Assembly: GCA_947088865.1 (NCBI GenBank) | Contig: CAMUHY010000003.1 | Location: forward strand, 1 to 64,000 | DNA: 64,000 bases | Reading direction: 5' to 3' | DNA from: an uncultured Eubacterium sp. | GTDB taxonomy: Bacteria; Bacillota; Clostridia; Lachnospirales; Lachnospiraceae | Shown: positions 1-64,000 of the stretch, piece after piece | Layout: every line of letters starts with the position of its first letter | How positions within the stretch are numbered: position 1 is the stretch's first letter | The notes under the pieces: generated by a model | What the model saw: only the letters and a program-made list of their open reading frames with translations | Database searches by the model: none | What the model was told of the DNA's origin: nothing | Made by a program: the position numbers and the translations under genes

Positions 1-637
1 TACTTTTATGGTTTTAATCATTTTCTGTAAGCTCCTTTATCATCTTCTTTGCTTTGTTTGCTCGTTTGCCCTGTAATTTACAGCCAAATACAGTAATAAT
101 CTGTACGAAATCTTCTACCAGTTCTTCCTGCTCCGTTTTCTCTGTTGTATCAACAACTTCAATTTCACAGTCATATAGTTGTGCAATGTATTCCATCAGC
201 TCAAAGCCAAATCTTGCAAGTCTGTCTTTATAAAGCACAACTACTTTTGAGATACTTCTGTTTGCTATGCCTTTTATCAGTTGCTGCAAGCCTTTTCTTT
301 TATAATTGATTCCAGAACCAATATCTGAAATAATTTCAAAAGATTTTCCCTGTGCAAGCAGATATATTCTCATATTTTCTTCCTGTCGTTTCAGATCGTC
401 TTTCTGTTTCACAGAACGGACACGGCAGTAACCTACCGTTTTCCCTTGTTTTTTTACAGGTTTATTTAATATTTGATTTAAGTCATCTTCCGAATAATAA
501 CGATAACCATTAGAACTCGTATGATGTGGTTTTAATTTTCCCGATCTGTCCCAATTCCTCAGAGTTTGTGCTGTTACTCCTAAAATTTCAGTCATTTCAT
601 GTATAGTATAATATTTCATTTTATCACCTCTATACAT
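1..637 (-). mobile_element. IS607-family element, partial at window edge
   Basis: The window opens inside an IS607-type insertion sequence. Only the recombinase gene and its upstream flank are visible. A tnpB gene, if present, would lie downstream on the minus strand, beyond the left edge. IS607 elements lack terminal inverted repeats and insert with little target preference, so I cannot place the element end; the given right limit is just the far end of the recombinase reading frame. The AT-rich stretch at 620-738 probably contains the true end. Confidence 0.6.
14..619 (-). CDS. IS607-family serine recombinase (TnpA), probably inactive
   Basis: The protein (202 aa) has a MerR-like helix-turn-helix at residues 1-50 (TIHEMTEILGVTAQTLRNWD) followed by a small serine-recombinase domain, the architecture of IS607 TnpA. 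The ATG at 619 is chosen because AGAGGTG lies six bases upstream. Seen directly: the conserved Y-x-R-V-S motif, whose Ser makes the covalent link to DNA, reads YCRVRS here, so the catalytic position (residue 68, codon at 416-418) is Arg. Ser69 follows immediately. The later KDRLARFG motif is intact. An AGT-to-CGT change is enough to explain it, so the enzyme is probably dead. Family assignment is secure; loss of activity is inference. Confidence 0.85.
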   Translation of the reverse strand: MKYYTIHEMTEILGVTAQTLRNWDRSGKLKPHHTSSNGYRYYSEDDLNQILNKPVKKQGKTVGYCRVRSVKQKDDLKRQEENMRIYLLAQGKSFEIISDIGSGINYKRKGLQQLIKGIANRSISKVVVLYKDRLARFGFELMEYIAQLYDCEIEVVDTTEKTEQEELVEDFVQIITVFGCKLQGKRANKAKKMIKELTEND

Positions 638-738
638 AATTACAGTATATTAAAATGCAAAAGTTAATAGCATATTTATAACTTTTTATAATTTTTATTC
701 AACTGTTAGTAATCCCTTTATTATTATCATTTATTTTC

Positions 739-2133
739 TTACGCATTTCTTAAAAATACCTCATAGCTTTTTAACGCTTCATATAAGTCCACCTTGCTGA
801 TAACCTCATATGGAGCGTGCATATTTTGCACACCAACGCCGCTGTCAATTACATTCATTCCATAATTGGCAAGTATATAGGCAATCGTTCCGCCGCCGCC
901 AACATCAACTTTTCCAAGTTCGGCTGTCTGATAACTAATCTTTGCATCGTCCATAATCTTTCTTAAATGTGCCATATATTCTGCACTGGCATCGTTGGAA
1001 CCGCTTTTTCCTCTAGCTCCTGTGTATTTCATAAATACAACGCCTTTACCAAAATAAGAAGCATTTTTCTTTTCACTGACTGATGGATAATTTGGGTCAA
1101 ATGCAGAATTGACATCCGATGAAAGCATATTTGAATTTGTCAATGCTCTTCTTAATGCCAACTCGGAAAATTGATTGCACTGATTCATTAATTCAGCAGT
1201 CATATTTTCAAAAAACTTTGAGTGCATACCGGTTGCACCAACACTTCCAATCTCTTCTTTATCAACCAAAATACATGCTGTTGTCCTTTCTGGATTTTCT
1301 GTATTAAGCTGTGCCACTAAGGAAGGATAAGCACATACTCTGTCATCATGTCCATATCCTATAATCATACTTTTGTCAAATCCATAGTCCCTTGCTGCTC
1401 CTGCAGGAACAACACACAATTCAGCAGAAAGGAAATCTTCTTCCTCAATGCCATACTGTTTTTTCAGAAGTTTTAATATATATTTTTTTACATTTTCTTT
1501 CTCATCTTTTTTAGGCTTTACGCCAATTTCTGGCATACTTCCCACAAGGACATTTAAGTCTTCTCCCTCAACAACCTTACTTGCCTTTTTATCCATCTGT
1601 TCACCCGCAAGATGAATTAACAAATCCGATATTCCTACAACAGGCTCATCTGCTTTTTCCCCCATTGTAATTTCTACACTCTTACCATTTTTTAATGCAA
1701 CAATGCCATGCAGCGCCATAGGCATAGCTACCCACTGATATTTTTTAATTCCGCCATAATAATGTGTATCAAGCAATACTAGCTGATTGTCCTCATACAA
1801 TGGATTTTGCTTGATATCAATTCGTGGTGAGTCAATATGCGCGCCCAATATATTCATGCCTTTTTCTATGGGCTGTTTTCCCACACAATAAAGCACGATA
1901 GCTTTATTCATATTGACACAATACACTTTATCGCCCGCTTTTAATGTTTTGCCGCGTGCAATAATATCCGACAAATTTCTATATCCTGCACTTTCAGCCA
2001 TAACAATGGCTTCCTTTACACATTCTCTCTCTGTTTTGCACTTGCTGATAAATTGTCTGTAATCTTCTGCAAAAGCAAATACATCCTTTATGCTCTCCTC
2101 ATTATACTTACTCCATGCAACTTCTCTTTCCAT
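739..2133 (-). CDS. M18-family aminopeptidase
   Basis: This is a cytosolic zinc aminopeptidase of family M18 (aspartyl aminopeptidase type), which trims N-terminal residues from peptides. The GAHIDSPR segment carries a metal-binding His, DKEEIGSVGATGM supplies the catalytic and ligand Glu residues, GHDDR carries a ligand Asp, and the C-terminal HAPYEVIS motif holds the last ligand His. At 464 aa it has the normal family length. I start at the ATG at 2133 because GGAG lies six bases upstream; an in-frame ATG at 2145 lacks a good ribosome site. It stands alone, with repeat copy 2 between it and scpB. Confidence 0.85.
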   Translation of the reverse strand: MEREVAWSKYNEESIKDVFAFAEDYRQFISKCKTERECVKEAIVMAESAGYRNLSDIIARGKTLKAGDKVYCVNMNKAIVLYCVGKQPIEKGMNILGAHIDSPRIDIKQNPLYEDNQLVLLDTHYYGGIKKYQWVAMPMALHGIVALKNGKSVEITMGEKADEPVVGISDLLIHLAGEQMDKKASKVVEGEDLNVLVGSMPEIGVKPKKDEKENVKKYILKLLKKQYGIEEEDFLSAELCVVPAGAARDYGFDKSMIIGYGHDDRVCAYPSLVAQLNTENPERTTACILVDKEEIGSVGATGMHSKFFENMTAELMNQCNQFSELALRRALTNSNMLSSDVNSAFDPNYPSVSEKKNASYFGKGVVFMKYTGARGKSGSNDASAEYMAHLRKIMDDAKISYQTAELGKVDVGGGGTIAYILANYGMNVIDSGVGVQNMHAPYEVISKVDLYEALKSYEVFLRNA

Positions 2134-2221
2134 TTTCAACTCCATTTCCGCGTTGCTTCTACACATAACATATCAACGCTATTTTGTTATTCCTCTATTT
2201 TTCTTTATAAAGATTTATCAA

Positions 2222-2341
2222 ACAGATATTTACAATCCTCTACGCTGCTTGCTTAAACCACCTAGCTACTATCATAACTTTTGCAGTCCCCACTTATATC
2301 TTTGCAGCATCAAAATAAGAAACTCCCTTGATGAGATTAAA
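2222..2341 (-). repeat. Cloverleaf repeat, copy 2 (internally deleted)
   Basis: On the minus strand this matches the repeat at 20891-21050 from its AACCTCATCAAGG head to its AGCAAG-AGCGTAG-ATATC tail, but hairpin 2 is missing. Hairpin 3 persists with wobble pairs (AGTTAT against GTAGCT). The head overlaps the stop codon of scpB: the TAA at 2337-2339 lies in the repeat's first arm. The copy is more diverged than those at 20.9 and 52.9 kb. Confidence 0.75.
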
Positions 2342-2939
2342 TACTCAATGTCATCTGTTCGTTATCTTTTTCTTCTAAATCGCCTGCTTGAACTTCTAAC
2401 ATAGCCTCATTTTTAAACTGTTCAACAACTTCCTCACTGATAACTGGAAGCTCCTCTATGGAATGTACGCCAAATGCCCTTAAAAATTCTTGTGTCGTGC
2501 CAAATAATACAGGTCTGCCGGGCGCATCCAACCTTCCCAGCTCCTTGACTAATCCATATTCCAGCAATTTATTAATGGCATGTCCACAACCGACACCTCG
2601 TATCTTTTCAATCTCCATTCTTGTAACAGGCTGTTTATAAGCTATGATGGACAAATTTTCCAGCAAAGCATCGGTCAATACATATTTTGTAGGCGTGCTT
2701 GCAACTTTTATCAACTGGTCATAATAACTGGTCTTTGTACACATTTGATAGGAATTTTCTAACTCAATAATCTGAATACCACGATTTTCTTCTTCATACT
2801 TGTCCATCATATTATGTACAATTTTTCTTGTTGTATCCACATCATGTCCTATCGCTGCTGCCAGCTTATCCACTTCCACAGCATTTCCCATAGCAAACAG
2901 CACGGCTTCAATCGCTGCTTCTGTTTTACTCAAATTCAT
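2337..2939 (-). CDS. scpB: Segregation and condensation protein ScpB
   Basis: ScpB is a winged-helix kleisin-interacting subunit that dimerises and binds ScpA within the SMC-ScpAB condensin, which compacts and separates chromosomes. The sequence is typical: an N-terminal AAIEAVLFAMGNAVEVDKLA helix region, then ALLENLSIIAYKQPVTRMEIEKIRGV, the most conserved part of the family. It is 200 aa long from the ATG at 2939, which has GGAGG six bases upstream; an ATG at 2963 lacks such a site. scpA lies 216 bases upstream. That gap (2940-3155) has only a loose inverted repeat (AAGAAGCA/TGCTTCTT). The stop codon lies inside repeat copy 2. Confidence 0.93.
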   Translation of the reverse strand: MNLSKTEAAIEAVLFAMGNAVEVDKLAAAIGHDVDTTRKIVHNMMDKYEEENRGIQIIELENSYQMCTKTSYYDQLIKVASTPTKYVLTDALLENLSIIAYKQPVTRMEIEKIRGVGCGHAINKLLEYGLVKELGRLDAPGRPVLFGTTQEFLRAFGVHSIEELPVISEEVVEQFKNEAMLEVQAGDLEEKDNEQMTLSI

Positions 2940-3155
2940 TATTTCCTCCGCATATACATTCATTTACTTTATGCCTCTATTTTACTTTTACACAATTTTA
3001 ACAACTGTCTGCCAAACTGATATTTTCCTGTAACTTTCTCACTTGACAAAATCAACTTTATATGCTAGAAATTTTCAAGAAAGAAGCAGTTTTGTACCAT
3101 TTGGCTATTTTATAGCTTTGAGTGGGTTACTTGCTTCTTTTTTTGTAAAGACTTA

Positions 3156-3926
3156 TTATTTCGTATATTCTATCAAATCAGGGTCTTTTATTACATCAAT
3201 CATAATATCGCCGCATATATTTTCTTGAGAAACACTCACAAATCCTGTTTTCATCAATTCAAGCAGCACTAAAAAGGACACAATAACCGATATTTTTGAA
3301 TGATTATTCATCAGCATATCTTCAAAAGCAATTGTTTTCTTTGTCTTTAAAAAATTTTTTATCTGTGTGAATCGTTCAGACACACTTACTTTTTCTTTTT
3401 CTATCTTACCAAATTTGCTCCTAATTGGGTCAACCTTTTCTTCCTGTCTTCTTAAAACATCATGGAATATTGCATTGAGTTGCACTAAGGTAGTATCTTT
3501 TACAAGCTCATTTAAATCAATTGGCGGCTTATATGCCTCAATTTCTTTTGGAACGGTTGATACTTTATAAAAAGAACGCTCTGCACAAGCTTGTTTTTCT
3601 TTTAATTGATAAGAAATATATTTACATAATTTATACTCTAACAACCGCTCTACCAGTTCTGTTCTTGGGTCTTGCTCTTCCCCCAACTCATCGGTTTCTT
3701 TTGGCAGCAGCATCTTAGACTTGATATCTAAAAGAGTAGCTGCCATCACCAAAAATTCACTGACAACATCAAGGTCTTCCTTGTCCATCTGACTGATATA
3801 TTCCATATATTGTTTTGTAATCATTACAATAGGAATATCATATATATTTACTTTATTTTTATCAATTAAGTGGAGCAGCAAATCCAGCGGTCCTTCAAAT
3901 GCTTGCAGCTTGACGCAAATCTCCAT
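3156..3926 (-). CDS. scpA: Segregation and condensation protein ScpA
   Basis: ScpA is the kleisin that bridges the SMC heads and, with ScpB, forms bacterial condensin. The N-terminal LQAFEGPLDLLLHLIDKNKV motif is the family hallmark; the C-terminal part (about residues 185-245) is the winged helix that contacts the SMC head. Its 256 aa are normal. The ATG at 3926 follows GAGG at five bases. It is transcribed ahead of scpB, but the 216-base gap is unusually wide for this pair, so separate expression is possible. The 178 bases to the divergent YihY gene must hold promoters for both; I could not place them with confidence. Confidence 0.93.
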   Translation of the reverse strand: MEICVKLQAFEGPLDLLLHLIDKNKVNIYDIPIVMITKQYMEYISQMDKEDLDVVSEFLVMAATLLDIKSKMLLPKETDELGEEQDPRTELVERLLEYKLCKYISYQLKEKQACAERSFYKVSTVPKEIEAYKPPIDLNELVKDTTLVQLNAIFHDVLRRQEEKVDPIRSKFGKIEKEKVSVSERFTQIKNFLKTKKTIAFEDMLMNNHSKISVIVSFLVLLELMKTGFVSVSQENICGDIMIDVIKDPDLIEYTK

Positions 3927-4104
3927 AATTTCCTCATTTCTGCGCTTCTTTCACGCATAGAACATAATTTTATCAGGCAAGGTTTAAAAATAAAAAATCA
4001 GAATATATTTTACTAGGTAATTTCATTTATTGCAAGTAAATCACTTTATATTTTTATCAATCTATGTTAAAATAAACCCCAATAACTTTGAAAGGTAAAT
4101 ATGG

Positions 4105-4950
4105 ATGAGAAATTTTATAATTTTAATTAAACGCATTACTTATAAACTTTCAAAAGATAATATCAGCAGTTACAGCGCACAGTCATGTTTTTATATTATA
4201 CTCAGTATTGTACCATTCTTATTGCTCTTAATGAGCCTTTTAAAATACCTCCCAATTATACCGGACAATATCATAACGGTTATGGGTTCTATTATTCCTA
4301 TGCAGATTATGCCTGTTATTACCGATATTGTAAACGATGTATATAATAATTCAAGTATTACACTGGTTTCCTTAACCACATTAATCGCTGTATGGTCTGC
4401 CGGAAAAGGGTTTACTTCCATTATAAAAGGATTAAATACCATATATGGAACCAGCAGAGGAAGCAACTGGTTTATCTCAAGAATTTTATCAACCGTTTAT
4501 ACGGTTATTTTTATAATCAGCATTATTGCTTCCTTAATATTATTAGTATTTGGACAAAAGATTGTAAATCTTATTAAAATTGGATTTCCAACAATAGGAA
4601 CCGTTCTGTCGCTTATTATTAACAACTCCAATTTATTGTTTCCTACTGCCCTTACACTGATTTTTTTAATTATGTATAAATTTATTCCAAACCGAAAGAC
4701 AACGATATTAAATGAGCTGCCTGGCGCTATTCTCGCCTCTGCGGGCTGGGTACTATACTCTTTTTTTTATTCGCTGTATGTCAATAACTCGCCGAACTTT
4801 TCCAATATGTATGGAAGTTTGGCAACACTTGTATTTGCATTAATCTGGTTATATTTTTGTATGACTATTATCTTTTGGGGTGCAGAAGTCAACGCTTTTA
4901 TTGGAGAGTGGCGTTCAAAAAACATTCGTTCCAGGAAAGAAAAAGAGTAG
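4105..4950 (+). CDS. YihY/BrkB-family inner-membrane protein
   Basis: This 281 aa integral membrane protein belongs to the YihY/UPF0761 family (often labelled virulence factor BrkB). Its function is not settled and transport or envelope roles are only suggested. About six hydrophobic segments are visible. The family signatures AQSCFYIILSIVPFLLLL near the N-terminus and ALIWLYFCMTIIFWGAEVNAF near the C-terminus are clear. It is one of two plus-strand genes. Start at 4105, with AAAGG about nine bases upstream. Its last 36 bases overlap the tail of the convergent SpoIID-like gene, so the two transcripts are antisense at their 3' ends. Confidence 0.88.
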   Translation: MRNFIILIKRITYKLSKDNISSYSAQSCFYIILSIVPFLLLLMSLLKYLPIIPDNIITVMGSIIPMQIMPVITDIVNDVYNNSSITLVSLTTLIAVWSAGKGFTSIIKGLNTIYGTSRGSNWFISRILSTVYTVIFIISIIASLILLVFGQKIVNLIKIGFPTIGTVLSLIINNSNLLFPTALTLIFLIMYKFIPNRKTTILNELPGAILASAGWVLYSFFYSLYVNNSPNFSNMYGSLATLVFALIWLYFCMTIIFWGAEVNAFIGEWRSKNIRSRKEKE

Positions 4951-6873
4951 TACACTTTTATAATCCATACCCAACTCCGTCATTTTTTTAACCGCATACT
5001 GGCTCATACCAATGCCGTGTCCATTGCCTCCACCTGTTATGGTATAGCCAGTTTTTCCATCTACATCAGTTTTTTCTATAATAAAAAATGCACTTGGAAG
5101 ATTAAATACTTTTCGGATATACCCTTCACTCTCTATGGTAACTTCCGATTTATCGCCCACAATTCGTATATTTTTGACAGCGCCACCCGCCACTCTGTCA
5201 CATATAATTTCTTTGATATTGCCAATATCTTTTTGTGATTTGACAATATTGTTAAACTCTTCTTCTGTAAAATCATAACTCCAGCGATAATATTTTGTTC
5301 CATAATCATAATCATTTTCATTCGTATTTTTAATCAATTCTTTAAATTGCTCTTCATTGGTATAATCAATACCACTTTGCGTTTGACTGATTTGTTTACT
5401 CTCATAATAAGGGTAAGAGGCACGATTTGAACCCCACAGCGACACATCTGTGCCAATGCCGCAAGACGTTGAATAATAATAGGTTTGAACAAGCGCATCG
5501 GCATAGTACAGCATTTTTCCTCTTGTCATTTCTACGGCTGTATTGGATGGTTCATATTCAATGGTATTATTATAAACCTGATACTGTATACTATCGTCCA
5601 TATGCGCGCCATAATCGGGATATCCCGGCGCATCAATATGTTTATAAGCATAGCTTCTGGCACACACTGCCTGAACCTTTAAAGCCTCGACTCCAAAACT
5701 TGTTGGCATCTCTGATGGGACAACTCTTTTCAGATACTCTTCCAATGCTACTTGATTTACTAAAACGACGCCATTGTCCTGCACAAAAACCTCAATTTCC
5801 CCCTTATAGGATGGGTTTCCCTGCGAGCGATTCATCGTTAAAATTTGAATTTGACCTGTTGGATTTTCTGGTTTAATTATATATCTGCTACCAACTGGCA
5901 TTGTTTCACTTGCCGCCGCACTCCATTCTTCTTTAGCGGACATATTAATGACACTTCCATCTTCTGCATTTTCAATGGTATAACCTATATCTGATGTAAG
6001 CGTCACATTACTATGTACAATATCCGTATATCCCGTTGTCTTTAAAACAATCCTTAACTGTTCATCGGCAATATCAAATCTTACTGTAATACCTGTTATC
6101 TGCCCTTTTTTTATCTGAATATCACCTATATTGTCCTGAACCTCTTTTGTTGTTCCTTTTATTTTATACTGTCTGTCTATACCATACATATTAACTTCTA
6201 AAACACCGTCATTGACGCCGCTAATCCAAATATTTTTATAGGTAACCTCATTTGAAATATTATCGCCAATCATCAAGACTTCATTTTTGCACACTAATAA
6301 AGGTACTGTCTTATCCACCATACCATTTAAATTTAATCCCGTATAATAAAATTCTCCTTTATTGGTACAGACCTTCCAGCTGTCAATATCACCGCTCCAT
6401 GTATCCATATCAGGCGTTGCAACAATACCTGCATAGAGCAGCTCTGTGCTGTCAGATTGCTGCCATACATCCAAATGGTCTATAACAAAAGCTATAAATT
6501 CCTGTTTGGAGACAAAATAATAACCTTCTTTAGAACCTTCTATATGTTTATATGTTTTTAATTCATTAAAGTATGTTGAATTAAAGCCATCTTGCGGCTC
6601 AAATTCAGAAAAAATATGCAGTTCTTTTACATAATTAACATAATCGGTATACCAATATAATTCGTTTTCTTTTACATGTTCAATTTCTTCAATCAGTGAT
6701 ATTTCTTTTGAATCGTATCCTTCAAGATAAGCAATTACTTTGCAAACTTCTGCCATTGTCAACGGTGTTTTGGCATTATTACAGTAATTGATAAGATATA
6801 TATTAATTATTGATAATATAATAATCATCAAAAAAATAAGAATAATAGCTATGACTTTTTTATTTTTTTTCAA
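4915..6873 (-). CDS. SpoIID/LytB domain protein with long N-terminal region
   Basis: An N-terminal hydrophobic anchor (residues about 8-30) predicts export with membrane attachment. A lineage-specific region follows, then a SpoIID/LytB domain over roughly the last 300 residues: VPSEMPTSFGVEALKVQAVCARSYAYKH, then YYSTSCGIGTD, then GHGIGMSQYA. SpoIID enzymes are lytic transglycosylases that cleave peptidoglycan strands; the catalytic Glu is expected in VPSEMP. At 652 aa it is about twice the length of SpoIID itself, and it is not in a sporulation operon, so it may act in vegetative wall turnover. Start is a TTG at 6873 with GAGG five bases before. A TATAAT-like -10 sits at 6947-6952. Confidence 0.87.
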   Translation of the reverse strand: MKKNKKVIAIILIFLMIIILSIINIYLINYCNNAKTPLTMAEVCKVIAYLEGYDSKEISLIEEIEHVKENELYWYTDYVNYVKELHIFSEFEPQDGFNSTYFNELKTYKHIEGSKEGYYFVSKQEFIAFVIDHLDVWQQSDSTELLYAGIVATPDMDTWSGDIDSWKVCTNKGEFYYTGLNLNGMVDKTVPLLVCKNEVLMIGDNISNEVTYKNIWISGVNDGVLEVNMYGIDRQYKIKGTTKEVQDNIGDIQIKKGQITGITVRFDIADEQLRIVLKTTGYTDIVHSNVTLTSDIGYTIENAEDGSVINMSAKEEWSAAASETMPVGSRYIIKPENPTGQIQILTMNRSQGNPSYKGEIEVFVQDNGVVLVNQVALEEYLKRVVPSEMPTSFGVEALKVQAVCARSYAYKHIDAPGYPDYGAHMDDSIQYQVYNNTIEYEPSNTAVEMTRGKMLYYADALVQTYYYSTSCGIGTDVSLWGSNRASYPYYESKQISQTQSGIDYTNEEQFKELIKNTNENDYDYGTKYYRWSYDFTEEEFNNIVKSQKDIGNIKEIICDRVAGGAVKNIRIVGDKSEVTIESEGYIRKVFNLPSAFFIIEKTDVDGKTGYTITGGGNGHGIGMSQYAVKKMTELGMDYKSVLLFFFPGTNVF

Positions 6874-6971
6874 TGCGTCCTCTTTCTATTTTTACAATAA
6901 TAACTATTTTCATTATCAAACAGCTCTTTACAATCTGCTTGACTTTATTATATGCGTTAAAATAAAAATTT

Positions 6972-7030
6972 AGGACAAAAACAAGGACTGTCCTGTTTAG
7001 TTTGAATGTTGCACTTCACAAGACAGTCTT
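6972..7030 (-). terminator. Inverted repeat with T-run, likely terminator
   Basis: Arms at 7018-7030 (AAGACTGTCTTGT) and 6983-6996 (ACAGGACAGTCCTT) pair on the minus strand with one small bulge, followed by GTTTTTG. It lies downstream of the non-coding RNA's own terminator and upstream of the SpoIID-like gene, so it would be a second, back-up stop. Confidence 0.55.
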
Positions 7031-7032
7031 AT

Positions 7033-7070
7033 ATAAGAAAAGGTTATGCAGTGACACCCACATAACCTTT
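7033..7070 (-). terminator. Intrinsic terminator of the non-coding RNA
   Basis: A perfect 10-bp stem (AAAGGTTATG/CATAACCTTT, arms at 7061-7070 and 7039-7048) with a 12-base loop is followed on the minus strand by TTTTCTTAT. Confidence 0.85.
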
Positions 7071-7287
7071 ATATATCCCAGCAATGCCGTTCCCATCTTT
7101 TCCGACTCCTAGCAATGCTAGGTGGGTTACCGCAATCATACCGCTGCCTTCCACTGACAAAGGAGGCCTGACATTGGCATGACAATATAGGAGTCCCTTC
7201 GAAATAATGTAGGATCAAAATATGATAGGCTCTCGTACATTCCAGGATATTGTTCATCACAAGCAATAAAATACTATCATTTTTATT
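7033..7287 (-). ncRNA. Structured non-coding RNA, family not identified
   Basis: A promoter, a 250-base non-coding stretch and a strong terminator follow one another on the minus strand. The likely folded core is about 7073-7250. Pairings found by eye: a closing stem 7245-7250/7073-7078; a hairpin with arms AATGTA and TACATT; a long-range 8-bp stem GACTCCTA (7188-7195) with TAGGAGTC (7104-7111); inside it GTCATGCC with GGTATGAT (two G-U pairs). CCTAGC-ATT-GCTAGG (7108-7122) is a local hairpin competing with the long-range stem. Size and context would fit 6S RNA or a Clostridiales-type orphan RNA motif. A GTCAGG...GGAAGGCAGC segment recalls SRP RNA, but the fold does not match. A short reading frame here is probably spurious. 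Confidence 0.6.
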
Positions 7288-7293
7288 AAATAT

Positions 7294-7322
7294 ATTATAG
7301 TACGTTATTGTTGTATACACAA
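7294..7322 (-). promoter_or_regulatory. Sigma-A type promoter for the non-coding RNA
   Basis: TTGTGT (7317-7322) and TATAAT (7294-7299) are separated by 17 bases on the minus strand. Transcription would begin near 7287. It lies about 65 bases beyond the pckA stop codon. Confidence 0.6.
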
Positions 7323-7386
7323 TATATAATATGCTTATTTTTATAATTTATTCTGTAAGAATTATCCGTTTTTAAGAAGTCATCTT

Positions 7387-9111
7387 TTATAAAGTTTCAG
7401 CCTCTTCTACCAATTTCTTAAGAGCTGCTAAAGCTTCATCAGGAAGCTTATCATAACCTTCCTTCTTTGTTGCAAAATCTTCAACAGCCTTTACTCTTGT
7501 CTGCATAGAAGACTTTAACTGAGCAACATAATCAGCATCTTTAAGGTCTGGTGTAAAGTCGCCAGTCTTGCCTGACCAGTCGTTCATAATTTCTATATCT
7601 TCAAATGGTCCCCACTTTTCAAATGCAGCTTTTCCTTCAACAATTGTCTCAAGAATACCAAGTGTATCTTCCTTTTGAACTTTATGTCCCATGAAATCAC
7701 CTGTATTAACAATATAACATGCTACATTCTTTTCTTCAACCAACTTCTTAAACTTCTCATAGTCATTTACCAATGGATATGTTCTAAATGGGTTTGCATA
7801 AGGTACAATACGGATTGCATTAAGGTCTGTACCAGCGGCAACTCTCTCTGCTGTGGAAGTCTTTGTAGCAAGTGTTGCACCCATTACAGAAGCAAGCGCT
7901 GAACCTGAAAGCTTAACGATTGGTGGCAATGTAGGGTCCTTCATAATCCAGAAAATAGCATTTACTGGAGCCTCAATCTTATCCACACGGTTTGGTGACC
8001 ATAACTTTGACTTAATAGCACGTCCATTACCATTACGGATATCTTCTGTCACAAGCTGAATCTTGCCATTTTCATCCAATGTAGCAGAACAGTTCTGTGC
8101 TGTAAGAAGGTACTCGTTATCTGGACAACCCGTAGGATAATCTGCTGTCTTATCAAAATATGTAGGCTCAAGAGCAATGGATGCACATGTATCTGTATTG
8201 ATAATAAATGCATCGTCATGTAAAACCTTAATACCACCAAATGCATCATATTTTCCATCATGCTTTGCGTGTGTTAATGTAGACTTGCCAGAGCCTGAAA
8301 GTCCATATACAGAAGCAACAAACTTCTTATCACCCTCAAGAGAATATTCTTTTTGACCACCATGACATGAAGCATAGCCATTTCTGTTTGCCAAAGCCCA
8401 AGCCATTGTAAGCGTACCCTTCTTATGTTCGCCAAAATATCTCATGCCAAGTATAGCAGCGCAGTTTTGGTTGGTATCAAAATAGCACAGTGTCAATGGG
8501 TCGCTCAAACAGCTGTAATCTACATCTGGAGCATCATGTGGAGCCCATTGTGGGTCTGATAAAATATAGATGTCTGGTTCCTTGCCATCACCAATAGGCT
8601 TAGAATTTTTGTACATCTTAACATATTCATCAGACATATATTGAAAGTTTAACATCCAGTTGTAAAGTATATTCTCTTCTCCTTCTGGAATAAGAAGATG
8701 TGCTTTTACCATAAATTCTGGGTCAAGTCCAATAAAACACTCTGCATGATACATCGTCTTCCAACGTGTCTCATATACAGCATCCATAACAACTTTATCC
8801 AATTTTGCATCGTCAACACCTGGCTCACCTTTAATACGACGAGCTGCTGCATAACGACCTGTCACAGCACCATCATTAAACAACAATACTTTTGCATCTT
8901 TTTCCAATCCAAAAAGCTCACCGTTCTTAACAGGCATATCTGTAACGATTGTACCTGGAGAATTTTTAGCTAATTCATATGCTTCCTTCAATGTGTTTAC
9001 TTTAACAACATTGTTTCCATAATATGCAGCCTCAATAATTGAACGTGTCTTAGAAAAACCAACTTTGCCAGCGCCGATTTCATTCAGCGGATAATATGCT
9101 TTTGTTGACAT
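7387..9111 (-). CDS. pckA: Phosphoenolpyruvate carboxykinase (ATP)
   Basis: The enzyme interconverts oxaloacetate + ATP and phosphoenolpyruvate + CO2 + ADP in the cytosol. In gut anaerobes it often runs in the CO2-fixing, ATP-forming direction. The nucleotide-binding P-loop GLSGSGKSTL and the following KVLHDDAFIIN segment with metal-binding Asp residues are intact, as is the SALASVMGATLATKTSTAER region. The length, 574 aa, is somewhat above the E. coli enzyme. AAGGAGG seven bases before the ATG is one of the strongest ribosome sites in the window. It is monocistronic, with its own promoter at 9145-9173; I saw no clear terminator between its stop and the RNA promoter. Confidence 0.95.
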   Translation of the reverse strand: MSTKAYYPLNEIGAGKVGFSKTRSIIEAAYYGNNVVKVNTLKEAYELAKNSPGTIVTDMPVKNGELFGLEKDAKVLLFNDGAVTGRYAAARRIKGEPGVDDAKLDKVVMDAVYETRWKTMYHAECFIGLDPEFMVKAHLLIPEGEENILYNWMLNFQYMSDEYVKMYKNSKPIGDGKEPDIYILSDPQWAPHDAPDVDYSCLSDPLTLCYFDTNQNCAAILGMRYFGEHKKGTLTMAWALANRNGYASCHGGQKEYSLEGDKKFVASVYGLSGSGKSTLTHAKHDGKYDAFGGIKVLHDDAFIINTDTCASIALEPTYFDKTADYPTGCPDNEYLLTAQNCSATLDENGKIQLVTEDIRNGNGRAIKSKLWSPNRVDKIEAPVNAIFWIMKDPTLPPIVKLSGSALASVMGATLATKTSTAERVAAGTDLNAIRIVPYANPFRTYPLVNDYEKFKKLVEEKNVACYIVNTGDFMGHKVQKEDTLGILETIVEGKAAFEKWGPFEDIEIMNDWSGKTGDFTPDLKDADYVAQLKSSMQTRVKAVEDFATKKEGYDKLPDEALAALKKLVEEAETL

Positions 9112-9144
9112 TATATGTCCTCCTTTATCTCAATATTCTTTATA

Positions 9145-9173
9145 ATTATTACATTTTGTCTAATAAATGTCAA
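9145..9173 (-). promoter_or_regulatory. Promoter of pckA
   Basis: A perfect -35 TTGACA (9168-9173) is followed 17 bases later by AATAAT (9145-9150) on the minus strand. The -35 hexamer overlaps the stop codon of the upstream transglutaminase gene at 9170. Confidence 0.6.
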
Positions 9174-11605
9174 TATAAATGCCAAATATATCTGAACAGT
9201 ATTTTTCCTATTGTTCCCTGTTTCCTGTAACAGGCATCGTGAATTTTACGGACAGCATCGACGGCATTTTTTACCTCAACTTTACCGATGGTTTCATGTC
9301 CAAATGATACTTTTTCTACGGCATACATCACATATTCAATATGTGCCTCTTTAAAAAAGTCATCATATTTTATACATTCCTGTGCCAAAGCAGTGCAAGT
9401 CATATCATTTGTACGATGAATCTTAAGAAATCGGCAAATCTTTTCCACATACTGATATGCCTTTATCACTTGACGCTCATCCTCTTTTAGCGTGTTGCTT
9501 TCATTTATTTGAAACAAACTGCGTCTTTTTATCTCCAAATACTTTGCAGGAATAAAAAAACAGACAGCCACCCCGCACAAAAATAATACGCTCACCAAAA
9601 GATAAAATAAAAACCGCAAAAGCTGTCTTCCTATAATAGGCAAAACAATAGAAAAATCAATTCGATTGGTATCATTATGATTCATATATTCCTCAATTGT
9701 ATCATATTTAGACGGTTTCTCATACGTATCATTCAAGTCAGACTTTGTATTTTCTTCTACAATAGGATTCAATGCTTCATCTTGTTTTTTTATTTCAACA
9801 GCGCCCTCCTGCATAACAACATTTGAGGTATAACTTGGCGTAAACTCAAGCGGTATCCAGCCAAATCCATCCATATAAATCTCTGTCCATGCGTGAGCGT
9901 TGCTATCCAATACAGGAATCGTATATAACATATATTTATTTTCCACTTTAAAATCAAAATTTTCTATGATATCTATATTTTCTCTAATATCCTCTGCCAC
10001 AGAATCATTTGACAAAACATGATACCCTTCCACATACCTTGCAGGAATACCCGCATTTCGCATAATAATGGTGGCTGCACTGGCAAAATGTGTACAATAC
10101 CCTTCTTTATCATAGGCAAGAAACTTCTTGACAAAATCTTCATCTTCCTTTAAAGCGCCCGTTTTCAAACTATAATTAAAGTTTTCTTCAAAATAAGCCT
10201 TTAACTGATTGGCAAATGCTAATTTATCTGCTGCACTGTGAATATTTCCATAAAATTGTGGAATCGGAACTCTTGCCGCATCAATATAAACACTATAATC
10301 GACAGTCTGATTCGTATATTGACGATAGACAAACGCTCTGTACTGCTTTTCCCATTCTATATATTGATTCATTTTTATATTTGTTCCATTATAAGCTTCC
10401 AAGTACGATATTATGGCATCGTAATCTATATCTTTTTCATAATATTGTCTTCCGGCAATTTTGCCCTCGCTGCAATCTAGGGGATAACTGTCCGGCGCAT
10501 TTTTATTACTCACAAAATATCCATTGCCATATGGCATATACCAATAATTTTTATCCGTTCTTGTTTCTAACCCAACATAATATTTCCGATTTCCTACCTT
10601 ATTAAAATAATTTTTAAAATCGCCATACAGGTAAGATACAAGGTCTTTATCCTGCTCAATAACCGTATATAAATTTGCCTGTTGGTTATATATATCTATA
10701 TGATAAATACTTCCATCAAATATACGTTTATTGTCTGCATATACTTCATCCGGCAACTTATCCCAACGATTTTGATGATACACTGCTCCCACAAAACTGC
10801 GCAGATGGATATCTCCTGTATACCCTGTGATAAGCGTCATCATTTTTACCTGCTGAAATTCAATCGCATCATACATTCCCAGAGTCCCGCCGCTAATGCC
10901 GCCTGGCGCAATCAAAGGTTCTTCTTCTAGTTCTTTTTGTCTCTCAAAATGATTGATAAGTTTTATAATAAATCCGCCACTATTATCATACTCTTTTTGC
11001 GGAACAATAAACTCTGCCAATAGCAGAAGCAAAACGGCTGTCACTGCCACTCCTGTCGGATAAATAAGATGTTTGTTTATCTGTTCTATATTTTTATATA
11101 AACTTGAACATACAATACTGATAAAAACAAATATTATAGAAACAGAAGAAGGCATCTTATTTAACAGCAAAACAATAATCAGGGGAGCGGGCAAAATAAT
11201 ATAGGCAATCTTTTTTCCTTTAAAATATAAATATATATATGCTATATTTAAAATAGCTAATATATATATAATTAATAAATTAGGTTCTAATGAATTGTCA
11301 TATTGTATGCCAAAATCCATATGATTCACTAATCCATAAAAACTAAATTGTAAAAACGACCTTAGCATCCATCCTATCATAAACCAAATGATAACTGCTA
11401 TTATTGTGAAAAGCTGATATGTTTTTTCTGAAAAATAAATATGAATCAAATAGGCAATCAGACAAAAAACAGCAAGCACAATGCTATACATCCCATTAAA
11501 CAATCGAAGTTCAAAAGCAGACAAAAACAATTGTGCCATACCATACAAGCCCATCAAAAGAAATATATAATTGATTGCTCTATTAAAAAAATTATATCTT
11601 TTCAT
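9170..11605 (-). CDS. Membrane-anchored transglutaminase-like protein
   Basis: The first third (residues 1-210) has about six membrane segments, then comes a large extracytoplasmic region with a transglutaminase-like cysteine-protease fold. The core motifs are EGYCTHFASAATIIMRNAGIPAR (catalytic Cys near 502) and SNAHAWTEIYMDGFGWIPLEFTP (His near 571). The third triad position, usually Asp, reads Glu in LEFTP. A further membrane segment near 665-687 precedes a cytosolic tail. It ends a moxR/DUF58/transglutaminase trio that recurs in many bacteria. Such proteins are thought to act on exported proteins or peptides; the substrate is unknown. Start ATG at 11605 follows GGGGTG. Confidence 0.88.
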   Translation of the reverse strand: MKRYNFFNRAINYIFLLMGLYGMAQLFLSAFELRLFNGMYSIVLAVFCLIAYLIHIYFSEKTYQLFTIIAVIIWFMIGWMLRSFLQFSFYGLVNHMDFGIQYDNSLEPNLLIIYILAILNIAYIYLYFKGKKIAYIILPAPLIIVLLLNKMPSSVSIIFVFISIVCSSLYKNIEQINKHLIYPTGVAVTAVLLLLLAEFIVPQKEYDNSGGFIIKLINHFERQKELEEEPLIAPGGISGGTLGMYDAIEFQQVKMMTLITGYTGDIHLRSFVGAVYHQNRWDKLPDEVYADNKRIFDGSIYHIDIYNQQANLYTVIEQDKDLVSYLYGDFKNYFNKVGNRKYYVGLETRTDKNYWYMPYGNGYFVSNKNAPDSYPLDCSEGKIAGRQYYEKDIDYDAIISYLEAYNGTNIKMNQYIEWEKQYRAFVYRQYTNQTVDYSVYIDAARVPIPQFYGNIHSAADKLAFANQLKAYFEENFNYSLKTGALKEDEDFVKKFLAYDKEGYCTHFASAATIIMRNAGIPARYVEGYHVLSNDSVAEDIRENIDIIENFDFKVENKYMLYTIPVLDSNAHAWTEIYMDGFGWIPLEFTPSYTSNVVMQEGAVEIKKQDEALNPIVEENTKSDLNDTYEKPSKYDTIEEYMNHNDTNRIDFSIVLPIIGRQLLRFLFYLLVSVLFLCGVAVCFFIPAKYLEIKRRSLFQINESNTLKEDERQVIKAYQYVEKICRFLKIHRTNDMTCTALAQECIKYDDFFKEAHIEYVMYAVEKVSFGHETIGKVEVKNAVDAVRKIHDACYRKQGTIGKILFRYIWHLY

Positions 11606-11690
11606 TTCACCCCTATTTGCATTGTCCTATTTATCCATTTTTATGCCAAACAAACTATTTTGTTTGTATATATTATTTACTATTGTATAT

Positions 11691-12872
11691 CTATATTGAT
11701 GTTACCGACAATCCATACGATATATTATTGCAGTCCACATAAAATATTGTTGCATTATTTACAGAACAAATATTGCCCGCTTCTTTATCATCTCCAACAA
11801 TATAAATTTCTGTTTCACACTCTATATTCCCCAAATCATATAACATGTCCGATTCAACATTGGTCACATAATATATTTTATCAAAAGAAAATGGACTTAA
11901 AGACAACAATGCAGCAGTTGTTACGTTGCTTTCACAAGATTTTTCTCTTATTAAAAGCCGCATAGCTTCCGATAGTTCATCTATATTAAATAATTCCAAA
12001 AAAATCAAATCCTGTTGCTGCATTTTATAAAAAGCCAATTGAAAATGCTTCTCTTTCAGACAAGCAATATTTCCCAGCGCATACGCTAACTCGTACACGC
12101 CGTCTATATAACTTCGCTCGATATCACTGTTTACATTGACAACGTCAATAACAATACAATGATTATGACTGACCGGCTGGCTCAATTCTTTTACCATCAG
12201 TGTATCTTCTTTTGCCGATAACTTCCAGTGAACGCGATTTAAAGAATCGCCATGAACATAACCGCGAATATCAAATATTTCAGAAACATCTTCTCCTTTT
12301 CGCGTCTTAGAATATTCCTTTGCATTGATAATCGTATCGTAGCTTGTATACATTCCATAATAATCAGGATTCACTAAAATAGGCATAATATAAAGAACAT
12401 GCTCTTTTATATTTGATAATCGAAACTTAAATAATTTCATAGGGTCATACATATAAGAATCTGTCATATCAACTGTAAGACAACCGCTGTGAGATAACTT
12501 GCAATCCATATCAAAAAGATATTGATTCATTCCTGCAATGGCAATTTCTAACGTTTTGCTTGTCGTTTCTCTTAAATTGTTAAATTGATATACAATGACG
12601 ATATTGAGATTTGCCACTGGTGTGATATATACATTTTTTGCAACAACAGAAAGATTGGTAACACCACCTCGAATATAGGTGTTTGTTTTTTCTAAGAATT
12701 GAATGGTTATCCCATTTTTTGCAATATACGCATATGCTACCGATAAAATAGGCAAAAGTATCAAAATAATATTAGTAATATATAAACTTCTAGCTCCTGT
12801 AATCCCATACAAAAAAATACAAACAATACATGCTGTTATATAAATGATTCTTCTAGCCATTCTAATCCCCAT
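11691..12872 (-). CDS. DUF58 domain protein
   Basis: Two N-terminal hydrophobic segments (about residues 8-45) are followed by a DUF58 domain with the diagnostic block DVSEIFDIRGYVHGDSLNRVHWKLSAK. DUF58 proteins have a von Willebrand A-like fold and partner MoxR ATPases; their molecular role is not established. It lies between moxR (49 bases upstream) and the transglutaminase gene (85 bases downstream), supporting one operon. The start is uncertain: ATG at 12872 has AGGG nine bases before, while ATG at 12860 has GGGG six bases before. Confidence 0.87.
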   Translation of the reverse strand: MGIRMARRIIYITACIVCIFLYGITGARSLYITNIILILLPILSVAYAYIAKNGITIQFLEKTNTYIRGGVTNLSVVAKNVYITPVANLNIVIVYQFNNLRETTSKTLEIAIAGMNQYLFDMDCKLSHSGCLTVDMTDSYMYDPMKLFKFRLSNIKEHVLYIMPILVNPDYYGMYTSYDTIINAKEYSKTRKGEDVSEIFDIRGYVHGDSLNRVHWKLSAKEDTLMVKELSQPVSHNHCIVIDVVNVNSDIERSYIDGVYELAYALGNIACLKEKHFQLAFYKMQQQDLIFLELFNIDELSEAMRLLIREKSCESNVTTAALLSLSPFSFDKIYYVTNVESDMLYDLGNIECETEIYIVGDDKEAGNICSVNNATIFYVDCNNISYGLSVTSI

Positions 12873-12921
12873 TCTGAAGCGCCCTGCAAAAATTGCACAA
12901 TCCGTCTGTGCAAAAATAATT

Positions 12922-13875
12922 TTAATGCATCTTTAATCCTGGTACTGCCACCGCTTTTATAATATCTGCAATAACCTCTTTTGCTGTAACTTTATTTACT
13001 TTTGCTCTAGCATTGAGTACTAAACGATGATTCATAGTTTCATAAAGAATATCTTGTATATCCGACGGAACGACATAATCACGCCCATTTAAAAATGCAC
13101 ATGCCTTTGCCAATCCCGCAATGGCGACACTGCCTCTTGGACTAATTCCCAACTGCACCGACTCATGCACTCTTGACTGTTCTACTAACTGTGCAATATA
13201 TACACAGACAACTTCTTCTATATAAACTTGTTTGACAGCATTTCTTATGGTTGCCAATTCTTCTTTTGATATTACATTTTGTACCGTTTCCATCAAGTTA
13301 AACCGTTTGCCTTGAATAATTTTAACAGCGGCTTCTACCGACGGATATCCAATGCTTGTACATATCATAAAACGGTCTAACTGCGATTCGGGAAGCTTTT
13401 GTGTTCCGACAGAGCCTTCCGGATTTTGTGTTGCCAAAACAATAAAGGGCGGCGCAATCTTATGAGTAATGCCGTCAACTGTAACTTTTCCTTCCTCCAT
13501 CACTTCAAGAAGCGCCGACTGTGTTTTTGGTGATGTCCGGTTAATCTCGTCCGCCAAAAACAAATTGCACATCACCGCACCTTCCTTGTATTCTAATGCT
13601 CCTGTCTTGCTGTTATAAATTGAAAATCCTGTTATATCCGACGGCATAACATCGGGTGTAAACTGCACTCTTTTCTGCTTTAATCCCATAGCCTTAGCAA
13701 ACGCATTTGCCATCGTTGTTTTGCCCACACCTGGAATATCATCAATAAGAATATGTCCGCCGCCAATAATCGTCATTAAAATTTTGTTAATCACTTCATC
13801 TTTGCCAAAAATAACTTTTTTTACTTCTCTGCTGATAGCCTGAACCTGCTCTACATAAATATCTAAATCTTTCAA
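12922..13875 (-). CDS. MoxR-family AAA+ ATPase
   Basis: This 317 aa AAA+ protein has Walker A (GVGKTTMANAFA), Walker B (LFLADEINR) and sensor 1 (VLATQNP) motifs. MoxR ATPases act as chaperones for assembly or activation of partner complexes, here presumably the DUF58 and transglutaminase proteins encoded directly downstream. The reading frame begins with a TTG at 13875; the ribosome site is weak (GAAAGAAG), so translation may depend on the sigma-like gene 71 bases upstream. The order moxR-DUF58-transglutaminase is a widespread arrangement. Confidence 0.92.
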   Translation of the reverse strand: MKDLDIYVEQVQAISREVKKVIFGKDEVINKILMTIIGGGHILIDDIPGVGKTTMANAFAKAMGLKQKRVQFTPDVMPSDITGFSIYNSKTGALEYKEGAVMCNLFLADEINRTSPKTQSALLEVMEEGKVTVDGITHKIAPPFIVLATQNPEGSVGTQKLPESQLDRFMICTSIGYPSVEAAVKIIQGKRFNLMETVQNVISKEELATIRNAVKQVYIEEVVCVYIAQLVEQSRVHESVQLGISPRGSVAIAGLAKACAFLNGRDYVVPSDIQDILYETMNHRLVLNARAKVNKVTAKEVIADIIKAVAVPGLKMH

Positions 13876-13946
13876 TGTTTTCTTCTTTCTTCTCTATCCA
13901 TTTTCTGGCAATAATACCATTTATTTTGCAACTACCAGATACTTTT

Positions 13947-14777
13947 TTATTTTGGGTCAATAAACTCCATATTATCCGCTGTAAAATGAATTGCTTGTCT
14001 TACATTATCCACACTTATCCCTGTTTTTTTAGCAATCTCTTCAACCGTTGGATTTCTTCCTAATTCTTCCTTTAACCGCAATGCCCAGTCATTGACAAAA
14101 TTAACTTTATAGAGTACTTTTCCCGCCATTTTATTGGAGTTCGTCTGCTCATCTATCATCATCATTAATGCGCCTTCAATTTCTTGTTTTATCTCTTCTT
14201 CCATCTTGTTTAACACCGATAACAAATCATCTGTCAAACCTTCTTTTATCTGTTCCTTCCAGTCACTATGATTTAAAAAACGCTTTTCGCTCATATACCC
14301 CATCATAGCAAGATTGGCTTCCTGAATTAAATCGCTGGATAACACCCCTTTATTTCTATAAGGTTCTATCCATTCTACAATTTTACAAAGCATGGATTCC
14401 GATAAAATTTTTAGTGATTGATTGTCATGATCTTCCACTATATTTATAAGCAAAAAAGCTCTTGTGGTGTCTGACAGTGATTCGATATGTTCTAAATCGT
14501 TCATATACATTTCTATATATTTTTTATCGTTTTCGTAATCCTTTGCAGAAAGCAGCACGACCTCTTCCTCTTGTTCAAAGACGGTCTCACTGTCTGGAAC
14601 TTTCACATCAGCAACGTACTGATAAACCATATTTAGCTGCTGTTCATCTAATGTCAATCCTTTAAAATACTGTTCAATATCTTCTTTTGTAATGGGAGAA
14701 CCTTTTACAGACGCATATTCTTTTATTGCATCCAAAGCTTCCATAAACATGGTTAATGTGTCTTTATTATTTTGCAT
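13947..14777 (-). CDS. Truncated sigma-factor-like protein
   Basis: This 276 aa protein resembles a primary sigma factor with parts missing. Residues about 25-50 recall sigma region 1.1. SSDLIQEANLAMMGYMSEKRF matches region 2.1-2.2, the core-polymerase contact (usually LIQEGNIGLM). WALRLKEELGRNPTVEEIAKKTGISVDNV matches region 3. The DNA-melting and -10-reading part (2.3-2.4) and the -35-reading region 4 are not visible; an acidic, helical stretch replaces them. It could bind RNA polymerase without acting as a normal sigma factor, or be a decayed one. It is the first gene before moxR. Function is inference. Confidence 0.6.
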   Translation of the reverse strand: MQNNKDTLTMFMEALDAIKEYASVKGSPITKEDIEQYFKGLTLDEQQLNMVYQYVADVKVPDSETVFEQEEEVVLLSAKDYENDKKYIEMYMNDLEHIESLSDTTRAFLLINIVEDHDNQSLKILSESMLCKIVEWIEPYRNKGVLSSDLIQEANLAMMGYMSEKRFLNHSDWKEQIKEGLTDDLLSVLNKMEEEIKQEIEGALMMMIDEQTNSNKMAGKVLYKVNFVNDWALRLKEELGRNPTVEEIAKKTGISVDNVRQAIHFTADNMEFIDPK

Positions 14778-14869
14778 TTTTCTTTCCTTTTTTATTTTTC
14801 AATTCTAAATCTTCATTATCCTTTTACAGAAAAAACACCTGTCCTTTAAGGTTATCGAATGAGAACAAT

Positions 14870-16009
14870 TTATATACGAACAAGCTCATATTGGTCTGTG
14901 CCAAGTCCAATTTTTACAGCATGTTCTATACAGCTTTCCCACTCTGTATCTGGATGTGTCATCGAAAAATGGTCATGCTTATGGTTATCATTATGATGGT
15001 TCCCCATCTTTTCATTATTCTTTATATGTTCACCTAATATGCTCTCGCTAATAGGCGGCATTTGATTACATAAATCGGCACATGCTTTATCCAATGCAAC
15101 AGGGTCAAAAGAAGCCAACATACCAACATCAGGTATAATTGGAATATCATTTTCTGCATGACAATCACAATTTGGCGATACATCACAAATCAACGAAATA
15201 TGAAAACATGGTCTATCTTTGCATACAGCAAGACTATATTCCGCCATTTTATAATTTAAAATTTTGATAGAATCACTAAAACTTGCCGATATTGCATCCT
15301 TTGGACAAACTGCCAGACAACGCCCGCAGCCGACGCATTTATTATGGTCAATCGTTGCCTTTCCATCGGTAATAACAGGCGCTTCATGGGCGCATATTTT
15401 ATAACAAGAATGACACCCAACACAATCCTTTTCATTGACGGTCGGCTTACCATCACAATGCTGTTCCATCTTACCAGCTCTTGAACCGCTGCCCATGCCA
15501 ATATTTTTTAATGCTCCGCCAAAACCAGCCATCTCATGCCCCTTAAAATGCGTAAGAGAAATAAACACATCGGCATCCATAATCGCTTGTCCTATTTTTG
15601 CCTCTTTAACATATTCCCCATCAATTGGAACTAGCGTTTCACTTGTGCCTTTTAATCCATCGGCAATGAGAACATGACATCCTGTCTGCAACGGTGAAAA
15701 ACCATTGACATAAGCTGTATCCAAATGGTCAATTGCATTTTTTCTGCTGCCTACATACAATGTATTGCAATCGGTCAAAAATGGTTTGCCGCCCAATTCC
15801 TTGACATAATCGGCAACCACTTTTGCATAGTTTGGTCTTAAAAAAGCAAGATTGCCATATTCTCCAAAATGTATTTTAATTGCTGTAAATTTATCTTTAA
15901 AATCAATGTCCTCAAATCCTGTTGTTTTCATTAATCGATGTAACTTTTGCAAAAGGTTTTCACTGCCTGTTGTCTTAAATGTTGTAAAATATACTTTTGA
16001 TTGCTGCAT
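14870..16009 (-). CDS. DUF362 domain protein with 4Fe-4S ferredoxin module
   Basis: An N-terminal DUF362 domain (residues about 1-170) precedes two 4Fe-4S binding motifs, CVGCHSCYKIC and CVGCGRCLAVCP, and further DUF362 sequence. Such proteins are common in anaerobes and are presumed redox proteins; the reaction is not known. An unusual His-rich insertion (HHNDNHKHDH) near the C-terminus could bind metal. The ATG at 16009 is chosen because AGGAGG lies seven bases upstream. Length is 379 aa. It has its own promoter at 16053-16081. The family is clear, the function is not. Confidence 0.85.
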   Translation of the reverse strand: MQQSKVYFTTFKTTGSENLLQKLHRLMKTTGFEDIDFKDKFTAIKIHFGEYGNLAFLRPNYAKVVADYVKELGGKPFLTDCNTLYVGSRKNAIDHLDTAYVNGFSPLQTGCHVLIADGLKGTSETLVPIDGEYVKEAKIGQAIMDADVFISLTHFKGHEMAGFGGALKNIGMGSGSRAGKMEQHCDGKPTVNEKDCVGCHSCYKICAHEAPVITDGKATIDHNKCVGCGRCLAVCPKDAISASFSDSIKILNYKMAEYSLAVCKDRPCFHISLICDVSPNCDCHAENDIPIIPDVGMLASFDPVALDKACADLCNQMPPISESILGEHIKNNEKMGNHHNDNHKHDHFSMTHPDTEWESCIEHAVKIGLGTDQYELVRI

Positions 16010-16052
16010 TTCAAATCCTCCTAATTTAATAATACCAAATATAAACAAATTT

Positions 16053-16081
16053 ATTATAGAAGATTTATATAAATATGTCCA
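16053..16081 (-). promoter_or_regulatory. Promoter of the DUF362 gene
   Basis: TGGACA (16076-16081), 17 bases, TATAAT (16053-16058) on the minus strand, about 45 bases before the start codon. Confidence 0.6.
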
Positions 16082-16127
16082 TAAGCCAAATGCCTTTGTC
16101 TATATAATTGTATATATCTAAAAAAGC

Positions 16128-16159
16128 AAAAAATAAAAGCGGATTACAACTATCCGCTT
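16128..16159 (-). terminator. Intrinsic terminator
   Basis: Perfect 8-bp stem AAGCGGAT/ATCCGCTT (16152-16159 and 16137-16144) followed on the minus strand by TTATTTTTTG. It ends the transcript of the gene at 16183-17289. The stem sequence equals the tail palindrome of the dispersed repeat. Confidence 0.8.
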
Positions 16160-16182
16160 GACTATTTTTGTAGTATTATTCT

Positions 16183-17289
16183 TTATGCTCTATTATTGCT
16201 TATAAATTTCCAATATTCCTGCATACTGTATTGATAATATAATGCCGTTTTTTTCTGACTTAACAATTTCATATCATGTATTTGCTTTTGCAGCATATTC
16301 ATAAAGTCTCTCCTATCATGCAGCCCCATATTTCCAGCTTCCAGCGGAAGAGACGTCAAACCACCCAGCTTACTTATGCCCATATGTGCTTCTAATGCTC
16401 TCATTTCTACAATCGATGCACATTTAGGGTTGATTTCATTGATATGTATGGTCTGCTCAAATTCATCACCGTTTTCATCAACACCTTTTGCAATAACTAT
16501 TGGGTCATTTTCTGTTGATTCTTTTGCATATTTGATATAAAAAGATAACCCTGTACCATTTCCGCCAGAATATATCATATCGTCTTCCATATAAATTTGA
16601 TAAACTTTCTGTGTCTGTGCCACATTGCTTAGCTGCCCTATCTGTCTGCGTTTCCAAGCACTTTTCTCGGCAAGCCTCTCATATTCTTTTTGTTTTTCTT
16701 CCCTTGCCTTTCGTGCTTCAACAAATTCTGACGATGAAACGGTAACTCTTCCTTCACTGACGATGCAGGCATGATTGATTTCTCCATTTTTGTCAAATGT
16801 TATTAAAAATCCTTGATTTACTTCCATTCTATAATGCTTTGCAATAAAATTATCAACACGCTGCATAACCTGTTGTGCAAGTTTTGGATTATTCTGCATT
16901 TTTTCTTCCAATTCTGGCGGTATAACAACGGACATCTTTCCAACCATTGAATTTATTTTCGATTGCACTTTTGAATCCTGCATAGATGGTTCTGCTCCTG
17001 ATGGCGTCCACTCTAAAACAGACTTATCGGCAGGTTCTAAAAAATACGCATCCCAAGGATAATCATTGCGCCCCCATAAACCGTCATCAATTTTTGACGT
17101 ATCCATCACATTGTAATATGCTCCAGGATATCTTGATTTTAACATTTCCTGAAAATTGGCGCCTTCTGTTCTATTTGCTTCTTTTGCAGCGACAAGCTCT
17201 GAAAAATTTACACCTGCACGCTTTCCCATTGCTATATTGCTCTGGTACTGATTTGTTAAATAATGCCCTTCTCTCACTCCAAAATCCAT
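16183..17289 (-). CDS. Uncharacterised Firmicutes protein
   Basis: I do not recognise a characterised family. The 368 aa protein has no signal peptide or membrane segment and looks soluble. Visible features: an acidic/aromatic block WGRNDYPWDAYFLEPADKSV near residue 75; a charged helical stretch rich in Glu, Arg and Lys at about 190-225 (coiled-coil-like); a Gly-rich YSGGNGTGLSFYIKYAKE; and a C-terminal helical LQKQIHDMKLLSQKK segment. Similar sequences occur as lineage-restricted genes of unknown function in Lachnospiraceae. Start ATG at 17289 with GGAG nine bases upstream; a TTG two codons earlier is also possible. It is monocistronic, with a terminator just downstream. Confidence 0.75.
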   Translation of the reverse strand: MDFGVREGHYLTNQYQSNIAMGKRAGVNFSELVAAKEANRTEGANFQEMLKSRYPGAYYNVMDTSKIDDGLWGRNDYPWDAYFLEPADKSVLEWTPSGAEPSMQDSKVQSKINSMVGKMSVVIPPELEEKMQNNPKLAQQVMQRVDNFIAKHYRMEVNQGFLITFDKNGEINHACIVSEGRVTVSSSEFVEARKAREEKQKEYERLAEKSAWKRRQIGQLSNVAQTQKVYQIYMEDDMIYSGGNGTGLSFYIKYAKESTENDPIVIAKGVDENGDEFEQTIHINEINPKCASIVEMRALEAHMGISKLGGLTSLPLEAGNMGLHDRRDFMNMLQKQIHDMKLLSQKKTALYYQYSMQEYWKFISNNRA

Positions 17290-17481
17290 TTTCAACTTCT
17301 CCTTTTATTTTTTATCATCATAGACAAAATAAATATTCTTCTATTTTCTTCAACATCTTGTAAATTCACTATAAAATAACTCTAAACATCTGTTTTTTAT
17401 ATCGGCAAACTATAAATGTTTTCGAGTTAAAAGGAATGAAAAATAACTTTTATGGAATGAAAGAAAAACGATTTTCTTTTA

Positions 17482-17510
17482 TTGTATTATCGCTAAAAAA
17501 ATTGTATAAT
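17482..17510 (+). promoter_or_regulatory. Promoter of ylmH-like gene
   Basis: TTGTAT (17482-17487), 17 bases, TATAAT (17505-17510). Transcription would start near 17517, leaving an 80-base leader. The rest of the 309-base gap at 17290-17598 is AT-rich, with a GCCGATAT sequence on the minus strand near 17400. Confidence 0.6.
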
Positions 17511-17539
17511 CAATCCTATATTTATTTTGACCTTATTTT

Positions 17540-17570
17540 GAAAGTCTTTTTTAGTAAAAATTTGACTTTC
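17540..17570 (+). other. Leader hairpin upstream of ylmH-like gene
   Basis: Perfect inverted repeat GAAAGTC (17540-17546)/GACTTTC (17564-17570) in the predicted 5' leader, 28 bases before the start codon. No T-run follows it, so it is not an attenuator of the usual kind; a regulatory role is a guess. Confidence 0.35.
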
Positions 17571-17598
17571 CTATTTTGCCGCTTATGAAAGGATAATT

Positions 17599-18369
17599 AT
17601 GAACGAAGAAACGCTTATTCGCCGAAAAATTCTTGACAGTGCAACAAAAGCATATCATCAAAACATCTACACCTATACAGGATTTCTAGGAATAAACGAG
17701 CTTGCTATATATCACTCAATGTCACATGATTTGTCGTTTATATCCAGTTGCTGTTTTGGAGGAAATGAAGCCTGTGAACGACAAATGATACAATTTGGCT
17801 CAAAAGAAGAATTGGGCTACTCTGAGGAATTTCCCATCGATATGATTAAAATTTCTCCTGTATCGCCTAAATTTGCGGAATCACTAGGGCATCGCGATTA
17901 TCTTGGAGCATTGATGAATACTGGAATTGAGCGAAGTCTTTTAGGGGATATTATCATAAAAAATGCAAACGCCTATCTATTTTGTGCAAGGCATATTTCA
18001 GACTTTATCGAAACTAATGTTGTAACAATCAAACACACCAATGTTGTCTGCACCAATATTACAAAAAATACCGATACAGACGATATTGATATAATAAAGC
18101 CAGAACTAAAAGAACTTGAACTGATTGCCGCCTCTCCTAGAGTGGACGCGATTGTAGCCAGTATCACAAAACTTTCACGCAGCAATGCAGCCGAATTATT
18201 CAGCGCCAAAAAAATATATATCAATGGCATATGCAATGAAAATAAAAGCTATCCGCTAAAATCAGGCGATATTCTTGTTATTCGCGGCACAGGCAAATTT
18301 ATCTATCTTGGCTGTGGCAATGAAACGCGAAAGGGCAGAGTTTATGTGCATTTAAAGCAGTATGTTTAA
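17599..18369 (+). CDS. ylmH: YlmH-family RNA-binding (S4 domain) protein
   Basis: The protein (256 aa) matches the YlmH family: an N-terminal GFLGINELAIYH region, FGGNEACERQMIQFG, PKFAESLGHRDYLGALMNTGIERSLLGDI, then a C-terminal S4 RNA-binding domain (about residues 180-245, with LSRSNAAELFSAKKIYING). YlmH homologues have been linked to ribosome-associated quality control and, by location, to cell division. Here it is detached from the usual ylm/divIVA cluster. The ATG at 17599 follows AAAGGA. Promoter, leader hairpin and downstream inverted repeats indicate a single-gene transcript. Confidence 0.9.
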   Translation: MNEETLIRRKILDSATKAYHQNIYTYTGFLGINELAIYHSMSHDLSFISSCCFGGNEACERQMIQFGSKEELGYSEEFPIDMIKISPVSPKFAESLGHRDYLGALMNTGIERSLLGDIIIKNANAYLFCARHISDFIETNVVTIKHTNVVCTNITKNTDTDDIDIIKPELKELELIAASPRVDAIVASITKLSRSNAAELFSAKKIYINGICNENKSYPLKSGDILVIRGTGKFIYLGCGNETRKGRVYVHLKQYV

Positions 18370-18380
18370 TATTTCTAATA

Positions 18381-18480
18381 AGAAAACTTTATCAAATAAA
18401 AAGACTATTGCAAAATAGAAATATTACATTTGATGTAAACAACATCTTATGATAAAGTTTCTTTTTGCAATAGTCTGTTT
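18381..18480 (+). terminator. Interleaved inverted repeats / terminator after ylmH
   Basis: Two inverted repeats are interleaved in the order A-B-A'-B'. A (AGAAAACTTTATCA, 18381-18394) pairs with TGATAAAGTTTCT (18450-18462); B (AGACTATTGCAAAA, 18402-18415) pairs perfectly with TTTTGCAATAGTCT (18463-18476), followed by GTTTT. B/B' alone makes a long terminator stem. Both together would form a pseudoknot, or the two stems are alternatives. Confidence 0.55.
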
Positions 18481-18513
18481 TAATAATACAAATGAAACAT
18501 AGAGCTTTTATTT

Positions 18514-18960
18514 TCACATAAAATAGTTGCATTTCTCCAAATAAAAATTTTGTTCTTTTTTAAAAAGCTCTACCAATGGAGTTATATTTTTTTCCTGTTG
18601 ATATTTTTTCAACCCTTCCAAATACATATTTCTATTTATATTTTCAATGACCACAGGAATCATTCTATTTTTTAAACATTCTCTAAAAAGAATGAATCTG
18701 CCTGTTCTGCCATTGACATCTTGAAATGATGGATGCTTTCATACCTGGCATGAAACTCTGCCAATACAAAAATCGTAACATTCTGCTTAAAATACCATTG
18801 AATAAGTAAGTCCATCTCATTACTGACATCTTCTGGTTTTGTAGTCTGATATATCCCAATCATATTAGGACGCTTTTTATAGTCGCCAATAGCATAACCA
18901 TTTGCACGGTCTTCAAATACACCAAATTTTAATTCATAAGGAAATGAAAATTTTAAAAAT
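18514..18960 (-). pseudogene. Fic/DOC-family protein remnant, frameshifted
   Basis: Fic enzymes transfer AMP or related groups to protein targets through an HPFxxGNGRxxR-type motif. On the minus strand the frame ...RPNMIGIYQTTKPEDVSNEM...FHARYESIH (to about 18730) is clearly Fic. At the active-site motif the sequence slips by one missing base: read in the shifted frame it continues HPFQDVNGRTGRFILFRE to a TGA at 18514-18516, encoding the normal Fic C-terminus. The 5' part is also missing: readable sequence starts near 18960 with no start codon and only about 148 codons remain of a roughly 200-codon gene. No antitoxin gene is adjacent. It is inactive unless this is a sequencing error. Confidence 0.8.
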
Positions 18961-18987
18961 TTTTATTTGTTTCCTCCATATAAATCC

Positions 18988-19485
18988 TCAGACAGCATAA
19001 TCAATATTTTTTCCTACCATGGCTTCATAATCTGCACCCTTTTTATTTTTCATATAAGGATTAGACTCATCATACTTAATGGAAGTTGCCGTTGTTCCAC
19101 CTGCTGTATATGACCTGCCGCACTCTGGACAAATGGCTGTTTTTATTGATACCGATGCCTGTAAAACCTTTCCATTGCCTTTTTGCGCCTTATTATACAC
19201 ATTGTTTACATGCTCCTGCTCATGCGCCCTTACTGCTGCACCCGAAGCCTCTGGCGAGACATGGGAAGCCGCCTTAAAAGAAACATTTTCATTCGAGCCA
19301 TCTTTATATTTTCTGCTGGCACATGCTGAACATTCCACTGCCCCCGCTCTTTTTAAAGAACGAATCTGTGCGTTACTGATTCCTTCTGTATGCCCTGATT
19401 TAATTGCCGAAATCATATCATTTCTGGACATATGATTATTTGAAATGGCATTTGTATACCCATAATTACCTAAACCAACTGTCAT
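18988..19485 (-). CDS. Small zinc-site protein, SprA-like / putative metalloprotease-related
   Basis: This 165 aa soluble protein has two Cys pairs (CSAC near residue 53 and CPEC near 118) and a HEQEHV motif near residue 88, consistent with a metal-binding fold. It resembles the SprA-related putative metalloproteases of Firmicutes (RAHEQEHV...ASVSI...CPECGRSY), whose activity is unproven. The first 50 residues carry a helical segment (MISAIKSGHTEGISNAQI). The start ATG at 19485 has GGGGGAG seven bases before, and a good promoter lies at 19544-19572. The family assignment is moderate; catalysis is unknown. Confidence 0.65.
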   Translation of the reverse strand: MTVGLGNYGYTNAISNNHMSRNDMISAIKSGHTEGISNAQIRSLKRAGAVECSACASRKYKDGSNENVSFKAASHVSPEASGAAVRAHEQEHVNNVYNKAQKGNGKVLQASVSIKTAICPECGRSYTAGGTTATSIKYDESNPYMKNKKGADYEAMVGKNIDYAV

Positions 19486-19543
19486 ATTGAATCTCCCCCT
19501 CTATCCATAAAATGTGATTATCTCAATCTATATCTTTGGCAAT

Positions 19544-19572
19544 ATTATACAAAATATGTAACATGGATGCAA
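19544..19572 (-). promoter_or_regulatory. Promoter of the 165 aa zinc-site protein gene
   Basis: TTGCAT (19567-19572), 17 bases, TATAAT (19544-19549) on the minus strand, about 60 bases before the start codon. Confidence 0.6.
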
Positions 19573-19604
19573 TCCTCATTTATACTTGTCTATATTTCTC
19601 ACAC

Positions 19605-20006
19605 TTATGCTTGACTTAAAAATGCACCTAGTTTTTTATCTTCTGTGCGAATATGTGAAATCAAAACACCGATATGTCCGTTTAGCTTTCCCAGCTCTAC
19701 AATGGTTGGACCTGATACCGATATGTTGGATGTAATTTCCTTTAATGTCTGCTTATACTGTTCATGGAAAGCTTTATGCGCTGTGATATTGGGATAATTA
19801 CTTTGTTTTTGAAGTCTTTCTTCATGTGAAAAATGCTGTTCTACATAATTATTTAAAAATTTTATGGTCGCATCCATAGAAGTGCGCCCTTCTCCTTTAC
19901 TGCAAGCCTCCAGTAACTTATTTACAGCCTGTATCAGTTCACGGTGTTCTTTGTCAATTATTGCATTTCCCGTCTCTAATTGCTTTGTAAATTCATACTT
20001 ACTCAT
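19605..20006 (-). CDS. Bacteriohemerythrin
   Basis: Single-domain hemerythrin (133 aa) that binds O2 (or NO) at a non-haem di-iron centre. The ligand set is present in order: DKEHREL, HFSHEE, HKAFHEQY and HIRTEDKK. In anaerobes such proteins serve in oxygen sensing, storage or detoxification. Its ATG overlaps the TGA of the preceding DUF134-NifX gene by four bases (ATGA at 20003-20006), indicating translational coupling and a shared role in iron or redox homeostasis. GGAGG lies nine bases upstream, inside the preceding gene. Confidence 0.92.
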   Translation of the reverse strand: MSKYEFTKQLETGNAIIDKEHRELIQAVNKLLEACSKGEGRTSMDATIKFLNNYVEQHFSHEERLQKQSNYPNITAHKAFHEQYKQTLKEITSNISVSGPTIVELGKLNGHIGVLISHIRTEDKKLGAFLSQA

Positions 20007-20785
20007 TCACATTTACCTCCATTTCCCATACAATGATGCTTTTCTTCTCCACAATGATGACCTTCATGGTGGTCATGATGATTACACTGAACATCCGAAT
20101 CAAATTGAAGATTACCAGCAAGCAGGGCATTAACCGCTTCATCCGCATTGCCAGACACACCGCCATAAAGCTTAATTCCAGCTTCTGCCAGCGCCATTTT
20201 AGCGCCCCCGCCAATTCCTCCGCAAATCAGTACATTTACCCCCAACGATGCAAGCATTCCTGCCAAAGCTCCATGTCCATTCCCATTGGTATCTATAATT
20301 TGTGCATCGGTAACCTTTCCATCTAAAGTATGATAAACTTTAAATTGTTCTGTATGCCCAAAATGTTGGAATACATTTCCATTTTCATAAGTAACTGCAA
20401 TTTTCATCATTTCTAATTCCTTTCTACCTACACTCTGACTATTGTCTGCATAATCCGCCTTACTGCACTTTTTCCCACAGCAGTTCCATGCTGAACCATC
20501 ACAGAGCATGTAATTTCCGCCGGAAATATACAGTGTTTTTCCATGTACAATACAATCTGCAATCTTTGTTCTTGCCCTCTCATACATCTCTGTGACGGTT
20601 GTGCGAGAAACACCCATTTGCTTGGCACACTGCTCATGTGTCTTTTTTTCATAATCAATCAAACGAACGGTCTCAAATTCATCCACCATCAAGAAAACTT
20701 GTTCTGCACTTTCTATTCCACATGGAGCAAAACTATCGTACAAGGGTTCAAAACAAATTCTTCTGCACCGAATTGGTCTTGCCAT
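20003..20785 (-). CDS. DUF134-NifX/NifB-type fusion with His-rich tail
   Basis: Residues 1-105 are a DUF134 domain (MARPIRCRRICFEP, then a helix-turn-helix CAKQMGVSRTTVTEMYERAR), a likely DNA-binding protein with a Cys cluster (LCDGSAWNCCGKKC). Residues 127-225 are a dinitrogenase Fe-Mo cofactor-type domain (MKIAVTYENGNVFQHFG, VNVLICGGIGGGA), which binds iron-sulfur cofactors in NifX/NafY. A His/Cys-rich tail follows (CNHHDHHEGHHCG). The linker before M126/M127 is encoded by AAAGGA, spaced like a ribosome site, so this may be a fusion of two formerly separate genes and the C-terminal part may also be made alone from 20410 or 20407. It is coupled to bacteriohemerythrin. Confidence 0.85.
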   Translation of the reverse strand: MARPIRCRRICFEPLYDSFAPCGIESAEQVFLMVDEFETVRLIDYEKKTHEQCAKQMGVSRTTVTEMYERARTKIADCIVHGKTLYISGGNYMLCDGSAWNCCGKKCSKADYADNSQSVGRKELEMMKIAVTYENGNVFQHFGHTEQFKVYHTLDGKVTDAQIIDTNGNGHGALAGMLASLGVNVLICGGIGGGAKMALAEAGIKLYGGVSGNADEAVNALLAGNLQFDSDVQCNHHDHHEGHHCGEEKHHCMGNGGKCE

Positions 20786-20819
20786 CGATTCACCTCCATT
20801 TCCGACATATGACGATAAT

Positions 20820-20848
20820 ATTATAACTCAATCGTATATAAATTTCAA
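20820..20848 (-). promoter_or_regulatory. Promoter of the DUF134-NifX/hemerythrin operon
   Basis: TTGAAA (20843-20848), 17 bases, TATAAT (20820-20825) on the minus strand. A near-palindrome, CGNCATATGNCG, lies just downstream of the -10 and could be an operator, perhaps for the DUF134 domain; that is inference. Confidence 0.65.
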
Positions 20849-20890
20849 GATATTGTAAAATTTTATTCTTTGTATAAAGAAAATCCATTT

Positions 20891-21050
20891 TTTAACCTCA
20901 TCAAGGAAGTCCCCCACTTCAATGCTGCAAAGTCATAAGTGGGGGGGACTTCCTTGTTTCAGTGGGAGCTTATACTCCCACTGAAAAGCTACGATAGTAG
21001 CTATGAGGTTATGAGCAAGTAGCGTAGCGAATTGCGAATATCCGCTTAAC
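20891..21050 (+). repeat. Cloverleaf repeat, copy 1 (best conserved)
   Basis: Four stems abut with no unpaired bases at the junction. The closing stem is AACCTCAT (20894-20901) with ATGAGGTT (21003-21010). Hairpin 1 runs 20902-20956 (18-20 bp, CAAGGAAGTCCCCCACTT arm). Hairpin 2 is a perfect 12-bp stem TTTCAGTGGGAG/CTCCCACTGAAA (20957-20986, loop CTTATA). Hairpin 3 is AGCTAC/GTAGCT (20987-21002). A 40-base tail holds a further palindrome (AGCGAAT...ATCCGCT). It lies between the S1 gene's terminator and the DUF134 promoter, on the strand opposite to the genes. Other copies: 2222-2341, 48886-49039, 52944-53104. Confidence 0.9.
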
Positions 21051-21085
21051 TCGAACGCATATTCATCATTATGTCAAAAGACATG

Positions 21086-21120
21086 CTAAAAAAGGACAAT
21101 AACGTTTTGTTATTGTCCTT
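21086..21120 (-). terminator. Terminator of the ispH/S1 transcript
   Basis: Perfect 12-bp stem AAGGACAATAAC/GTTATTGTCCTT (arms 21109-21120 and 21092-21103) with a short loop, followed by TTTTTTAG on the minus strand, 24 bases beyond the S1 stop codon. Confidence 0.88.
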
Positions 21121-21143
21121 CTGTAAATTTTGATAATCAAAAA

Positions 21144-22238
21144 TTATTCTTCAACATTTTCTGAATCTTCTTCTTCATCCTGTTTTTCATCATAAAGAAG
21201 TGCTTTAATACTTAAACTAATCTTCTTATCTGCTTCATTCATATCAACAACCTTTGCTTCAACTTCCTGTCCAACAGAAAGAACATCAGAAGGCTTATTA
21301 ATATGTTCTTTTGAAATCTGTGAAACATGCAGCAGTGCATCAACGCCGTCTTCAAGCTGAACAAATGCGCCAAAATCAGTCATTCTTGCAACTGTTCCCT
21401 TTACTACATTGCCAATAGCATACTTTACTGCAACATCATTCCATGGATTAAGGTCTGGATATTTTACACTTAACGCTATCTTCTCACCATTAATCTCTTT
21501 GATAAAGCACTTTACAGAATCCCCAATCTTATACATTTTCTTAGGATTCTCTGTTCTTCCCCATGACATCTCTGAAATATGAAGAAGTCCATCCACTCCG
21601 CCTAAATCAATAAATGCGCCAAAGTCCGTTACATTTTTAACTGTTCCTTCAATTGTATCGCCCTCTTTGATTCTATCAAGAAGCTCTCTTCTTAACTTTT
21701 CTTTGACAGCAACAATAAGCTGTTTACAATCGCCGATAATTCTTCTCTTCTTAGGATTATACTCTGTGATAACAAAGGAAACATCCTTATTCATATATAC
21801 TGATAAATCCTTGACAAATACATCTGAAACAAGGCTTGCTGGGATAAAGATTCTTGTCTCGTCAATAATAACGCCAAGTCCACCCTTCATTACTTGATTT
21901 ACTTTCGCTGTGAGGACTGTTTGATTTTCAAAAGCCTCCTCAAGCTTCTTGCTTCCCTGTTCTGCGATAAGACCTTTCCTTGAAAGGATAACCTGTCCTT
22001 CGCCGTCGTTGAACTTACGTACTTTAGCCTGCATCTCATCGCCAACTTTAACAACATCTCTTAAATCAATACCAAGTTGAGATGAGTAATCACTTCTTGA
22101 TATAATACCATCGGCTTTATATCCGATATTAAGAACTATCTGGTCTTCCTTAACATCGATAACAGTACCGTCTACGACCTCTCCTGTATGTATTTGCTTA
22201 ATTGATTCCTCTAACATCTCTGCAAAATTCTCTGACAT
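21144..22238 (-). CDS. S1 RNA-binding domain protein (ribosomal protein S1-like)
   Basis: Four S1 domains are visible in 364 aa: GEVVDGTVIDVKEDQIVLNIGYKADG, the divergent GGLGVIIDETRIFIPASLV, EGTVKNVTDFGAFIDLGGVDGLLHISEM and KGTVARMTDFGAFVQLEDGVDALLHVSQ. It resembles short Firmicutes S1 proteins that bind mRNA and influence translation. The ATG at 22238 follows GAGGAGG. It starts 41 bases inside ispH in another frame. In several Clostridia IspH and S1 are one fused protein, so this overlap is a related arrangement. The acidic C-terminus (DEEEDSENVEE) is typical. Confidence 0.9.
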   Translation of the reverse strand: MSENFAEMLEESIKQIHTGEVVDGTVIDVKEDQIVLNIGYKADGIISRSDYSSQLGIDLRDVVKVGDEMQAKVRKFNDGEGQVILSRKGLIAEQGSKKLEEAFENQTVLTAKVNQVMKGGLGVIIDETRIFIPASLVSDVFVKDLSVYMNKDVSFVITEYNPKKRRIIGDCKQLIVAVKEKLRRELLDRIKEGDTIEGTVKNVTDFGAFIDLGGVDGLLHISEMSWGRTENPKKMYKIGDSVKCFIKEINGEKIALSVKYPDLNPWNDVAVKYAIGNVVKGTVARMTDFGAFVQLEDGVDALLHVSQISKEHINKPSDVLSVGQEVEAKVVDMNEADKKISLSIKALLYDEKQDEEEDSENVEE

Positions 22239-23073
22239 TAGTGCAAACCTCCTCAATAATATTATTCGGGGTTGATGCCCCAGCTGTAATACCTATGCAT
22301 TCTGCCATGGCCAAACCACTAAGGTCAAGGTCATTAATCGTCTGAATGTAGTATGTCTTTTCACATTCATTCTTACAGATTTCATACAGTTTTCTCGTGT
22401 TGGAACTGCTGCTGCCGCCAATAACAATTACTGCATCAGCTTGCCTTGCAATTTCTCTTGCCTCCGTCTGTCGTTCCTCAGTAGCATTACAAATTGTATT
22501 ACGAATGACAACATTGTAACCCTTTTTTTCAATAATTTCAACTAATTCTTTAAATTTATTGTAATTAAATGTCGTTTGTGACACTATGCACACTTTTTTT
22601 TCGACATCCAGCACCAAATTTTGTGCTTTTTCAACAGTATCTATCACAATAGCAGGTGTCTTTGACCACCCCATTATCCCCTCAACTTCCGGATGCTTTT
22701 CATTGCCTATAATAACAATCTGACTGCCGTCCCTGCTTTCCTGCTCCACAATGCGATGGATTTTTAAAACAAAGGGACAAGTCGCATCGACCACATTAAT
22801 ATTATTATTTTTTAATTCTTCATATATATTTTTTGCTACACCATGTGAGCGGATAACAACTGTTTTCTCTTTGCTGCCGTCTTCTGTCAATGCCTTTATG
22901 TCTTCTACAATCTTAACGCCTTTATATTCAAGGTCTTTTACAACTTCCTCATTATGGATAATCGGACCATATGTATAAATATTCCCCTTGCCACACTGCT
23001 CATAAACAGTATCCACTGCCCTTTGAACGCCAAAACAAAACCCTGCGGACTTTGCCACTATCATCTTTTTCAT
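22198..23073 (-). CDS. ispH: 4-hydroxy-3-methylbut-2-enyl diphosphate reductase
   Basis: IspH performs the last step of the MEP isoprenoid pathway, reducing HMBPP to IPP and DMAPP with a 4Fe-4S cluster. The three cluster Cys residues are in CFGVQRAVD, DATCPFVLKIH and NTICNATEERQ; substrate-binding His residues in YTYGPIIHNEEVV and NEKHPEVEGIMGW are intact. Length is 291 aa, normal. It follows cmk by about 110 bases and overlaps the S1 gene by 41 bases at its 3' end, so the two are likely translated from one message. Confidence 0.95.
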   Translation of the reverse strand: MKKMIVAKSAGFCFGVQRAVDTVYEQCGKGNIYTYGPIIHNEEVVKDLEYKGVKIVEDIKALTEDGSKEKTVVIRSHGVAKNIYEELKNNNINVVDATCPFVLKIHRIVEQESRDGSQIVIIGNEKHPEVEGIMGWSKTPAIVIDTVEKAQNLVLDVEKKVCIVSQTTFNYNKFKELVEIIEKKGYNVVIRNTICNATEERQTEAREIARQADAVIVIGGSSSSNTRKLYEICKNECEKTYYIQTINDLDLSGLAMAECIGITAGASTPNNIIEEVCTNVREFCRDVRGIN

Positions 23074-23186
23074 AGAAACAACAACTCTCCTATATCCATT
23101 TTTTTCATATCAATTCATATTCTTTATTCTTATTTCACTGATACATATCAAAGCAGATGAATACCCTTATTTTCACACAAAAAAAT

Positions 23187-23867
23187 CTATTTATCAACTT
23201 CTAATTTTTTACTTTGAATAATCGTTATTATCCTATCGACCACTTCTTCAATCCCCATATCGGATGTATCAAGCAAAATGGCATCCTCTGCCTGCTTTAG
23301 AGGACTAATTTTTCTATTCATATCTTCATAATCACGCTTTTCAATATCGCTCTTAATCTCATCAAAATTACATATTACACTTTTTTGTTTTAATTCATTA
23401 AATCTTCTTGTTGTTCTAGCTTCTACACTTGCTGTAAGATAAATTTTACAAAAAGCATCCGGCAAAACCGTTGTGCCAATATCTCTGCCATCCATAACAA
23501 CATTTGATATCGATGCCAACTTTCTTTGCAATTCTACCAGCTTGGTGCGCACCGATGCATATTTCGATGTTTTAGAAGCCATCTTTCCAGTTTCTTCTGT
23601 CCTAAGCAACGCCGTTACATTCTCTCCATTTAAAAAAACCTGCTGCTCGCCATCAATATATTCAATTGTAATATCTACATCATGGACAGCGCTATCAATT
23701 TCTTTTTCATTATCTGCATGAATATTATGTCTATTAAAATATACAGCCATCGCTCTATACATTGCACCTGTATCTACATATACATAATTCATCTTTTTTG
23801 CAATTTCTTTTGCAATGGTACTTTTTCCCGCTCCTGCCGGACCATCTATTGCTATTGAATAATTCAT
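23187..23867 (-). CDS. cmk: Cytidylate kinase
   Basis: Cmk phosphorylates CMP and dCMP with ATP, feeding CTP/dCTP synthesis. The P-loop IDGPAGAGKSTIAKE, the CMP-binding YVDTGAMYRAMA and the MDGRDIGTTVLPDA motif are all present; 226 aa is standard. GGGAG lies six bases before the ATG. The order flavoprotein (HI0933 type)-cmk-ispH-S1 seen here is a common clostridial cluster. Two tandem hairpins separate it from the upstream flavoprotein gene. Confidence 0.95.
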   Translation of the reverse strand: MNYSIAIDGPAGAGKSTIAKEIAKKMNYVYVDTGAMYRAMAVYFNRHNIHADNEKEIDSAVHDVDITIEYIDGEQQVFLNGENVTALLRTEETGKMASKTSKYASVRTKLVELQRKLASISNVVMDGRDIGTTVLPDAFCKIYLTASVEARTTRRFNELKQKSVICNFDEIKSDIEKRDYEDMNRKISPLKQAEDAILLDTSDMGIEEVVDRIITIIQSKKLEVDK

Positions 23868-23894
23868 ACTAATCTCCCATCCTTACTCCACTTG

Positions 23895-23945
23895 CAAGTT
23901 TGAGCATAAACTCAAACTTGTGTGTGAAAAATTCATTTTCCACAC
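23895..23945 (+). repeat. Tandem hairpins between flavoprotein gene and cmk
   Basis: A perfect 10-bp inverted repeat, CAAGTTTGAG (23895-23904)/CTCAAACTTG (23911-23920), is followed by a second imperfect one, GTGTGAAAA/TTTTCCACAC (23922-23945). There is no T-run. The layout (two hairpins side by side, AAGTTTG arm) recalls the repeats at 28801 and 38522, but the sequences are not the same. Confidence 0.5.
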
Positions 23946-23953
23946 TAATCTCC

Positions 23954-25192
23954 CTATAAATTCGACGCTGCCGCATATGCTGTCGACCACGCAATCTGCA
24001 AATTATATCCGCCTGTCAGCGCATCAACATCAATCAATTCACCAGCAAAATAAACGCCTTTTACAACTTTTGATTCCATTGTCGCCGGATTAATCTCTTT
24101 TACGGCAACACCGCCCTGTGTGATAATGGCTTCCTCAAAACCTCTTGTTCCTGTAATGGTCATTGCAAGATTTTTTATCAATTTTACCAATCCAAGCCGT
24201 TCTTCTCTATTGATAGCATGAACTTTCTTGTCTGGATTTATACCGCTAAGCTCTACAATAACTGGAATCAGCTTTTTAGGCAACAGCCTATCCAGCGCGT
24301 TTTTAAACGACTTATTCTTTTCCTCATCAAAATCTCTTAAGACACGCTCATCCAATTTTTCAAAAGAAAGCACAGGCTTTAAGTCAATTACCATTTTTAG
24401 ATTGCTCTTGCGGGCAGCCGCCGAAATATAGCTGCTTGCCGATAAAATAATAGGACCGCTAACCCCAAAATGCGTAAATAACAATTCGCCAAAGCCTGAA
24501 TATATCAATTCCTTATCATCAAAAAAATACGCCGTTATATTTTTAAGGCTTAAACCTTGCAGTTGTTTCTCCCATTCTTCTGCAATGGTAAATGGCACAA
24601 GCGCTGGAATTAAAGGCGTAACCGTATGACCTAAATTTCTGGCAAACCGATAGCCGTCCCCGCTAGAGCCTGTGCTTTGATATGATTTTCCGCCCGTCGC
24701 AAGAACGACTTTATCTCCATAAAGTTTTACTTTTTTGCCAGAAGAATCTTGATATTCAACATATTGAAATTGATTATCTTGCGCAATAACATTTATGACT
24801 TTACAATGCAATAAAATATCAACCTCTAATTTTTGAAGTTCTCTTGTCAATACATGAATGACATCCAACGAATGGTCAGATGTCGGAAATACTCTATTTC
24901 CTCGCTCCACTTTAAATGTTAATCCCAATTCATCAAAAAAACTCATGGTGTCATAATTGGAAAATTTACTAAATGCACTGTACAAAAATTTGCTGTTTGT
25001 CACAACGCTTTTCATCAAATCGTCATAATCGCCTGCATTGGTAAAATTACATCTTCCCTTTCCTGTTATAAAAAGCTTTTTGCCAAGCTTTTCATTTTTT
25101 TCTAACAACGTTACTTTATGTCCATTTCTTGCGGCAGTAACAGCCGCCATCATTCCTGCTGCTCCACCGCCAACTACAATTATTTTTCCCAT
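23954..25192 (-). CDS. HI0933/BaiN-type flavoprotein oxidoreductase
   Basis: This FAD-binding oxidoreductase of the HI0933 family (412 aa) starts with the dinucleotide-binding fold IIVVGGGAAGMMAAVTAARNG, has the conserved KLFITGKGRCNFTN block and ends with VYFAGELIDVDALTGGYNLQIAWSTA. Most members lack an assigned substrate; one relative, BaiN, reduces bile-acid intermediates, so bile acid or other ring reductions are only possibilities. The ATG at 25192 is chosen for GGAG eight bases upstream. It probably shares a transcript with cmk, ispH and the S1 gene. Confidence 0.9.
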   Translation of the reverse strand: MGKIIVVGGGAAGMMAAVTAARNGHKVTLLEKNEKLGKKLFITGKGRCNFTNAGDYDDLMKSVVTNSKFLYSAFSKFSNYDTMSFFDELGLTFKVERGNRVFPTSDHSLDVIHVLTRELQKLEVDILLHCKVINVIAQDNQFQYVEYQDSSGKKVKLYGDKVVLATGGKSYQSTGSSGDGYRFARNLGHTVTPLIPALVPFTIAEEWEKQLQGLSLKNITAYFFDDKELIYSGFGELLFTHFGVSGPIILSASSYISAAARKSNLKMVIDLKPVLSFEKLDERVLRDFDEEKNKSFKNALDRLLPKKLIPVIVELSGINPDKKVHAINREERLGLVKLIKNLAMTITGTRGFEEAIITQGGVAVKEINPATMESKVVKGVYFAGELIDVDALTGGYNLQIAWSTAYAAASNL

Positions 25193-25239
25193 CGTTTCAT
25201 CTCCATGCTGCAACAAGCAGCTCTATTGAAAAGTCTTAT

Positions 25240-26154
25240 TTAAGACATTTTTCTTAACGCTTCTAGTACATTTTCATCTAACATATCAATCTCATCATTT
25301 TCACCAATTTGATAATTGCCAAGAACCCCGTCTAATAATTCTAAATTGCTGATTAACGACTGATGTCTTTTAAGACAAACCGCCACTATCAACGCATTAA
25401 TAACACTAAGCGGAGCTACTAATGAATCAACCACTGACGCCATATCGCTTCTTGCAAATAAATTGCAGGAAGAATACATATTCATGGGAGAATATTTGCT
25501 GTCTGTGATAGAAATAATCGTTGCATTGCGGTCGTTTGCATATTCCATCGCCTTTAATGTACAAAAAGAATACTTCGGAAAACTGATACTTAACAGCACA
25601 TCTTGACTGGATATATGAAGCATCTCTTCTAATAGCTCGTTGATATTGCTGCTTTTAATAAGAATAATTCCCGGTCGCACAAGCTTTAAATAATAGCCCA
25701 GAAAAGCGGCTAACGGACTGCAATTTCTCAATCCTATTATGTATATATGCTTTCCTCCTAAAAGAAGATTGACCGCAATGGAAAATGCTTTTCGGTCAAT
25801 CCGTCTCAATGTATCCATAATCTTGTCTACATCGGCTTTACAAACCGTATCTAACACTTTCTCTTGCGGTATATTAGAATTTGCAATCTCTATCCTATCC
25901 ATTGAATAAATCTGTTCCCGAATGACTCGCTGAAGTTTTTTCTGTAACTGGGGATATCCCGACAATCCGATACAACCAGCAAAACGAACGACTGTTGATT
26001 CACTTACATTCACCTTTTTCCCAAGTTCCATCGCTGTTAAAAATGCCGCTCTGTCATAATGTTTTAACAGATAATCAGCAATTTTCTTTTGTCCCTTACT
26101 CATTGATTTGCGTTTATCCCGAATCACATTCAAAATTTCAGGTTCATTTGACAT
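25240..26154 (-). CDS. MurR/RpiR-family transcriptional regulator
   Basis: An N-terminal helix-turn-helix of the RpiR type (residues 1-80; LGKKVNVSESTVVRFAGCIGLSGYPQLQK) is joined to a SIS sugar-phosphate-binding domain (about 125-260; GGKHIYIIGLRNCSPLAAFLGYYL). Such proteins sense phosphosugars and control sugar or cell-wall turnover genes. It starts five bases after the stop of the EAL gene, so the two are co-transcribed. No sugar genes adjoin it, so its targets are unknown. Confidence 0.9.
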   Translation of the reverse strand: MSNEPEILNVIRDKRKSMSKGQKKIADYLLKHYDRAAFLTAMELGKKVNVSESTVVRFAGCIGLSGYPQLQKKLQRVIREQIYSMDRIEIANSNIPQEKVLDTVCKADVDKIMDTLRRIDRKAFSIAVNLLLGGKHIYIIGLRNCSPLAAFLGYYLKLVRPGIILIKSSNINELLEEMLHISSQDVLLSISFPKYSFCTLKAMEYANDRNATIISITDSKYSPMNMYSSCNLFARSDMASVVDSLVAPLSVINALIVAVCLKRHQSLISNLELLDGVLGNYQIGENDEIDMLDENVLEALRKMS

Positions 26155-26159
26155 ATTGT

Positions 26160-28064
26160 TTATACACCCTTTGCATTTACATTTTTAAGATATTTAATAA
26201 ACTCATCTTGTGGTAATGGTTTAGAAAAATAATATCCTTGAATATAATTAATACCAAGTTCGTACATTTTGTTATACTGCGTTTCATCTTCAATGCCTTC
26301 TGAAACAATTTTTAAATTCATACCTTGAATCATGTGCATGGCAGCTTCCATCACATATTTTGCTTTTCCATTTTCAAAATAAGAATTAATCATTTCTTTA
26401 TCAAACTTTACGATATTGACTGGCATATCGACAATATAATTTAAATTGGAATGTCCTGTACCAAAATCGTCCAACGAAAAATGAACGCCATATGCTCTCA
26501 GTCGGTCTATATTTTTTAACATATTGGTTTTAGAAACCGTTGATGCCGATTCGGTTATCTCAAGATTTATCCATTTTGGGTCAATATCATACTGCTGCAT
26601 AATCGCAATATAATCGTCTGCAAGCTTTACATACTCGCACTGTATCATGGATAAATTCACTTCAATATACTTGATTCCTAATTCACTTGGAGAATGGTTC
26701 TTTAAAAATTGACAAACCTTCCTAAAAACAATTTCACCAAGCTGAATAATCAGTCCATTTTTTTCTGCTATCTCGACAAATTCAGATGGCGGAACAATTT
26801 TCCCCTTCTCGTCACGAATCCTTACTAATGCTTCTGCACTGATAAAAAACTGTTCATATGTTGAAAAAATAGGCTGATAAAAAACTTCAATTCTATCATT
26901 ATCCATCGAATCGACAATTAGTTTTACCTTTCTATGCTGTTCATACATTTCATAAATCATATTTTCATCAGCATACACAAAATGAGAATCCGTCTTGTCA
27001 ATATTATTTACTCTTAAATATCGAATACAGGTCAAAATATCTTCTGGTGTTTTTAACAGACGCGTCTCTTTAATACATATAATATATGGAGACAATATAA
27101 TGGCATTATTTGTACCCCAGCCTTTCTCAAATCGTTCTTCCAGCTCAAGACCATACTCCCGCAGCAGCTTTAAATTCTTATAAACAACCAGCACTTCATC
27201 TTGTCCATTGATAAATACTGTTATATCTTTTTTAGCATTGATATAATTAACCGCCTCCATAATGGCGCTGTCAAAAACGGATTGTTCAACGGTGCTGTCA
27301 TTGCGAAAATCAAAGGCAATCGCTACAACATAATATTCCTGCTTGGTCTGAATCATTTGATTGACATATGTTATAAATGCTCTCTGATTAAATAGACCTG
27401 TAATTTTATCCATATTCAAATCAGGATTTTCAAATTTAATATAAATAAACAAAAGCCCCATTGAACATGCAAATCCTACGATTAAAAACCGTTCGGATAA
27501 AATCTGAAAAATAGCAGAAGCTATCCACATACCCATCCAGTAATATATGGATTTACGCCTTTCCTGATTGACATAATTTTTCGCCTTAAAATTGATGTGC
27601 AATGCCTGTATAAGATACGACGCAACACACAGATAGGTCGCAATCAGTGAGGGACCTGCACAAAACACAATATTCTTATTTTTATCAACAATATAATCAA
27701 TTGGTAAAATAGCAACAGCAAATATAAAGACGCCTGTCCATATAAGATACAGACACATTGTCTTATAAAAATCATCCAGCGTTACCCTCAAATCGCCAAT
27801 AATATAAAACAAACTGTTCACACCAAGTAAAATAAGCGATATAAGGTAGGCTTTCGCGACTATATTCACTAATAGAATAGGTAGATTGTCCTTATTGTAT
27901 ATCAAAACAACAGAAAGTATATCAAATACGACACTAGCGATTGTAATAAATAAAAGAATTAAATACGTCTTTTCATTTTTTAACCCTAATTTTCTCTGTC
28001 TTACATAAAAAAACAAAACAAAGAACAAAATAGCCAACCCACAACATTGTGTTTCTATATTCAT
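26160..28064 (-). CDS. Membrane EAL-domain c-di-GMP phosphodiesterase with degenerate GGDEF
   Basis: About seven membrane segments fill residues 1-210. A GGDEF-like domain (about 215-370) follows, but its active site reads NGQDE, so it should not make c-di-GMP. The EAL domain (about 385-620) keeps the catalytic set: EALVR, VNLS, LEITES, DDFGTGHSN, SEGIED and QGYYFSKP. The protein should hydrolyse c-di-GMP in response to a membrane or periplasmic cue. Start at ATG 28064 with GAGG six bases upstream; a GTG four codons earlier is possible. Directly followed by the RpiR gene. Confidence 0.9.
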   Translation of the reverse strand: MNIETQCCGLAILFFVLFFYVRQRKLGLKNEKTYLILLFITIASVVFDILSVVLIYNKDNLPILLVNIVAKAYLISLILLGVNSLFYIIGDLRVTLDDFYKTMCLYLIWTGVFIFAVAILPIDYIVDKNKNIVFCAGPSLIATYLCVASYLIQALHINFKAKNYVNQERRKSIYYWMGMWIASAIFQILSERFLIVGFACSMGLLFIYIKFENPDLNMDKITGLFNQRAFITYVNQMIQTKQEYYVVAIAFDFRNDSTVEQSVFDSAIMEAVNYINAKKDITVFINGQDEVLVVYKNLKLLREYGLELEERFEKGWGTNNAIILSPYIICIKETRLLKTPEDILTCIRYLRVNNIDKTDSHFVYADENMIYEMYEQHRKVKLIVDSMDNDRIEVFYQPIFSTYEQFFISAEALVRIRDEKGKIVPPSEFVEIAEKNGLIIQLGEIVFRKVCQFLKNHSPSELGIKYIEVNLSMIQCEYVKLADDYIAIMQQYDIDPKWINLEITESASTVSKTNMLKNIDRLRAYGVHFSLDDFGTGHSNLNYIVDMPVNIVKFDKEMINSYFENGKAKYVMEAAMHMIQGMNLKIVSEGIEDETQYNKMYELGINYIQGYYFSKPLPQDEFIKYLKNVNAKGV

Positions 28065-28142
28065 AACTGCCCTCACTAAAAATATCTTAATACCAATTAC
28101 ATAACGACTAACAAAATAATAACCTTTTAATGAAGGAGTATG

Positions 28143-28757
28143 CTAATTTTCGAGAAAAAGCTCTTTAAAATATGGCAGGCTTTCAATCCATTCACAAAAT
28201 GTATGCCATTCCGCAAGTTTATGATTCTTTCTAGAATAGTACATATTTGCTACATTCTCATACGAGAATGTACAGGTTCTCATTTGGTTATAACTTTCTG
28301 GAAGAAGCTCAATCATGCTATACCAAGACGTGTTATCTTTTGTATTGACAAAATCCAGCCGCAGCTCTTCAAGAATATCAATTATAGAATGCATCATCTT
28401 TATTGCTTTATCATTCATATGGTCTGTACTAAAATCGTTTATATCAAACGGTTTACTGTGAATCTTGTGCATAGTACTGGTAGAATTGGCTACCGTTCCT
28501 ACTTTGTAGGTGTCATATTCTTTCCACCAGTACAGAGGCGCTGTTATATCCACCGTAACAAATATCATTCGGATAAACTTTCGATGGTCTGTTCCAGCTT
28601 TACATAAACGCTTTGCAAGGTCTAAATCATTTGGACCCATTATAAATTTGCCGTTTTCTGTATAGCTGTCCATTCTATCCCAACTATTAAGAGGATTGCG
28701 CGCACCCCGCATCGCATTCTCAAAATTCATCACACTGAATCGTTCAAGTTTAATCAT
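28143..28757 (-). CDS. Unrecognised protein with ThyX-like layout
   Basis: I cannot assign a characterised family. The 204 aa soluble protein begins IKLERFSVMNFENAMRGARNPLNSWDRMD and contains FVTVDITAPLYWWKEYDTYKVG, a strongly patterned stretch. Its order of elements recalls flavin-dependent thymidylate synthase ThyX, where a strand is followed by the RHRxxS motif; here that position reads EYDTYKVGTVANSTST, so the ThyX catalytic motif is absent. It could be a ThyX relative with a different role, possibly phage-derived. Promoter at 28795-28822. Confidence in the reading frame is high, in function low. Confidence 0.7.
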   Translation of the reverse strand: MIKLERFSVMNFENAMRGARNPLNSWDRMDSYTENGKFIMGPNDLDLAKRLCKAGTDHRKFIRMIFVTVDITAPLYWWKEYDTYKVGTVANSTSTMHKIHSKPFDINDFSTDHMNDKAIKMMHSIIDILEELRLDFVNTKDNTSWYSMIELLPESYNQMRTCTFSYENVANMYYSRKNHKLAEWHTFCEWIESLPYFKELFLEN

Positions 28758-28794
28758 GGTTTTCTTTCCTTTTTACACTCTAAATCCTGCATAT

Positions 28795-28822
28795 ATTATA
28801 TCATAATTTTATACATTGTAAA
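28795..28822 (-). promoter_or_regulatory. Promoter of the ThyX-like gene
   Basis: TTTACA (28817-28822), 16 bases, TATAAT (28795-28800) on the minus strand, about 35 bases before the start codon. The -35 element lies inside repeat B copy 1. Confidence 0.6.
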
Positions 28823-28888
28823 AAGCTAAAAGTTTGCGCAGCAAACTTATATAGCTAGGCTTTTTCCGAAATTATTTTACCATAATTT
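28801..28888 (-). repeat. Two-hairpin repeat B, copy 1
   Basis: This copy matches 38522-38612 along its full length. It holds hairpin AAGTTTGC/GCAAACTT and a decayed second hairpin (GGCTTTTTCC). Shared blocks are TTTTATACAT at one end, AAGTTTGCG-AGCAAACTT and TATAGCT-GGCTTTT in the middle, and ATTATT-TA-CATAA at the other end. It abuts the promoter of the downstream gene. Confidence 0.8.
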
Positions 28889-28937
28889 AGTTTTTTTTTC
28901 AATGCGCAACACTTGATAAGTACCATAGTACTAAAAC

Positions 28938-28976
28938 TAAAGGATATTCGTAATCTGCTTGCTATTTACTTATCGT
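28938..28976 (+). repeat. Tail fragment of the cloverleaf repeat
   Basis: AAAGGATATTCGTAATCTGC and the following CTTGC-ATTTACTTAT align with the tail of the cloverleaf repeat read on its other strand (AAGCGGATATTCGCAAT...CTACTTGCTCAT). Only the tail is present, 10-45 bases beyond the stop of the FGGY kinase gene. Confidence 0.5.
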
Positions 28977-28984
28977 TTTATTGA

Positions 28985-30592
28985 TTATTCAGACATTAAT
29001 TTTACTGCCATCATTTCAACATCAAAACATTTTTTATACTGTTCTACAAATTTATCAAATCCTTCTACATCTTTTTTATCAGGTGTCATCGTTTCGCCAT
29101 TATCTTTTTGAAATACAGTGCTGTCCATATAATCCTCTAAGCATTGCTTCTCTTTTTTATTTTTCATATAGGACGCCAAAACTGCCATTCCCCATGCACC
29201 GCCTTCCCCAGCAGTGTCTAAGACAGTAATTGGTACATTTAATGCCGCCGCAAGAAATCGCTGCCCAACGCCTTGTGTTTTAAATAGTCCTCCATGTGCG
29301 CATATCTTATCTACTTTTGCACCTTCCTTTTTAAAGAGAATATCCGTGCCTATTTTTAATGTACTCAACGAAGAATACAGCAATGTCCTCATAAAATTAG
29401 AAAGCTTCAAATCGGCTTTTGGCAAGCGGAAAAAGAGCGGTCTGCCCTCATTGATATTCATGATATTTTCTCCTGACAGATAATTGTAAGACATCAACCC
29501 GCCGCAATCTGCTTGTGCATCCAGCGCACTTTTAAACAATACTTCAAACAATGTATTTTTATCAACCTTTGCGCCGCACAATTCTAAACATTCACCAAAC
29601 AGACAAACCCAACTATTTAAATCCGATGTACAGTTGTTGCAATGTACCATTGCTACATGATTTCCCGTCGGAGTCACCACCATATCAATCTCAGGATAGA
29701 CTTCATCTAATGTATTCTCTAAAACCACCATTGCAAAAATAGAAGTGCCTGCTGATACATTTCCTGTACGGACAGCAACACTGTTTGTCGCAACCATGCC
29801 CGTCTGTGCATCACCTTCAGGCGGACAAAATGGTATCCCACTCTGCAATTTTTTTGAAACATCCAAAAATGCTGCCCCTTCTTGTGTCAATGCACCTGCC
29901 TGCTCTCCCGCAGTAAGCACTTGAGGAAAGATATCTTTTATTTTCCAAGAATACCCATATTCCTTTATCAAATCCTCCACTTTTTGAAGCATATCTTCGT
30001 CATACTGCTTCGTCTTATTGTCAATTGGAAACATACCTGAAGCATCCCCTATTCCAAGCACCTTTTTTCCAGTGAGTCTCCAATGAATATAGCCAGCAAG
30101 CGTTGTGACAAACGCAATATCTTTTACATGTTCTTCTCGATTTAAAACGGCTTGATACAGATGCGCAATACTCCATCTTTGCGGAATGTTAAAATGAAGC
30201 TTCTCTGTCAGTTTTTGGGCGGCTTCCTCTGTAATGGCATTGCGCCATGTGCGAAAAGGCGCTAAAAGTCTTCCTTCTTTATCAAACGCCATATACCCAT
30301 GCATCATAGCGCTGATACCAATACTGCCTATCACTGTCAATTCTTCATCATACTGATTTTTTACATTTTCACACAAACTTTGATAACATGCCCTCAATCC
30401 ATTTTCAATGGCATCCAAATGATATGTCCATATTCCATTTTCTAATTGATTTTCCCACTCATAACTTCCAACAGCAATTGGAACATTCTCTTCATTATTT
30501 AAAACCGCTTTAATTCTCGTTGAGCCAAACTCAATGCCAAGCGATGTTTTCCCGCTCTGTATTGCTTCCTTATTCCCCATAAAATTAACCAT
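28985..30592 (-). CDS. FGGY-family carbohydrate kinase, probably pentulokinase
   Basis: The enzyme phosphorylates a sugar with ATP. The N-terminal phosphate-binding LGIEFGSTRIKAVL and the C-terminal ATP-site block HGGLFKTQGVGQRFLAAAL-(N)VPI place it in the FGGY family; 535 aa is normal. The araD gene directly upstream (125 bases) makes L-ribulose or L-xylulose the likely substrate, giving the 5-phosphate used by AraD; it may stand in for AraB. Neither araA nor a transporter is in the window. An in-frame ATG at 30580 is a possible alternative start, but GGAAAGG lies just before 30592. Confidence 0.82.
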   Translation of the reverse strand: MVNFMGNKEAIQSGKTSLGIEFGSTRIKAVLNNEENVPIAVGSYEWENQLENGIWTYHLDAIENGLRACYQSLCENVKNQYDEELTVIGSIGISAMMHGYMAFDKEGRLLAPFRTWRNAITEEAAQKLTEKLHFNIPQRWSIAHLYQAVLNREEHVKDIAFVTTLAGYIHWRLTGKKVLGIGDASGMFPIDNKTKQYDEDMLQKVEDLIKEYGYSWKIKDIFPQVLTAGEQAGALTQEGAAFLDVSKKLQSGIPFCPPEGDAQTGMVATNSVAVRTGNVSAGTSIFAMVVLENTLDEVYPEIDMVVTPTGNHVAMVHCNNCTSDLNSWVCLFGECLELCGAKVDKNTLFEVLFKSALDAQADCGGLMSYNYLSGENIMNINEGRPLFFRLPKADLKLSNFMRTLLYSSLSTLKIGTDILFKKEGAKVDKICAHGGLFKTQGVGQRFLAAALNVPITVLDTAGEGGAWGMAVLASYMKNKKEKQCLEDYMDSTVFQKDNGETMTPDKKDVEGFDKFVEQYKKCFDVEMMAVKLMSE

Positions 30593-30717
30593 ACCTTTCC
30601 ATAACCTGCAAATATCCGCTTTAACTAAATGCTTGCTATTGTATACACAGGTACAAATGACTACCCAAATCTTACTTAGCTAATAAAAAATTTATTTTTC
30701 ATATTGCTGCATTCTAT

Positions 30718-31407
30718 TTAATCCTGCCCATAATACGCATTTTCGCCATGTTTTCTATAATAGTGCTTGTCTAATAAAAACTGCGGCGCTCTATTTGCAC
30801 TCGGATTTAACATTGTTGTTTTATACGCCATCTCGGCAACCGTCTCCATCACAACTGCATTATATACAGCATTTGCTGGACTTGTCCCCCAAGCAAATGG
30901 TCCATGATTTTTGACAAGAATGGCTGGTACTTCCATTGGATTTTTGTCTTTTATACACTCAATAATCACCTTGCCTGTATTGACCTCATAATCTTGCTTG
31001 ATTTCTTCCTCCGTCAAATCACGTGTACATGGAATATCCCCATAAAAATAATCAGCATGGGTTGTTCCATAGGCTGGTATGGATAAACCTGCCTGTGCAA
31101 AAGCCACGCTCCAGACAGAATGCGTATGTACAATACTTCCCATATTCTCATATTTTTTATAAAGTTCTAAATGTGTTGGCGTATCCGATGATGGCTTATA
31201 TCTTCCTTCTACTTTATTTCCAGAAAGGTCTACAACCACCATATCATCTGGTGTCATTTGTTCATAATCCACACCGCTTGGCTTAATAACAACCAATTTT
31301 GTTTTTTTATCAATAGCGCTTACATTGCCCCATGTATATATTACTAGCTTCTTGTTGACAAGCTCTATATTCGCTTTATAGACATCTTCTTTTAACTGTT
31401 CAAGCAT
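30718..31407 (-). CDS. araD: L-ribulose-5-phosphate 4-epimerase
   Basis: AraD converts L-ribulose 5-phosphate to D-xylulose 5-phosphate, the entry to the pentose phosphate pathway. Zinc-binding and active-site motifs of the class II aldolase fold are clear: [41 protein letters not shown], and [10 protein letters not shown]. The 229 aa match the family. AAGGAG lies before the ATG. It follows hscC by 15 bases and precedes the sugar kinase, so the chaperone and sugar genes might share a transcript. Confidence 0.94.
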
Positions 31408-31422
31408 TTTTTCTCCTTACTC

Positions 31423-33111
31423 TCACCAATTTTCCAGTTCTTCTAACCTGCTCTTTAATTCTTTTCTTGCATCAATAATGGTATTTCTATCGCCTGTATC
31501 GAGCTTCTTTTCAAAATCACGCAGCCACATACCTATCATAATGCGTTCTTCGCCTGTACTTTCCTCATACATTCGGTCTCCTCGAAGCAGCAGCCATTTA
31601 TTTTCTTCCTGCTCGCGAGGGCTGACTTTTAAGTATGAAAGTTCTTTCATTCGCTCTTCCATCTCCTCATAGGTCAACTCATTTTCTTTTCCCTTGATAA
31701 TCGTTTTTTTCTTTTCCCCTGTTGAGACGACTTTTGCCTCTACTTCCAAAAGAGAATTGACATCATATGTATAAGTAACATCAACAGCTTCCATACCCGC
31801 CTTATTTTTTGGCAGTTCAATTTCCAGCTCGCCAAGCAGCAAATTATTGCGGGCAAATCGGCTTTCGCCCTGCAATACATTGATACAAATATGGGTCTGA
31901 TTATCATATATAGTACATACCCTCTCTGTATGACTTACAGGAATAATGGTATTTCTTTCAATAATAGGAAGAAAATGACCGCTCTCATACATCCCATTTT
32001 CTTTTTCAACACTGACTTCTGTTCCCAGTGTAAATGAACATACATCGGTAAGTATCACTTCTTTTACGGCCTCTTTTCGCTCTTTCATAGCCGCCTGTAT
32101 CGCTGCCCCAAGCGCCACTGCCTCATCTGGATTAATATGTGCATTGGGAAACTGCTTAAATAATTTGGTGATAAATGTTCTTACAATCGGCAGTTTTGTA
32201 CCGCCGCCAACCAAAACCACTTGGTCGATATCCGATAATTTAATATGTGCATCCGATAAGCTTCGCTGCACGGGCGTCCTAATTTTATCAAATAAATCGC
32301 TGCATAATTTTTCATAGGTATTCGTTGAGACATCAACTGTTTTTAATTCTCCTCGAAACGTATATTCCATCGTTACGGTCTCCGCATCGGAAAAACTCTT
32401 CTTTGCATTTTCAGCAACAAAGGATAACTTCTTTAATTCTAACGGTGTCAACTCTTCAAGGCTGATATTTGTTTTCTTTAAAAAATAGCGAATTAAAACC
32501 TCTGTAAAATCTTCTCCGCCTAGATAGTTATCTCCTGCAACGGCTCGTACTTCCAAAATATTTTGAAACAACTCCAAAATGGATACATCAAATGTGCCGC
32601 CGCCTAAATCAAACACAAGAAATCTTGTATTTTTTTCTTTTTCATATAACCCATAAGCCACTGCTGCCGCCGTCGGCTCGCTGATAATTCGCTCTACCTT
32701 TAATCCTGCCAACTCGCCGGCATGTTTGGTTGCCTTGCGTCTCTTTTCATTAAAATATGCAGGTACACTGATAATGGCCTCTGTCACAGGCTGTCCAAGA
32801 TACTCCTGCGCATCTTCTTTCAATGATTTTAATATCAATGCGGATAATTCCTCCGACACAAATTCCCTGTCTCCAATCTTATAGCGTTTGTCTGTACCCA
32901 TTGTGCGCTTAAAAACCTGCACCACTCTGTCTGGATGCAACAACCCATATTCTTTGGCAGTCTCTCCAACTAAAATGGTATCTTTTTCATCAATCGCCAC
33001 CACTGAAGGCGTAAGATGTTCACCCAAACGATTTGGTATAATTGTCGCTTTCTCTTCATCAAAATATGCCACTAAACTGTTTGTGGTACCTAAATCAATT
33101 CCTACTATCAT
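31423..33111 (-). CDS. hscC: HscC-type Hsp70 chaperone
   Basis: A 562 aa DnaK relative: ATPase domain with GIDLGTTNSLVAYF, FDLGGGTFDVSIL and VVLVGGGTKLPIV, then a short substrate-binding domain (about 380-500) and a truncated lid. The length and TPSVVAIDEKDTILVGETAKEY segment fit HscC rather than DnaK. HscC proteins work with specialised J proteins on few clients. Here the partner is evident: a giant J-like/TPR protein ends seven bases upstream. No GrpE gene is present. Start ATG at 33111, weak ribosome site, so coupled translation is likely. Confidence 0.88.
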   Translation of the reverse strand: MIVGIDLGTTNSLVAYFDEEKATIIPNRLGEHLTPSVVAIDEKDTILVGETAKEYGLLHPDRVVQVFKRTMGTDKRYKIGDREFVSEELSALILKSLKEDAQEYLGQPVTEAIISVPAYFNEKRRKATKHAGELAGLKVERIISEPTAAAVAYGLYEKEKNTRFLVFDLGGGTFDVSILELFQNILEVRAVAGDNYLGGEDFTEVLIRYFLKKTNISLEELTPLELKKLSFVAENAKKSFSDAETVTMEYTFRGELKTVDVSTNTYEKLCSDLFDKIRTPVQRSLSDAHIKLSDIDQVVLVGGGTKLPIVRTFITKLFKQFPNAHINPDEAVALGAAIQAAMKERKEAVKEVILTDVCSFTLGTEVSVEKENGMYESGHFLPIIERNTIIPVSHTERVCTIYDNQTHICINVLQGESRFARNNLLLGELEIELPKNKAGMEAVDVTYTYDVNSLLEVEAKVVSTGEKKKTIIKGKENELTYEEMEERMKELSYLKVSPREQEENKWLLLRGDRMYEESTGEERIMIGMWLRDFEKKLDTGDRNTIIDARKELKSRLEELENW

Positions 33112-33118
33112 AAAAAAA

Positions 33119-36100
33119 CTATACCTTTCCTTTTTCTACTTTCCATCTTGCCACGTAATCGTCTTTATCAATCTCTACTGCTGTCTTATAACAAGTCAAT
33201 GCCTTTTCTATATTGCCCTCCGCCTCATAAAGAAAGCCTAACAGCTCATAATAATCTTCACATTCTTCTCTCATACAGCCATCACACATTGAACAGGCTG
33301 TCATATCATTACAATATTCCTGCGCTTTTTTTACATTGCCATAGCACAGATAATATACTGCCATATCAAACAGACAGTTCTTATGTCCATAGACATTATT
33401 TACATATTGTTCTTCTGCGCTCTGTGATGGATTAAAGGCATATTTTTGCTTCAATTCTTCCATAAATTTATCGGCATACTTTTTTGCCATTGATACATTG
33501 CCTTGTACCCAATAAGAATACATTAAATGTTTATTGACGTCTTCTTCACCTGCAAAATTTTCATACATTTTATAAAATTTATTGGCTTGCTTTGCATCAT
33601 CTAAATAATAGGCATATATATTTGCTATGCAAAATATATCTTCACGATATTTTTTCTTATGCAAAGCACCCTTTATATAAACTTCCCATTTTGAAAGAAG
33701 TTTTTTGATTTTATTTCGTACTTCTGTCTTATCACAAAGTCCATAATTGTAATCTAATTTTAAGACAGCCCATTCATAAGCAGAAAGGGAATTGTAATTC
33801 TTTGTTCTCATCATCTCTTTTGCTTTGTCAAACTGTTCCATTTTTTTATACAAATGTATTAATTTATTTAAAAATGTATCTTCCGAATAATAATCTTTGC
33901 CATGATACTTTAAACCTGCCAGATAATATTTCTCTGCATTTTTATAATCTTTTTTTGTCTCACATATCATTGCCCTAAACAGATTATATTTTGGTCTTAT
34001 CTCATTGTCCTGTTTTCCTGATGTAACTTTTTGTATATAATAATATGCTTTATCATATTTTTTCAAATAAAAATATGCTTTTGATATTGCATAATAAGCA
34101 TTTTCGGATGTATGATTGATTTTTAAAATTGCCTTTGCATCATCAATAACCTTATCATACTCCTCTAATGCTATATAGGCAAAACATCTATTTGTGTAAC
34201 AAACTTCTGTTTTATAATCATATTGAATCAACAACGAACTTACATCAACCACTTTTTTTGCATAATAATCACTTTCTTTTTCTTCCATAAGCTCATAATA
34301 AGAATCACACAGCTTGTACATAATATCAACTTTTAAATATTCATCATCACATATGCTTTTTGCATATTCCAATTCAATAACAGCCTTGTCATATTTACCT
34401 GCAAAATTTAACATCCAGCCATAAACATAATAATTATCGGCATCGGGAAGCCATTTAATAGCAAGCTTTCCATAAGACCTTGACTCTTTGTACTTTGTAA
34501 GCCAATGACTAATTCTGCCAAGCAAGTTATACAAATTAGAAAAGACCTCCCTGCTTGGTTTTTCTTCCTGCTCTTTTAAGCGTTTTGCCAACGCTTTTGC
34601 TTTATTATAGATGGTTTCAACGCTAACCTTTGAATGGGCCTCATATAAATATTTTAACTCCAGCACCTCTAACATAGGACTAGTGACTTCCTCTTCTTTT
34701 GCCGCATCCAGTATATTCCTAAAATCCTGCATCTGATTGTATCTTCTAAATGTTTCTGCTGCACGCTCGTAAATTTGCGGTACCTTTGCATAGATATCTT
34801 TTGCCCTATAATACAAATCAACAACTTCCTGCGCCCTGTTTGTCTTAAAGCTTGCTTCCTGCTTTTGCACTATCGCTGCATACCAATTTGGATAACTCTT
34901 TAAAAGAGCATCTACACATTGATATGCTTCCTCATATTTTCTCATCTCCATCAAAATATTAAAATAAAGCTGTTTATGCAGCACTTTATCTGGGTCCCAC
35001 TGTATAGCTCGCACAATCGCTTCCTCAGCATTTTCTAAAAATGAATTGTCATAAATGAGTGTATCTTTTTGTTGTCTCGTTGCATATCTTGCATCGTCCA
35101 TGCTTTTTGCAATATTATAATTGGCTTCCGCCTCATAATGGTAAGCCATCGGAATCTCTTTGCGCTCGTCCTCGCCGCCTTTTTGAAGCTCAACATTATA
35201 AGAAACAGCCGCTTTTAACGCATTATGAAAGTCTTTTTTAATATTATAAAACAAATATTTATAAAAGGACGCTTTATATGCTGATATCTGATTATTTTTT
35301 TCCAGTAAAGCAAGCCCCTCATCTGCTTTACTTAGTCCATAGCAGCACTTTAAAATTCCAAGAACCGTCTCTTCATCCATCACTTCTACTTTATAATGAC
35401 GGTCAAATGCTTCTTGTTGTATCTGTGACAAAACAGATTCAAATTCATCATCTTGTACATGGCTTAAATACTTGACGCCAGCTTTTGACGCACCAAGCAA
35501 ATCCCCTTCTTCCCATCTGCTCAATGCAATATATTTTTTAGAAAATATATCATTTTTTTCTTCCGACAACATATTAAAAATAGGTACTGCCTGCTGTTTC
35601 TTATCACATTTCCAATAAATTTCCCCCACACCATACGGAATACGCATACTGTCTGGATATTTTTGAGGATATTCTCTAAGCAATTTATCTGCAATCTCCA
35701 TTGCTTTCTCTTTTTTATCCAACATTACATACAATCTTGCTTCCTCAAGCGCTGTAAATGGATGATATATTCCAAAATCCTTTAATGTATCAAGGCAATC
35801 CTGTGCCTCATTAATATTTTCCTCATCAATTTGTTTTTCTAAATATTCTTGTCCTTCTAAATATTCATCATACGGCGCATATTCATCCCCCTCAAACCAT
35901 TCATAAGCAAAATCACTTTTGCCCTCTTTATCTTGAATTTTATTTAAAATATAATTGACAAATCCTTCTGGAAGAAACTCTTTATAGCTATCTGCATTGT
36001 CTGCTATATGAAAATAGGTATCCAGCAATCCATATGTAGCGCTGTTTAAACGAAAATAATCGGCTAAATACAAAAACAGTGTATGTTTTGCTTCTTCGCC

Positions 36101-36463
36101 ATACTCTAAATCCTGTAAAATCCCATCATCTAAAAGTGTTCTCCACTGTTCTATATCAAACCTTTTTTTAATTGATGTATACACATCATGTACCTTATCC
36201 ATCCATTCTTTAACAGGAACACTGGAATGGGCTTCATATGCTTTGCTTTCTTCTTTATATTCAGAAGTATCTTCAACTTCTTCTTGTTCCTCTTGTTTTA
36301 TCCACTTTAACGCTTCCTCATAGGCTTCTCGAAGCTTCATAAACCCTTGTGGGTCATCTTCAGGATTGGTTACCATCAGTTTTTTTCGGTACGCATCGCG
36401 TATTACCGCTTCATTGCGTGTCTCTTCAATCTCTAATATTCTAAAAATGGTTTGCTTATTCAT
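33119..36463 (-). CDS. Giant J-domain-like TPR protein
   Basis: Residues 1-50 resemble the start of a J domain (IFRILEIEETRNEAVIRDAYRKKL...FMKLREAYEEAL), but the essential HPD tripeptide is replaced by NPED. The remaining thousand residues are mostly tetratricopeptide-like helical repeats (for example EEAYQCVDALLKSYPNWYAA, KYDKAVIELEYAKSI and the last NIEKALTCYKTAVEIDKDDY). A Cys cluster (CSMCDGCMREEC) sits near 1070. No signal or membrane segment is seen. Placed right before hscC, it is the probable co-chaperone and client-recruiting scaffold. E. coli HscC likewise uses dedicated J proteins; activity without HPD is an open question. Confidence 0.85.
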   Translation of the reverse strand: MNKQTIFRILEIEETRNEAVIRDAYRKKLMVTNPEDDPQGFMKLREAYEEALKWIKQEEQEEVEDTSEYKEESKAYEAHSSVPVKEWMDKVHDVYTSIKKRFDIEQWRTLLDDGILQDLEYGEEAKHTLFLYLADYFRLNSATYGLLDTYFHIADNADSYKEFLPEGFVNYILNKIQDKEGKSDFAYEWFEGDEYAPYDEYLEGQEYLEKQIDEENINEAQDCLDTLKDFGIYHPFTALEEARLYVMLDKKEKAMEIADKLLREYPQKYPDSMRIPYGVGEIYWKCDKKQQAVPIFNMLSEEKNDIFSKKYIALSRWEEGDLLGASKAGVKYLSHVQDDEFESVLSQIQQEAFDRHYKVEVMDEETVLGILKCCYGLSKADEGLALLEKNNQISAYKASFYKYLFYNIKKDFHNALKAAVSYNVELQKGGEDERKEIPMAYHYEAEANYNIAKSMDDARYATRQQKDTLIYDNSFLENAEEAIVRAIQWDPDKVLHKQLYFNILMEMRKYEEAYQCVDALLKSYPNWYAAIVQKQEASFKTNRAQEVVDLYYRAKDIYAKVPQIYERAAETFRRYNQMQDFRNILDAAKEEEVTSPMLEVLELKYLYEAHSKVSVETIYNKAKALAKRLKEQEEKPSREVFSNLYNLLGRISHWLTKYKESRSYGKLAIKWLPDADNYYVYGWMLNFAGKYDKAVIELEYAKSICDDEYLKVDIMYKLCDSYYELMEEKESDYYAKKVVDVSSLLIQYDYKTEVCYTNRCFAYIALEEYDKVIDDAKAILKINHTSENAYYAISKAYFYLKKYDKAYYYIQKVTSGKQDNEIRPKYNLFRAMICETKKDYKNAEKYYLAGLKYHGKDYYSEDTFLNKLIHLYKKMEQFDKAKEMMRTKNYNSLSAYEWAVLKLDYNYGLCDKTEVRNKIKKLLSKWEVYIKGALHKKKYREDIFCIANIYAYYLDDAKQANKFYKMYENFAGEEDVNKHLMYSYWVQGNVSMAKKYADKFMEELKQKYAFNPSQSAEEQYVNNVYGHKNCLFDMAVYYLCYGNVKKAQEYCNDMTACSMCDGCMREECEDYYELLGFLYEAEGNIEKALTCYKTAVEIDKDDYVARWKVEKGKV

Positions 36464-36601
36464 TACCCCTGCTACTAAAAATGTTATCGTTTTTTCATGA
36501 TGCCTAATTTATTTTTGTATAATTTGCCTAGTAGCTTCTCCTTTCCTATTTTTATATTTTTTCAATTTTTCATATATTCCATATAAATCATTTTTTGTCC
36601 G

Positions 36602-37528
36602 TTATTCAAACAATGGGGTCGAAAAATAGCGTTCTGCTGTATCTGGAAGTACTGTGACAACGGTCTTTCCTTTCCCAAGTTCCCCCGCAAGACGAATTGC
36701 TGCCGCTACGTTTGTACCGCTGGAAATGCCGCACATTAGACCTTCCAATCGGGATAAATCTTTTGCTGTTTTCAGCGCTTCCTCATCTGTTATAATAGCA
36801 ATATGTTCATATATCTTTTGATTTAACACTTTTGGTATCACGCCATCGCCAATCCCCATCTGAATATGTGTGCCAACCGTTCCGCCTGCAAGAATAGCCG
36901 CATTTTCTGGTTCTACTGCCCATATTTTAATATCGGGATTGACTGCTCTTAGCGTCTCACCAATTCCTGTAATCGTACCGCCTGTACCAATTCCTGAACA
37001 AAATCCATGAATGGGTCCTGCAACTTGTTCGAGTATCTCCAATCCTGTATGATGTCTGTGTACCATCGGATTTGCCTGATTTTCAAATTGCTGCGGCACA
37101 AATACATGTGGATTTTCTTCCTTCATTTTCATAGCCGTCTTGACACACTCGTCAATACAGTCTCCTATATTGCCTGCATCATGAATTAAAATGACCTCTG
37201 CCCCATAATGCTCCACTAACATTTTTCGCTCATGGCTTACGGAATCGGGCATAATAATAATCGTCTTATACCCCTTTACTGCACCTACCAGAGCAAGACC
37301 AATCCCTTGATTGCCGCTTGTCGGCTCTACTATAATAGAATCTTTGTTAAGTATTCCATCTTCCTCTGCCTGACAAATCATATTATACGCTGTTCGAGTT
37401 TTAATCGAACCGCCCACATTTAACCCTTCAAATTTCACCAAAACTCTCGCATAACCTTGTGGCACCATACGTTGAAGCTGTATGATAGGTGTATGACCAA
37501 TTGCTTCTAAAACATTCTTATAAATCAT
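36602..37528 (-). CDS. cysK: Cysteine synthase family (PLP) enzyme
   Basis: Cysteine synthase joins O-acetylserine and sulfide to make cysteine. The PLP lysine lies in GGSIKTRTAYNM (residue about 40), the substrate loop is PTSGNQGIGLALV and the phosphate-binding loop GIGTGGTITGIG is intact. Two positions deviate from the usual SVKDR and TSGNTG (KTR and GNQG), so a different amino-acid donor or nucleophile is possible. The 308 aa match CysK length. ATG at 37528 is chosen with AAAGG ten bases before. No sulfur-assimilation genes adjoin it. Confidence 0.85.
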   Translation of the reverse strand: MIYKNVLEAIGHTPIIQLQRMVPQGYARVLVKFEGLNVGGSIKTRTAYNMICQAEEDGILNKDSIIVEPTSGNQGIGLALVGAVKGYKTIIIMPDSVSHERKMLVEHYGAEVILIHDAGNIGDCIDECVKTAMKMKEENPHVFVPQQFENQANPMVHRHHTGLEILEQVAGPIHGFCSGIGTGGTITGIGETLRAVNPDIKIWAVEPENAAILAGGTVGTHIQMGIGDGVIPKVLNQKIYEHIAIITDEEALKTAKDLSRLEGLMCGISSGTNVAAAIRLAGELGKGKTVVTVLPDTAERYFSTPLFE

Positions 37529-37626
37529 TTTTATAAAACCTTTCTCATTCAAATACGTTTTATACTATTTTAAAATATTCTGTCATTGCAAAATTGTTAC
37601 AATTCAACACCCAATCTATCCATTGA

Positions 37627-38406
37627 TTAAATATAATCCAATGATATATTTTTATGTCGTATACTGAAATTTCCTGAAACGGTATTAACTTTATACTTCG
37701 CTTTTCCATCGCCAACCGTGTACGTTTTTCCACTTTTTTTCGTTGTCGTTTTATCACTTTTATAATCTCCGCTAACGGTATTAAATTCCACTTCATATCC
37801 TGCATCCTGCGGTAATTCAAAGCTAATAGAACCTGATACCGAATCAAATTTTCCATTTTCAGGGCATGTTGATGTAATTAAATTAACACTGCCGCTAACA
37901 GAATCAATATTAAAATCTTCCACTGTGGACGATTTGACTACAATATCACCCGATACTGTATCTAAATCAAGCTCTTTCACATTGACATTATCTATCGTCA
38001 AATTGGCAGACACAACATCAATATCAGCATCATCTAACAAAAGGGATTCTGGCAATTCAACCGTAAGTGATTTTTGTAAATTTGAAAATTGAAATTTTCC
38101 TGATTTGGCAAACTTAATATGTAATGTATCACCTTCCAAATAGTAATACATTGAAGTATCATCATTCGTTTTTTTATTGGATGTCTCATTAAATGCAATT
38201 GTATTTTCGGCATGTTTGACTATCTTTACATCACCGCTAACCCAGTCAATCTCAATATTTTTAATAGTGGCTTCAAGTGTTGCACCGCCTTTTATGTATT
38301 TATCAAAATCATCATAAAAATAAGTTGTATTACTGCACCCCGATAAAGCCATACACAACATCACACATAATAATAACATACCTAAAAATTTCTTTTTCAT
38401 TTTCAT
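37627..38406 (-). CDS. DUF4097 lipoprotein (repetitive beta-strand protein)
   Basis: The signal peptide ends in a lipobox (ALSGC near residue 24), so it is a lipid-anchored exported protein. The rest is a DUF4097 domain: six evenly spaced repeats of the D/N-x-VSG-D/S type (DWVSGDVK, DTVSGDIV, DSVSGSVN, DSVSGSIS, NTVSGDYK, NTVSGNFS), typical of a right-handed beta-helix-like fold. These proteins often accompany envelope-stress two-component or ABC systems; one lies upstream on the same strand, though 480 bases with repeat B intervene. GGAGG is six bases before the ATG at 38406. Confidence 0.9.
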   Translation of the reverse strand: MKMKKKFLGMLLLCVMLCMALSGCSNTTYFYDDFDKYIKGGATLEATIKNIEIDWVSGDVKIVKHAENTIAFNETSNKKTNDDTSMYYYLEGDTLHIKFAKSGKFQFSNLQKSLTVELPESLLLDDADIDVVSANLTIDNVNVKELDLDTVSGDIVVKSSTVEDFNIDSVSGSVNLITSTCPENGKFDSVSGSISFELPQDAGYEVEFNTVSGDYKSDKTTTKKSGKTYTVGDGKAKYKVNTVSGNFSIRHKNISLDYI

Positions 38407-38521
38407 AAAATTCCTCCATTCTGCAATTCTGCACTGTTTTTTAGATAAAAATAAATTTCATGCCAAGCATCACTTAACACAAAATCACAAAAAATGCCAC
38501 AGCTTTGATGTGGTTATTATG

Positions 38522-38612
38522 TCATGGTTTTATACATCATGAGAAACCAGAAGTTTGCGAAGCAAACTTTTATAGCTCGGCTTTTGCCGAGATTATTATA
38601 TCATAAAAATTT
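38522..38612 (-). repeat. Two-hairpin repeat B, copy 2
   Basis: A perfect hairpin AAGTTTGC-GAA-GCAAACTT (38551-38569) and a perfect CTCGGC-TTTT-GCCGAG follow each other. ATGGTTT near 38525 and AAACCAT near 38620 form an outer inverted pair. It lies 116 bases upstream of the DUF4097 gene. On the minus strand it contains ATGATATAATAATC, a possible -10. The rest of the 478-base gap (38407-38884) is AT-rich, with one further stem at 38633-38667. Confidence 0.8.
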
Positions 38613-38632
38613 AAATGAAACCATAACAAAAT

Positions 38633-38667
38633 GAGCGTTCAAAGGTAAAAACCCATAACGAACGCCC
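38633..38667 (-). terminator. Possible terminator after the ABC transporter genes
   Basis: Arms GGGCGTTC (38660-38667) and GAACGCTC (38633-38640) pair with one G-U on the minus strand, followed by ATTTTGTT. It lies about 220 bases beyond the ATPase stop codon, so its assignment is tentative. Confidence 0.4.
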
Positions 38668-38884
38668 AATTTGGAAAAGAATATATATGATTATGACATC
38701 ACCTAAATATAAAATAAGAAATGTATTTTTATAAAAACAATTAAATACATTACTTACAAAATAAGATTACATTAAATTGTAAAAAATTGCAACTAATTAT
38801 TATGTATTTTTTTTAATACAAACTTCAACTAAAATATATTTTTTATTATTTATTATCTTTTTTATTTATTATAAATATATAGCC

Positions 38885-39553
38885 TTACAACGCTACAACA
38901 CCATCTGCTATCATTAAAATTCGGTCTGCATAGTCTGCCATCTGTTTATCATGTGTTACCATAATAATTGTCTGATTATAATTGGTAGAAGCAACCGATA
39001 ACATTTTTGCAATAGTAGCTGCATTGGCAGCATCCAAATTTCCCGTTGGCTCATCGGCAAATATGACGGCGGGACTTATCGCAATGGCTCTGGCTATGGC
39101 AACGCGCTGCTGCTCTCCTCCTGACATTTGAAACGGAAATTTATTTTTACAATGACTAATTTCAAGTTGTTCTAATAGAGCATCGATTTCTATTGAATCT
39201 ACTTTTTTATTATCCAGTGCAAGCGGCATAATAATATTTTCATAAGCTGTAAACTCTGGAAACAAACTATAATCTTGATATATAAATCCTATTTTATTTC
39301 TTCTATAAGCTGCAATTTCCTTATCTTTTAATTGCAAAATATTCTTACCATCAATAAAGACTTCACCCTCATCTGGTTTATCCATGCTCCCTAAAATCCG
39401 CAGCAACGTGGACTTTCCAGAACCGCTTTTTCCTACGATTGCCACAAATTCTCCTTTTTTAAAAGAAACGTCACATTTTTTTAATGCCTGTACTTCTACC
39501 GAACCTGTGTGATACGTTTTGGATATACCATGCGCACTTAAAATTTCTCCCAT
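38885..39553 (-). CDS. ABC transporter ATP-binding protein (MacB/LolD type)
   Basis: This 222 aa ATPase has Walker A (GKSGSGKSTLLRIL), Q-loop (YQDYSLFPEFTAYENI), signature (QMSGGEQQRVAIARAIA), Walker B (VIFADEPTGNLD) and an H-loop (VTHD). It belongs to the group that powers FtsX-type permeases, which move lipids, peptides or antibiotics, or act as mechanotransmitters. Its partner is the large FtsX-type permease 14 bases upstream, and both follow a two-component system, the usual layout of antimicrobial-peptide sensing and detoxification units. Confidence 0.93.
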   Translation of the reverse strand: MGEILSAHGISKTYHTGSVEVQALKKCDVSFKKGEFVAIVGKSGSGKSTLLRILGSMDKPDEGEVFIDGKNILQLKDKEIAAYRRNKIGFIYQDYSLFPEFTAYENIIMPLALDNKKVDSIEIDALLEQLEISHCKNKFPFQMSGGEQQRVAIARAIAISPAVIFADEPTGNLDAANAATIAKMLSVASTNYNQTIIMVTHDKQMADYADRILMIADGVVAL

Positions 39554-39567
39554 AACATTACCCCCAT

Positions 39568-42408
39568 CTATTTTATTTTTCTGCTAATCACCCATTGCAC
39601 TGCCAGCACAAACGGCAATGTAAAAATACACCACATCGCTTCTCTCAATACTTCTGCCATCCATATTTTACGAATACGGCTATTATCCGCACCAATTTGT
39701 TTTAACAAACCATATTGGTCTTTTCTTTTTTCTATCTTGCTTTTTGCAACAATCATTAAAATAATCACATCTATAAACATTGCCGCAAGAAGTGTAATAC
39801 CATACTGAAGCAACGCATTAATTGCTCTTGTTCGATATTGGTCTTTTTTTTCTGCAAAAGACACACATTCAAAACCAGCTTGTTTACAATAAGCCGATAA
39901 AATATTATTCGTAGCAGAATAAGCAGCAGATAAATCAAACCGTATTGCCATTTGATTATACGCTAACTGATAGGGCGTCTCTTCTTCTGTTATATCTTCT
40001 TGCAGCAATTCACCTAATAATTGCGTCTGGCTATCCATTATAGTTTTCGCCATATTTTCAGAAGCAAGTGCAGTGTAATAGCCAAATTTAGGGATAATAT
40101 CTGCAAATTCTTCGCGAATTTTATCATCAAGAATAACTACCCCTGCCGCGCAAGGCGAAACACGCCCCTCAAAACACCATTGATATATTGGTTTATCCAC
40201 TCTCCATTGTTTAAATTTATCAATTAACATACCAAAAGAAATTTCTTGCCCAACTTTCGTATGTTCATCTACAAAATAATAGTGACTGTTGTTATCTTCA
40301 AATACAATCGATACATTAATTCCGTTTAACCATTTTTTAAATTTAGAAGAATCTTTGTATTTATCTGCACCAAAACCAAATGGTGTTGCAATATAGTCTA
40401 TCTTTTTTCCAACTTGTATGGTGTCATCATGTGAACCATCTTCTTTTGCATCGAGAAACACCAAAATTTGCTCCCCTCTTTCAAAAGCTTCATAATCTAT
40501 CATATGGTCATCAAGATATGGGCTGATTCTGTCATATAATTTTTTAGTAGGTTTTACATATTCCGTCGCAAACAGATACTTATCCTGATACTTTATCTGC
40601 GCTTTTGAAAAGCCTTGTCCTCTTTCATAATTGATAATCTTTTTTAACCCCAACTTATCATAATCCATCCCTTCCCAGCTCCATATTCTGTTGGATTCAA
40701 AATAAGAATAATCAATATTCCCCACGCCTCCCACAGCCTGCAAATCATTTAAAATAGCTTGAGAGATTCCCTCTGTAAGAGCGGCATCTGCATTTCTGCA
40801 ATAAGCGCTGTTGTAAATTTTCCACTGACTTATATGAATAGAAGCGTCCTTACTCATATATTCTTCTAAAGACGGCGTTGGAACAAGACGCGATTTTAGC
40901 AACCCATATCCATCATTGCTGTATTTTTTATTATTTTCCTGTCTTTCTTCAGATGATAGAAATGTCGGATTTTGTTCAACAATATGAAAAACATATTCTT
41001 TTACTTCCATATCTTCATTGACTGGATAGGCCACAAAATCCGGCGCGGCATCGTTATCTTGATATGCCTTGTATGCTGTATACGTATTCCATATACATAA
41101 AACAATAACACCTGTTATTGCCAACGAAAAAATCCGAATGCCTGCATTTAAAAAGAATCCATTTGCATATATAAAACGCTTTCGTACAATTCGATTGATA
41201 TTTTTTCCTGTTATTTTTGTTTTTCTATTTGCTTTTTTCTGTTTGCTTTGAAGAACACCTTTTATAGAAATATTTTTTCCTTTTTCTATCTTTTTTACAT
41301 AAAAAATATAAATTAGTTCCTGAATAATAGCAGTTAGCAAAAGAGCAATCACACATTTTATATATACAGTTGAATCCACATAATAAAATAAAACACCTTT
41401 TTCTCTCTCAATATTGGAGCATATCACTTTTCCCACAAATGCCGCCAAAACAATGCCAACCATTGCTGGAATCACCAACAAAATAAAATTTTCCAATGAT
41501 TCAATCATTCGCATTTGACCTTTTGTCGCTCCAAGCTGCCTCATATGAATATAATTATCGTATCTGCTGCCACGATATCCAATCAACTGATATGTGATTG
41601 CTGCAACACCAATAACCATAATTAACATATACATATAATTATATATAAATGTAGAACCCCATACTTGATAATCATATACACTTGCATTATAAAATATTTG
41701 TTTTATGCCAAGCGATGTTATTCCATTATATATTTCCGAGTAATTTGTGGATTTCACAAAATCTTTTAACCTATAAATATACACATTAGAAATTGTATTA
41801 TTGTACTGTTCATACATATTTTTTGTAACAATAACTGTTGGACATTGTTTTCCCTTTATCCATGTATTGGTATAATTGTTTAATATTCCGCTTAGCACAA
41901 AATCCTTTGTTGTTCCTTTTGACTCATTACCATATGTGTCGGTATATGTATTTAGTGTTATGGTAATGCCAAGTTTCATGTCGTATCCTAAAGAAATCAA
42001 CATATTGTAATCCAATGCAATCTCATTGTCTGCCTGTGGCAAATGTCCTTTATCAACAGTAATATTTCCCTGTCTCATAAATTCATCAGTCATATAACCA
42101 ATACGATAATCGGTGCAATTCCAATCGTTGTCATAAATATATGCCGCTGTCCCTGCCTGTGTTGGTTTTTCAAGATAAGGATGCTTTAACAGTTCTTCAT
42201 TTGGTGTTTCACTTGAAAATTCAATAATAAACCAATCGCCAAACCGCTGTTTATTATTTGCCATCTGCCAATAATACATATCCGTCTGAAAAATCAACAC
42301 CCCAGCCAAAAAGAACATCGCAATCATCGTTGCTGCCAATACGCTGATAATCTCTTTTTTACGCCGAAATATACTTATTATAACTAATTTTAGCAAGTTT
42401 CCATTCAT
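39568..42408 (-). CDS. FtsX-type ABC transporter permease, large
   Basis: The 946 aa permease has an N-terminal membrane segment (about 18-40) and an extracellular domain, then an FtsX-like membrane block (about 255-380; YRGSRYDNYIHMRQLGATKGQ), a short cytosolic linker, another segment near 420 with a second large extracellular domain, and a final FtsX block (RKDQYGLLKQIGADNSRIRKIW). This two-half layout resembles MacB/BceB-class mechanotransmission permeases. The ATG at 42408 has AGGAGG six bases before; 23 upstream codons have none. It is encoded between the kinase and the ATPase genes. Confidence 0.88.
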   Translation of the reverse strand: MNGNLLKLVIISIFRRKKEIISVLAATMIAMFFLAGVLIFQTDMYYWQMANNKQRFGDWFIIEFSSETPNEELLKHPYLEKPTQAGTAAYIYDNDWNCTDYRIGYMTDEFMRQGNITVDKGHLPQADNEIALDYNMLISLGYDMKLGITITLNTYTDTYGNESKGTTKDFVLSGILNNYTNTWIKGKQCPTVIVTKNMYEQYNNTISNVYIYRLKDFVKSTNYSEIYNGITSLGIKQIFYNASVYDYQVWGSTFIYNYMYMLIMVIGVAAITYQLIGYRGSRYDNYIHMRQLGATKGQMRMIESLENFILLVIPAMVGIVLAAFVGKVICSNIEREKGVLFYYVDSTVYIKCVIALLLTAIIQELIYIFYVKKIEKGKNISIKGVLQSKQKKANRKTKITGKNINRIVRKRFIYANGFFLNAGIRIFSLAITGVIVLCIWNTYTAYKAYQDNDAAPDFVAYPVNEDMEVKEYVFHIVEQNPTFLSSEERQENNKKYSNDGYGLLKSRLVPTPSLEEYMSKDASIHISQWKIYNSAYCRNADAALTEGISQAILNDLQAVGGVGNIDYSYFESNRIWSWEGMDYDKLGLKKIINYERGQGFSKAQIKYQDKYLFATEYVKPTKKLYDRISPYLDDHMIDYEAFERGEQILVFLDAKEDGSHDDTIQVGKKIDYIATPFGFGADKYKDSSKFKKWLNGINVSIVFEDNNSHYYFVDEHTKVGQEISFGMLIDKFKQWRVDKPIYQWCFEGRVSPCAAGVVILDDKIREEFADIIPKFGYYTALASENMAKTIMDSQTQLLGELLQEDITEEETPYQLAYNQMAIRFDLSAAYSATNNILSAYCKQAGFECVSFAEKKDQYRTRAINALLQYGITLLAAMFIDVIILMIVAKSKIEKRKDQYGLLKQIGADNSRIRKIWMAEVLREAMWCIFTLPFVLAVQWVISRKIK

Positions 42409-42509
42409 AATCTTCCCTCCTAACAGTATATCCATTATTTTAAAGCTATCTGCTTTTACAGAGATTATAAAACGCAAACCTTACAAACAACTTACAAAAA
42501 AAACAAATC

Positions 42510-43679
42510 CTATTTTTCTATTATTGTTTTTTCACTTAACATAAAATATCTTGGAATGGTAATCCGAAACTGTGCGCCTCCATATTCGTGGGAATTGCTG
42601 GCATAAATGGAACCATGATGTGCTTCTATAATTAGTTTTGCCAAATTTAATCCAATTCCTACATGAAACGATAAAGGCGTCTTTGTCGTGCGAAATCGGT
42701 CAAATATATGCTCTATATCCTCTATCTTAATTCCGTCTCCGTTATCACTTATAGAAATAATACATTTATCTTCTTTTTGTACCGCTGAAATCATGATTTT
42801 TCCATCCAGTTTTTCTTTTATAAATTCATATGAATTGACCAAAATATTGATAATCGCCTCCCCAATCCACTGCTCGTCGGCATAAAAACTGTAATCATGA
42901 ATCGTTCCTTCCATATGAATGGTAACTTTTTCTTTCTCAATACCGCTTAAAGCTAAAGCCTGCGTCAGCACATCCTTTAAAAGTACTTTCTGGCTTGTCA
43001 TAATTACTTTTCCAGACTCCATTCTGCTGATATAAAGCAATCTTTTTAAAAATGTATTTACTCGGTTTATATAAATAAAACAATCTTCCACACTGTCGTC
43101 ATCATATTTCCCATCCATTTTTATAACATCAAGATTTAAACTGATTGCCGCCATTGTGGTTTTTATTTGATGGGCAATATTTTCCACAAAATCTTGCAAT
43201 TGTTGTTGTCTGCGTTCACTGCTTTTTTGATATGAATCCAGTTTCTTTTTTAAATCTTTATTTCTTTGAAATAACTCATTACAAACATTTGCATAACGAT
43301 ACAGTTCCTTTATTACAAAAAGAATAAGAACGACAATAATGATAAATACAAAAAGAAATATCTGCTTTAAACTTGTATTTCCAAAACCCAAATCTTGTAT
43401 ATAGTGAAAACCATTTTCCGTATAACCCGCCGCCTTTATTGCCTCATTGCCAAGCTGCAAAGTATCCTCTTTTACCGTTCCCCTAAATAAGATATAAACC
43501 AAACTTTCTGCCGCTTCCTTATCATAATCATATAAGGCTCCCACCATTGCCTTTATTCTTATCTGATTGTAATATAATACATAAAAAAGTGTTGCCAACG
43601 TTGTCAGACAAATTCCAACAAACAAGAGCAGCACCCTTTTAAAATCTTTTTTACTATACAACTGTTCTACACTATCCAT
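42510..43679 (-). CDS. Sensor histidine kinase
   Basis: Two membrane segments (about 15-37 and 105-128) enclose a small extracellular loop. A coiled linker leads to the DHp domain with the phospho-acceptor His in IAHQIKTTMAAI (about residue 168) and a HATPase domain with N (INILVNSYEF), G1 (DNGDGI) and G2 (VGIGLNLAKL) boxes. It overlaps the response regulator gene by 13 bases, so they are made together. It likely reports on the ABC transporter encoded downstream. The extracellular loop of about 70 residues is longer than in BceS-type intramembrane sensors. Confidence 0.92.
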   Translation of the reverse strand: MDSVEQLYSKKDFKRVLLLFVGICLTTLATLFYVLYYNQIRIKAMVGALYDYDKEAAESLVYILFRGTVKEDTLQLGNEAIKAAGYTENGFHYIQDLGFGNTSLKQIFLFVFIIIVVLILFVIKELYRYANVCNELFQRNKDLKKKLDSYQKSSERRQQQLQDFVENIAHQIKTTMAAISLNLDVIKMDGKYDDDSVEDCFIYINRVNTFLKRLLYISRMESGKVIMTSQKVLLKDVLTQALALSGIEKEKVTIHMEGTIHDYSFYADEQWIGEAIINILVNSYEFIKEKLDGKIMISAVQKEDKCIISISDNGDGIKIEDIEHIFDRFRTTKTPLSFHVGIGLNLAKLIIEAHHGSIYASNSHEYGGAQFRITIPRYFMLSEKTIIEK

Positions 43680-44380
43680 CGATATCCTACTCCTCTTATT
43701 GTCTCAATATAAGGTTTATTCTCTTTTCCATACATGCCCAGCTTTGATTTTAACCGGCTCATTACAACGGTTAATGTATTATCTTCCACAAATATGCCTT
43801 TATCATCCCACAATCGTTCCAAAAGTATCTGTCTTTTTACAATAAGTCCTGCATTTGCAATCAACAGTTCAAGCAGCCGAAATTCGGTGGCTGTCAATGA
43901 AAGTTCTACCCCTTGACTTGTTTTTATCTGATGTTTACTTATATTAATAATAAGATTCCCAAAATATTTATCAATCATATCTTCATGGAAAACAATGGTA
44001 TCAGAATCGTTTGATTCCACTTTTATACGTCTTAAATTTGCCTGTATTCTTGATATTAATTCCGCTGCTCGAAACGGCTTTGTAATATAATCATCACCAC
44101 CCAAATCAAGCCCTTTAATAATGCTGTCCTCATCATCACATGAAGTAATAAAAAGAATCACTGCTGTGCTTACGCTTCTAATATCTGCACAGATATCAAA
44201 ACCAGAACCATCTGGCAAATAGACGTCTAACAAATATAAATCCACTGTATTTTTTGAGACGATTTCTTGATAACATGCAAAACTATCTGCTTCTAAAATA
44301 TGGTAACCTTTTAATGTCAATAATTTAGCCAAATTGGTTCTTATACTTTTATCATCTTCAACAATTAAAATGGTTTTCAT
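43667..44380 (-). CDS. OmpR-family response regulator
   Basis: The receiver domain has the acidic pocket (VEDD), phospho-acceptor Asp about 52 (YLLDVYLPDG) and Lys (YITKPF), and the winged-helix output domain ends ETIRGVGYRWIV. The 237 aa are standard. It is the first gene of the regulator-kinase-permease-ATPase unit and presumably controls it. AAAGGA lies before the ATG at 44380. No clear operator was identified in the 60 bases upstream. Confidence 0.94.
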   Translation of the reverse strand: MKTILIVEDDKSIRTNLAKLLTLKGYHILEADSFACYQEIVSKNTVDLYLLDVYLPDGSGFDICADIRSVSTAVILFITSCDDEDSIIKGLDLGGDDYITKPFRAAELISRIQANLRRIKVESNDSDTIVFHEDMIDKYFGNLIINISKHQIKTSQGVELSLTATEFRLLELLIANAGLIVKRQILLERLWDDKGIFVEDNTLTVVMSRLKSKLGMYGKENKPYIETIRGVGYRWIV

Positions 44381-44440
44381 TATACATTTCCTTTCGCGTT
44401 TGAAAATTTATTTTATGCATCCAACATAAAAAATTATCAC

Positions 44441-44473
44441 TAAAAAAAACAAGCGGATATTCACAATCCGCTT
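44441..44473 (-). terminator. Terminator of hicAB, built from the repeat tail
   Basis: On the minus strand AAGCGGAT-TGTGAAT-ATCCGCTT (44466-44473 and 44451-44458) is followed by GTTTTTTTTAG, a good intrinsic terminator 69 bases beyond the hicB stop. The stem equals the tail palindrome of the cloverleaf repeat, and the adjoining TTATTTGCTTATAACC (to about 44490) matches further tail sequence. Confidence 0.8.
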
Positions 44474-44541
44474 TGTTATTTGCTTATAACCTTATCATCT
44501 CTTTGTGCTATTTTTAATGTAACAAACCTTCATATTATCTA

Positions 44542-44964
44542 TTATTGCCGTGCCTGTACTTTAGCAAGCAATGCTTCTTGCAATACTTGCGAAAAATTAA
44601 TATCCATTTCTAATGCAGCAGTATTAAGCCATGCTGGAATAGTCAGTGTTTTTCGGACAGATTTGTCAAAATACTCTTTTGCATAAACCTCTACATCAAC
44701 TGAAACCATATTCACAAAATATTTACTAGGTTCAATTTCTAATTCTTTTGATATTGATAAGGCATCAATTGAATCCATTGATGATGGCTTTGGAATAGGT
44801 TCCTTATCTTTCTTTAACCACCAAAGACGTCCAGCAAGACAATCCACAGCCATTGTCATAGCCTCTTCAATCGTTTCACCACAAGTAGCTAAATTTAAAT
44901 CAGGAAAAATAACAGAATAACCACTTTCTTCTTCAAAGAAACAAGCTGGATATATTGATAACAT
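44542..44964 (-). CDS. hicB: HicB-family antitoxin
   Basis: HicB neutralises the HicA mRNA interferase and represses its own promoter. Residues 1-60 form the partial RNase H-like HicB domain (YPACFFEEESGYSVIFPDLNLATCGETIEEAMTMA). The C-terminus (KSVRKTLTIPAWLNTAALEMDINFSQVLQEAL) is a ribbon-helix-helix-like DNA-binding segment. The 140 aa are normal. It follows hicA by 36 bases. AGGAGG is twelve bases before the ATG. Confidence 0.92.
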   Translation of the reverse strand: MLSIYPACFFEEESGYSVIFPDLNLATCGETIEEAMTMAVDCLAGRLWWLKKDKEPIPKPSSMDSIDALSISKELEIEPSKYFVNMVSVDVEVYAKEYFDKSVRKTLTIPAWLNTAALEMDINFSQVLQEALLAKVQARQ

Positions 44965-45000
44965 AATTTACATACACCTCCTATATCAAAAAACAGAATA

Positions 45001-45189
45001 TTATTTCAATCCTGCCTGTTTTCTAATATTATTTTCTGTACCCTTTGGAATATCTTTATTATGAAATGGTATTGTAACTTTGCCTGGTTTTGTTGGATGT
45101 ATATAATTTTTATGAGAACCTTCTTGATTTTTAAAAATCCAACCATCAGCAAGGATTATTTTTTCCATTTCTTTTGGCTTTATTGGCAT
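45001..45189 (-). CDS. hicA: HicA-family mRNA interferase toxin
   Basis: A 62 aa double-stranded-RNA-binding-like toxin that cleaves mRNA independently of ribosomes. The catalytic His lies in GSHKNYIHP, within the family pattern ILADGWIFKNQEGSHKNYIHPTKPGKVTIPFHNKDIPKGTENNIRKQAG (positions about 13-60). It is intact and precedes hicB, the usual order. AGGAGG lies eight bases before the ATG. Promoter at 45210-45238. Confidence 0.92.
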   Translation of the reverse strand: MPIKPKEMEKIILADGWIFKNQEGSHKNYIHPTKPGKVTIPFHNKDIPKGTENNIRKQAGLK

Positions 45190-45209
45190 ATTACTTTCCT
45201 CCTTTTAGT

Positions 45210-45238
45210 ATTATTCCATATAATACATATAAAGTCAA
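45210..45238 (-). promoter_or_regulatory. Promoter of hicAB
   Basis: TTGACT (45233-45238), 17 bases, AATAAT (45210-45215) on the minus strand, about 20 bases before the hicA start. The spacer is very AT-rich and nearly palindromic (ATATGTATTATAT), a possible HicB operator. Confidence 0.6.
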
Positions 45239-45243
45239 TGCGT

Positions 45244-45287
45244 ATAAAAAAGAGCTGCATCCAACTAAAAAATTGTTTGCAGCTCTT
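45244..45287 (-). terminator. Terminator of the GntR/ABC unit
   Basis: Perfect 10-bp stem AAGAGCTGCA/TGCAGCTCTT (arms 45278-45287 and 45250-45259) followed by TTTTTATAC on the minus strand, about 40 bases beyond the permease stop. Confidence 0.85.
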
Positions 45288-45328
45288 ATCCATTCATCTT
45301 ATAGATAGAACAACTATTCTCTTATATT

Positions 45329-47428
45329 TTATTGTACATAATATTCCATTCTGTTATTATCTTCTTTATCATAATCGGTATATGTTATTCTATAAATTGG
45401 TGCATTTATATTAAATTGTTTCTTTGCATTTTTTTCTTCCAAAGCTGTTATGCACTTATCTACAATTTCCTGATTGGATGCATCCCAAACAAGTGTGTCA
45501 TTATACTGATTACCTACAATAGTGTTATCATATCCATTTTCCATAATACTGCTATCTTCAACATCTGCATTGATAATATCAATTGAAAAATCTTCATGTT
45601 TGGTTAAGCTCACATTATGCCCAGCACTTAACTTTTCTAAAATTTCCTTTACTTGATTCATCTGACTGCTGCTGTTTTGTATACACATCCCATTGGTATA
45701 TTCAATATAACTCTGTGCTGCTTTTGGTGTTTCTGAAGTAATTGGAAGCTGTGCCTCGTACGTTTTTCCTTTTGAATTAAATGTTAAACTCATCCATGTA
45801 ATCCGATTTGGATTAATCATGTGATTTAAAATCTTCTCATAACCCATGTTATAATACTCTTCCTTATAAATGTTATAAATACGCCTTGAATTTTCAACAT
45901 CCATATAAGGCGAGTTCCAAAGGATAGCAGCTTCCTCTGCAATGGGAAGGCTTTTGATTCGTTCCTGATATTTTTCTTCCTTGCCTGCCGCTGCAGCTAT
46001 CACATCAATATCATCACTTTTAATATAGACTTTTCTGTTTGCGCCTATCAAGCCATCTTTAACAAAAATATCCATCTTGACATAATTGTCCGAATTAAAT
46101 TCTCTATAATACTGCTTGTTGTTTTTGATAATAGAATTGTTATCCGCAATTGCTTTTGCCACAATTTCACAACTTTGTTTATCTTTTATCTGAATGCCCT
46201 CAATAATGCTGTCAAAATAATCGGCAGCTCTATAACCAAACGATGAAGCCTGATTATCCGACATTCCGTTAATCTTAATATAATCAATATTTTGTGCTTT
46301 TGGCGCATACTCTAACATTCCATCTGCCACTGTTCCCACAAGCACGCCAAATATTAAAGATAATACATAAGCCATCAAAATCGAAGGAACACTGCGTTGT
46401 AACAAATGATTTTTCTTACCTGTCGCCAGCTCATAAACAATAATCACAAATGCTGCCACAATAAAGAACACGACAAGCATCATATAATCTCTATCACTTT
46501 CCTCTTCTGCAAATATAAATATAACACTAATAAAACATATTACAAATCCCAACATCATACTGATTGCCATTTGAAGCTTTTTATTTAATGCCGACTTTTG
46601 TGCAGCTTCACTCTTTCTTAACTTAAATACCAATAATCCCAACCCCATATATATCAATGCTAATATAAGGGTATACACTATACTTGATATAGAAAACATC
46701 AAGCTATTATAATCAATTTCTACAAACGCTCTTAAAATATAGCCTGCTACAATGTTATGCGCATCATTAATCAGCGGAAACACTTGATAATCACTTACTG
46801 TTGGAACTTTAATTGCGGCAAACGTTTCTATCATAATACACAAAAAACGTGGTAAAAATAGAATCAATCCTGAGAGACAAATATTGCTAAACACATTGCC
46901 TGTAAGCGCACATGCCAGTGAAATTGCACTGCCGCACAATAAATTTGCTATAAATATACTTAAAAATACTCTAAAAACCATCCACATTTCAACAATAAAA
47001 CAGTCTTTAAATACAGCAAATGTAATCATCAAACAAACATACGTCACAACATGTATCATAACCTGCCATGCAAATACAGCGGCAAGCTTAGAAAAATATA
47101 AACATTCTCTTTTATATGGCAATGAATGATAAAAATCACTTGAATTTTTCTTATTCAGAAAATTCCACACATACAATACCAATATTGGGGTAAAAAGGAT
47201 AAAGGTAATAGAAAGAATGTCAATATTGGAAGCATATACCATTTTCGCCGATGCATCTATTTGGTCTTCCCCATATAATTTTATATGTTTAAGATAGTAT
47301 AAAGCACTGTTAATCTGTGGAAATACCACAAAAAATAAAGTGACTGCCATACTCAATATTCCTATTACTTTAAGCTGTTTAAAGGTCTGCCAGAACATAT
47401 TGACACTAAATATCTTTTTATTATTCAT
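45329..47428 (-). CDS. ABC-2 type transporter permease
   Basis: This 699 aa membrane protein has about eight to ten hydrophobic segments in the first 380 residues, then a long soluble region (about 390-699), probably extracytoplasmic. SSDFYHSLPYKRECLYFSKLAA near residue 85 is typical of permeases in GntR(YtrA)-linked ABC systems. Start at ATG 47428 overlaps the ATPase gene by eight bases; GGAG lies nine bases before. The substrate is unknown; related systems export or sense cell-wall-active compounds. Confidence 0.85.
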   Translation of the reverse strand: MNNKKIFSVNMFWQTFKQLKVIGILSMAVTLFFVVFPQINSALYYLKHIKLYGEDQIDASAKMVYASNIDILSITFILFTPILVLYVWNFLNKKNSSDFYHSLPYKRECLYFSKLAAVFAWQVMIHVVTYVCLMITFAVFKDCFIVEMWMVFRVFLSIFIANLLCGSAISLACALTGNVFSNICLSGLILFLPRFLCIMIETFAAIKVPTVSDYQVFPLINDAHNIVAGYILRAFVEIDYNSLMFSISSIVYTLILALIYMGLGLLVFKLRKSEAAQKSALNKKLQMAISMMLGFVICFISVIFIFAEEESDRDYMMLVVFFIVAAFVIIVYELATGKKNHLLQRSVPSILMAYVLSLIFGVLVGTVADGMLEYAPKAQNIDYIKINGMSDNQASSFGYRAADYFDSIIEGIQIKDKQSCEIVAKAIADNNSIIKNNKQYYREFNSDNYVKMDIFVKDGLIGANRKVYIKSDDIDVIAAAAGKEEKYQERIKSLPIAEEAAILWNSPYMDVENSRRIYNIYKEEYYNMGYEKILNHMINPNRITWMSLTFNSKGKTYEAQLPITSETPKAAQSYIEYTNGMCIQNSSSQMNQVKEILEKLSAGHNVSLTKHEDFSIDIINADVEDSSIMENGYDNTIVGNQYNDTLVWDASNQEIVDKCITALEEKNAKKQFNINAPIYRITYTDYDKEDNNRMEYYVQ

Positions 47429-48344
47429 TGCTCTTCTCTCCTTTTGATACATCTACATTGTCATACGTATATCCCAATGCTTCCATCTCATAAGTAAACA
47501 CTTCTTCCAAAGACAATGGAAGAACATCCATAATAACTGGATTCATCGCTCTTAGTTTGCAAATGGTCTCCTCTCTGTCACCGTTGACAATCATATTGGC
47601 AACCGATGCTTCCTGACGATAACGTGTCACATCAAACTGCTGAAATTTATCCTGATTAAATTCTTCTTTAAATGCTACCTGAACCTTAAATTGTGAAGTC
47701 TTTAATTCTAATACGTCACTGTCAAGAACCAATCCACCTTTATGAAGCAATGAGAGATGGTCGCAGATATCCTCCAATTCTCGGAGGGAATGTGATGTGA
47801 CAATAACCGTCGCATCTTTGTCTACTACATCACCACATATCAACTTTTTTACCAAATTTCGCATAACAGGGTCTAATCCATCAAATGTTTCATCAAAAAA
47901 CATATATTTTGCTTTGGTGGAAAGTGTCAGTATAATTGCAACCTGTCTTTTCATGCCCTTAGAAAAGTCCGAAATGTTCTTTGTGATATCCAACTTAAAT
48001 AAATTGGACAAATAATAAAAACGTTCATAATCAAATTTATCATATATGGATGCATAAAACTTCGCCATCTTCTTCATAGTTGCACCAGGCAAAAAATATA
48101 AATCATCCGCAACCAATGCAATATTATCCTTTACTACTGGATTCTCATAAACATTTTGCCCTTCCATAAACACATATCCGCTGTCAGCTTTGTATATTCC
48201 TGCCAATATTCTTAAAAATGTTGACTTTCCTGCACCGTTCGAGCCTACCATCCCATATATACAACCGTCAGCTATACTGCAAGAAATATCATCTAATGCC
48301 TTAAAACTATCAAAATTTTTTGATACTCCTTCTACGTTAATCAT
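47421..48344 (-). CDS. ABC transporter ATP-binding protein
   Basis: A 307 aa ATPase with Walker A (GSNGAGKSTFLRIL), signature (FSKGMKRQVAIILTL), Walker B (YMFFDETFDGLDP) and H-loop (VTSHS). The C-terminal 90 residues form the extension typical of this export class. It is encoded between the GntR regulator and the permease, with an eight-base overlap with the latter, so the three form an operon of YtrA-type. Confidence 0.93.
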   Translation of the reverse strand: MINVEGVSKNFDSFKALDDISCSIADGCIYGMVGSNGAGKSTFLRILAGIYKADSGYVFMEGQNVYENPVVKDNIALVADDLYFLPGATMKKMAKFYASIYDKFDYERFYYLSNLFKLDITKNISDFSKGMKRQVAIILTLSTKAKYMFFDETFDGLDPVMRNLVKKLICGDVVDKDATVIVTSHSLRELEDICDHLSLLHKGGLVLDSDVLELKTSQFKVQVAFKEEFNQDKFQQFDVTRYRQEASVANMIVNGDREETICKLRAMNPVIMDVLPLSLEEVFTYEMEALGYTYDNVDVSKGEKSNE

Positions 48345-48387
48345 TCAAATAACCTTGCCTTTCCAATACCTGCAAATTATGCGTAAA

Positions 48388-48762
48388 CTAAATTTCAATG
48401 CCGCTATACACTTTATTTACAATATCTATTATCTCCTCTTTATGAATCCCTGCAAAATGCATCTGTTTTACCATATTGGTAAGTTCTGTCAACTTATCCC
48501 GCGACGCTGTCAAGATAACTTCATTTGCTTTATCCGACACAAATGCCCCTTTGCCGGGAACAGTGACAATAAGTTGTTTTCGGTCTAATTCCGTATATGC
48601 CTTTTGAATCGTATTCGGATTAATAGACAATTCAATAGAAAGACTCCTCACAGAAGGCATCTTGTCTCCTGCCTTCAATACACCGATAAGAATCTTTTCT
48701 TCAACCTGATTAATAATCTGTTCGTATACCGGCACCCGTGACATCAGGTCAATTACAAACAT
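48388..48762 (-). CDS. GntR-family regulator, YtrA subfamily
   Basis: A 124 aa regulator with an N-terminal winged helix (MSRVPVYEQIINQVEEKILIGVLKAGDKMPSVRSL...NPNTIQKAYTELDRKQLI) and a short helical dimerisation tail, the hallmark of the YtrA subfamily. Such regulators repress adjacent ABC transporter genes until cell-wall stress. An inverted-repeat region over the promoter (48807-48863) is the probable binding site. It is the first gene of its operon. Confidence 0.93.
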   Translation of the reverse strand: MFVIDLMSRVPVYEQIINQVEEKILIGVLKAGDKMPSVRSLSIELSINPNTIQKAYTELDRKQLIVTVPGKGAFVSDKANEVILTASRDKLTELTNMVKQMHFAGIHKEEIIDIVNKVYSGIEI

Positions 48763-48806
48763 AATTTAATCCGCCTTTTCTAATTTTTTCAAACACCTTT
48801 GCGCTA

Positions 48807-48863
48807 AGTGTACTATTTGTATTAATACAGTTAGAGATTATCATACACTATTTTATTTGTCAA
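48807..48863 (-). promoter_or_regulatory. Promoter and probable operator of the GntR/ABC unit
   Basis: Perfect -35 TTGACA (48858-48863), 17 bases, TAATCT (48835-48840) on the minus strand. Around it lie the palindrome GTATTAATAC (48819-48828), near the expected start site, and the inverted pair AGTGTA (48807-48812)/TACACT (48844-48849). This fits autorepression by the GntR protein. Confidence 0.6.
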
Positions 48864-48885
48864 TATATTTTTTTCTAAAATCAAA

Positions 48886-49039
48886 AAATATTTGCAATCT
48901 GCTTTACTGCTTACTTACAACATTATAACTGCCATCGCAGGTTTCAAAGGACATATGACTCCACCAAAACAAGCAAGTCCCCCCACCCACTTATGCCTTT
49001 GCAACATTAAAATAGAGGACTTCCTTGATAAGGTTAAAT
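48886..49039 (-). repeat. Cloverleaf repeat, copy 3
   Basis: On the minus strand the closing stem reads AACCTTAT/ATAATGTT, so the C-G pair of copy 1 has become T-A. Hairpin 3 is CTGC-GATG-GCAG instead of AGCTAC/GTAGCT, again a paired change. Hairpin 1 keeps its CAAGGAAGTCC arm and hairpin 2 is weak. It lies between the GntR promoter and the alcohol dehydrogenase terminator in a 425-base gap. Confidence 0.8.
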
Positions 49040-49114
49040 CACCAAATAATTATATCATTCACATTTTAATCCTCAATGTAAATTATATAAAAAACATTTT
49101 GCGCCCTGTGCATA

Positions 49115-49160
49115 AAAAAAGAAAAGCTGTCTCACATCCATCTTTGTGAAACAGCTTTCT
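49115..49160 (-). terminator. Terminator of the alcohol dehydrogenase gene
   Basis: Stem GAAAGCTGTTTCACA against TGTGAGACAGCTTTTC (about 15 bp, one mismatch), followed by TTTTTTTATG on the minus strand, about 30 bases beyond the stop codon. Confidence 0.88.
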
Positions 49161-49187
49161 TTTATATCATTGAATCATTGTATTGTA

Positions 49188-50336
49188 TTACATAAGCGAA
49201 AGATATAATTCTTTAATATCAGCAACACTTGTATCTCTCGGATTACCTGGTCTGCACGCATCATCATAAGCAGACTGTGCCAGAAAATCAACATCCTCTG
49301 GTTTGACAATATCTTTAAGGTCTGTTGGAATACCAACATCCTTTGATAATTGCTTTACAGCATCAACTGCTGCTTTTCTTGCCTCGTCTAAACTCATGCT
49401 GTCTACTCCCTCAACGCCCATAGCTTTAGCGATATCCCTATATTTCTCGCCAGTAGCCGAAGCGTTATATTCCATTACGGTAGGAAGTATAATTGCGTTG
49501 GCAATACCATGCGGTGTATCATAAAGTGCGCCTAAAGGGTGTGCCATTGAATGAACAATACCAAGTCCAACATTAGAAAATCCCATACCTGCTATATATT
49601 GACCAAGCGCCATTCCCTCTCGTCCCTGTGGTGTATTATCCACAGCTCCACGAAGGTTTTTAGAAATAATTTCTATGGCTTTTATATGAAACATATCGCT
49701 AAGTTCCCATGCACCAGCCGTTATGTAGCCCTCAATCGCATGTGTAAGTGCATCCATACCTGTCGCTGCTGTAAGTCCCTTTGGCATTGAAGCCATCATA
49801 TCTGGGTCAACAATTGCCACAACAGGAATATCGTGAACATCAACACAAACCATCTTTCTGTTCTTATCTGCATCGGTGATTACATAGTTAATTGTAACCT
49901 CAGCCGCTGTACCTGCCGTAGTCGGAACTGCAATAATAGGAACTGCCTTTTTCTTTGTTGGCGCAACCCCTTCAAGTGAACGAATATCTGCAAACTCTGG
50001 ATTTTCTACCACGATACCAATCGCTTTAGCGGTATCAATCGAAGAACCTCCACCGATTGCAATGATGCAGTCAGCCCCACTCTTTTTAAATGCCTCCACA
50101 CCTGTCTGGACATTTTCAATCGTAGGGTTAGGCTTTATGTTACTATACAATTCATAAGAAATCGATGCTCCATCTAAAACATCTGTCACTTTTTTTGTCA
50201 CATCAAACCGAATTAAATCAGGGTCTGAACAAACAAACGCTTTCATAAAGCCTCTGCTTTTTACTTCATTAGCAATCTCTTTGATTGCTCCTACTCCATG
50301 ATAACTTGTCTCATTGAGTACAAATCTGTTTGCCAT
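49188..50336 (-). CDS. Iron-containing alcohol dehydrogenase (FucO-like)
   Basis: A 382 aa group III dehydrogenase closest in pattern to lactaldehyde reductase: IAIGGGSSIDTAKAIG binds NAD(P), TTAGTAAEVT and DALTHAIEGYIT, with metal-binding Asp/His in VDPDMM, HSMAHPLGALYDTPHG. It probably reduces an aldehyde (lactaldehyde, acetaldehyde or similar) to re-oxidise NADH. AGGAGG lies before the ATG. It is monocistronic with its own promoter and terminator and a leader of about 95 bases. Confidence 0.9.
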   Translation of the reverse strand: MANRFVLNETSYHGVGAIKEIANEVKSRGFMKAFVCSDPDLIRFDVTKKVTDVLDGASISYELYSNIKPNPTIENVQTGVEAFKKSGADCIIAIGGGSSIDTAKAIGIVVENPEFADIRSLEGVAPTKKKAVPIIAVPTTAGTAAEVTINYVITDADKNRKMVCVDVHDIPVVAIVDPDMMASMPKGLTAATGMDALTHAIEGYITAGAWELSDMFHIKAIEIISKNLRGAVDNTPQGREGMALGQYIAGMGFSNVGLGIVHSMAHPLGALYDTPHGIANAIILPTVMEYNASATGEKYRDIAKAMGVEGVDSMSLDEARKAAVDAVKQLSKDVGIPTDLKDIVKPEDVDFLAQSAYDDACRPGNPRDTSVADIKELYLSLM

Positions 50337-50435
50337 TCTGAAAAAATCCTCCTTAACTCACGTAATCTATAACAAGCTGCAAGCCAGTTATCCCTCGAAT
50401 ACGAACCAACTTGTATGTACTTGTTTTATAGGATT

Positions 50436-50464
50436 ATTATACCACTTTGTTAAGTTTCTGTCAT
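50436..50464 (-). promoter_or_regulatory. Promoter of the alcohol dehydrogenase gene
   Basis: ATGACA (50459-50464), 17 bases, TATAAT (50436-50441) on the minus strand. A TTAACAAAG sequence in the spacer recalls half of a Rex redox-repressor site, but no second half is visible. Confidence 0.6.
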
Positions 50465-50548
50465 GCTTTTTCTGCATTTAAAATATAAAATTAATTTAAT
50501 AATTTGTAACAAAAAAAATACATTTAATAGTCTTATAAATATACAACA

Positions 50549-51544
50549 TTAACAAATTCTTGGCAGTCCTTCCCCTGTTAATACCTCAAGATTGCGTAGT
50601 CCTCCTATGGACGTTTTCATCAGCAATTTTCCATCGCCGTCCTCGACCTGTCCAATTATTGCGGCATCGTTTCCGTATGGACTTCTTTTTATAATTTCAA
50701 GGGCTTTCTGGGCATGATGGTTTGATACAACCGCAACCATTTTGCCCTCATTTCCCATATACAATGGGTCAAGTCCTAACAAGCCGCAAAAATCCTTTAT
50801 GGTACTTGATACTGGCAAACTATCTTCCCTAATCATAAAATCGTTTTGAGAGGCTGTCGCCAATTCTTTTAAAACCGTTGCTAAACCGCCTCTTGTCACA
50901 TCACGCATAGCATGTATCTGTATTTTTTCCTCAAGAAGTACCGCAACCATCTGATTTAATGGCGCACAGTCACTTTGGATTTGATTTTCAATATTCATTC
51001 TGCTGCTAAGAATAGCAGCATGATGTTCTCCCAATTTTCCAGATACGATAATGCAATCTCCTGGTTTACAGCATTTTGCGCCCAATTCTTCCTGCTCTTC
51101 ATCAATAAAGCCAACACCTGTTGTGTTAATGTAAATATCGCCTTTGCCATTAACGACTTTCGTATCTCCTGCAACAATCAAAACATTTGCTTCCTTTGCA
51201 GTCTCCCCCATTGACTGTGCAATCTTCTTTAAAGAATCCATAGAAGCGCCTTCCTCAATAATAAAACCGCAAGTGATATATTGGGGGGTTGCACCCCTCA
51301 TCAGTAAATCATTGACCGTACCACAAATACAAAGTCTTCCAATATCTCCACCCGGAAATTCAATCGGCGTCACCACAAAACTATCGGTCGTCAACGCTAT
51401 TTTATGACTGCCGCAAACAATAGTACTATCCTCCATCTGACTTAAATATTCATTGCCAAATGCAGAGGAAAAAACTGCACTGATTAATTGTTCTGTTTCC
51501 AGACCTCCGCTGCCATGCGCCATTGTCACATAATCTTCACTCAT
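50549..51544 (-). CDS. hypE: Hydrogenase maturation protein HypE
   Basis: HypE dehydrates the thiocarbamate on its C-terminal Cys to a thiocyanate, the source of the active-site cyanide. The protein ends GLPRIC, with the essential terminal Cys. The N-terminal AHGSGG and the ATP-binding LTTDSFVV...GTVNDLLMRGA motifs are intact. The ATG at 51544 has GGGAG six bases before; upstream codons in the frame overlap hypD and are not used. At 331 aa it is normal. Last gene of the hypCDE group; 86 bases with a repeat tail separate it from hypD. Confidence 0.95.
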   Translation of the reverse strand: MSEDYVTMAHGSGGLETEQLISAVFSSAFGNEYLSQMEDSTIVCGSHKIALTTDSFVVTPIEFPGGDIGRLCICGTVNDLLMRGATPQYITCGFIIEEGASMDSLKKIAQSMGETAKEANVLIVAGDTKVVNGKGDIYINTTGVGFIDEEQEELGAKCCKPGDCIIVSGKLGEHHAAILSSRMNIENQIQSDCAPLNQMVAVLLEEKIQIHAMRDVTRGGLATVLKELATASQNDFMIREDSLPVSSTIKDFCGLLGLDPLYMGNEGKMVAVVSNHHAQKALEIIKRSPYGNDAAIIGQVEDGDGKLLMKTSIGGLRNLEVLTGEGLPRIC

Positions 51545-51620
51545 TTTAATCTCCCATTCTTGCTCAGCCTGCAAATTTTGGCGTAAGCACAAAGTAATCT
51601 CCACTTCTATAACGATTGTT

Positions 51621-51643
51621 AAGTGGATATTCACAATCCGCTT
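51621..51643 (-). repeat. Cloverleaf repeat tail over the hypD stop codon
   Basis: The palindrome AAGCGGAT-TGTGAAT-ATCCACTT on the minus strand matches the tail of the cloverleaf repeat. It encodes the last three codons and the TGA of hypD (Ser-Gly-Leu-stop). No T-run follows, so it is not a terminator here. Confidence 0.7.
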
Positions 51644-52668
51644 GTATAATACGCATGACAGCTTCCCTCTGAGGAAACCATACATGCACCCTGCGGATTT
51701 AATGGATTGCAGACTTTTTTATATAAAGGACACTGTGCGGGCGATATTGTTCCCATCAACACCTCATCACACCTGCACGCCTGATTGCTCTTTTTATCTT
51801 CTATTAAATTATCACTGCCCGCATCATATATGCTATACTCTTCTCTTATTTTTAAGCCCGAATCAGAAATTATACCCATTCCACGCCAAGCGGCATCCGT
51901 CTTAACAAAATATTTTTGTACACATTCCTGCGCTTTTTGATTTCCTTTTGCCCAAACGACGGAAGGATAAAAATTCATAACACAGCCTTTGTCTTTAGCC
52001 CTGACAATGCCATATATCGCCACAAGAAGCTCCTCTCCCGAAAATCCAGAAACCCCAAATGGAAGATGATATTTTTTAGCAATCGGAAGAAAAATATCGC
52101 TTCCCGTGACCACACTTACATGTCCAGGCGCCAAAAATCCATTGATTGGCGCACCCAACGCACATAAGTGTTCGATAACGGGCGGCATTGTCTTTAACGC
52201 TGTCAACAATTGAACATTATGTATATTTTCTGCGATAAGCTGCTCTAACAACAGTGCATAAATAGGCGTTGTCGTCTCAAACCCAATAGCTGCAAATATA
52301 AATGGAGTATTAGGCTCTGCTTTTGCCATCTTTACAAGGTCAAAGGGAGAATATACAACTTCAACCCTTGCACCTCTCCCCTTCTCAATACTTAAACTGC
52401 TTGTACTTCCCATTACCCGAATTAAATCGCCAAATGTAACAATACATTTTCCTGCTTCTGCAAGCTGCAAAAGCTTATCAATATAGGCAGAAGCTGTTAC
52501 ACAGACTGGACAGCCTGGTCCTGAAATTAAATGAATATGCTCTGACAACAAACTTGGAATACCTAATTTTCTAATTGCTGCTGTATGACTCCCGCACACT
52601 TCCATAATATTGATATCTGCCTTGTCATATTCACGCAAATATTTTTTTACACTTGATAAATCCATCAT
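51631..52668 (-). CDS. hypD: Hydrogenase maturation protein HypD
   Basis: HypD carries a 4Fe-4S cluster and, with HypC, forms the scaffold on which the Fe(CN)2CO group is assembled. Motifs MEVCGSHTAAIRKLG, SGPGCPVCVT and FLAPGHVSVVTG are all there, as is the C-terminal Cys-rich region (ISPAQCPLYKKVC, PQGACMVSSEGSC). The 345 aa are near family length; the C-terminal end YYTSGL is formed by a repeat tail. Start ATG at 52668 overlaps the hypC stop (ATGA); a second ATG follows at once. Confidence 0.95.
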   Translation of the reverse strand: MMDLSSVKKYLREYDKADINIMEVCGSHTAAIRKLGIPSLLSEHIHLISGPGCPVCVTASAYIDKLLQLAEAGKCIVTFGDLIRVMGSTSSLSIEKGRGARVEVVYSPFDLVKMAKAEPNTPFIFAAIGFETTTPIYALLLEQLIAENIHNVQLLTALKTMPPVIEHLCALGAPINGFLAPGHVSVVTGSDIFLPIAKKYHLPFGVSGFSGEELLVAIYGIVRAKDKGCVMNFYPSVVWAKGNQKAQECVQKYFVKTDAAWRGMGIISDSGLKIREEYSIYDAGSDNLIEDKKSNQACRCDEVLMGTISPAQCPLYKKVCNPLNPQGACMVSSEGSCHAYYTSGL

Positions 52669-52880
52669 GCAAATGCTTCTATCTCCTTCATAAGTGCTGT
52701 TAATTTTTTTGCCTCGTTGGCATCCACTTTCTGTAAAATACAGCCAGCATGTACAAGGCAATAATCACCTAACACAATATCTACAAGTCCTGTTTTTGCT
52801 GTCAACTGATTTCCATTAAAATCAATCACTGCATCACCGCCATTTAATTCGATTACTTTACCAGGCAACGCAACACACAT
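52665..52880 (-). CDS. hypC: Hydrogenase maturation chaperone HypC
   Basis: A 71 aa chaperone that carries the Fe(CN)2CO unit between HypD and the hydrogenase large-subunit precursor. The N-terminus MCVALPGKVIEL provides the essential Cys2, and GDYCLVHAGCILQKVD is the OB-fold signature. The ATG at 52880 has GGAG seven bases before; any longer start would bury Cys2. It overlaps hypD by four bases. Confidence 0.95.
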   Translation of the reverse strand: MCVALPGKVIELNGGDAVIDFNGNQLTAKTGLVDIVLGDYCLVHAGCILQKVDANEAKKLTALMKEIEAFA

Positions 52881-52943
52881 ATTTTTTCTCCATTCTATTA
52901 TTCTTAAAAGTCCATTTGAACATATTTTATCAAACAAATTTTT

Positions 52944-53104
52944 TTAACCTCATCAAGGAAGTCCCCCACTTCAATGCTGCAAAGGCATAAGTGAGGGGGA
53001 AGGACTTGCTTGTTTCAGTGGGAGTATAAGCTCCCACTGAAAAGCTACGATAGTAGCTAGCGGGTTTGAGCAAGTAGCGTAGCGGATTGCGAATATCCGC
53101 TTAA
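52944..53104 (+). repeat. Cloverleaf repeat, copy 4
   Basis: Nearly identical to copy 1 over its whole length. Hairpin 2 has the same 12-bp stem (53013-53024/53031-53042), but its loop reads TATAAG, the reverse complement of the CTTATA in copy 1. Hairpin 3 is unchanged (53043-53058). The tail palindrome is AGCGGAT...ATCCGCT. A further tail fragment follows near 53139-53160. It fills the hypF-hypC gap; the repeat is antisense to the operon. Confidence 0.9.
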
Positions 53105-53176
53105 CTATACAAAAAAATATCCATACTTCAATCAAACAAATATTTGCAATCCGTTTCATTTTTTATTCATAACTTC

Positions 53177-55486
53177 TTATGGCAACAATGAGGCAAGATA
53201 TGCCTGTCCTAATGCAAGTCCACCATCGCCGCAAGGAACCTTCTCATTAATATAGACCTGTATATGATTGTTTGATAATTTTTCATATATATTTTTTAAT
53301 AATATTTTATTATAAAAAGTTCCTCCTGATAGGACAACTTGATTAACATTATTATTATTACAATAGGACATGCAAATTTTAACACAAGCCTCACTCAATG
53401 CCAAATGAAAAGCAAGCGCCAATTTTTCTTTTAAAACCCCTGCTTGTTTTGCCTTATATAAATCTGCTATAAATTGTACGCCATCCATCAGATATGTTCC
53501 ATTGTGATGATAAACTTTTAATTCAAGATTATTGCCTTCTAAATCAAGATTGGATACACTCATTTTTCTCATTACTGCGCGCTGTGCTGCCGCTTCAAGA
53601 TAACAGGCACACTGCCCTTCGTAATCATTTTCATAATGAATATCTAAAAGCGCACATACCGCATCAAAGAATCTTCCCATTGATGTTGTTTTTATGGTAT
53701 TCATATTGTTATTCAATGCTGCTTTTACTAATTTTATATCTTGACGGCGAAAACAAGACAACTTCCAGACGGTTTCATCTAAAATTTTTCTATTACATGC
53801 GGCATTGATATATGCCGCAAGCGATATAGATGCATTTTTTGCAGCCATATCGCCTCCTGTCATCATCACTGGAACAAGATGTCCCACACGCTCAAATGTA
53901 CTTTGAAAACAAGCTAAAAACTCACTTCCCCATATGGTTTTATCCTCACCATATCCTGTACCGTCAAATGCCAGACCAAGTACATTCCCAGAAAGATGAT
54001 GTTCCGCAATAACCGACGCCACATGTGCATGATGATGAAAAAAACGCACATCTGCATCTTGAGCAGATATATAGTTAGGATGTTTATCCCCAACAATTAA
54101 TTGCGGCTTTAATCCGATTAATTTTACCATATGCCCCGCTGCCATATGCCATGCTTTTAACGCTCTGTAATCCTCCAATTCTCCAAAATGTCCGCCCATA
54201 TATACATTTGATTTTTTTACAAGAGCAAAACAGGCCTTTAAATCGCCGCCTGTTACAATCATTTCTTTTTGGGGTGTGGTATTTATAACAATAGGTTCTG
54301 GAACATATCCTCTGCTGCGGCGAATCATTTGTACCAAAAGCATTCCATCTGAACATGCCGTCACCTGAAGAATCGAATCCTCCAACGGTGTAACAATTTT
54401 GCGGTCATGTGTAAGTATCATATCTGGACACCCTGATTTCATTAATGCCTGCATTGGTTCGTCATCAATAATAATCGGTTCTTTATCTTTATTTCCACTT
54501 GTCATAATCAATGCGCCACATGCATCCGTCAAAAGCATCTGCAAGGGATTACAAGGCAGCATAGCTCCAATATATAATTGCTCATCACATATGCCCTCAT
54601 AAAAATGATGATACTTTTTTTGTAAAAGCACAATAGGACGCGGCGCAGACAATAATAATTCCTCCTCTTTTTTTGAGATATAGGCATATTGTCTAATACT
54701 TTCAATATCACGAAACATTACAGCAAATGGCTTACTGTCACGATTTTTAAAATCACGCAGTCTTTTGATTGCCTTTTTTTTGTCTAATTGAATAGCAAAA
54801 TGAAATCCACCAATGTCTTTTACGGCAACGATTTTACCTTCCTTCAATGCCAGAATTGCCTCTTGCAGCGCCTCTTCTTTATAAAAAATAGCACCATTTT
54901 TATCCATTAAACGAAGCTGTGGACCACAATCATGGCAAGCAATTGTCTGTGCATGACGACGCCTGTCACCATGTTTTGTATATTCATTATCACATGAAGT
55001 ACACATTGCAAACATATCCATTGTTGTTGTTTCTCTGTCATAAGGAATACGATTTATTATACTATATCTTGGACCACATGCGACACAACTAATAAATGGA
55101 TATCGAAACCGTCTGTTCTTTGCATCATATAATTCTGCTTCACACTGGGAACATGTCGGCAAATCAGGCGACAGATAAATTCTGTCAAAAGACTGCTCTT
55201 TGCTTGCCACAATACGAAAGTTTGAAAAATATCTTTTGTCCAGCGATTCAATGGCTTCTATCTGAACATCTCTTATAAAGCCTCCTTGCGGACAAGTTGT
55301 TTTTAAACAGCCTATAAACTGGTTTAATTCATCACTTTCACCCTCTGCAACAATTTGAACAATTCCTCCGCAATTTCTCACCTCACCAGTAAGATGCAAC
55401 TGTTCTGCAAGTTCTGCCACAAACGGTCTGTAACCAATACCTTGCACCAGACCATACACTGTAATATTTATTTTAAAATAATCCAT
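53177..55486 (-). CDS. hypF: Carbamoyltransferase HypF
   Basis: HypF makes thiocarbamate on HypE from carbamoyl phosphate and ATP, the first step to the cyanide ligands. Domains in order: acylphosphatase (1-90; VQGIGYRPF, RNCGGIV), two zinc fingers (CSQC/CVAC and CTSC/CHDC, about 105-185), YrdC-like (195-385; DIGGFHFAI) and Kae1-like carbamoyltransferase (390-769; HHHAHVASVIAEH, LAFDGTGYGEDKTIWGSEFL, VVLSGGTFYNKIL). The 769 aa are full length. ATG at 55486 follows GAGG. It is separated from hypC by repeat copy 4 and follows the hybrid kinase by 75 bases. Confidence 0.95.
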   Translation of the reverse strand: MDYFKINITVYGLVQGIGYRPFVAELAEQLHLTGEVRNCGGIVQIVAEGESDELNQFIGCLKTTCPQGGFIRDVQIEAIESLDKRYFSNFRIVASKEQSFDRIYLSPDLPTCSQCEAELYDAKNRRFRYPFISCVACGPRYSIINRIPYDRETTTMDMFAMCTSCDNEYTKHGDRRRHAQTIACHDCGPQLRLMDKNGAIFYKEEALQEAILALKEGKIVAVKDIGGFHFAIQLDKKKAIKRLRDFKNRDSKPFAVMFRDIESIRQYAYISKKEEELLLSAPRPIVLLQKKYHHFYEGICDEQLYIGAMLPCNPLQMLLTDACGALIMTSGNKDKEPIIIDDEPMQALMKSGCPDMILTHDRKIVTPLEDSILQVTACSDGMLLVQMIRRSRGYVPEPIVINTTPQKEMIVTGGDLKACFALVKKSNVYMGGHFGELEDYRALKAWHMAAGHMVKLIGLKPQLIVGDKHPNYISAQDADVRFFHHHAHVASVIAEHHLSGNVLGLAFDGTGYGEDKTIWGSEFLACFQSTFERVGHLVPVMMTGGDMAAKNASISLAAYINAACNRKILDETVWKLSCFRRQDIKLVKAALNNNMNTIKTTSMGRFFDAVCALLDIHYENDYEGQCACYLEAAAQRAVMRKMSVSNLDLEGNNLELKVYHHNGTYLMDGVQFIADLYKAKQAGVLKEKLALAFHLALSEACVKICMSYCNNNNVNQVVLSGGTFYNKILLKNIYEKLSNNHIQVYINEKVPCGDGGLALGQAYLASLLP

Positions 55487-55561
55487 AATTTCCTCGAAAT
55501 TGCAATGACGTTCTTTCACAGCAGTTAATGGCGCAAATTTTGACAAATCAATGAAACGCTA

Positions 55562-57178
55562 TTAATTTAATACTTTTTGTAACATTTTAAACATATCATT
55601 CCAATCAATTGGCTTGGTAATATGTTCATTCATCCCTGCTGCCAAAGCCATATCAATATCTGAGGCAAACACATTTGCAGTCATTGCTATAATAGGAATT
55701 GTCTGCAAATCTGTTCTATTGCTTAGACGCAGTAAATGTGTTGCCTCATAGCCATCCATAACAGGCATCTTAATATCCATAAGAATGACATCATAATAAT
55801 TTTTTTGCGATTTTAAAGCCATATCAACAAGCTTTTTTCCATCATTGACTGAATCCACATAAAACCCAAACGATTTTAAAATTTCCACTGCAATTCGTTC
55901 ATTAAGCTTGTTGTCTTCTGCTAAAAGCAAACGCTTTCCCTCAAAGGCTTTTGTCTTAATAACAGATTGTTCATGATTTTTATTTTGATTTTCATGAAAT
56001 AAATCATCAGCCCTATCTTCATCTTGAAATTTGATATAAAAATAAGCTGTTATCCGAGAACCAACTCCTTTTTTGCTCTTTACCTTTATATCACCCTTCA
56101 TCATCTGCACAATATTCCTTGCAATTGCCATGCCAAGCCCTGTGCCTTGACGCTTTGCAACATACACATCATTTTCTCGCATAAATGGCTCAAATATATG
56201 TTGGATAAATTCTTTAGACATTCCTATACCATTGTCTTCTACCACATATTCAAAATATGCTAAATTCGGCGTATGCGTAGGTTTTTCTTGAACAGTCACT
56301 GTAATTATTCCGCCGTCTGGCGTATATTTTACAGCATTGCTCAACAAATTCATAAAAACTTGCTGAATACGGCTTTGATTGCCAATTAATCGGCTATGTA
56401 CTACATTTTTCATATCAAAATGAAGCGTATGCTTTTTTGAAGCAATATCAAATTTACTCATCATCATAAGATTGTCGCACACTTCCGACAGTAAAAAAGG
56501 TTCTTCATGCAGCGCTTGTACTCCTGATTCAAGCTTTTTGATATCAAGCACTTCATCAATTAATGCAAGTAAATGATTGACTGCAATCGTAATATTGGAT
56601 AAACAATCCGCTACATGACCTGGTTCATAAATCGAACTTTCAGCCAATGCAGTCATGCCCATAATCACATTCAAAGGTGTACGAATATCATGGCTCATAC
56701 TGGCTAAAAATTCTGATTTCGCCGCACTGATACGCATTAAATTTTTTTCTCGTTCACAAAAATCGTTGACATCATTTAAGGATAAAATCCACATTGGTCT
56801 TCCAGAAGAATCCACCGTATCCATTTTAATCTCTTTTACCCACAGTGTTTCTCCATCTTTCTTTACAAGTCGATATGTTCTTGACTCAGATACCCTAGCA
56901 AAAGTATCTTTTTCAAAATAAGGTTTATCTTCACTGTAAATAATACTTAACAGCTGATATCCTGTCTCTTTATAATAATGATAAAAACTTTCATATCCTA
57001 ATGTAGAAATCATAAATAGACTGATAAATTTAATAGGCAGTCCAGCATCATAATAACCGCCTACCACACCAACAGCGCTATTTTTATTTAGGACTTCTGC
57101 AATAGCAATCTGATTGCTGTCCGATAAAGCAAACTCTTTATCTTCACAATATATTCCTTCTGTATAGCAATCTTTCAT
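55562..57178 (-). CDS. PAS hybrid histidine kinase with receiver domain
   Basis: No membrane segment is seen, so this is a soluble sensor. A PAS-like domain (about 15-130), DHp with His near 163 (SMSHDIRTPLNVIMG), HATPase (270-395; NAVKYT, DNGIGM, GTGLGMAI) and a receiver domain (420-535; LLAEDN, phospho-acceptor Asp near 467 in ILMDIKMPVMDGYE, HITKPI). No output domain is present, so phosphate would pass to another protein. It lies between hypA and hypF: ATG at 57178 has GAGG six bases upstream, formed just after the hypA stop, and another ATG overlaps that stop. A link to hydrogen or redox state is inference. Confidence 0.9.
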   Translation of the reverse strand: MKDCYTEGIYCEDKEFALSDSNQIAIAEVLNKNSAVGVVGGYYDAGLPIKFISLFMISTLGYESFYHYYKETGYQLLSIIYSEDKPYFEKDTFARVSESRTYRLVKKDGETLWVKEIKMDTVDSSGRPMWILSLNDVNDFCEREKNLMRISAAKSEFLASMSHDIRTPLNVIMGMTALAESSIYEPGHVADCLSNITIAVNHLLALIDEVLDIKKLESGVQALHEEPFLLSEVCDNLMMMSKFDIASKKHTLHFDMKNVVHSRLIGNQSRIQQVFMNLLSNAVKYTPDGGIITVTVQEKPTHTPNLAYFEYVVEDNGIGMSKEFIQHIFEPFMRENDVYVAKRQGTGLGMAIARNIVQMMKGDIKVKSKKGVGSRITAYFYIKFQDEDRADDLFHENQNKNHEQSVIKTKAFEGKRLLLAEDNKLNERIAVEILKSFGFYVDSVNDGKKLVDMALKSQKNYYDVILMDIKMPVMDGYEATHLLRLSNRTDLQTIPIIAMTANVFASDIDMALAAGMNEHITKPIDWNDMFKMLQKVLN

Positions 57179-57186
57179 AAGCAGCC

Positions 57187-57528
57187 TCATTCAGATTCTA
57201 TGCTATCAATAGCCATCTCCCTGCCTGCATCCGTTGGCTCGCCAGGTGTCCCGCAATGCGGACATTCGTACATAAGCGGCTTCTTGACAAATAATTCATT
57301 ACAATTCGGACAGCGAAGCATTGTTTTTGTTGTTCTCACTGTAATTTCGGCACCTTCACACATTGTATTTGGCGATACTTCATCAAAATATTTTTTCACT
57401 GCTTCAAAAGAATAACCTGAACTTTCGCCAATTACAAGATTGATTTTTGTCACTTTTGTATGCCCTAAAGCTTTTGCTTCTTCTTCTGCATGTTCAATAA
57501 TTTCCACAGCACCATGATATTCGTGCAT
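57187..57528 (-). CDS. hypA: Hydrogenase nickel incorporation protein HypA
   Basis: HypA brings nickel to the hydrogenase large subunit. His2 of MHEYHGAVEI is the nickel ligand, and the zinc ribbon is CPNC...CPHC. The 113 aa are normal. The ATG at 57528 follows AGGAGG at ten bases and must be the start, since the mature N-terminus binds nickel. It lies 14 bases after echF. Its usual GTPase partner HypB is not encoded in the window. Confidence 0.94.
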   Translation of the reverse strand: MHEYHGAVEIIEHAEEEAKALGHTKVTKINLVIGESSGYSFEAVKKYFDEVSPNTMCEGAEITVRTTKTMLRCPNCNELFVKKPLMYECPHCGTPGEPTDAGREMAIDSIESE

Positions 57529-57542
57529 AAAGATGATACCTC

Positions 57543-57941
57543 CTAATTCGTCTCTGTTTTTATTGGTGGTTTTGCTGCTGGTTTTGGCGGCTTGTAAGGT
57601 TCTGACCTTGTATACACATCTTCTGTTTTTAATCCCATCGGTTCTTGATAACCTGGAACAATACTTAAACATTTTTTAGGACATTTCACAGCACAATATC
57701 CGCACTGAACACAGTCAAAGCGGTTAATTGTCCATGTACCTGCCGCTTTATCTACTTGAATTGCCCCTGAAGGACAACTCATTTTGCATATTCCACATGT
57801 TATACAATTTTCTATATCTATCTCAACATGCCCTCTGCTTCTTTCTGGATAAACAGCCGGTTCTGCGGGATAGTTCTTGGTAACAGGCTTAGAAAACAGA
57901 TTCCTAAGCATGGTACCTGTAAAATTCATTATCTTCGCCAT
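57543..57941 (-). CDS. echF: Ech hydrogenase ferredoxin-like subunit EchF
   Basis: A NuoI-like electron-transfer subunit with two 4Fe-4S motifs, CITCGICKMSCP and CVQCGYCAVKCP, that passes electrons from ferredoxin to EchC. An extra C-terminal Pro/Lys-rich tail (YKPPKPAAKPPIKTE) is seen. The ATG at 57941 has GGAG six bases upstream. The 132 aa match the family. It lies about 105 bases after echE and 14 before hypA, joining structure and maturation genes in one operon. Confidence 0.92.
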   Translation of the reverse strand: MAKIMNFTGTMLRNLFSKPVTKNYPAEPAVYPERSRGHVEIDIENCITCGICKMSCPSGAIQVDKAAGTWTINRFDCVQCGYCAVKCPKKCLSIVPGYQEPMGLKTEDVYTRSEPYKPPKPAAKPPIKTETN

Positions 57942-58045
57942 GAAACTCTCCAATTCTACAAAATTCTAATAATTCTATCACAATCGAATCTATCATTTTA
58001 ATTGCTTAACAACATTTTTATAATTCATTTACATATTATATAAAA

Positions 58046-59125
58046 TTAACGCTCTGTACAGCTAATACATGGGTCAATTGTCAGTATAAGAAGCGGTACA
58101 TCAGCAAGCTGCGCCCCTTTAATTGCTTCCAGCATACCCGGCAAATTGGCAAAAGTCGGTGTGCGAACCCTCATACGGTCAAGGAATTTTGTTCCATTTG
58201 CTTTTACATAGTAAATGGCTTCTCCTCTTGGCTGTTCTACGCGCATAAAATATTCACCTTTTGGATTTCCTTTTGCCATAACAGCAATTTCACCCTGTGT
58301 CATCTTTGCTGCTGCCTGTCTTATAATATCAATGGATTGCGTTAACTCTTCAATTCGGCATTGACAACGAGCATAACTATCGCCAATATCGCTTGTGATA
58401 GGCTCAAAATCAATTTCTGCATAAGCCGCATAACCACGCTTTCTCATATCCATACGGACACCGCTTGCCCTTGCAAACGGTCCTGCACACCCTAAGTCAT
58501 GCGCTTGCTGTTTTGATAAATATCCAACCTCTTTTAATCGGCTCTCAACCGTATAATCAAGCAAAAATGTTTTTTTGATGGTATTGATTTCCTTTTCCAT
58601 ATCGTTTAACACGCGAAGAATCGTCTTTATCATATCATCTTCAATATCTTTGAGAACACCGCCAATTTTATTGACTGAAAAAATACATCTTCCGCCTGTT
58701 GTCATCTCAAATAAATCAAGAATTTTCTCTCTCATTCTCCAACATTCATAAAAGAGACTCTCAAATCCAAAACCATCCGCAAGCAAACCAAGCCATAACA
58801 AATGACTGTGCAGCCTTGACATCTCACACCAGATGGTGCGTAAAAATCGACCCCTTGACGGAACTTCGATATCCATAATATGCTCAACACTCTCGCAATA
58901 ACCCATGCCGTGCATAAAACTGCATATTCCGCATGTTCTCTCCACGACATACGTCATCTCATTAAAATCTTTTTTGTCAACTAAACTCTCTAAACCTCGA
59001 TGTACAAAGCCAATCGAAGGGATTGCTTCAATAACTTTCTCATCTTCAATCACTAAATCTAAGTGAATTGGCTCTGGAAGTACTGGATGCTGCGGTCCAA
59101 ATGGAATGATACTTGTCTTTCCCAA
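58046..59125 (-). CDS. echE: Ech [NiFe] hydrogenase large subunit EchE
   Basis: The catalytic subunit. Nickel-iron ligands are in RTCGICSFMH (CxxC, N-terminal) and DPCISCTER (CxxC, C-terminal). The chain stops three residues after the last Cys, so there is no C-terminal extension to cleave; group 4 Ech-type enzymes can lack it. That agrees with no maturation protease gene here. The 359 aa match EchE. Start is a TTG at 59125 with GGGGGTG before it. echD ends three bases upstream. Confidence 0.95.
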   Translation of the reverse strand: MGKTSIIPFGPQHPVLPEPIHLDLVIEDEKVIEAIPSIGFVHRGLESLVDKKDFNEMTYVVERTCGICSFMHGMGYCESVEHIMDIEVPSRGRFLRTIWCEMSRLHSHLLWLGLLADGFGFESLFYECWRMREKILDLFEMTTGGRCIFSVNKIGGVLKDIEDDMIKTILRVLNDMEKEINTIKKTFLLDYTVESRLKEVGYLSKQQAHDLGCAGPFARASGVRMDMRKRGYAAYAEIDFEPITSDIGDSYARCQCRIEELTQSIDIIRQAAAKMTQGEIAVMAKGNPKGEYFMRVEQPRGEAIYYVKANGTKFLDRMRVRTPTFANLPGMLEAIKGAQLADVPLLILTIDPCISCTER

Positions 59126-59128
59126 TTC

Positions 59129-59497
59129 TTACACCCCCTTCTTTAAAAATGGCGTCTCTGCCTCAATACGATACAGTTTATTATGATAATCAACATTAAT
59201 CATTTTAATATTGACACCAAAAAGTTCTTTCATTTCATTTTCATAGAGAAAAGCATACGGATAAAATTCTGTAATACTGCAAATTTCTGTCTCTTTATCA
59301 ATTATTACTCTGAGTGTTGTATACTCATATGTATCTTCATTTGCAAATGAATAACTCAGCTCGTATTTATCATTTACATAAGCTGCACATGCCTGTGACA
59401 AGCGCAGTCCTTTATTTTTCATCTCCATAACGGTATCAAGAATCCTGTCAGCTTCAATCTCAATAAGCACATTATCTGGACATATTACTTCGGACAT
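59129..59497 (-). CDS. echD: Ech hydrogenase subunit EchD (NuoC-like)
   Basis: A small 122 aa soluble subunit corresponding to the 30-kDa (NuoC) subunit of complex I: SQACAAYVNDKYELSYSFAN and SITEFYPYAFLYENEMKELFGVN, the latter being the conserved NuoC-type motif. It bridges the large and small hydrogenase subunits and has no cofactor. GGAGG lies four bases before the ATG. Order A-B-C-D-E-F is that of the known ech operon. Confidence 0.9.
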   Translation of the reverse strand: MSEVICPDNVLIEIEADRILDTVMEMKNKGLRLSQACAAYVNDKYELSYSFANEDTYEYTTLRVIIDKETEICSITEFYPYAFLYENEMKELFGVNIKMINVDYHNKLYRIEAETPFLKKGV

Positions 59498-59524
59498 TTT
59501 TCCTCCATTCTGAAGCGTTTTACG

Positions 59525-59977
59525 CTACATTTTTCTCTTTCTTTTTTCAAGAGCATCATGGTCATCAGAGCGTTGCTGAAACAGCTCAACAGCCTTTATA
59601 ACGCCGTCAATAATAGCCTGTGGTCTCGCTGCACAGCCTGGTACATAGATATCTACTGGTATAACGGTATCTGCACCGCCTAAAATATTATAACACTCCT
59701 TAAACACGCCGCCTGTACATGCACAAATACCTACTGCAACCACTACTTTTGGTCTTGGCATCTGGTCATATATCTGTTTTACGATGGATTGATTCTGATA
59801 ATTGATGCCTCCTGTTATCAACAAGATATCTGCCTGCATGGGGTCACCTGTATTTACAATACCAAATCGTTCCACATCATAAACCGGAGTAAGGCAGGCC
59901 AAAACTTCTATATCACAGCCATTGCAACTTGAACCATCATAGTGCAACAGCCATGGTGACTTCTTAACATTTGCCAT
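59525..59977 (-). CDS. echC: Ech hydrogenase small subunit EchC
   Basis: A NuoB-like subunit that carries the proximal 4Fe-4S cluster. Cys ligands are in SSCNGCDIEVLACL, VGICACTGGVFKEC and VPGCAARPQAI. The 150 aa match the short EchC form. It transfers electrons from EchF to the NiFe centre. AAAGGG lies before the ATG at 59977; echB ends 76 bases upstream. Confidence 0.94.
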   Translation of the reverse strand: MANVKKSPWLLHYDGSSCNGCDIEVLACLTPVYDVERFGIVNTGDPMQADILLITGGINYQNQSIVKQIYDQMPRPKVVVAVGICACTGGVFKECYNILGGADTVIPVDIYVPGCAARPQAIIDGVIKAVELFQQRSDDHDALEKRKRKM

Positions 59978-60053
59978 AACTAACCCTTTCTATTTTTTAT
60001 AAGAACCCTTATAAATAAGTTCATAACAAACTTTATTTTATAAATTTATCTCT

Positions 60054-60917
60054 TTATCTGCCTAACATTAATACGATTAAGTTTACACCTGCTGCCAACA
60101 ATGTTACAAGCCATGTAGACTTTAACATCGTATCCCACTTTACTCTGGCGCATGTATTGTCAATCAGTGTCTCCAAAAAACATACAGCAAGCACAACAAT
60201 CACCGCAAACAGATAACTTAAAGGATTTTCATTGACAATAAAGATACCAACCACACCGAGCAAAAATACATTTTCATACCATTCTGTAATAGAATATATC
60301 GCAAGATTCGTTGCACCCATCTCTGTTGTAATACCTTTTACAAGCTCTTGATGAGGGTGATGTGAGGTACTAAAATCAAACGGCGATTTTCTCATCTTAA
60401 TGGTAAGAATAAATACATAGGCAATAAAAAAGCCTGGTAAAAACAAAATAGCACTTACATGTTTTTGTATTATTTCATTTACATTAAAAGTCCCCGTCGC
60501 AAGATATAAACCAACACAGGCAAGCAAAACGGCAGGCTCATATACCATCATTTGAAACAGCTCTCTCGAAGCGCCCATTGTACTGTAAGGCGAACTTGTT
60601 ATCGCAGAAGCAAATACCAAAAAGGTTGCGCCTGTTGAGAGGATAAAAAAACAAAACAATATATCGGAACCTGCATAAAAAAGACAACCTGTAAAAATCT
60701 GTGTGATGCAAAAACACAATATCAAAAAAGACTGCGACTTATTGACAGAAATTTTTTGCTTATGCAGTAACTTTTTCACATCATAAAATGGCTGTAACAA
60801 TGGAGGTCCAATTCTACCCTGCATTCTCGCTGAAATTTTACGGTCAATTCCATCAAGCAATCCTCCAATAATCGGAGCAAGAATCAAATAAATCAATATG
60901 GGTATAATTCTTGTCAT
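60054..60917 (-). CDS. echB: Ech hydrogenase membrane subunit EchB (NuoH-like)
   Basis: An eight-helix membrane subunit of NuoH type (287 aa). RKISARMQGRIGPPLLQPFYDVKKLLHKQ near the N-terminus is the conserved quinone-site loop of complex I, kept here though the enzyme uses no quinone. FDFSTSHHPHQELVKGITTEM is the second family motif. It anchors the hydrogenase module and couples it to ion transport. Its ATG overlaps the echA stop by four bases. Confidence 0.94.
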   Translation of the reverse strand: MTRIIPILIYLILAPIIGGLLDGIDRKISARMQGRIGPPLLQPFYDVKKLLHKQKISVNKSQSFLILCFCITQIFTGCLFYAGSDILFCFFILSTGATFLVFASAITSSPYSTMGASRELFQMMVYEPAVLLACVGLYLATGTFNVNEIIQKHVSAILFLPGFFIAYVFILTIKMRKSPFDFSTSHHPHQELVKGITTEMGATNLAIYSITEWYENVFLLGVVGIFIVNENPLSYLFAVIVVLAVCFLETLIDNTCARVKWDTMLKSTWLVTLLAAGVNLIVLMLGR

Positions 60918-62821
60918 AACAATGCACCTCCTAAAATAACACTTAACATCACGATAAGAAGCACGGTCGCAAATATTTCTGACGGAAGCATCAATTTCCT
61001 CTGCCCAATAAAATCTTTAAAATACCAGTTTGACATCTGTAATTTTTTTGCCTCTCCGAACGCATCGGTAAAACTGCTGTTATCTCCTTCATTAATACCA
61101 CTCATATACGCCAATTTTTTATTTTCATGCAGTTTTCTCGTATAGCCAAATGTGATACTTGGAATAGCAAAAATAAAACATATAATTACAACAAGCGTAT
61201 ACAACATGCTCATAGAAAGAACTGTAACATAAGAACCATACATTTCTTTTAACAAAGGCACAACATAGACTTTTGACAGTATTGGAAATGATACACACAA
61301 TAAAATCATCAGAATAGCATGAATAGAAAGCGATATCAATTCATTCTTTTTGGTGATATCTTTTATTTTAGGCTCATTGGTAGCACTGATTAATTTTGCC
61401 ATCCATTTTGTCCAGTAAAACATTGTGGTAGCACTACCAAAGACAATCAAAAGAACCATCACAATATTATTGTCATCGACACATGCCTTTAATGCTGACC
61501 ACTTTGAAATCAGCATTCCAAACGGCGCAAGAAACATGCCCGCAATGCCAATAAACATAAATGCGCCTAATCGCGGAAGTCTGTATAATAAACCGTGCAT
61601 ATCTTCAATATCTCTTGAGTGCATAGCATTTTCTGTCGCACCAATATCCTGAAACAGCAATGATTTTGACACAGCATGGAAAATCATTAAAAAGATTCCT
61701 GCCCACAATGTCTCTGATTCTCCTACGCCAGCACAGGCAACCATCAGTCCTAAATTGGATATGGTAGAAAATGCCAGCACCTTTTTGCCGTCACTTTGTG
61801 CAATCGCTATCAGTGAAGCCACAAAAAATGTAAAGCCGCCAATAAAACTAATCATATTTCCAGTCACTGTATTGGTCATTGCTGGAGCTAAACGAAATAA
61901 TATGTAAATTCCTGCTTTTACCATTGTAGCGCTGTGCAAAAGCGCCGAAGACGGCGTAGGCGCAACCATCGCCCCCAAAAGCCATTTAGAAAACGGCATC
62001 TGGGCCGACTTGGTTAGAGCGGCAAATGCAATCAATGCAACAGGGACAACGGCTGAGCCAAATCCCCATGAACCCATGCCCACAAGATATTGCAAGGAAT
62101 CATTGTTCATTTCATAAATCTGATAGACAATACCTAATGCAAGAGCCGTGCCACCCAATAGATTCATCCACAATGCCCGAAATGAATTTTGAATTGCCTC
62201 GTCTGTTCTTGTATAGCCAATCAGCAAAAAAGAACAGATACTTGTCGTCTCCCAAAACAAATCAATCCATAGCAAACTTGAAGATAATACAAATCCAAAC
62301 ATAGCCCCTAAAAAGATAAAGAGCAGCATAAAGAAATAATTTCTTCTATCTTCAATTTCAGTATGATGATGATGGTATCCGTGCATATACCCCACTGCAT
62401 AGATAATAATTAATCCGCCGATAATACCGATAATAATACACATAAGAATTGATAAATAGTCAATTCGGATATGATTAATCATATCTCGCTCAGGTCCCCA
62501 TATCTCCACATATGCTATTAATAAAGTTGGTATAATTGTAAGTAAACTAATTATGTATTTTTTATATTTAAAGCAAAGATATACTACAATCACCATCAAT
62601 AGCAATTCAACTGAAAGTATCACTTTATCAACAATTTCAGTCTCATAATACAATAAAATTGCATTGCAGCCGTCCATAACCCACAGAACGGACATGATTA
62701 AAACTGCCACCATTACCACTGCTGCACTAATGTAGGCAATTATATTCCGTATTTTATTCACTTTAATGACATACATCAACAAAGCAACAAATAACGGAAA
62801 ACATATTAGAAATGGCACCAT
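60914..62821 (-). CDS. echA: Ech hydrogenase membrane subunit EchA (NuoL-like)
   Basis: A 635 aa antiporter-like subunit with about 16 membrane segments. The core ALTKSAQMPFSKWLLGAMVAPTPSSALLHSATMVKAGIYILFR (about residues 265-310) carries the Lys and His residues of proton-pumping subunits. It is presumed to translocate H+ or Na+ during ferredoxin-driven H2 formation. The ATG at 62821 is chosen because AAGGAGG lies nine bases upstream; the first ATG in the frame is ahead of that site. First gene of the hydrogenase operon. Confidence 0.94.
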   Translation of the reverse strand: MVPFLICFPLFVALLMYVIKVNKIRNIIAYISAAVVMVAVLIMSVLWVMDGCNAILLYYETEIVDKVILSVELLLMVIVVYLCFKYKKYIISLLTIIPTLLIAYVEIWGPERDMINHIRIDYLSILMCIIIGIIGGLIIIYAVGYMHGYHHHHTEIEDRRNYFFMLLFIFLGAMFGFVLSSSLLWIDLFWETTSICSFLLIGYTRTDEAIQNSFRALWMNLLGGTALALGIVYQIYEMNNDSLQYLVGMGSWGFGSAVVPVALIAFAALTKSAQMPFSKWLLGAMVAPTPSSALLHSATMVKAGIYILFRLAPAMTNTVTGNMISFIGGFTFFVASLIAIAQSDGKKVLAFSTISNLGLMVACAGVGESETLWAGIFLMIFHAVSKSLLFQDIGATENAMHSRDIEDMHGLLYRLPRLGAFMFIGIAGMFLAPFGMLISKWSALKACVDDNNIVMVLLIVFGSATTMFYWTKWMAKLISATNEPKIKDITKKNELISLSIHAILMILLCVSFPILSKVYVVPLLKEMYGSYVTVLSMSMLYTLVVIICFIFAIPSITFGYTRKLHENKKLAYMSGINEGDNSSFTDAFGEAKKLQMSNWYFKDFIGQRKLMLPSEIFATVLLIVMLSVILGGALL

Positions 62822-62850
62822 CACTTTTTCCCTCCTTGTCATGTGTCATC

Positions 62851-62885
62851 GTCAAAGACTGTCAGCAAATTGTTAAATCTTTGAC
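62851..62885 (-). promoter_or_regulatory. Inverted repeat before the ech operon
   Basis: Perfect 8-bp inverted repeat GTCAAAGA/TCTTTGAC (62878-62885 and 62851-62858) in the 82 bases between the HAD gene and echA. There is no T-run. It could be an operator, an mRNA processing site or a weak terminator; the sequence alone does not decide. Confidence 0.4.
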
Positions 62886-62903
62886 ATTAATAAATCACAA
62901 AAA

Positions 62904-63608
62904 TTACACATCAACAACGCATAACGAACATGGTGAAGTCAATGTGAAAAATTGTAGTTCACTATAATTTTTTATATATAGGTCTGCTGTCTTCTTTATT
63001 TCTGCCTCATCTTGAACCGATGCCTTATCCTGCACTGCCACTGTAAAGAAACCGCCTTTTTTGGCACCCTTTACGGCAGCAAGTACATCTTCAAATACAA
63101 TACAAGCTTCTTTTTCTACGCCGCATTTTAATGCGGCGCACTCATAGACATCTGGAAAGCTTTTTCCTCTTGCAACTTCACTCGTCTGCGTAAAACTGTC
63201 AAAAAAATCATAAATACCATTTCTTTTTAAACAATTTTCAAACAATTTCCTGTCCGACGAAGTTGCAAGAGCAATTTTAAGCCCCTGTTGTTTTATAAAT
63301 TGCAGAAGCTCTTTTACGCCATCTTTTAACTTAATTTCATTATCATATGCAGAAACAGCCATATCAAACCATTCGCTTATAATTTCTTTTGGATTTTCAT
63401 TCAGTTTGAAACGCTCCACTACATATTTTGCCCCCGACTCAAATGTATGTATCTTTATCTCCTCTATAAAATCATCGGGAATGGCGATACCTCTTTTTTC
63501 CAAAAAATCAATATCCACTTTATGCCACACACCCGTTGAATCTATCAAAGTCCCATCAAGGTCAAAAATACAGCATTTGTACTTTGTTATATCAATACTG
63601 TTTAACAT
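62904..63608 (-). CDS. HAD-family phosphatase (beta-phosphoglucomutase-like)
   Basis: A 234 aa haloacid-dehalogenase hydrolase: motif I CIFDLDGTLIDS, a helical cap (about 20-90), motif II ALATSSD, motif III Lys near RGKSFPDVYE and motif IV CIVFEDVLAAVKGAKKGG. It resembles phosphoglycolate phosphatases and beta-phosphoglucomutases, acting on a phosphosugar or similar. It ends 83 bases before echA and may share the upstream transcript. Substrate not predictable from sequence. Confidence 0.9.
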   Translation of the reverse strand: MLNSIDITKYKCCIFDLDGTLIDSTGVWHKVDIDFLEKRGIAIPDDFIEEIKIHTFESGAKYVVERFKLNENPKEIISEWFDMAVSAYDNEIKLKDGVKELLQFIKQQGLKIALATSSDRKLFENCLKRNGIYDFFDSFTQTSEVARGKSFPDVYECAALKCGVEKEACIVFEDVLAAVKGAKKGGFFTVAVQDKASVQDEAEIKKTADLYIKNYSELQFFTLTSPCSLCVVDV

Positions 63609-63623
63609 TACACTCTACCAATA

Positions 63624-64000
63624 CTATGACTCTATTGTCACATATCTGCCCTTCGGGTCAACCGTTATCGCTTCCATATATGGCTTTATAAGCTCTGAAT
63701 AATTCTGTTCAAGAAGTGTATTTTCAATTGCTGTTGTACTGTCCTCTTTCTTATTTGTTCGGTCTATATAAAACAACACTGTATATTTAGGAACACTGTC
63801 GCCATGATTATGTTCAATTAATGTCTTGTCACCATTTTGTCTGCTTGCATCAAAAAGCCACTCTGCTATATCCGTCTCACAAGATGCATACGTTGCATTT
63901 GAAACCAATGACTTAGACTCATCATCCGTATATTCCGATGCAGAATCGGTGGCATAACCTGGACAAAGTTCAATAAATGAATGTTCATCTGTAATCTTTT
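63624..64000 (-). CDS. C-terminal part of probable PPIase-like foldase (cut by window)
   Basis: The frame is open to the right edge, so the N-terminus lies outside. The visible 125 residues include YATDSASEYTDDESKSLV, CETDIAEWLFDASRQNGDKTLIEH and VPKYTVLFYIDRTNK. The pattern (a -WLFD-xxR-xxGD- block followed by a tyrosine-rich strand) resembles C-terminal parts of exported peptidyl-prolyl isomerase or foldase proteins in Lachnospiraceae. That is inference from pattern only. It is immediately upstream of the HAD gene (15 bases), in the same direction. Confidence 0.5.
   Translation of the reverse strand, partial: KITDEHSFIELCPGYATDSASEYTDDESKSLVSNATYASCETDIAEWLFDASRQNGDKTLIEHNHGDSVPKYTVLFYIDRTNKKEDSTTAIENTLLEQNYSELIKPYMEAITVDPKGRYVTIES

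Follow-up and report, generated by a model that had tools for sequence, protein, structure and literature searches.

PATE-like elements are reportedly present in Haloquadratum. In Halanaerobium, they have been described as palindrome-associated relatives of the IS200/IS605 insertion sequences that retain only the ends (PMC7290912). The IS200/IS605 elements themselves choose their cleavage sites by complementarity to a guide located 5' of each palindrome, and REP sequences carry a GTAG motif beside a hairpin and are served by a transposase that is a Y1 enzyme (PMC8266576 and PMC7290912 for the former, PMC8266576 for the latter).

We analyzed a repeat found in a 64,000-nt stretch of DNA (the window) of an uncultured Eubacterium sp. 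(Lachnospiraceae; contig CAMUHY010000003.1, assembly GCA_947088865.1). The repeat belongs to a large and apparently undescribed family of gene-less elements of ~65-160 bases; no prior description was found among open-licence PubMed Central papers. It is probably related to IS200/IS605, PATE-like and non-autonomous, and mobilised in single-stranded form by a Y1 transposase acting in trans. Like the PATE-like elements, it is small and gene-less, has palindromic ends and presumably depends on a transposase encoded elsewhere, but its left end is a branched cloverleaf that draws the target into the closing stem, our searches revealed no full-length IS to match it, and the family extends over several genera with a large sequence turnover under a constant structure. 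With IS200/IS605 elements such as IS608, IS605 and ISDra2, it shares insertion 3' of a short T-rich site without target duplication, subterminal hairpins that have a guide at their 5' foot, and a preference for the lagging strand. In contrast to those elements, it has neither tnpA nor tnpB, its guide pairs linearly as a continuation of the closing stem, and a single core hairpin may serve both ends.

The best-preserved copy in the window, at 20.9 kb, is composed of the following parts, all on the plus strand:

20891-20895, plus strand: target TTTAA, retained at the left junction (boundary placed as in the empty sites of sister families; TTTAA-C is conserved in copies from the same genome)
20896-21050, plus strand: cloverleaf element of 155 bp that starts with C and ends with CTTAAC (boundaries by analogy with sister families)
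20893-20901, plus strand: 5' strand of the 9-bp closing stem, TAACCTCAT, whose first three bases belong to the target
20902-20956, plus strand: hairpin 1 (folding and alignment)
20957-20986, plus strand: hairpin 2, a 30-nt palindrome with the loop in its rarer orientation, CTTATA
20987-21002, plus strand: hairpin 3, AGCTAC GATA GTAGCT (folding and alignment)
21003-21011, plus strand: 3' strand of the closing stem, ATGAGGTTA, ending in TTA, the guide bases that pair with the target
21012-21038, plus strand: core tail hairpin, GCAA (21015-21018) with TTGC (21032-21035), an inner GC/GC and a three-base loop
21039-21050, plus strand: right end, TATCCGCTTAAC, with the right junction after CTTAAC

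A sequence-only reading of the window had described an 8-bp closing stem around three hairpins that abut directly, followed by a palindromic tail, and this architecture is borne out. The stem AACCTCAT (20894-20901) pairs with ATGAGGTT (21003-21010) and reaches 9 bp when T20893/A21011 is included; the three hairpins (20902-20956, 20957-20986 and 20987-21002) fill it with zero junction bases; and the tail (21012-21050) also folds, in its family consensus. The RNA fold of 20885-21060 is far from chance (z = -8.6), and the single-stranded DNA fold of 20892-21011 has z = -14.7 relative to dinucleotide shuffles. The core tail hairpin (21012-21038 in this copy) is the most conserved sequence of the family. 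Among copies in the same genome that have hairpin 2, its loop reads TATAAG in 25/34 and CTTATA in 3/34, as is expected if the palindrome can invert. No tRNA or tmRNA was detected within the 64-kb window; a 6S RNA was identified at 7071-7251 on the minus strand (72.4 bits, gathering threshold 46.4).

Five further copies or remnants were found in the window:

52948-53105, plus strand: second full-length copy, with target TTTAA at 52943-52947 and a degenerate closing stem
48888-49038, minus strand: third copy, decayed
2225-2341, minus strand: fourth copy, decayed, lacking hairpin 2
44451-44495, minus strand: remnant with the 3' strand of the closing stem and the tail
51618-51642, minus strand: remnant with the tail alone

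The cloverleaf had been attributed to four copies in the window alike, but single-stranded DNA folding finds it perfect only at 20.9 kb and weaker or decayed in the other three. The 52.9-kb copy keeps its three hairpins, while its closing stem is missing from the minimum free energy structure and comprises 4 bp in the centroid. The fold of the 48.9-kb copy is weak (z = -2.1), and that of the 2.2-kb copy is no better than those of shuffled sequences (z = +0.8). The paired substitutions quoted for the third copy are present in its sequence, but its closing stem, as judged by eye, is also mismatched.

The element is abundant in its own genome, a 3.29-Mb draft in 48 contigs. With up to 3 mismatches allowed, the 24-nt right end occurs 116 times and its reversed control not once, and blastn, with 40 of 209 candidates scored, gave 40 places where at least ~100 bases of the 180-base query matched, self-complement matches aside. 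When 100 distinct tails from 100 loci of this genome were classified, 31 proved to be full length (head and all three hairpins), 11 lacked hairpin 2, 24 consisted of head and tail only, 19 of the tail only, and 15 showed other combinations. The head-plus-tail minimal forms look like deletion products. An alignment with flanks has sharp boundaries, TTTAA-CC on the left and CTTAAC on the right. Many of these copies are decayed, and covariation within this genome alone is modest: in 39 copies, the closing stem was not recovered by RNAalifold and only 7/41 pairs had a double change. On the element strand, G-T cells outnumber A-C cells (61 versus 24), so the fold seems to be kept on that strand.

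Outside this genome, the sequence-only reading had proposed a covariance-model search, which, like the other searches, found further copies both in the own genome and elsewhere. The DNA query matched 6/61 genomes, own included: the own genome and G036 have full copies, G015 and G039 contain tails, and in G003 and G008 the match is limited to 26 bases of hairpin 2. The tail pattern was present in 11/392 genomes of the order, again with the own genome included. Under strict filters, a covariance model derived from 12 copies matched 5/391 genomes of the class, namely the own genome, G146, G046, which has a new divergent family, and two weak cases (G077 and G186) that turned out to be other palindromes carrying a core-like module. 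At least 111 stretches from named genomes match, and most of the 80 titles listed name Lachnospiraceae or genera of that family, for example Acetitomaculum ruminis, Lachnospira, Blautia, Hespellia and Eubacterium sp. MSJ-13. Viral contigs yielded one exact pattern match, so phage carriage is rare in that collection. The family spans several genera of gut and rumen Lachnospiraceae and is patchy across genomes.

Two loci (L281 and L288) have an extra ~50-base hairpin-like sequence inside the tail, between ATGA and AAGTAGC. A G015 locus (L072, near 1250-1550, minus strand) contains a ~132-bp tandem repeat in which a different stem carries a core module of similar kind (GAGCAAGGAGCGCAGCGGATTGCGAA), and L357 and L358 are further palindromes that carry such a module. 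A large number of Eubacterium sp. MSJ-13 contigs (loci among L180-L290) terminate inside the element, and the repeat seems to break assemblies.

The sequence-only reading took paired substitutions as a sign of selection on structure or of mobility acting on single-stranded DNA. Conservation of the structure is upheld by strong covariation, the decisive part of which comes from other genomes. We assembled 22 diverse copies (less than ~88% alike), 12 from the set whose left ends had been anchored and 10 added by their head sequence, and aligned them with MAFFT, fitting the alignment to no structure. In that alignment, 35/57 pairs have changed on both sides and are still paired, and 85.8% of cells pair, compared to 35-45% when the alignment is slid; 0/500 shuffles reach any of the measures. 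Helices outside the closing stem, which were untouched by the rule used to select the anchored copies, supply 28 of the 35 double-changed pairs. For 12 copies of one class alone, double changes were found in 18/57 pairs, with the pair-type measure reached by 16/500 shuffles. The closing stem itself, anchored without gaps, has 191/198 cells paired, a share that is inflated since the 12 anchored copies had been chosen by a rule demanding an exact 5-nt closing-stem complement; it shows 43 double changes versus a shuffle mean of 10.8 (0/2000 shuffles), and its number of pair types is matched by 84/2000 shuffles. Closing stems differ by family (AACCTCAT/ATGAGGTT, AACCGAAT/ATTCGGTT, AACCAAAT/ATTTGGTT, GAACGCAG/CTGCGTTC and GAACCATT/AATGGTTC), as do the core tail stems (GCAA/TTGC, GGAA/TTCC, GTAA/TTAC and GCAT/ATGC, with GTAC/GTAC in G046). 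A stem enclosing exactly three hairpins is predicted for 19/22 copies with RNA parameters and 18/22 with DNA parameters, and for 26/1100 mononucleotide shuffles. GTAGC precedes the inner hairpin in 22/22 copies. A further tail pairing, GCGGA/TCCGC, was dropped because several copies from the own genome read CCACTT and the G046 family lacks it. A strand-specific fold is kept, with the cloverleaf at the left end and the core hairpin at the right end, and subterminal strand-specific hairpins of the kind found in IS200/IS605-type elements are present by folding, G-T excess and covariation. Both observations on which the sequence-only reading had staked its case, further copies and covariation, were made, the latter in an alignment tested against shuffles.

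Empty sites in relatives, which had been suggested as a means to define the exact ends, were found in sister families by comparing joined flanks with 64 genomes of one genus; the boundaries of the window's own family follow from them by analogy. In the clearest case, the flanks of L143 and L292 are 99.8% identical, and TTTTTTGAA[element]ACATG in the former corresponds to TTTTTTGAA-ACATG in the latter, with no target duplication. A second clean site (L135 versus L322) obeys the same rule, with insertion 3' of TTGAA and no duplication. For the TTTAA class, L126 versus L349 reads TTTTAA-TGG, where the junction is uncertain by two bases and the right end reads CTTGAA. L134 agrees with L294 and L323 on the left side (TTTGAA), and L295 reads TTTAAA there; relative to all three, the occupied site contains an additional 16 bases at its right side, ending in TTTAC, as would result from right cleavage at a site farther downstream. 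L133 versus L293 has TTGG in place of the expected TTGAA, and flank comparisons for L125 and L136 gave no decisive empty site. A ~65-base form without hairpins 1 and 2 is common to L133, L134, L135, L141, L143 and L150. Since two of these short elements are the ones with clean empty sites, hairpins 1 and 2 are probably dispensable for insertion and not needed for movement, with their later deletion also possible. The element is thus dispersed, sharp-ended and patchy in distribution, and in sister families it inserts without duplication directly 3' of a short T-rich site.

The bases of the target at the left junction pair with an extension of the closing stem that lies immediately 5' to the core hairpin, and both partners co-vary between two classes of elements. 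With an anchor placed inside the closing stem, the left end could be located in 108/245 distinct tails and in none of the other 137. Copies with the guide TTCA (before TGAG) have the target TGAA in 42/45 anchored cases, and those with the guide TTA have TTAA in 37/45; the other 18 anchored copies, with the guide TT or another, have mixed targets. This co-change, a correlation, matches the prediction of a base-pairing guide, and two lineages alone could also give it. Right ends follow the class too (CTTTAC in 61/64 TTCA tails; CTTGAC or CTTAAC in 67/91 TTA tails), though the analysis established no sequence that pairs with the right cleavage site.

Orientation provides additional evidence. The G-rich strand is normally the template of lagging-strand synthesis, and the element strand is the G-rich one for 99/122 tails of named loci (p 2e-12) and for 53/82 in the own genome (p 0.011), with local GC skew as the proxy with many copies coming from few organisms, and with neighbouring or near-identical copies being non-independent. 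Such a bias fits single-strand transposition. The element also runs along the direction of most neighbouring coding sequence in 89/122 copies of named loci. Only 3/204 tails lie inside an open reading frame of 120 aa or more. Where gene direction and skew conflict, orientation follows the skew in 9/10 named cases and in 13/22 own cases; the latter means that the own genome alone does not decide between the two. For comparison, a published set of IS605 elements had no strand preference, with 10/22 leading (PMC7290912).

The enzyme that we propose to act on these ends was sought in several ways. The own genome has four matches to PF01797 (Y1_Tnp): one of them is strong and intact, two lie next to tnpB and contain an in-frame TAG, and one scores lower (75.9 bits). 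No association of PF01797 with the element was detected (8/11 tail-bearing genomes versus 233/392 overall, with 3 holders lacking PF01797); a suggestive co-distribution in a 28-genome sample vanished across the 392 genomes. Among 236 distinct tails, many of them in loci with only ~1.5 kb of flank, no autonomous element with the same ends was seen. Head-like matches more than 400 bases upstream of those tails comprised 2 exact and 25 one-mismatch cases, and L230, the only long-spacing case examined as a putative autonomous copy, resolved into two separate elements flanking ordinary genes. The ends of IS200/IS605 loci displayed from holder genomes had no match to the element. The suggestion that the repeat is a guide-RNA-like end of a TnpB element found no backing, as no TnpB gene was seen attached to it and the displayed TnpB right ends differ from the tail.

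One lead did emerge from these comparisons. An IS605-type element of G003 has the target TTTAA, a left end starting with C and the hairpin GAGCAAG...ATTGCGA, and in a related TnpA/TnpB group of the same order TTTAAC precedes the left-end hairpin (often GCAAG...ATTGC) in 12/18 displayed loci, by eye. The TnpA of G003 is 68-70% identical to those of G036 and G365, both of which hold the repeat. The L327 TnpA group occurs in 23/392 genomes, including 2/11 repeat holders and excluding the own genome, and shows no co-distribution with the repeat. A G003/L327-type TnpA as the mobilising enzyme is a lead, not a finding.

These data support the proposal of the sequence-only reading that a non-autonomous element is moved, as single-stranded DNA, by a hairpin-recognising transposase: the empty sites and the strand bias speak for movement, and the enzyme is one that we infer. 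A Y1 HUH transposase (TnpA) supplied in trans would bind the core hairpin on the lagging-strand template. The guide would place the left cleavage site and the right cut would follow CTTNAC, after which a single-stranded circle would be excised and pasted behind another TTTAA or TTGAA. A more specific version holds that the end is self-targeting: the element would fold round its own target, chosen by linear pairing with the closing-stem guide, and one hairpin would serve both ends. In its bolder form, the transcribed cloverleaf, rather than the DNA strand, would do the choosing, making this a gene-less RNA-guided mobile element. We consider the self-targeting end, in either form, rather unlikely.

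Still less probable is a REP-like origin, in which the GTAG-bearing core hairpin would be a REP for a domesticated TnpA-REP (RAYT) and the cloverleaf its cargo. The invariant GTAGC before the inner hairpin and the core-like modules in other palindromes of the order (L072, L357 and L358) agree with such an origin, and the family shares with REPs and REPINs a high copy number, an extragenic location and GTAG before a hairpin. However, the element is longer than these, branched and governed by a sharp target rule, and IS200/IS605 ends are a better match for its exact TTTAA/TTGAA targets and their paired guides. No RAYT gene was seen among the PF01797 matches of the own genome, all four of which look IS200/IS605-like by context, as judged with a general PF01797 model that is not specific for RAYT.

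The orphan structured RNA put forward by the sequence-only reading fits the strong covariation, yet it explains fewer observations than mobility. According to this alternative, to which we likewise give little credence, the repeat is an RNA gene or an mRNA 3' element that is kept for its RNA fold and spread otherwise, with Clostridiales-1 (Rfam RF01699) as a relative. It would account for the covariation with tolerance of G-U on one strand and for the alignment of most copies with the neighbouring coding sequence, and the core module matches RF01699 at E 0.002, the module GAGCA-GnAGC..GCGGA-TGCGAA being shared. The overall architecture of Clostridiales-1 is different, though, and the RF01699 scores (20.2 and 23.9) are far below the gathering threshold of 48 bits; 0/20 loci tested reach gathering for this or any other Rfam family. 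Clostridiales-1, whose consensus holds the core module of the element, may itself be part of a mobile element. Mobility of the repeat is indicated by duplication-free insertion behind a fixed target, by how often entire hairpins are lost and by the many decayed copies. The TTAA-like letters at both ends in the window's family speak for a MITE, derived from either a cut-and-paste (DDE) or a TTAA-specific transposon. This can hardly be correct, because the right ends TTGAC and TTTAC of other families are not TTAA, the two clean empty sites (of the TTGAA family) have no duplication, and the terminal inverted repeats, by eye, span only a few bases. Integron attC sites were considered and rejected since TTGAAC left ends do not fit them.

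If the ends are indeed self-targeting, the landing site would be re-programmable by changing three or four bases. The link between guide and target makes the choice of target by base pairing directly testable. The ~65-base forms would be very small natural substrates for single-strand transposition. The family may also account for contig breaks and for many unexplained intergenic palindromes in these genomes. It is a widespread repeat of gut and rumen Lachnospiraceae, in which the four-way fold of the ends persists while many of its base pairs turn over.
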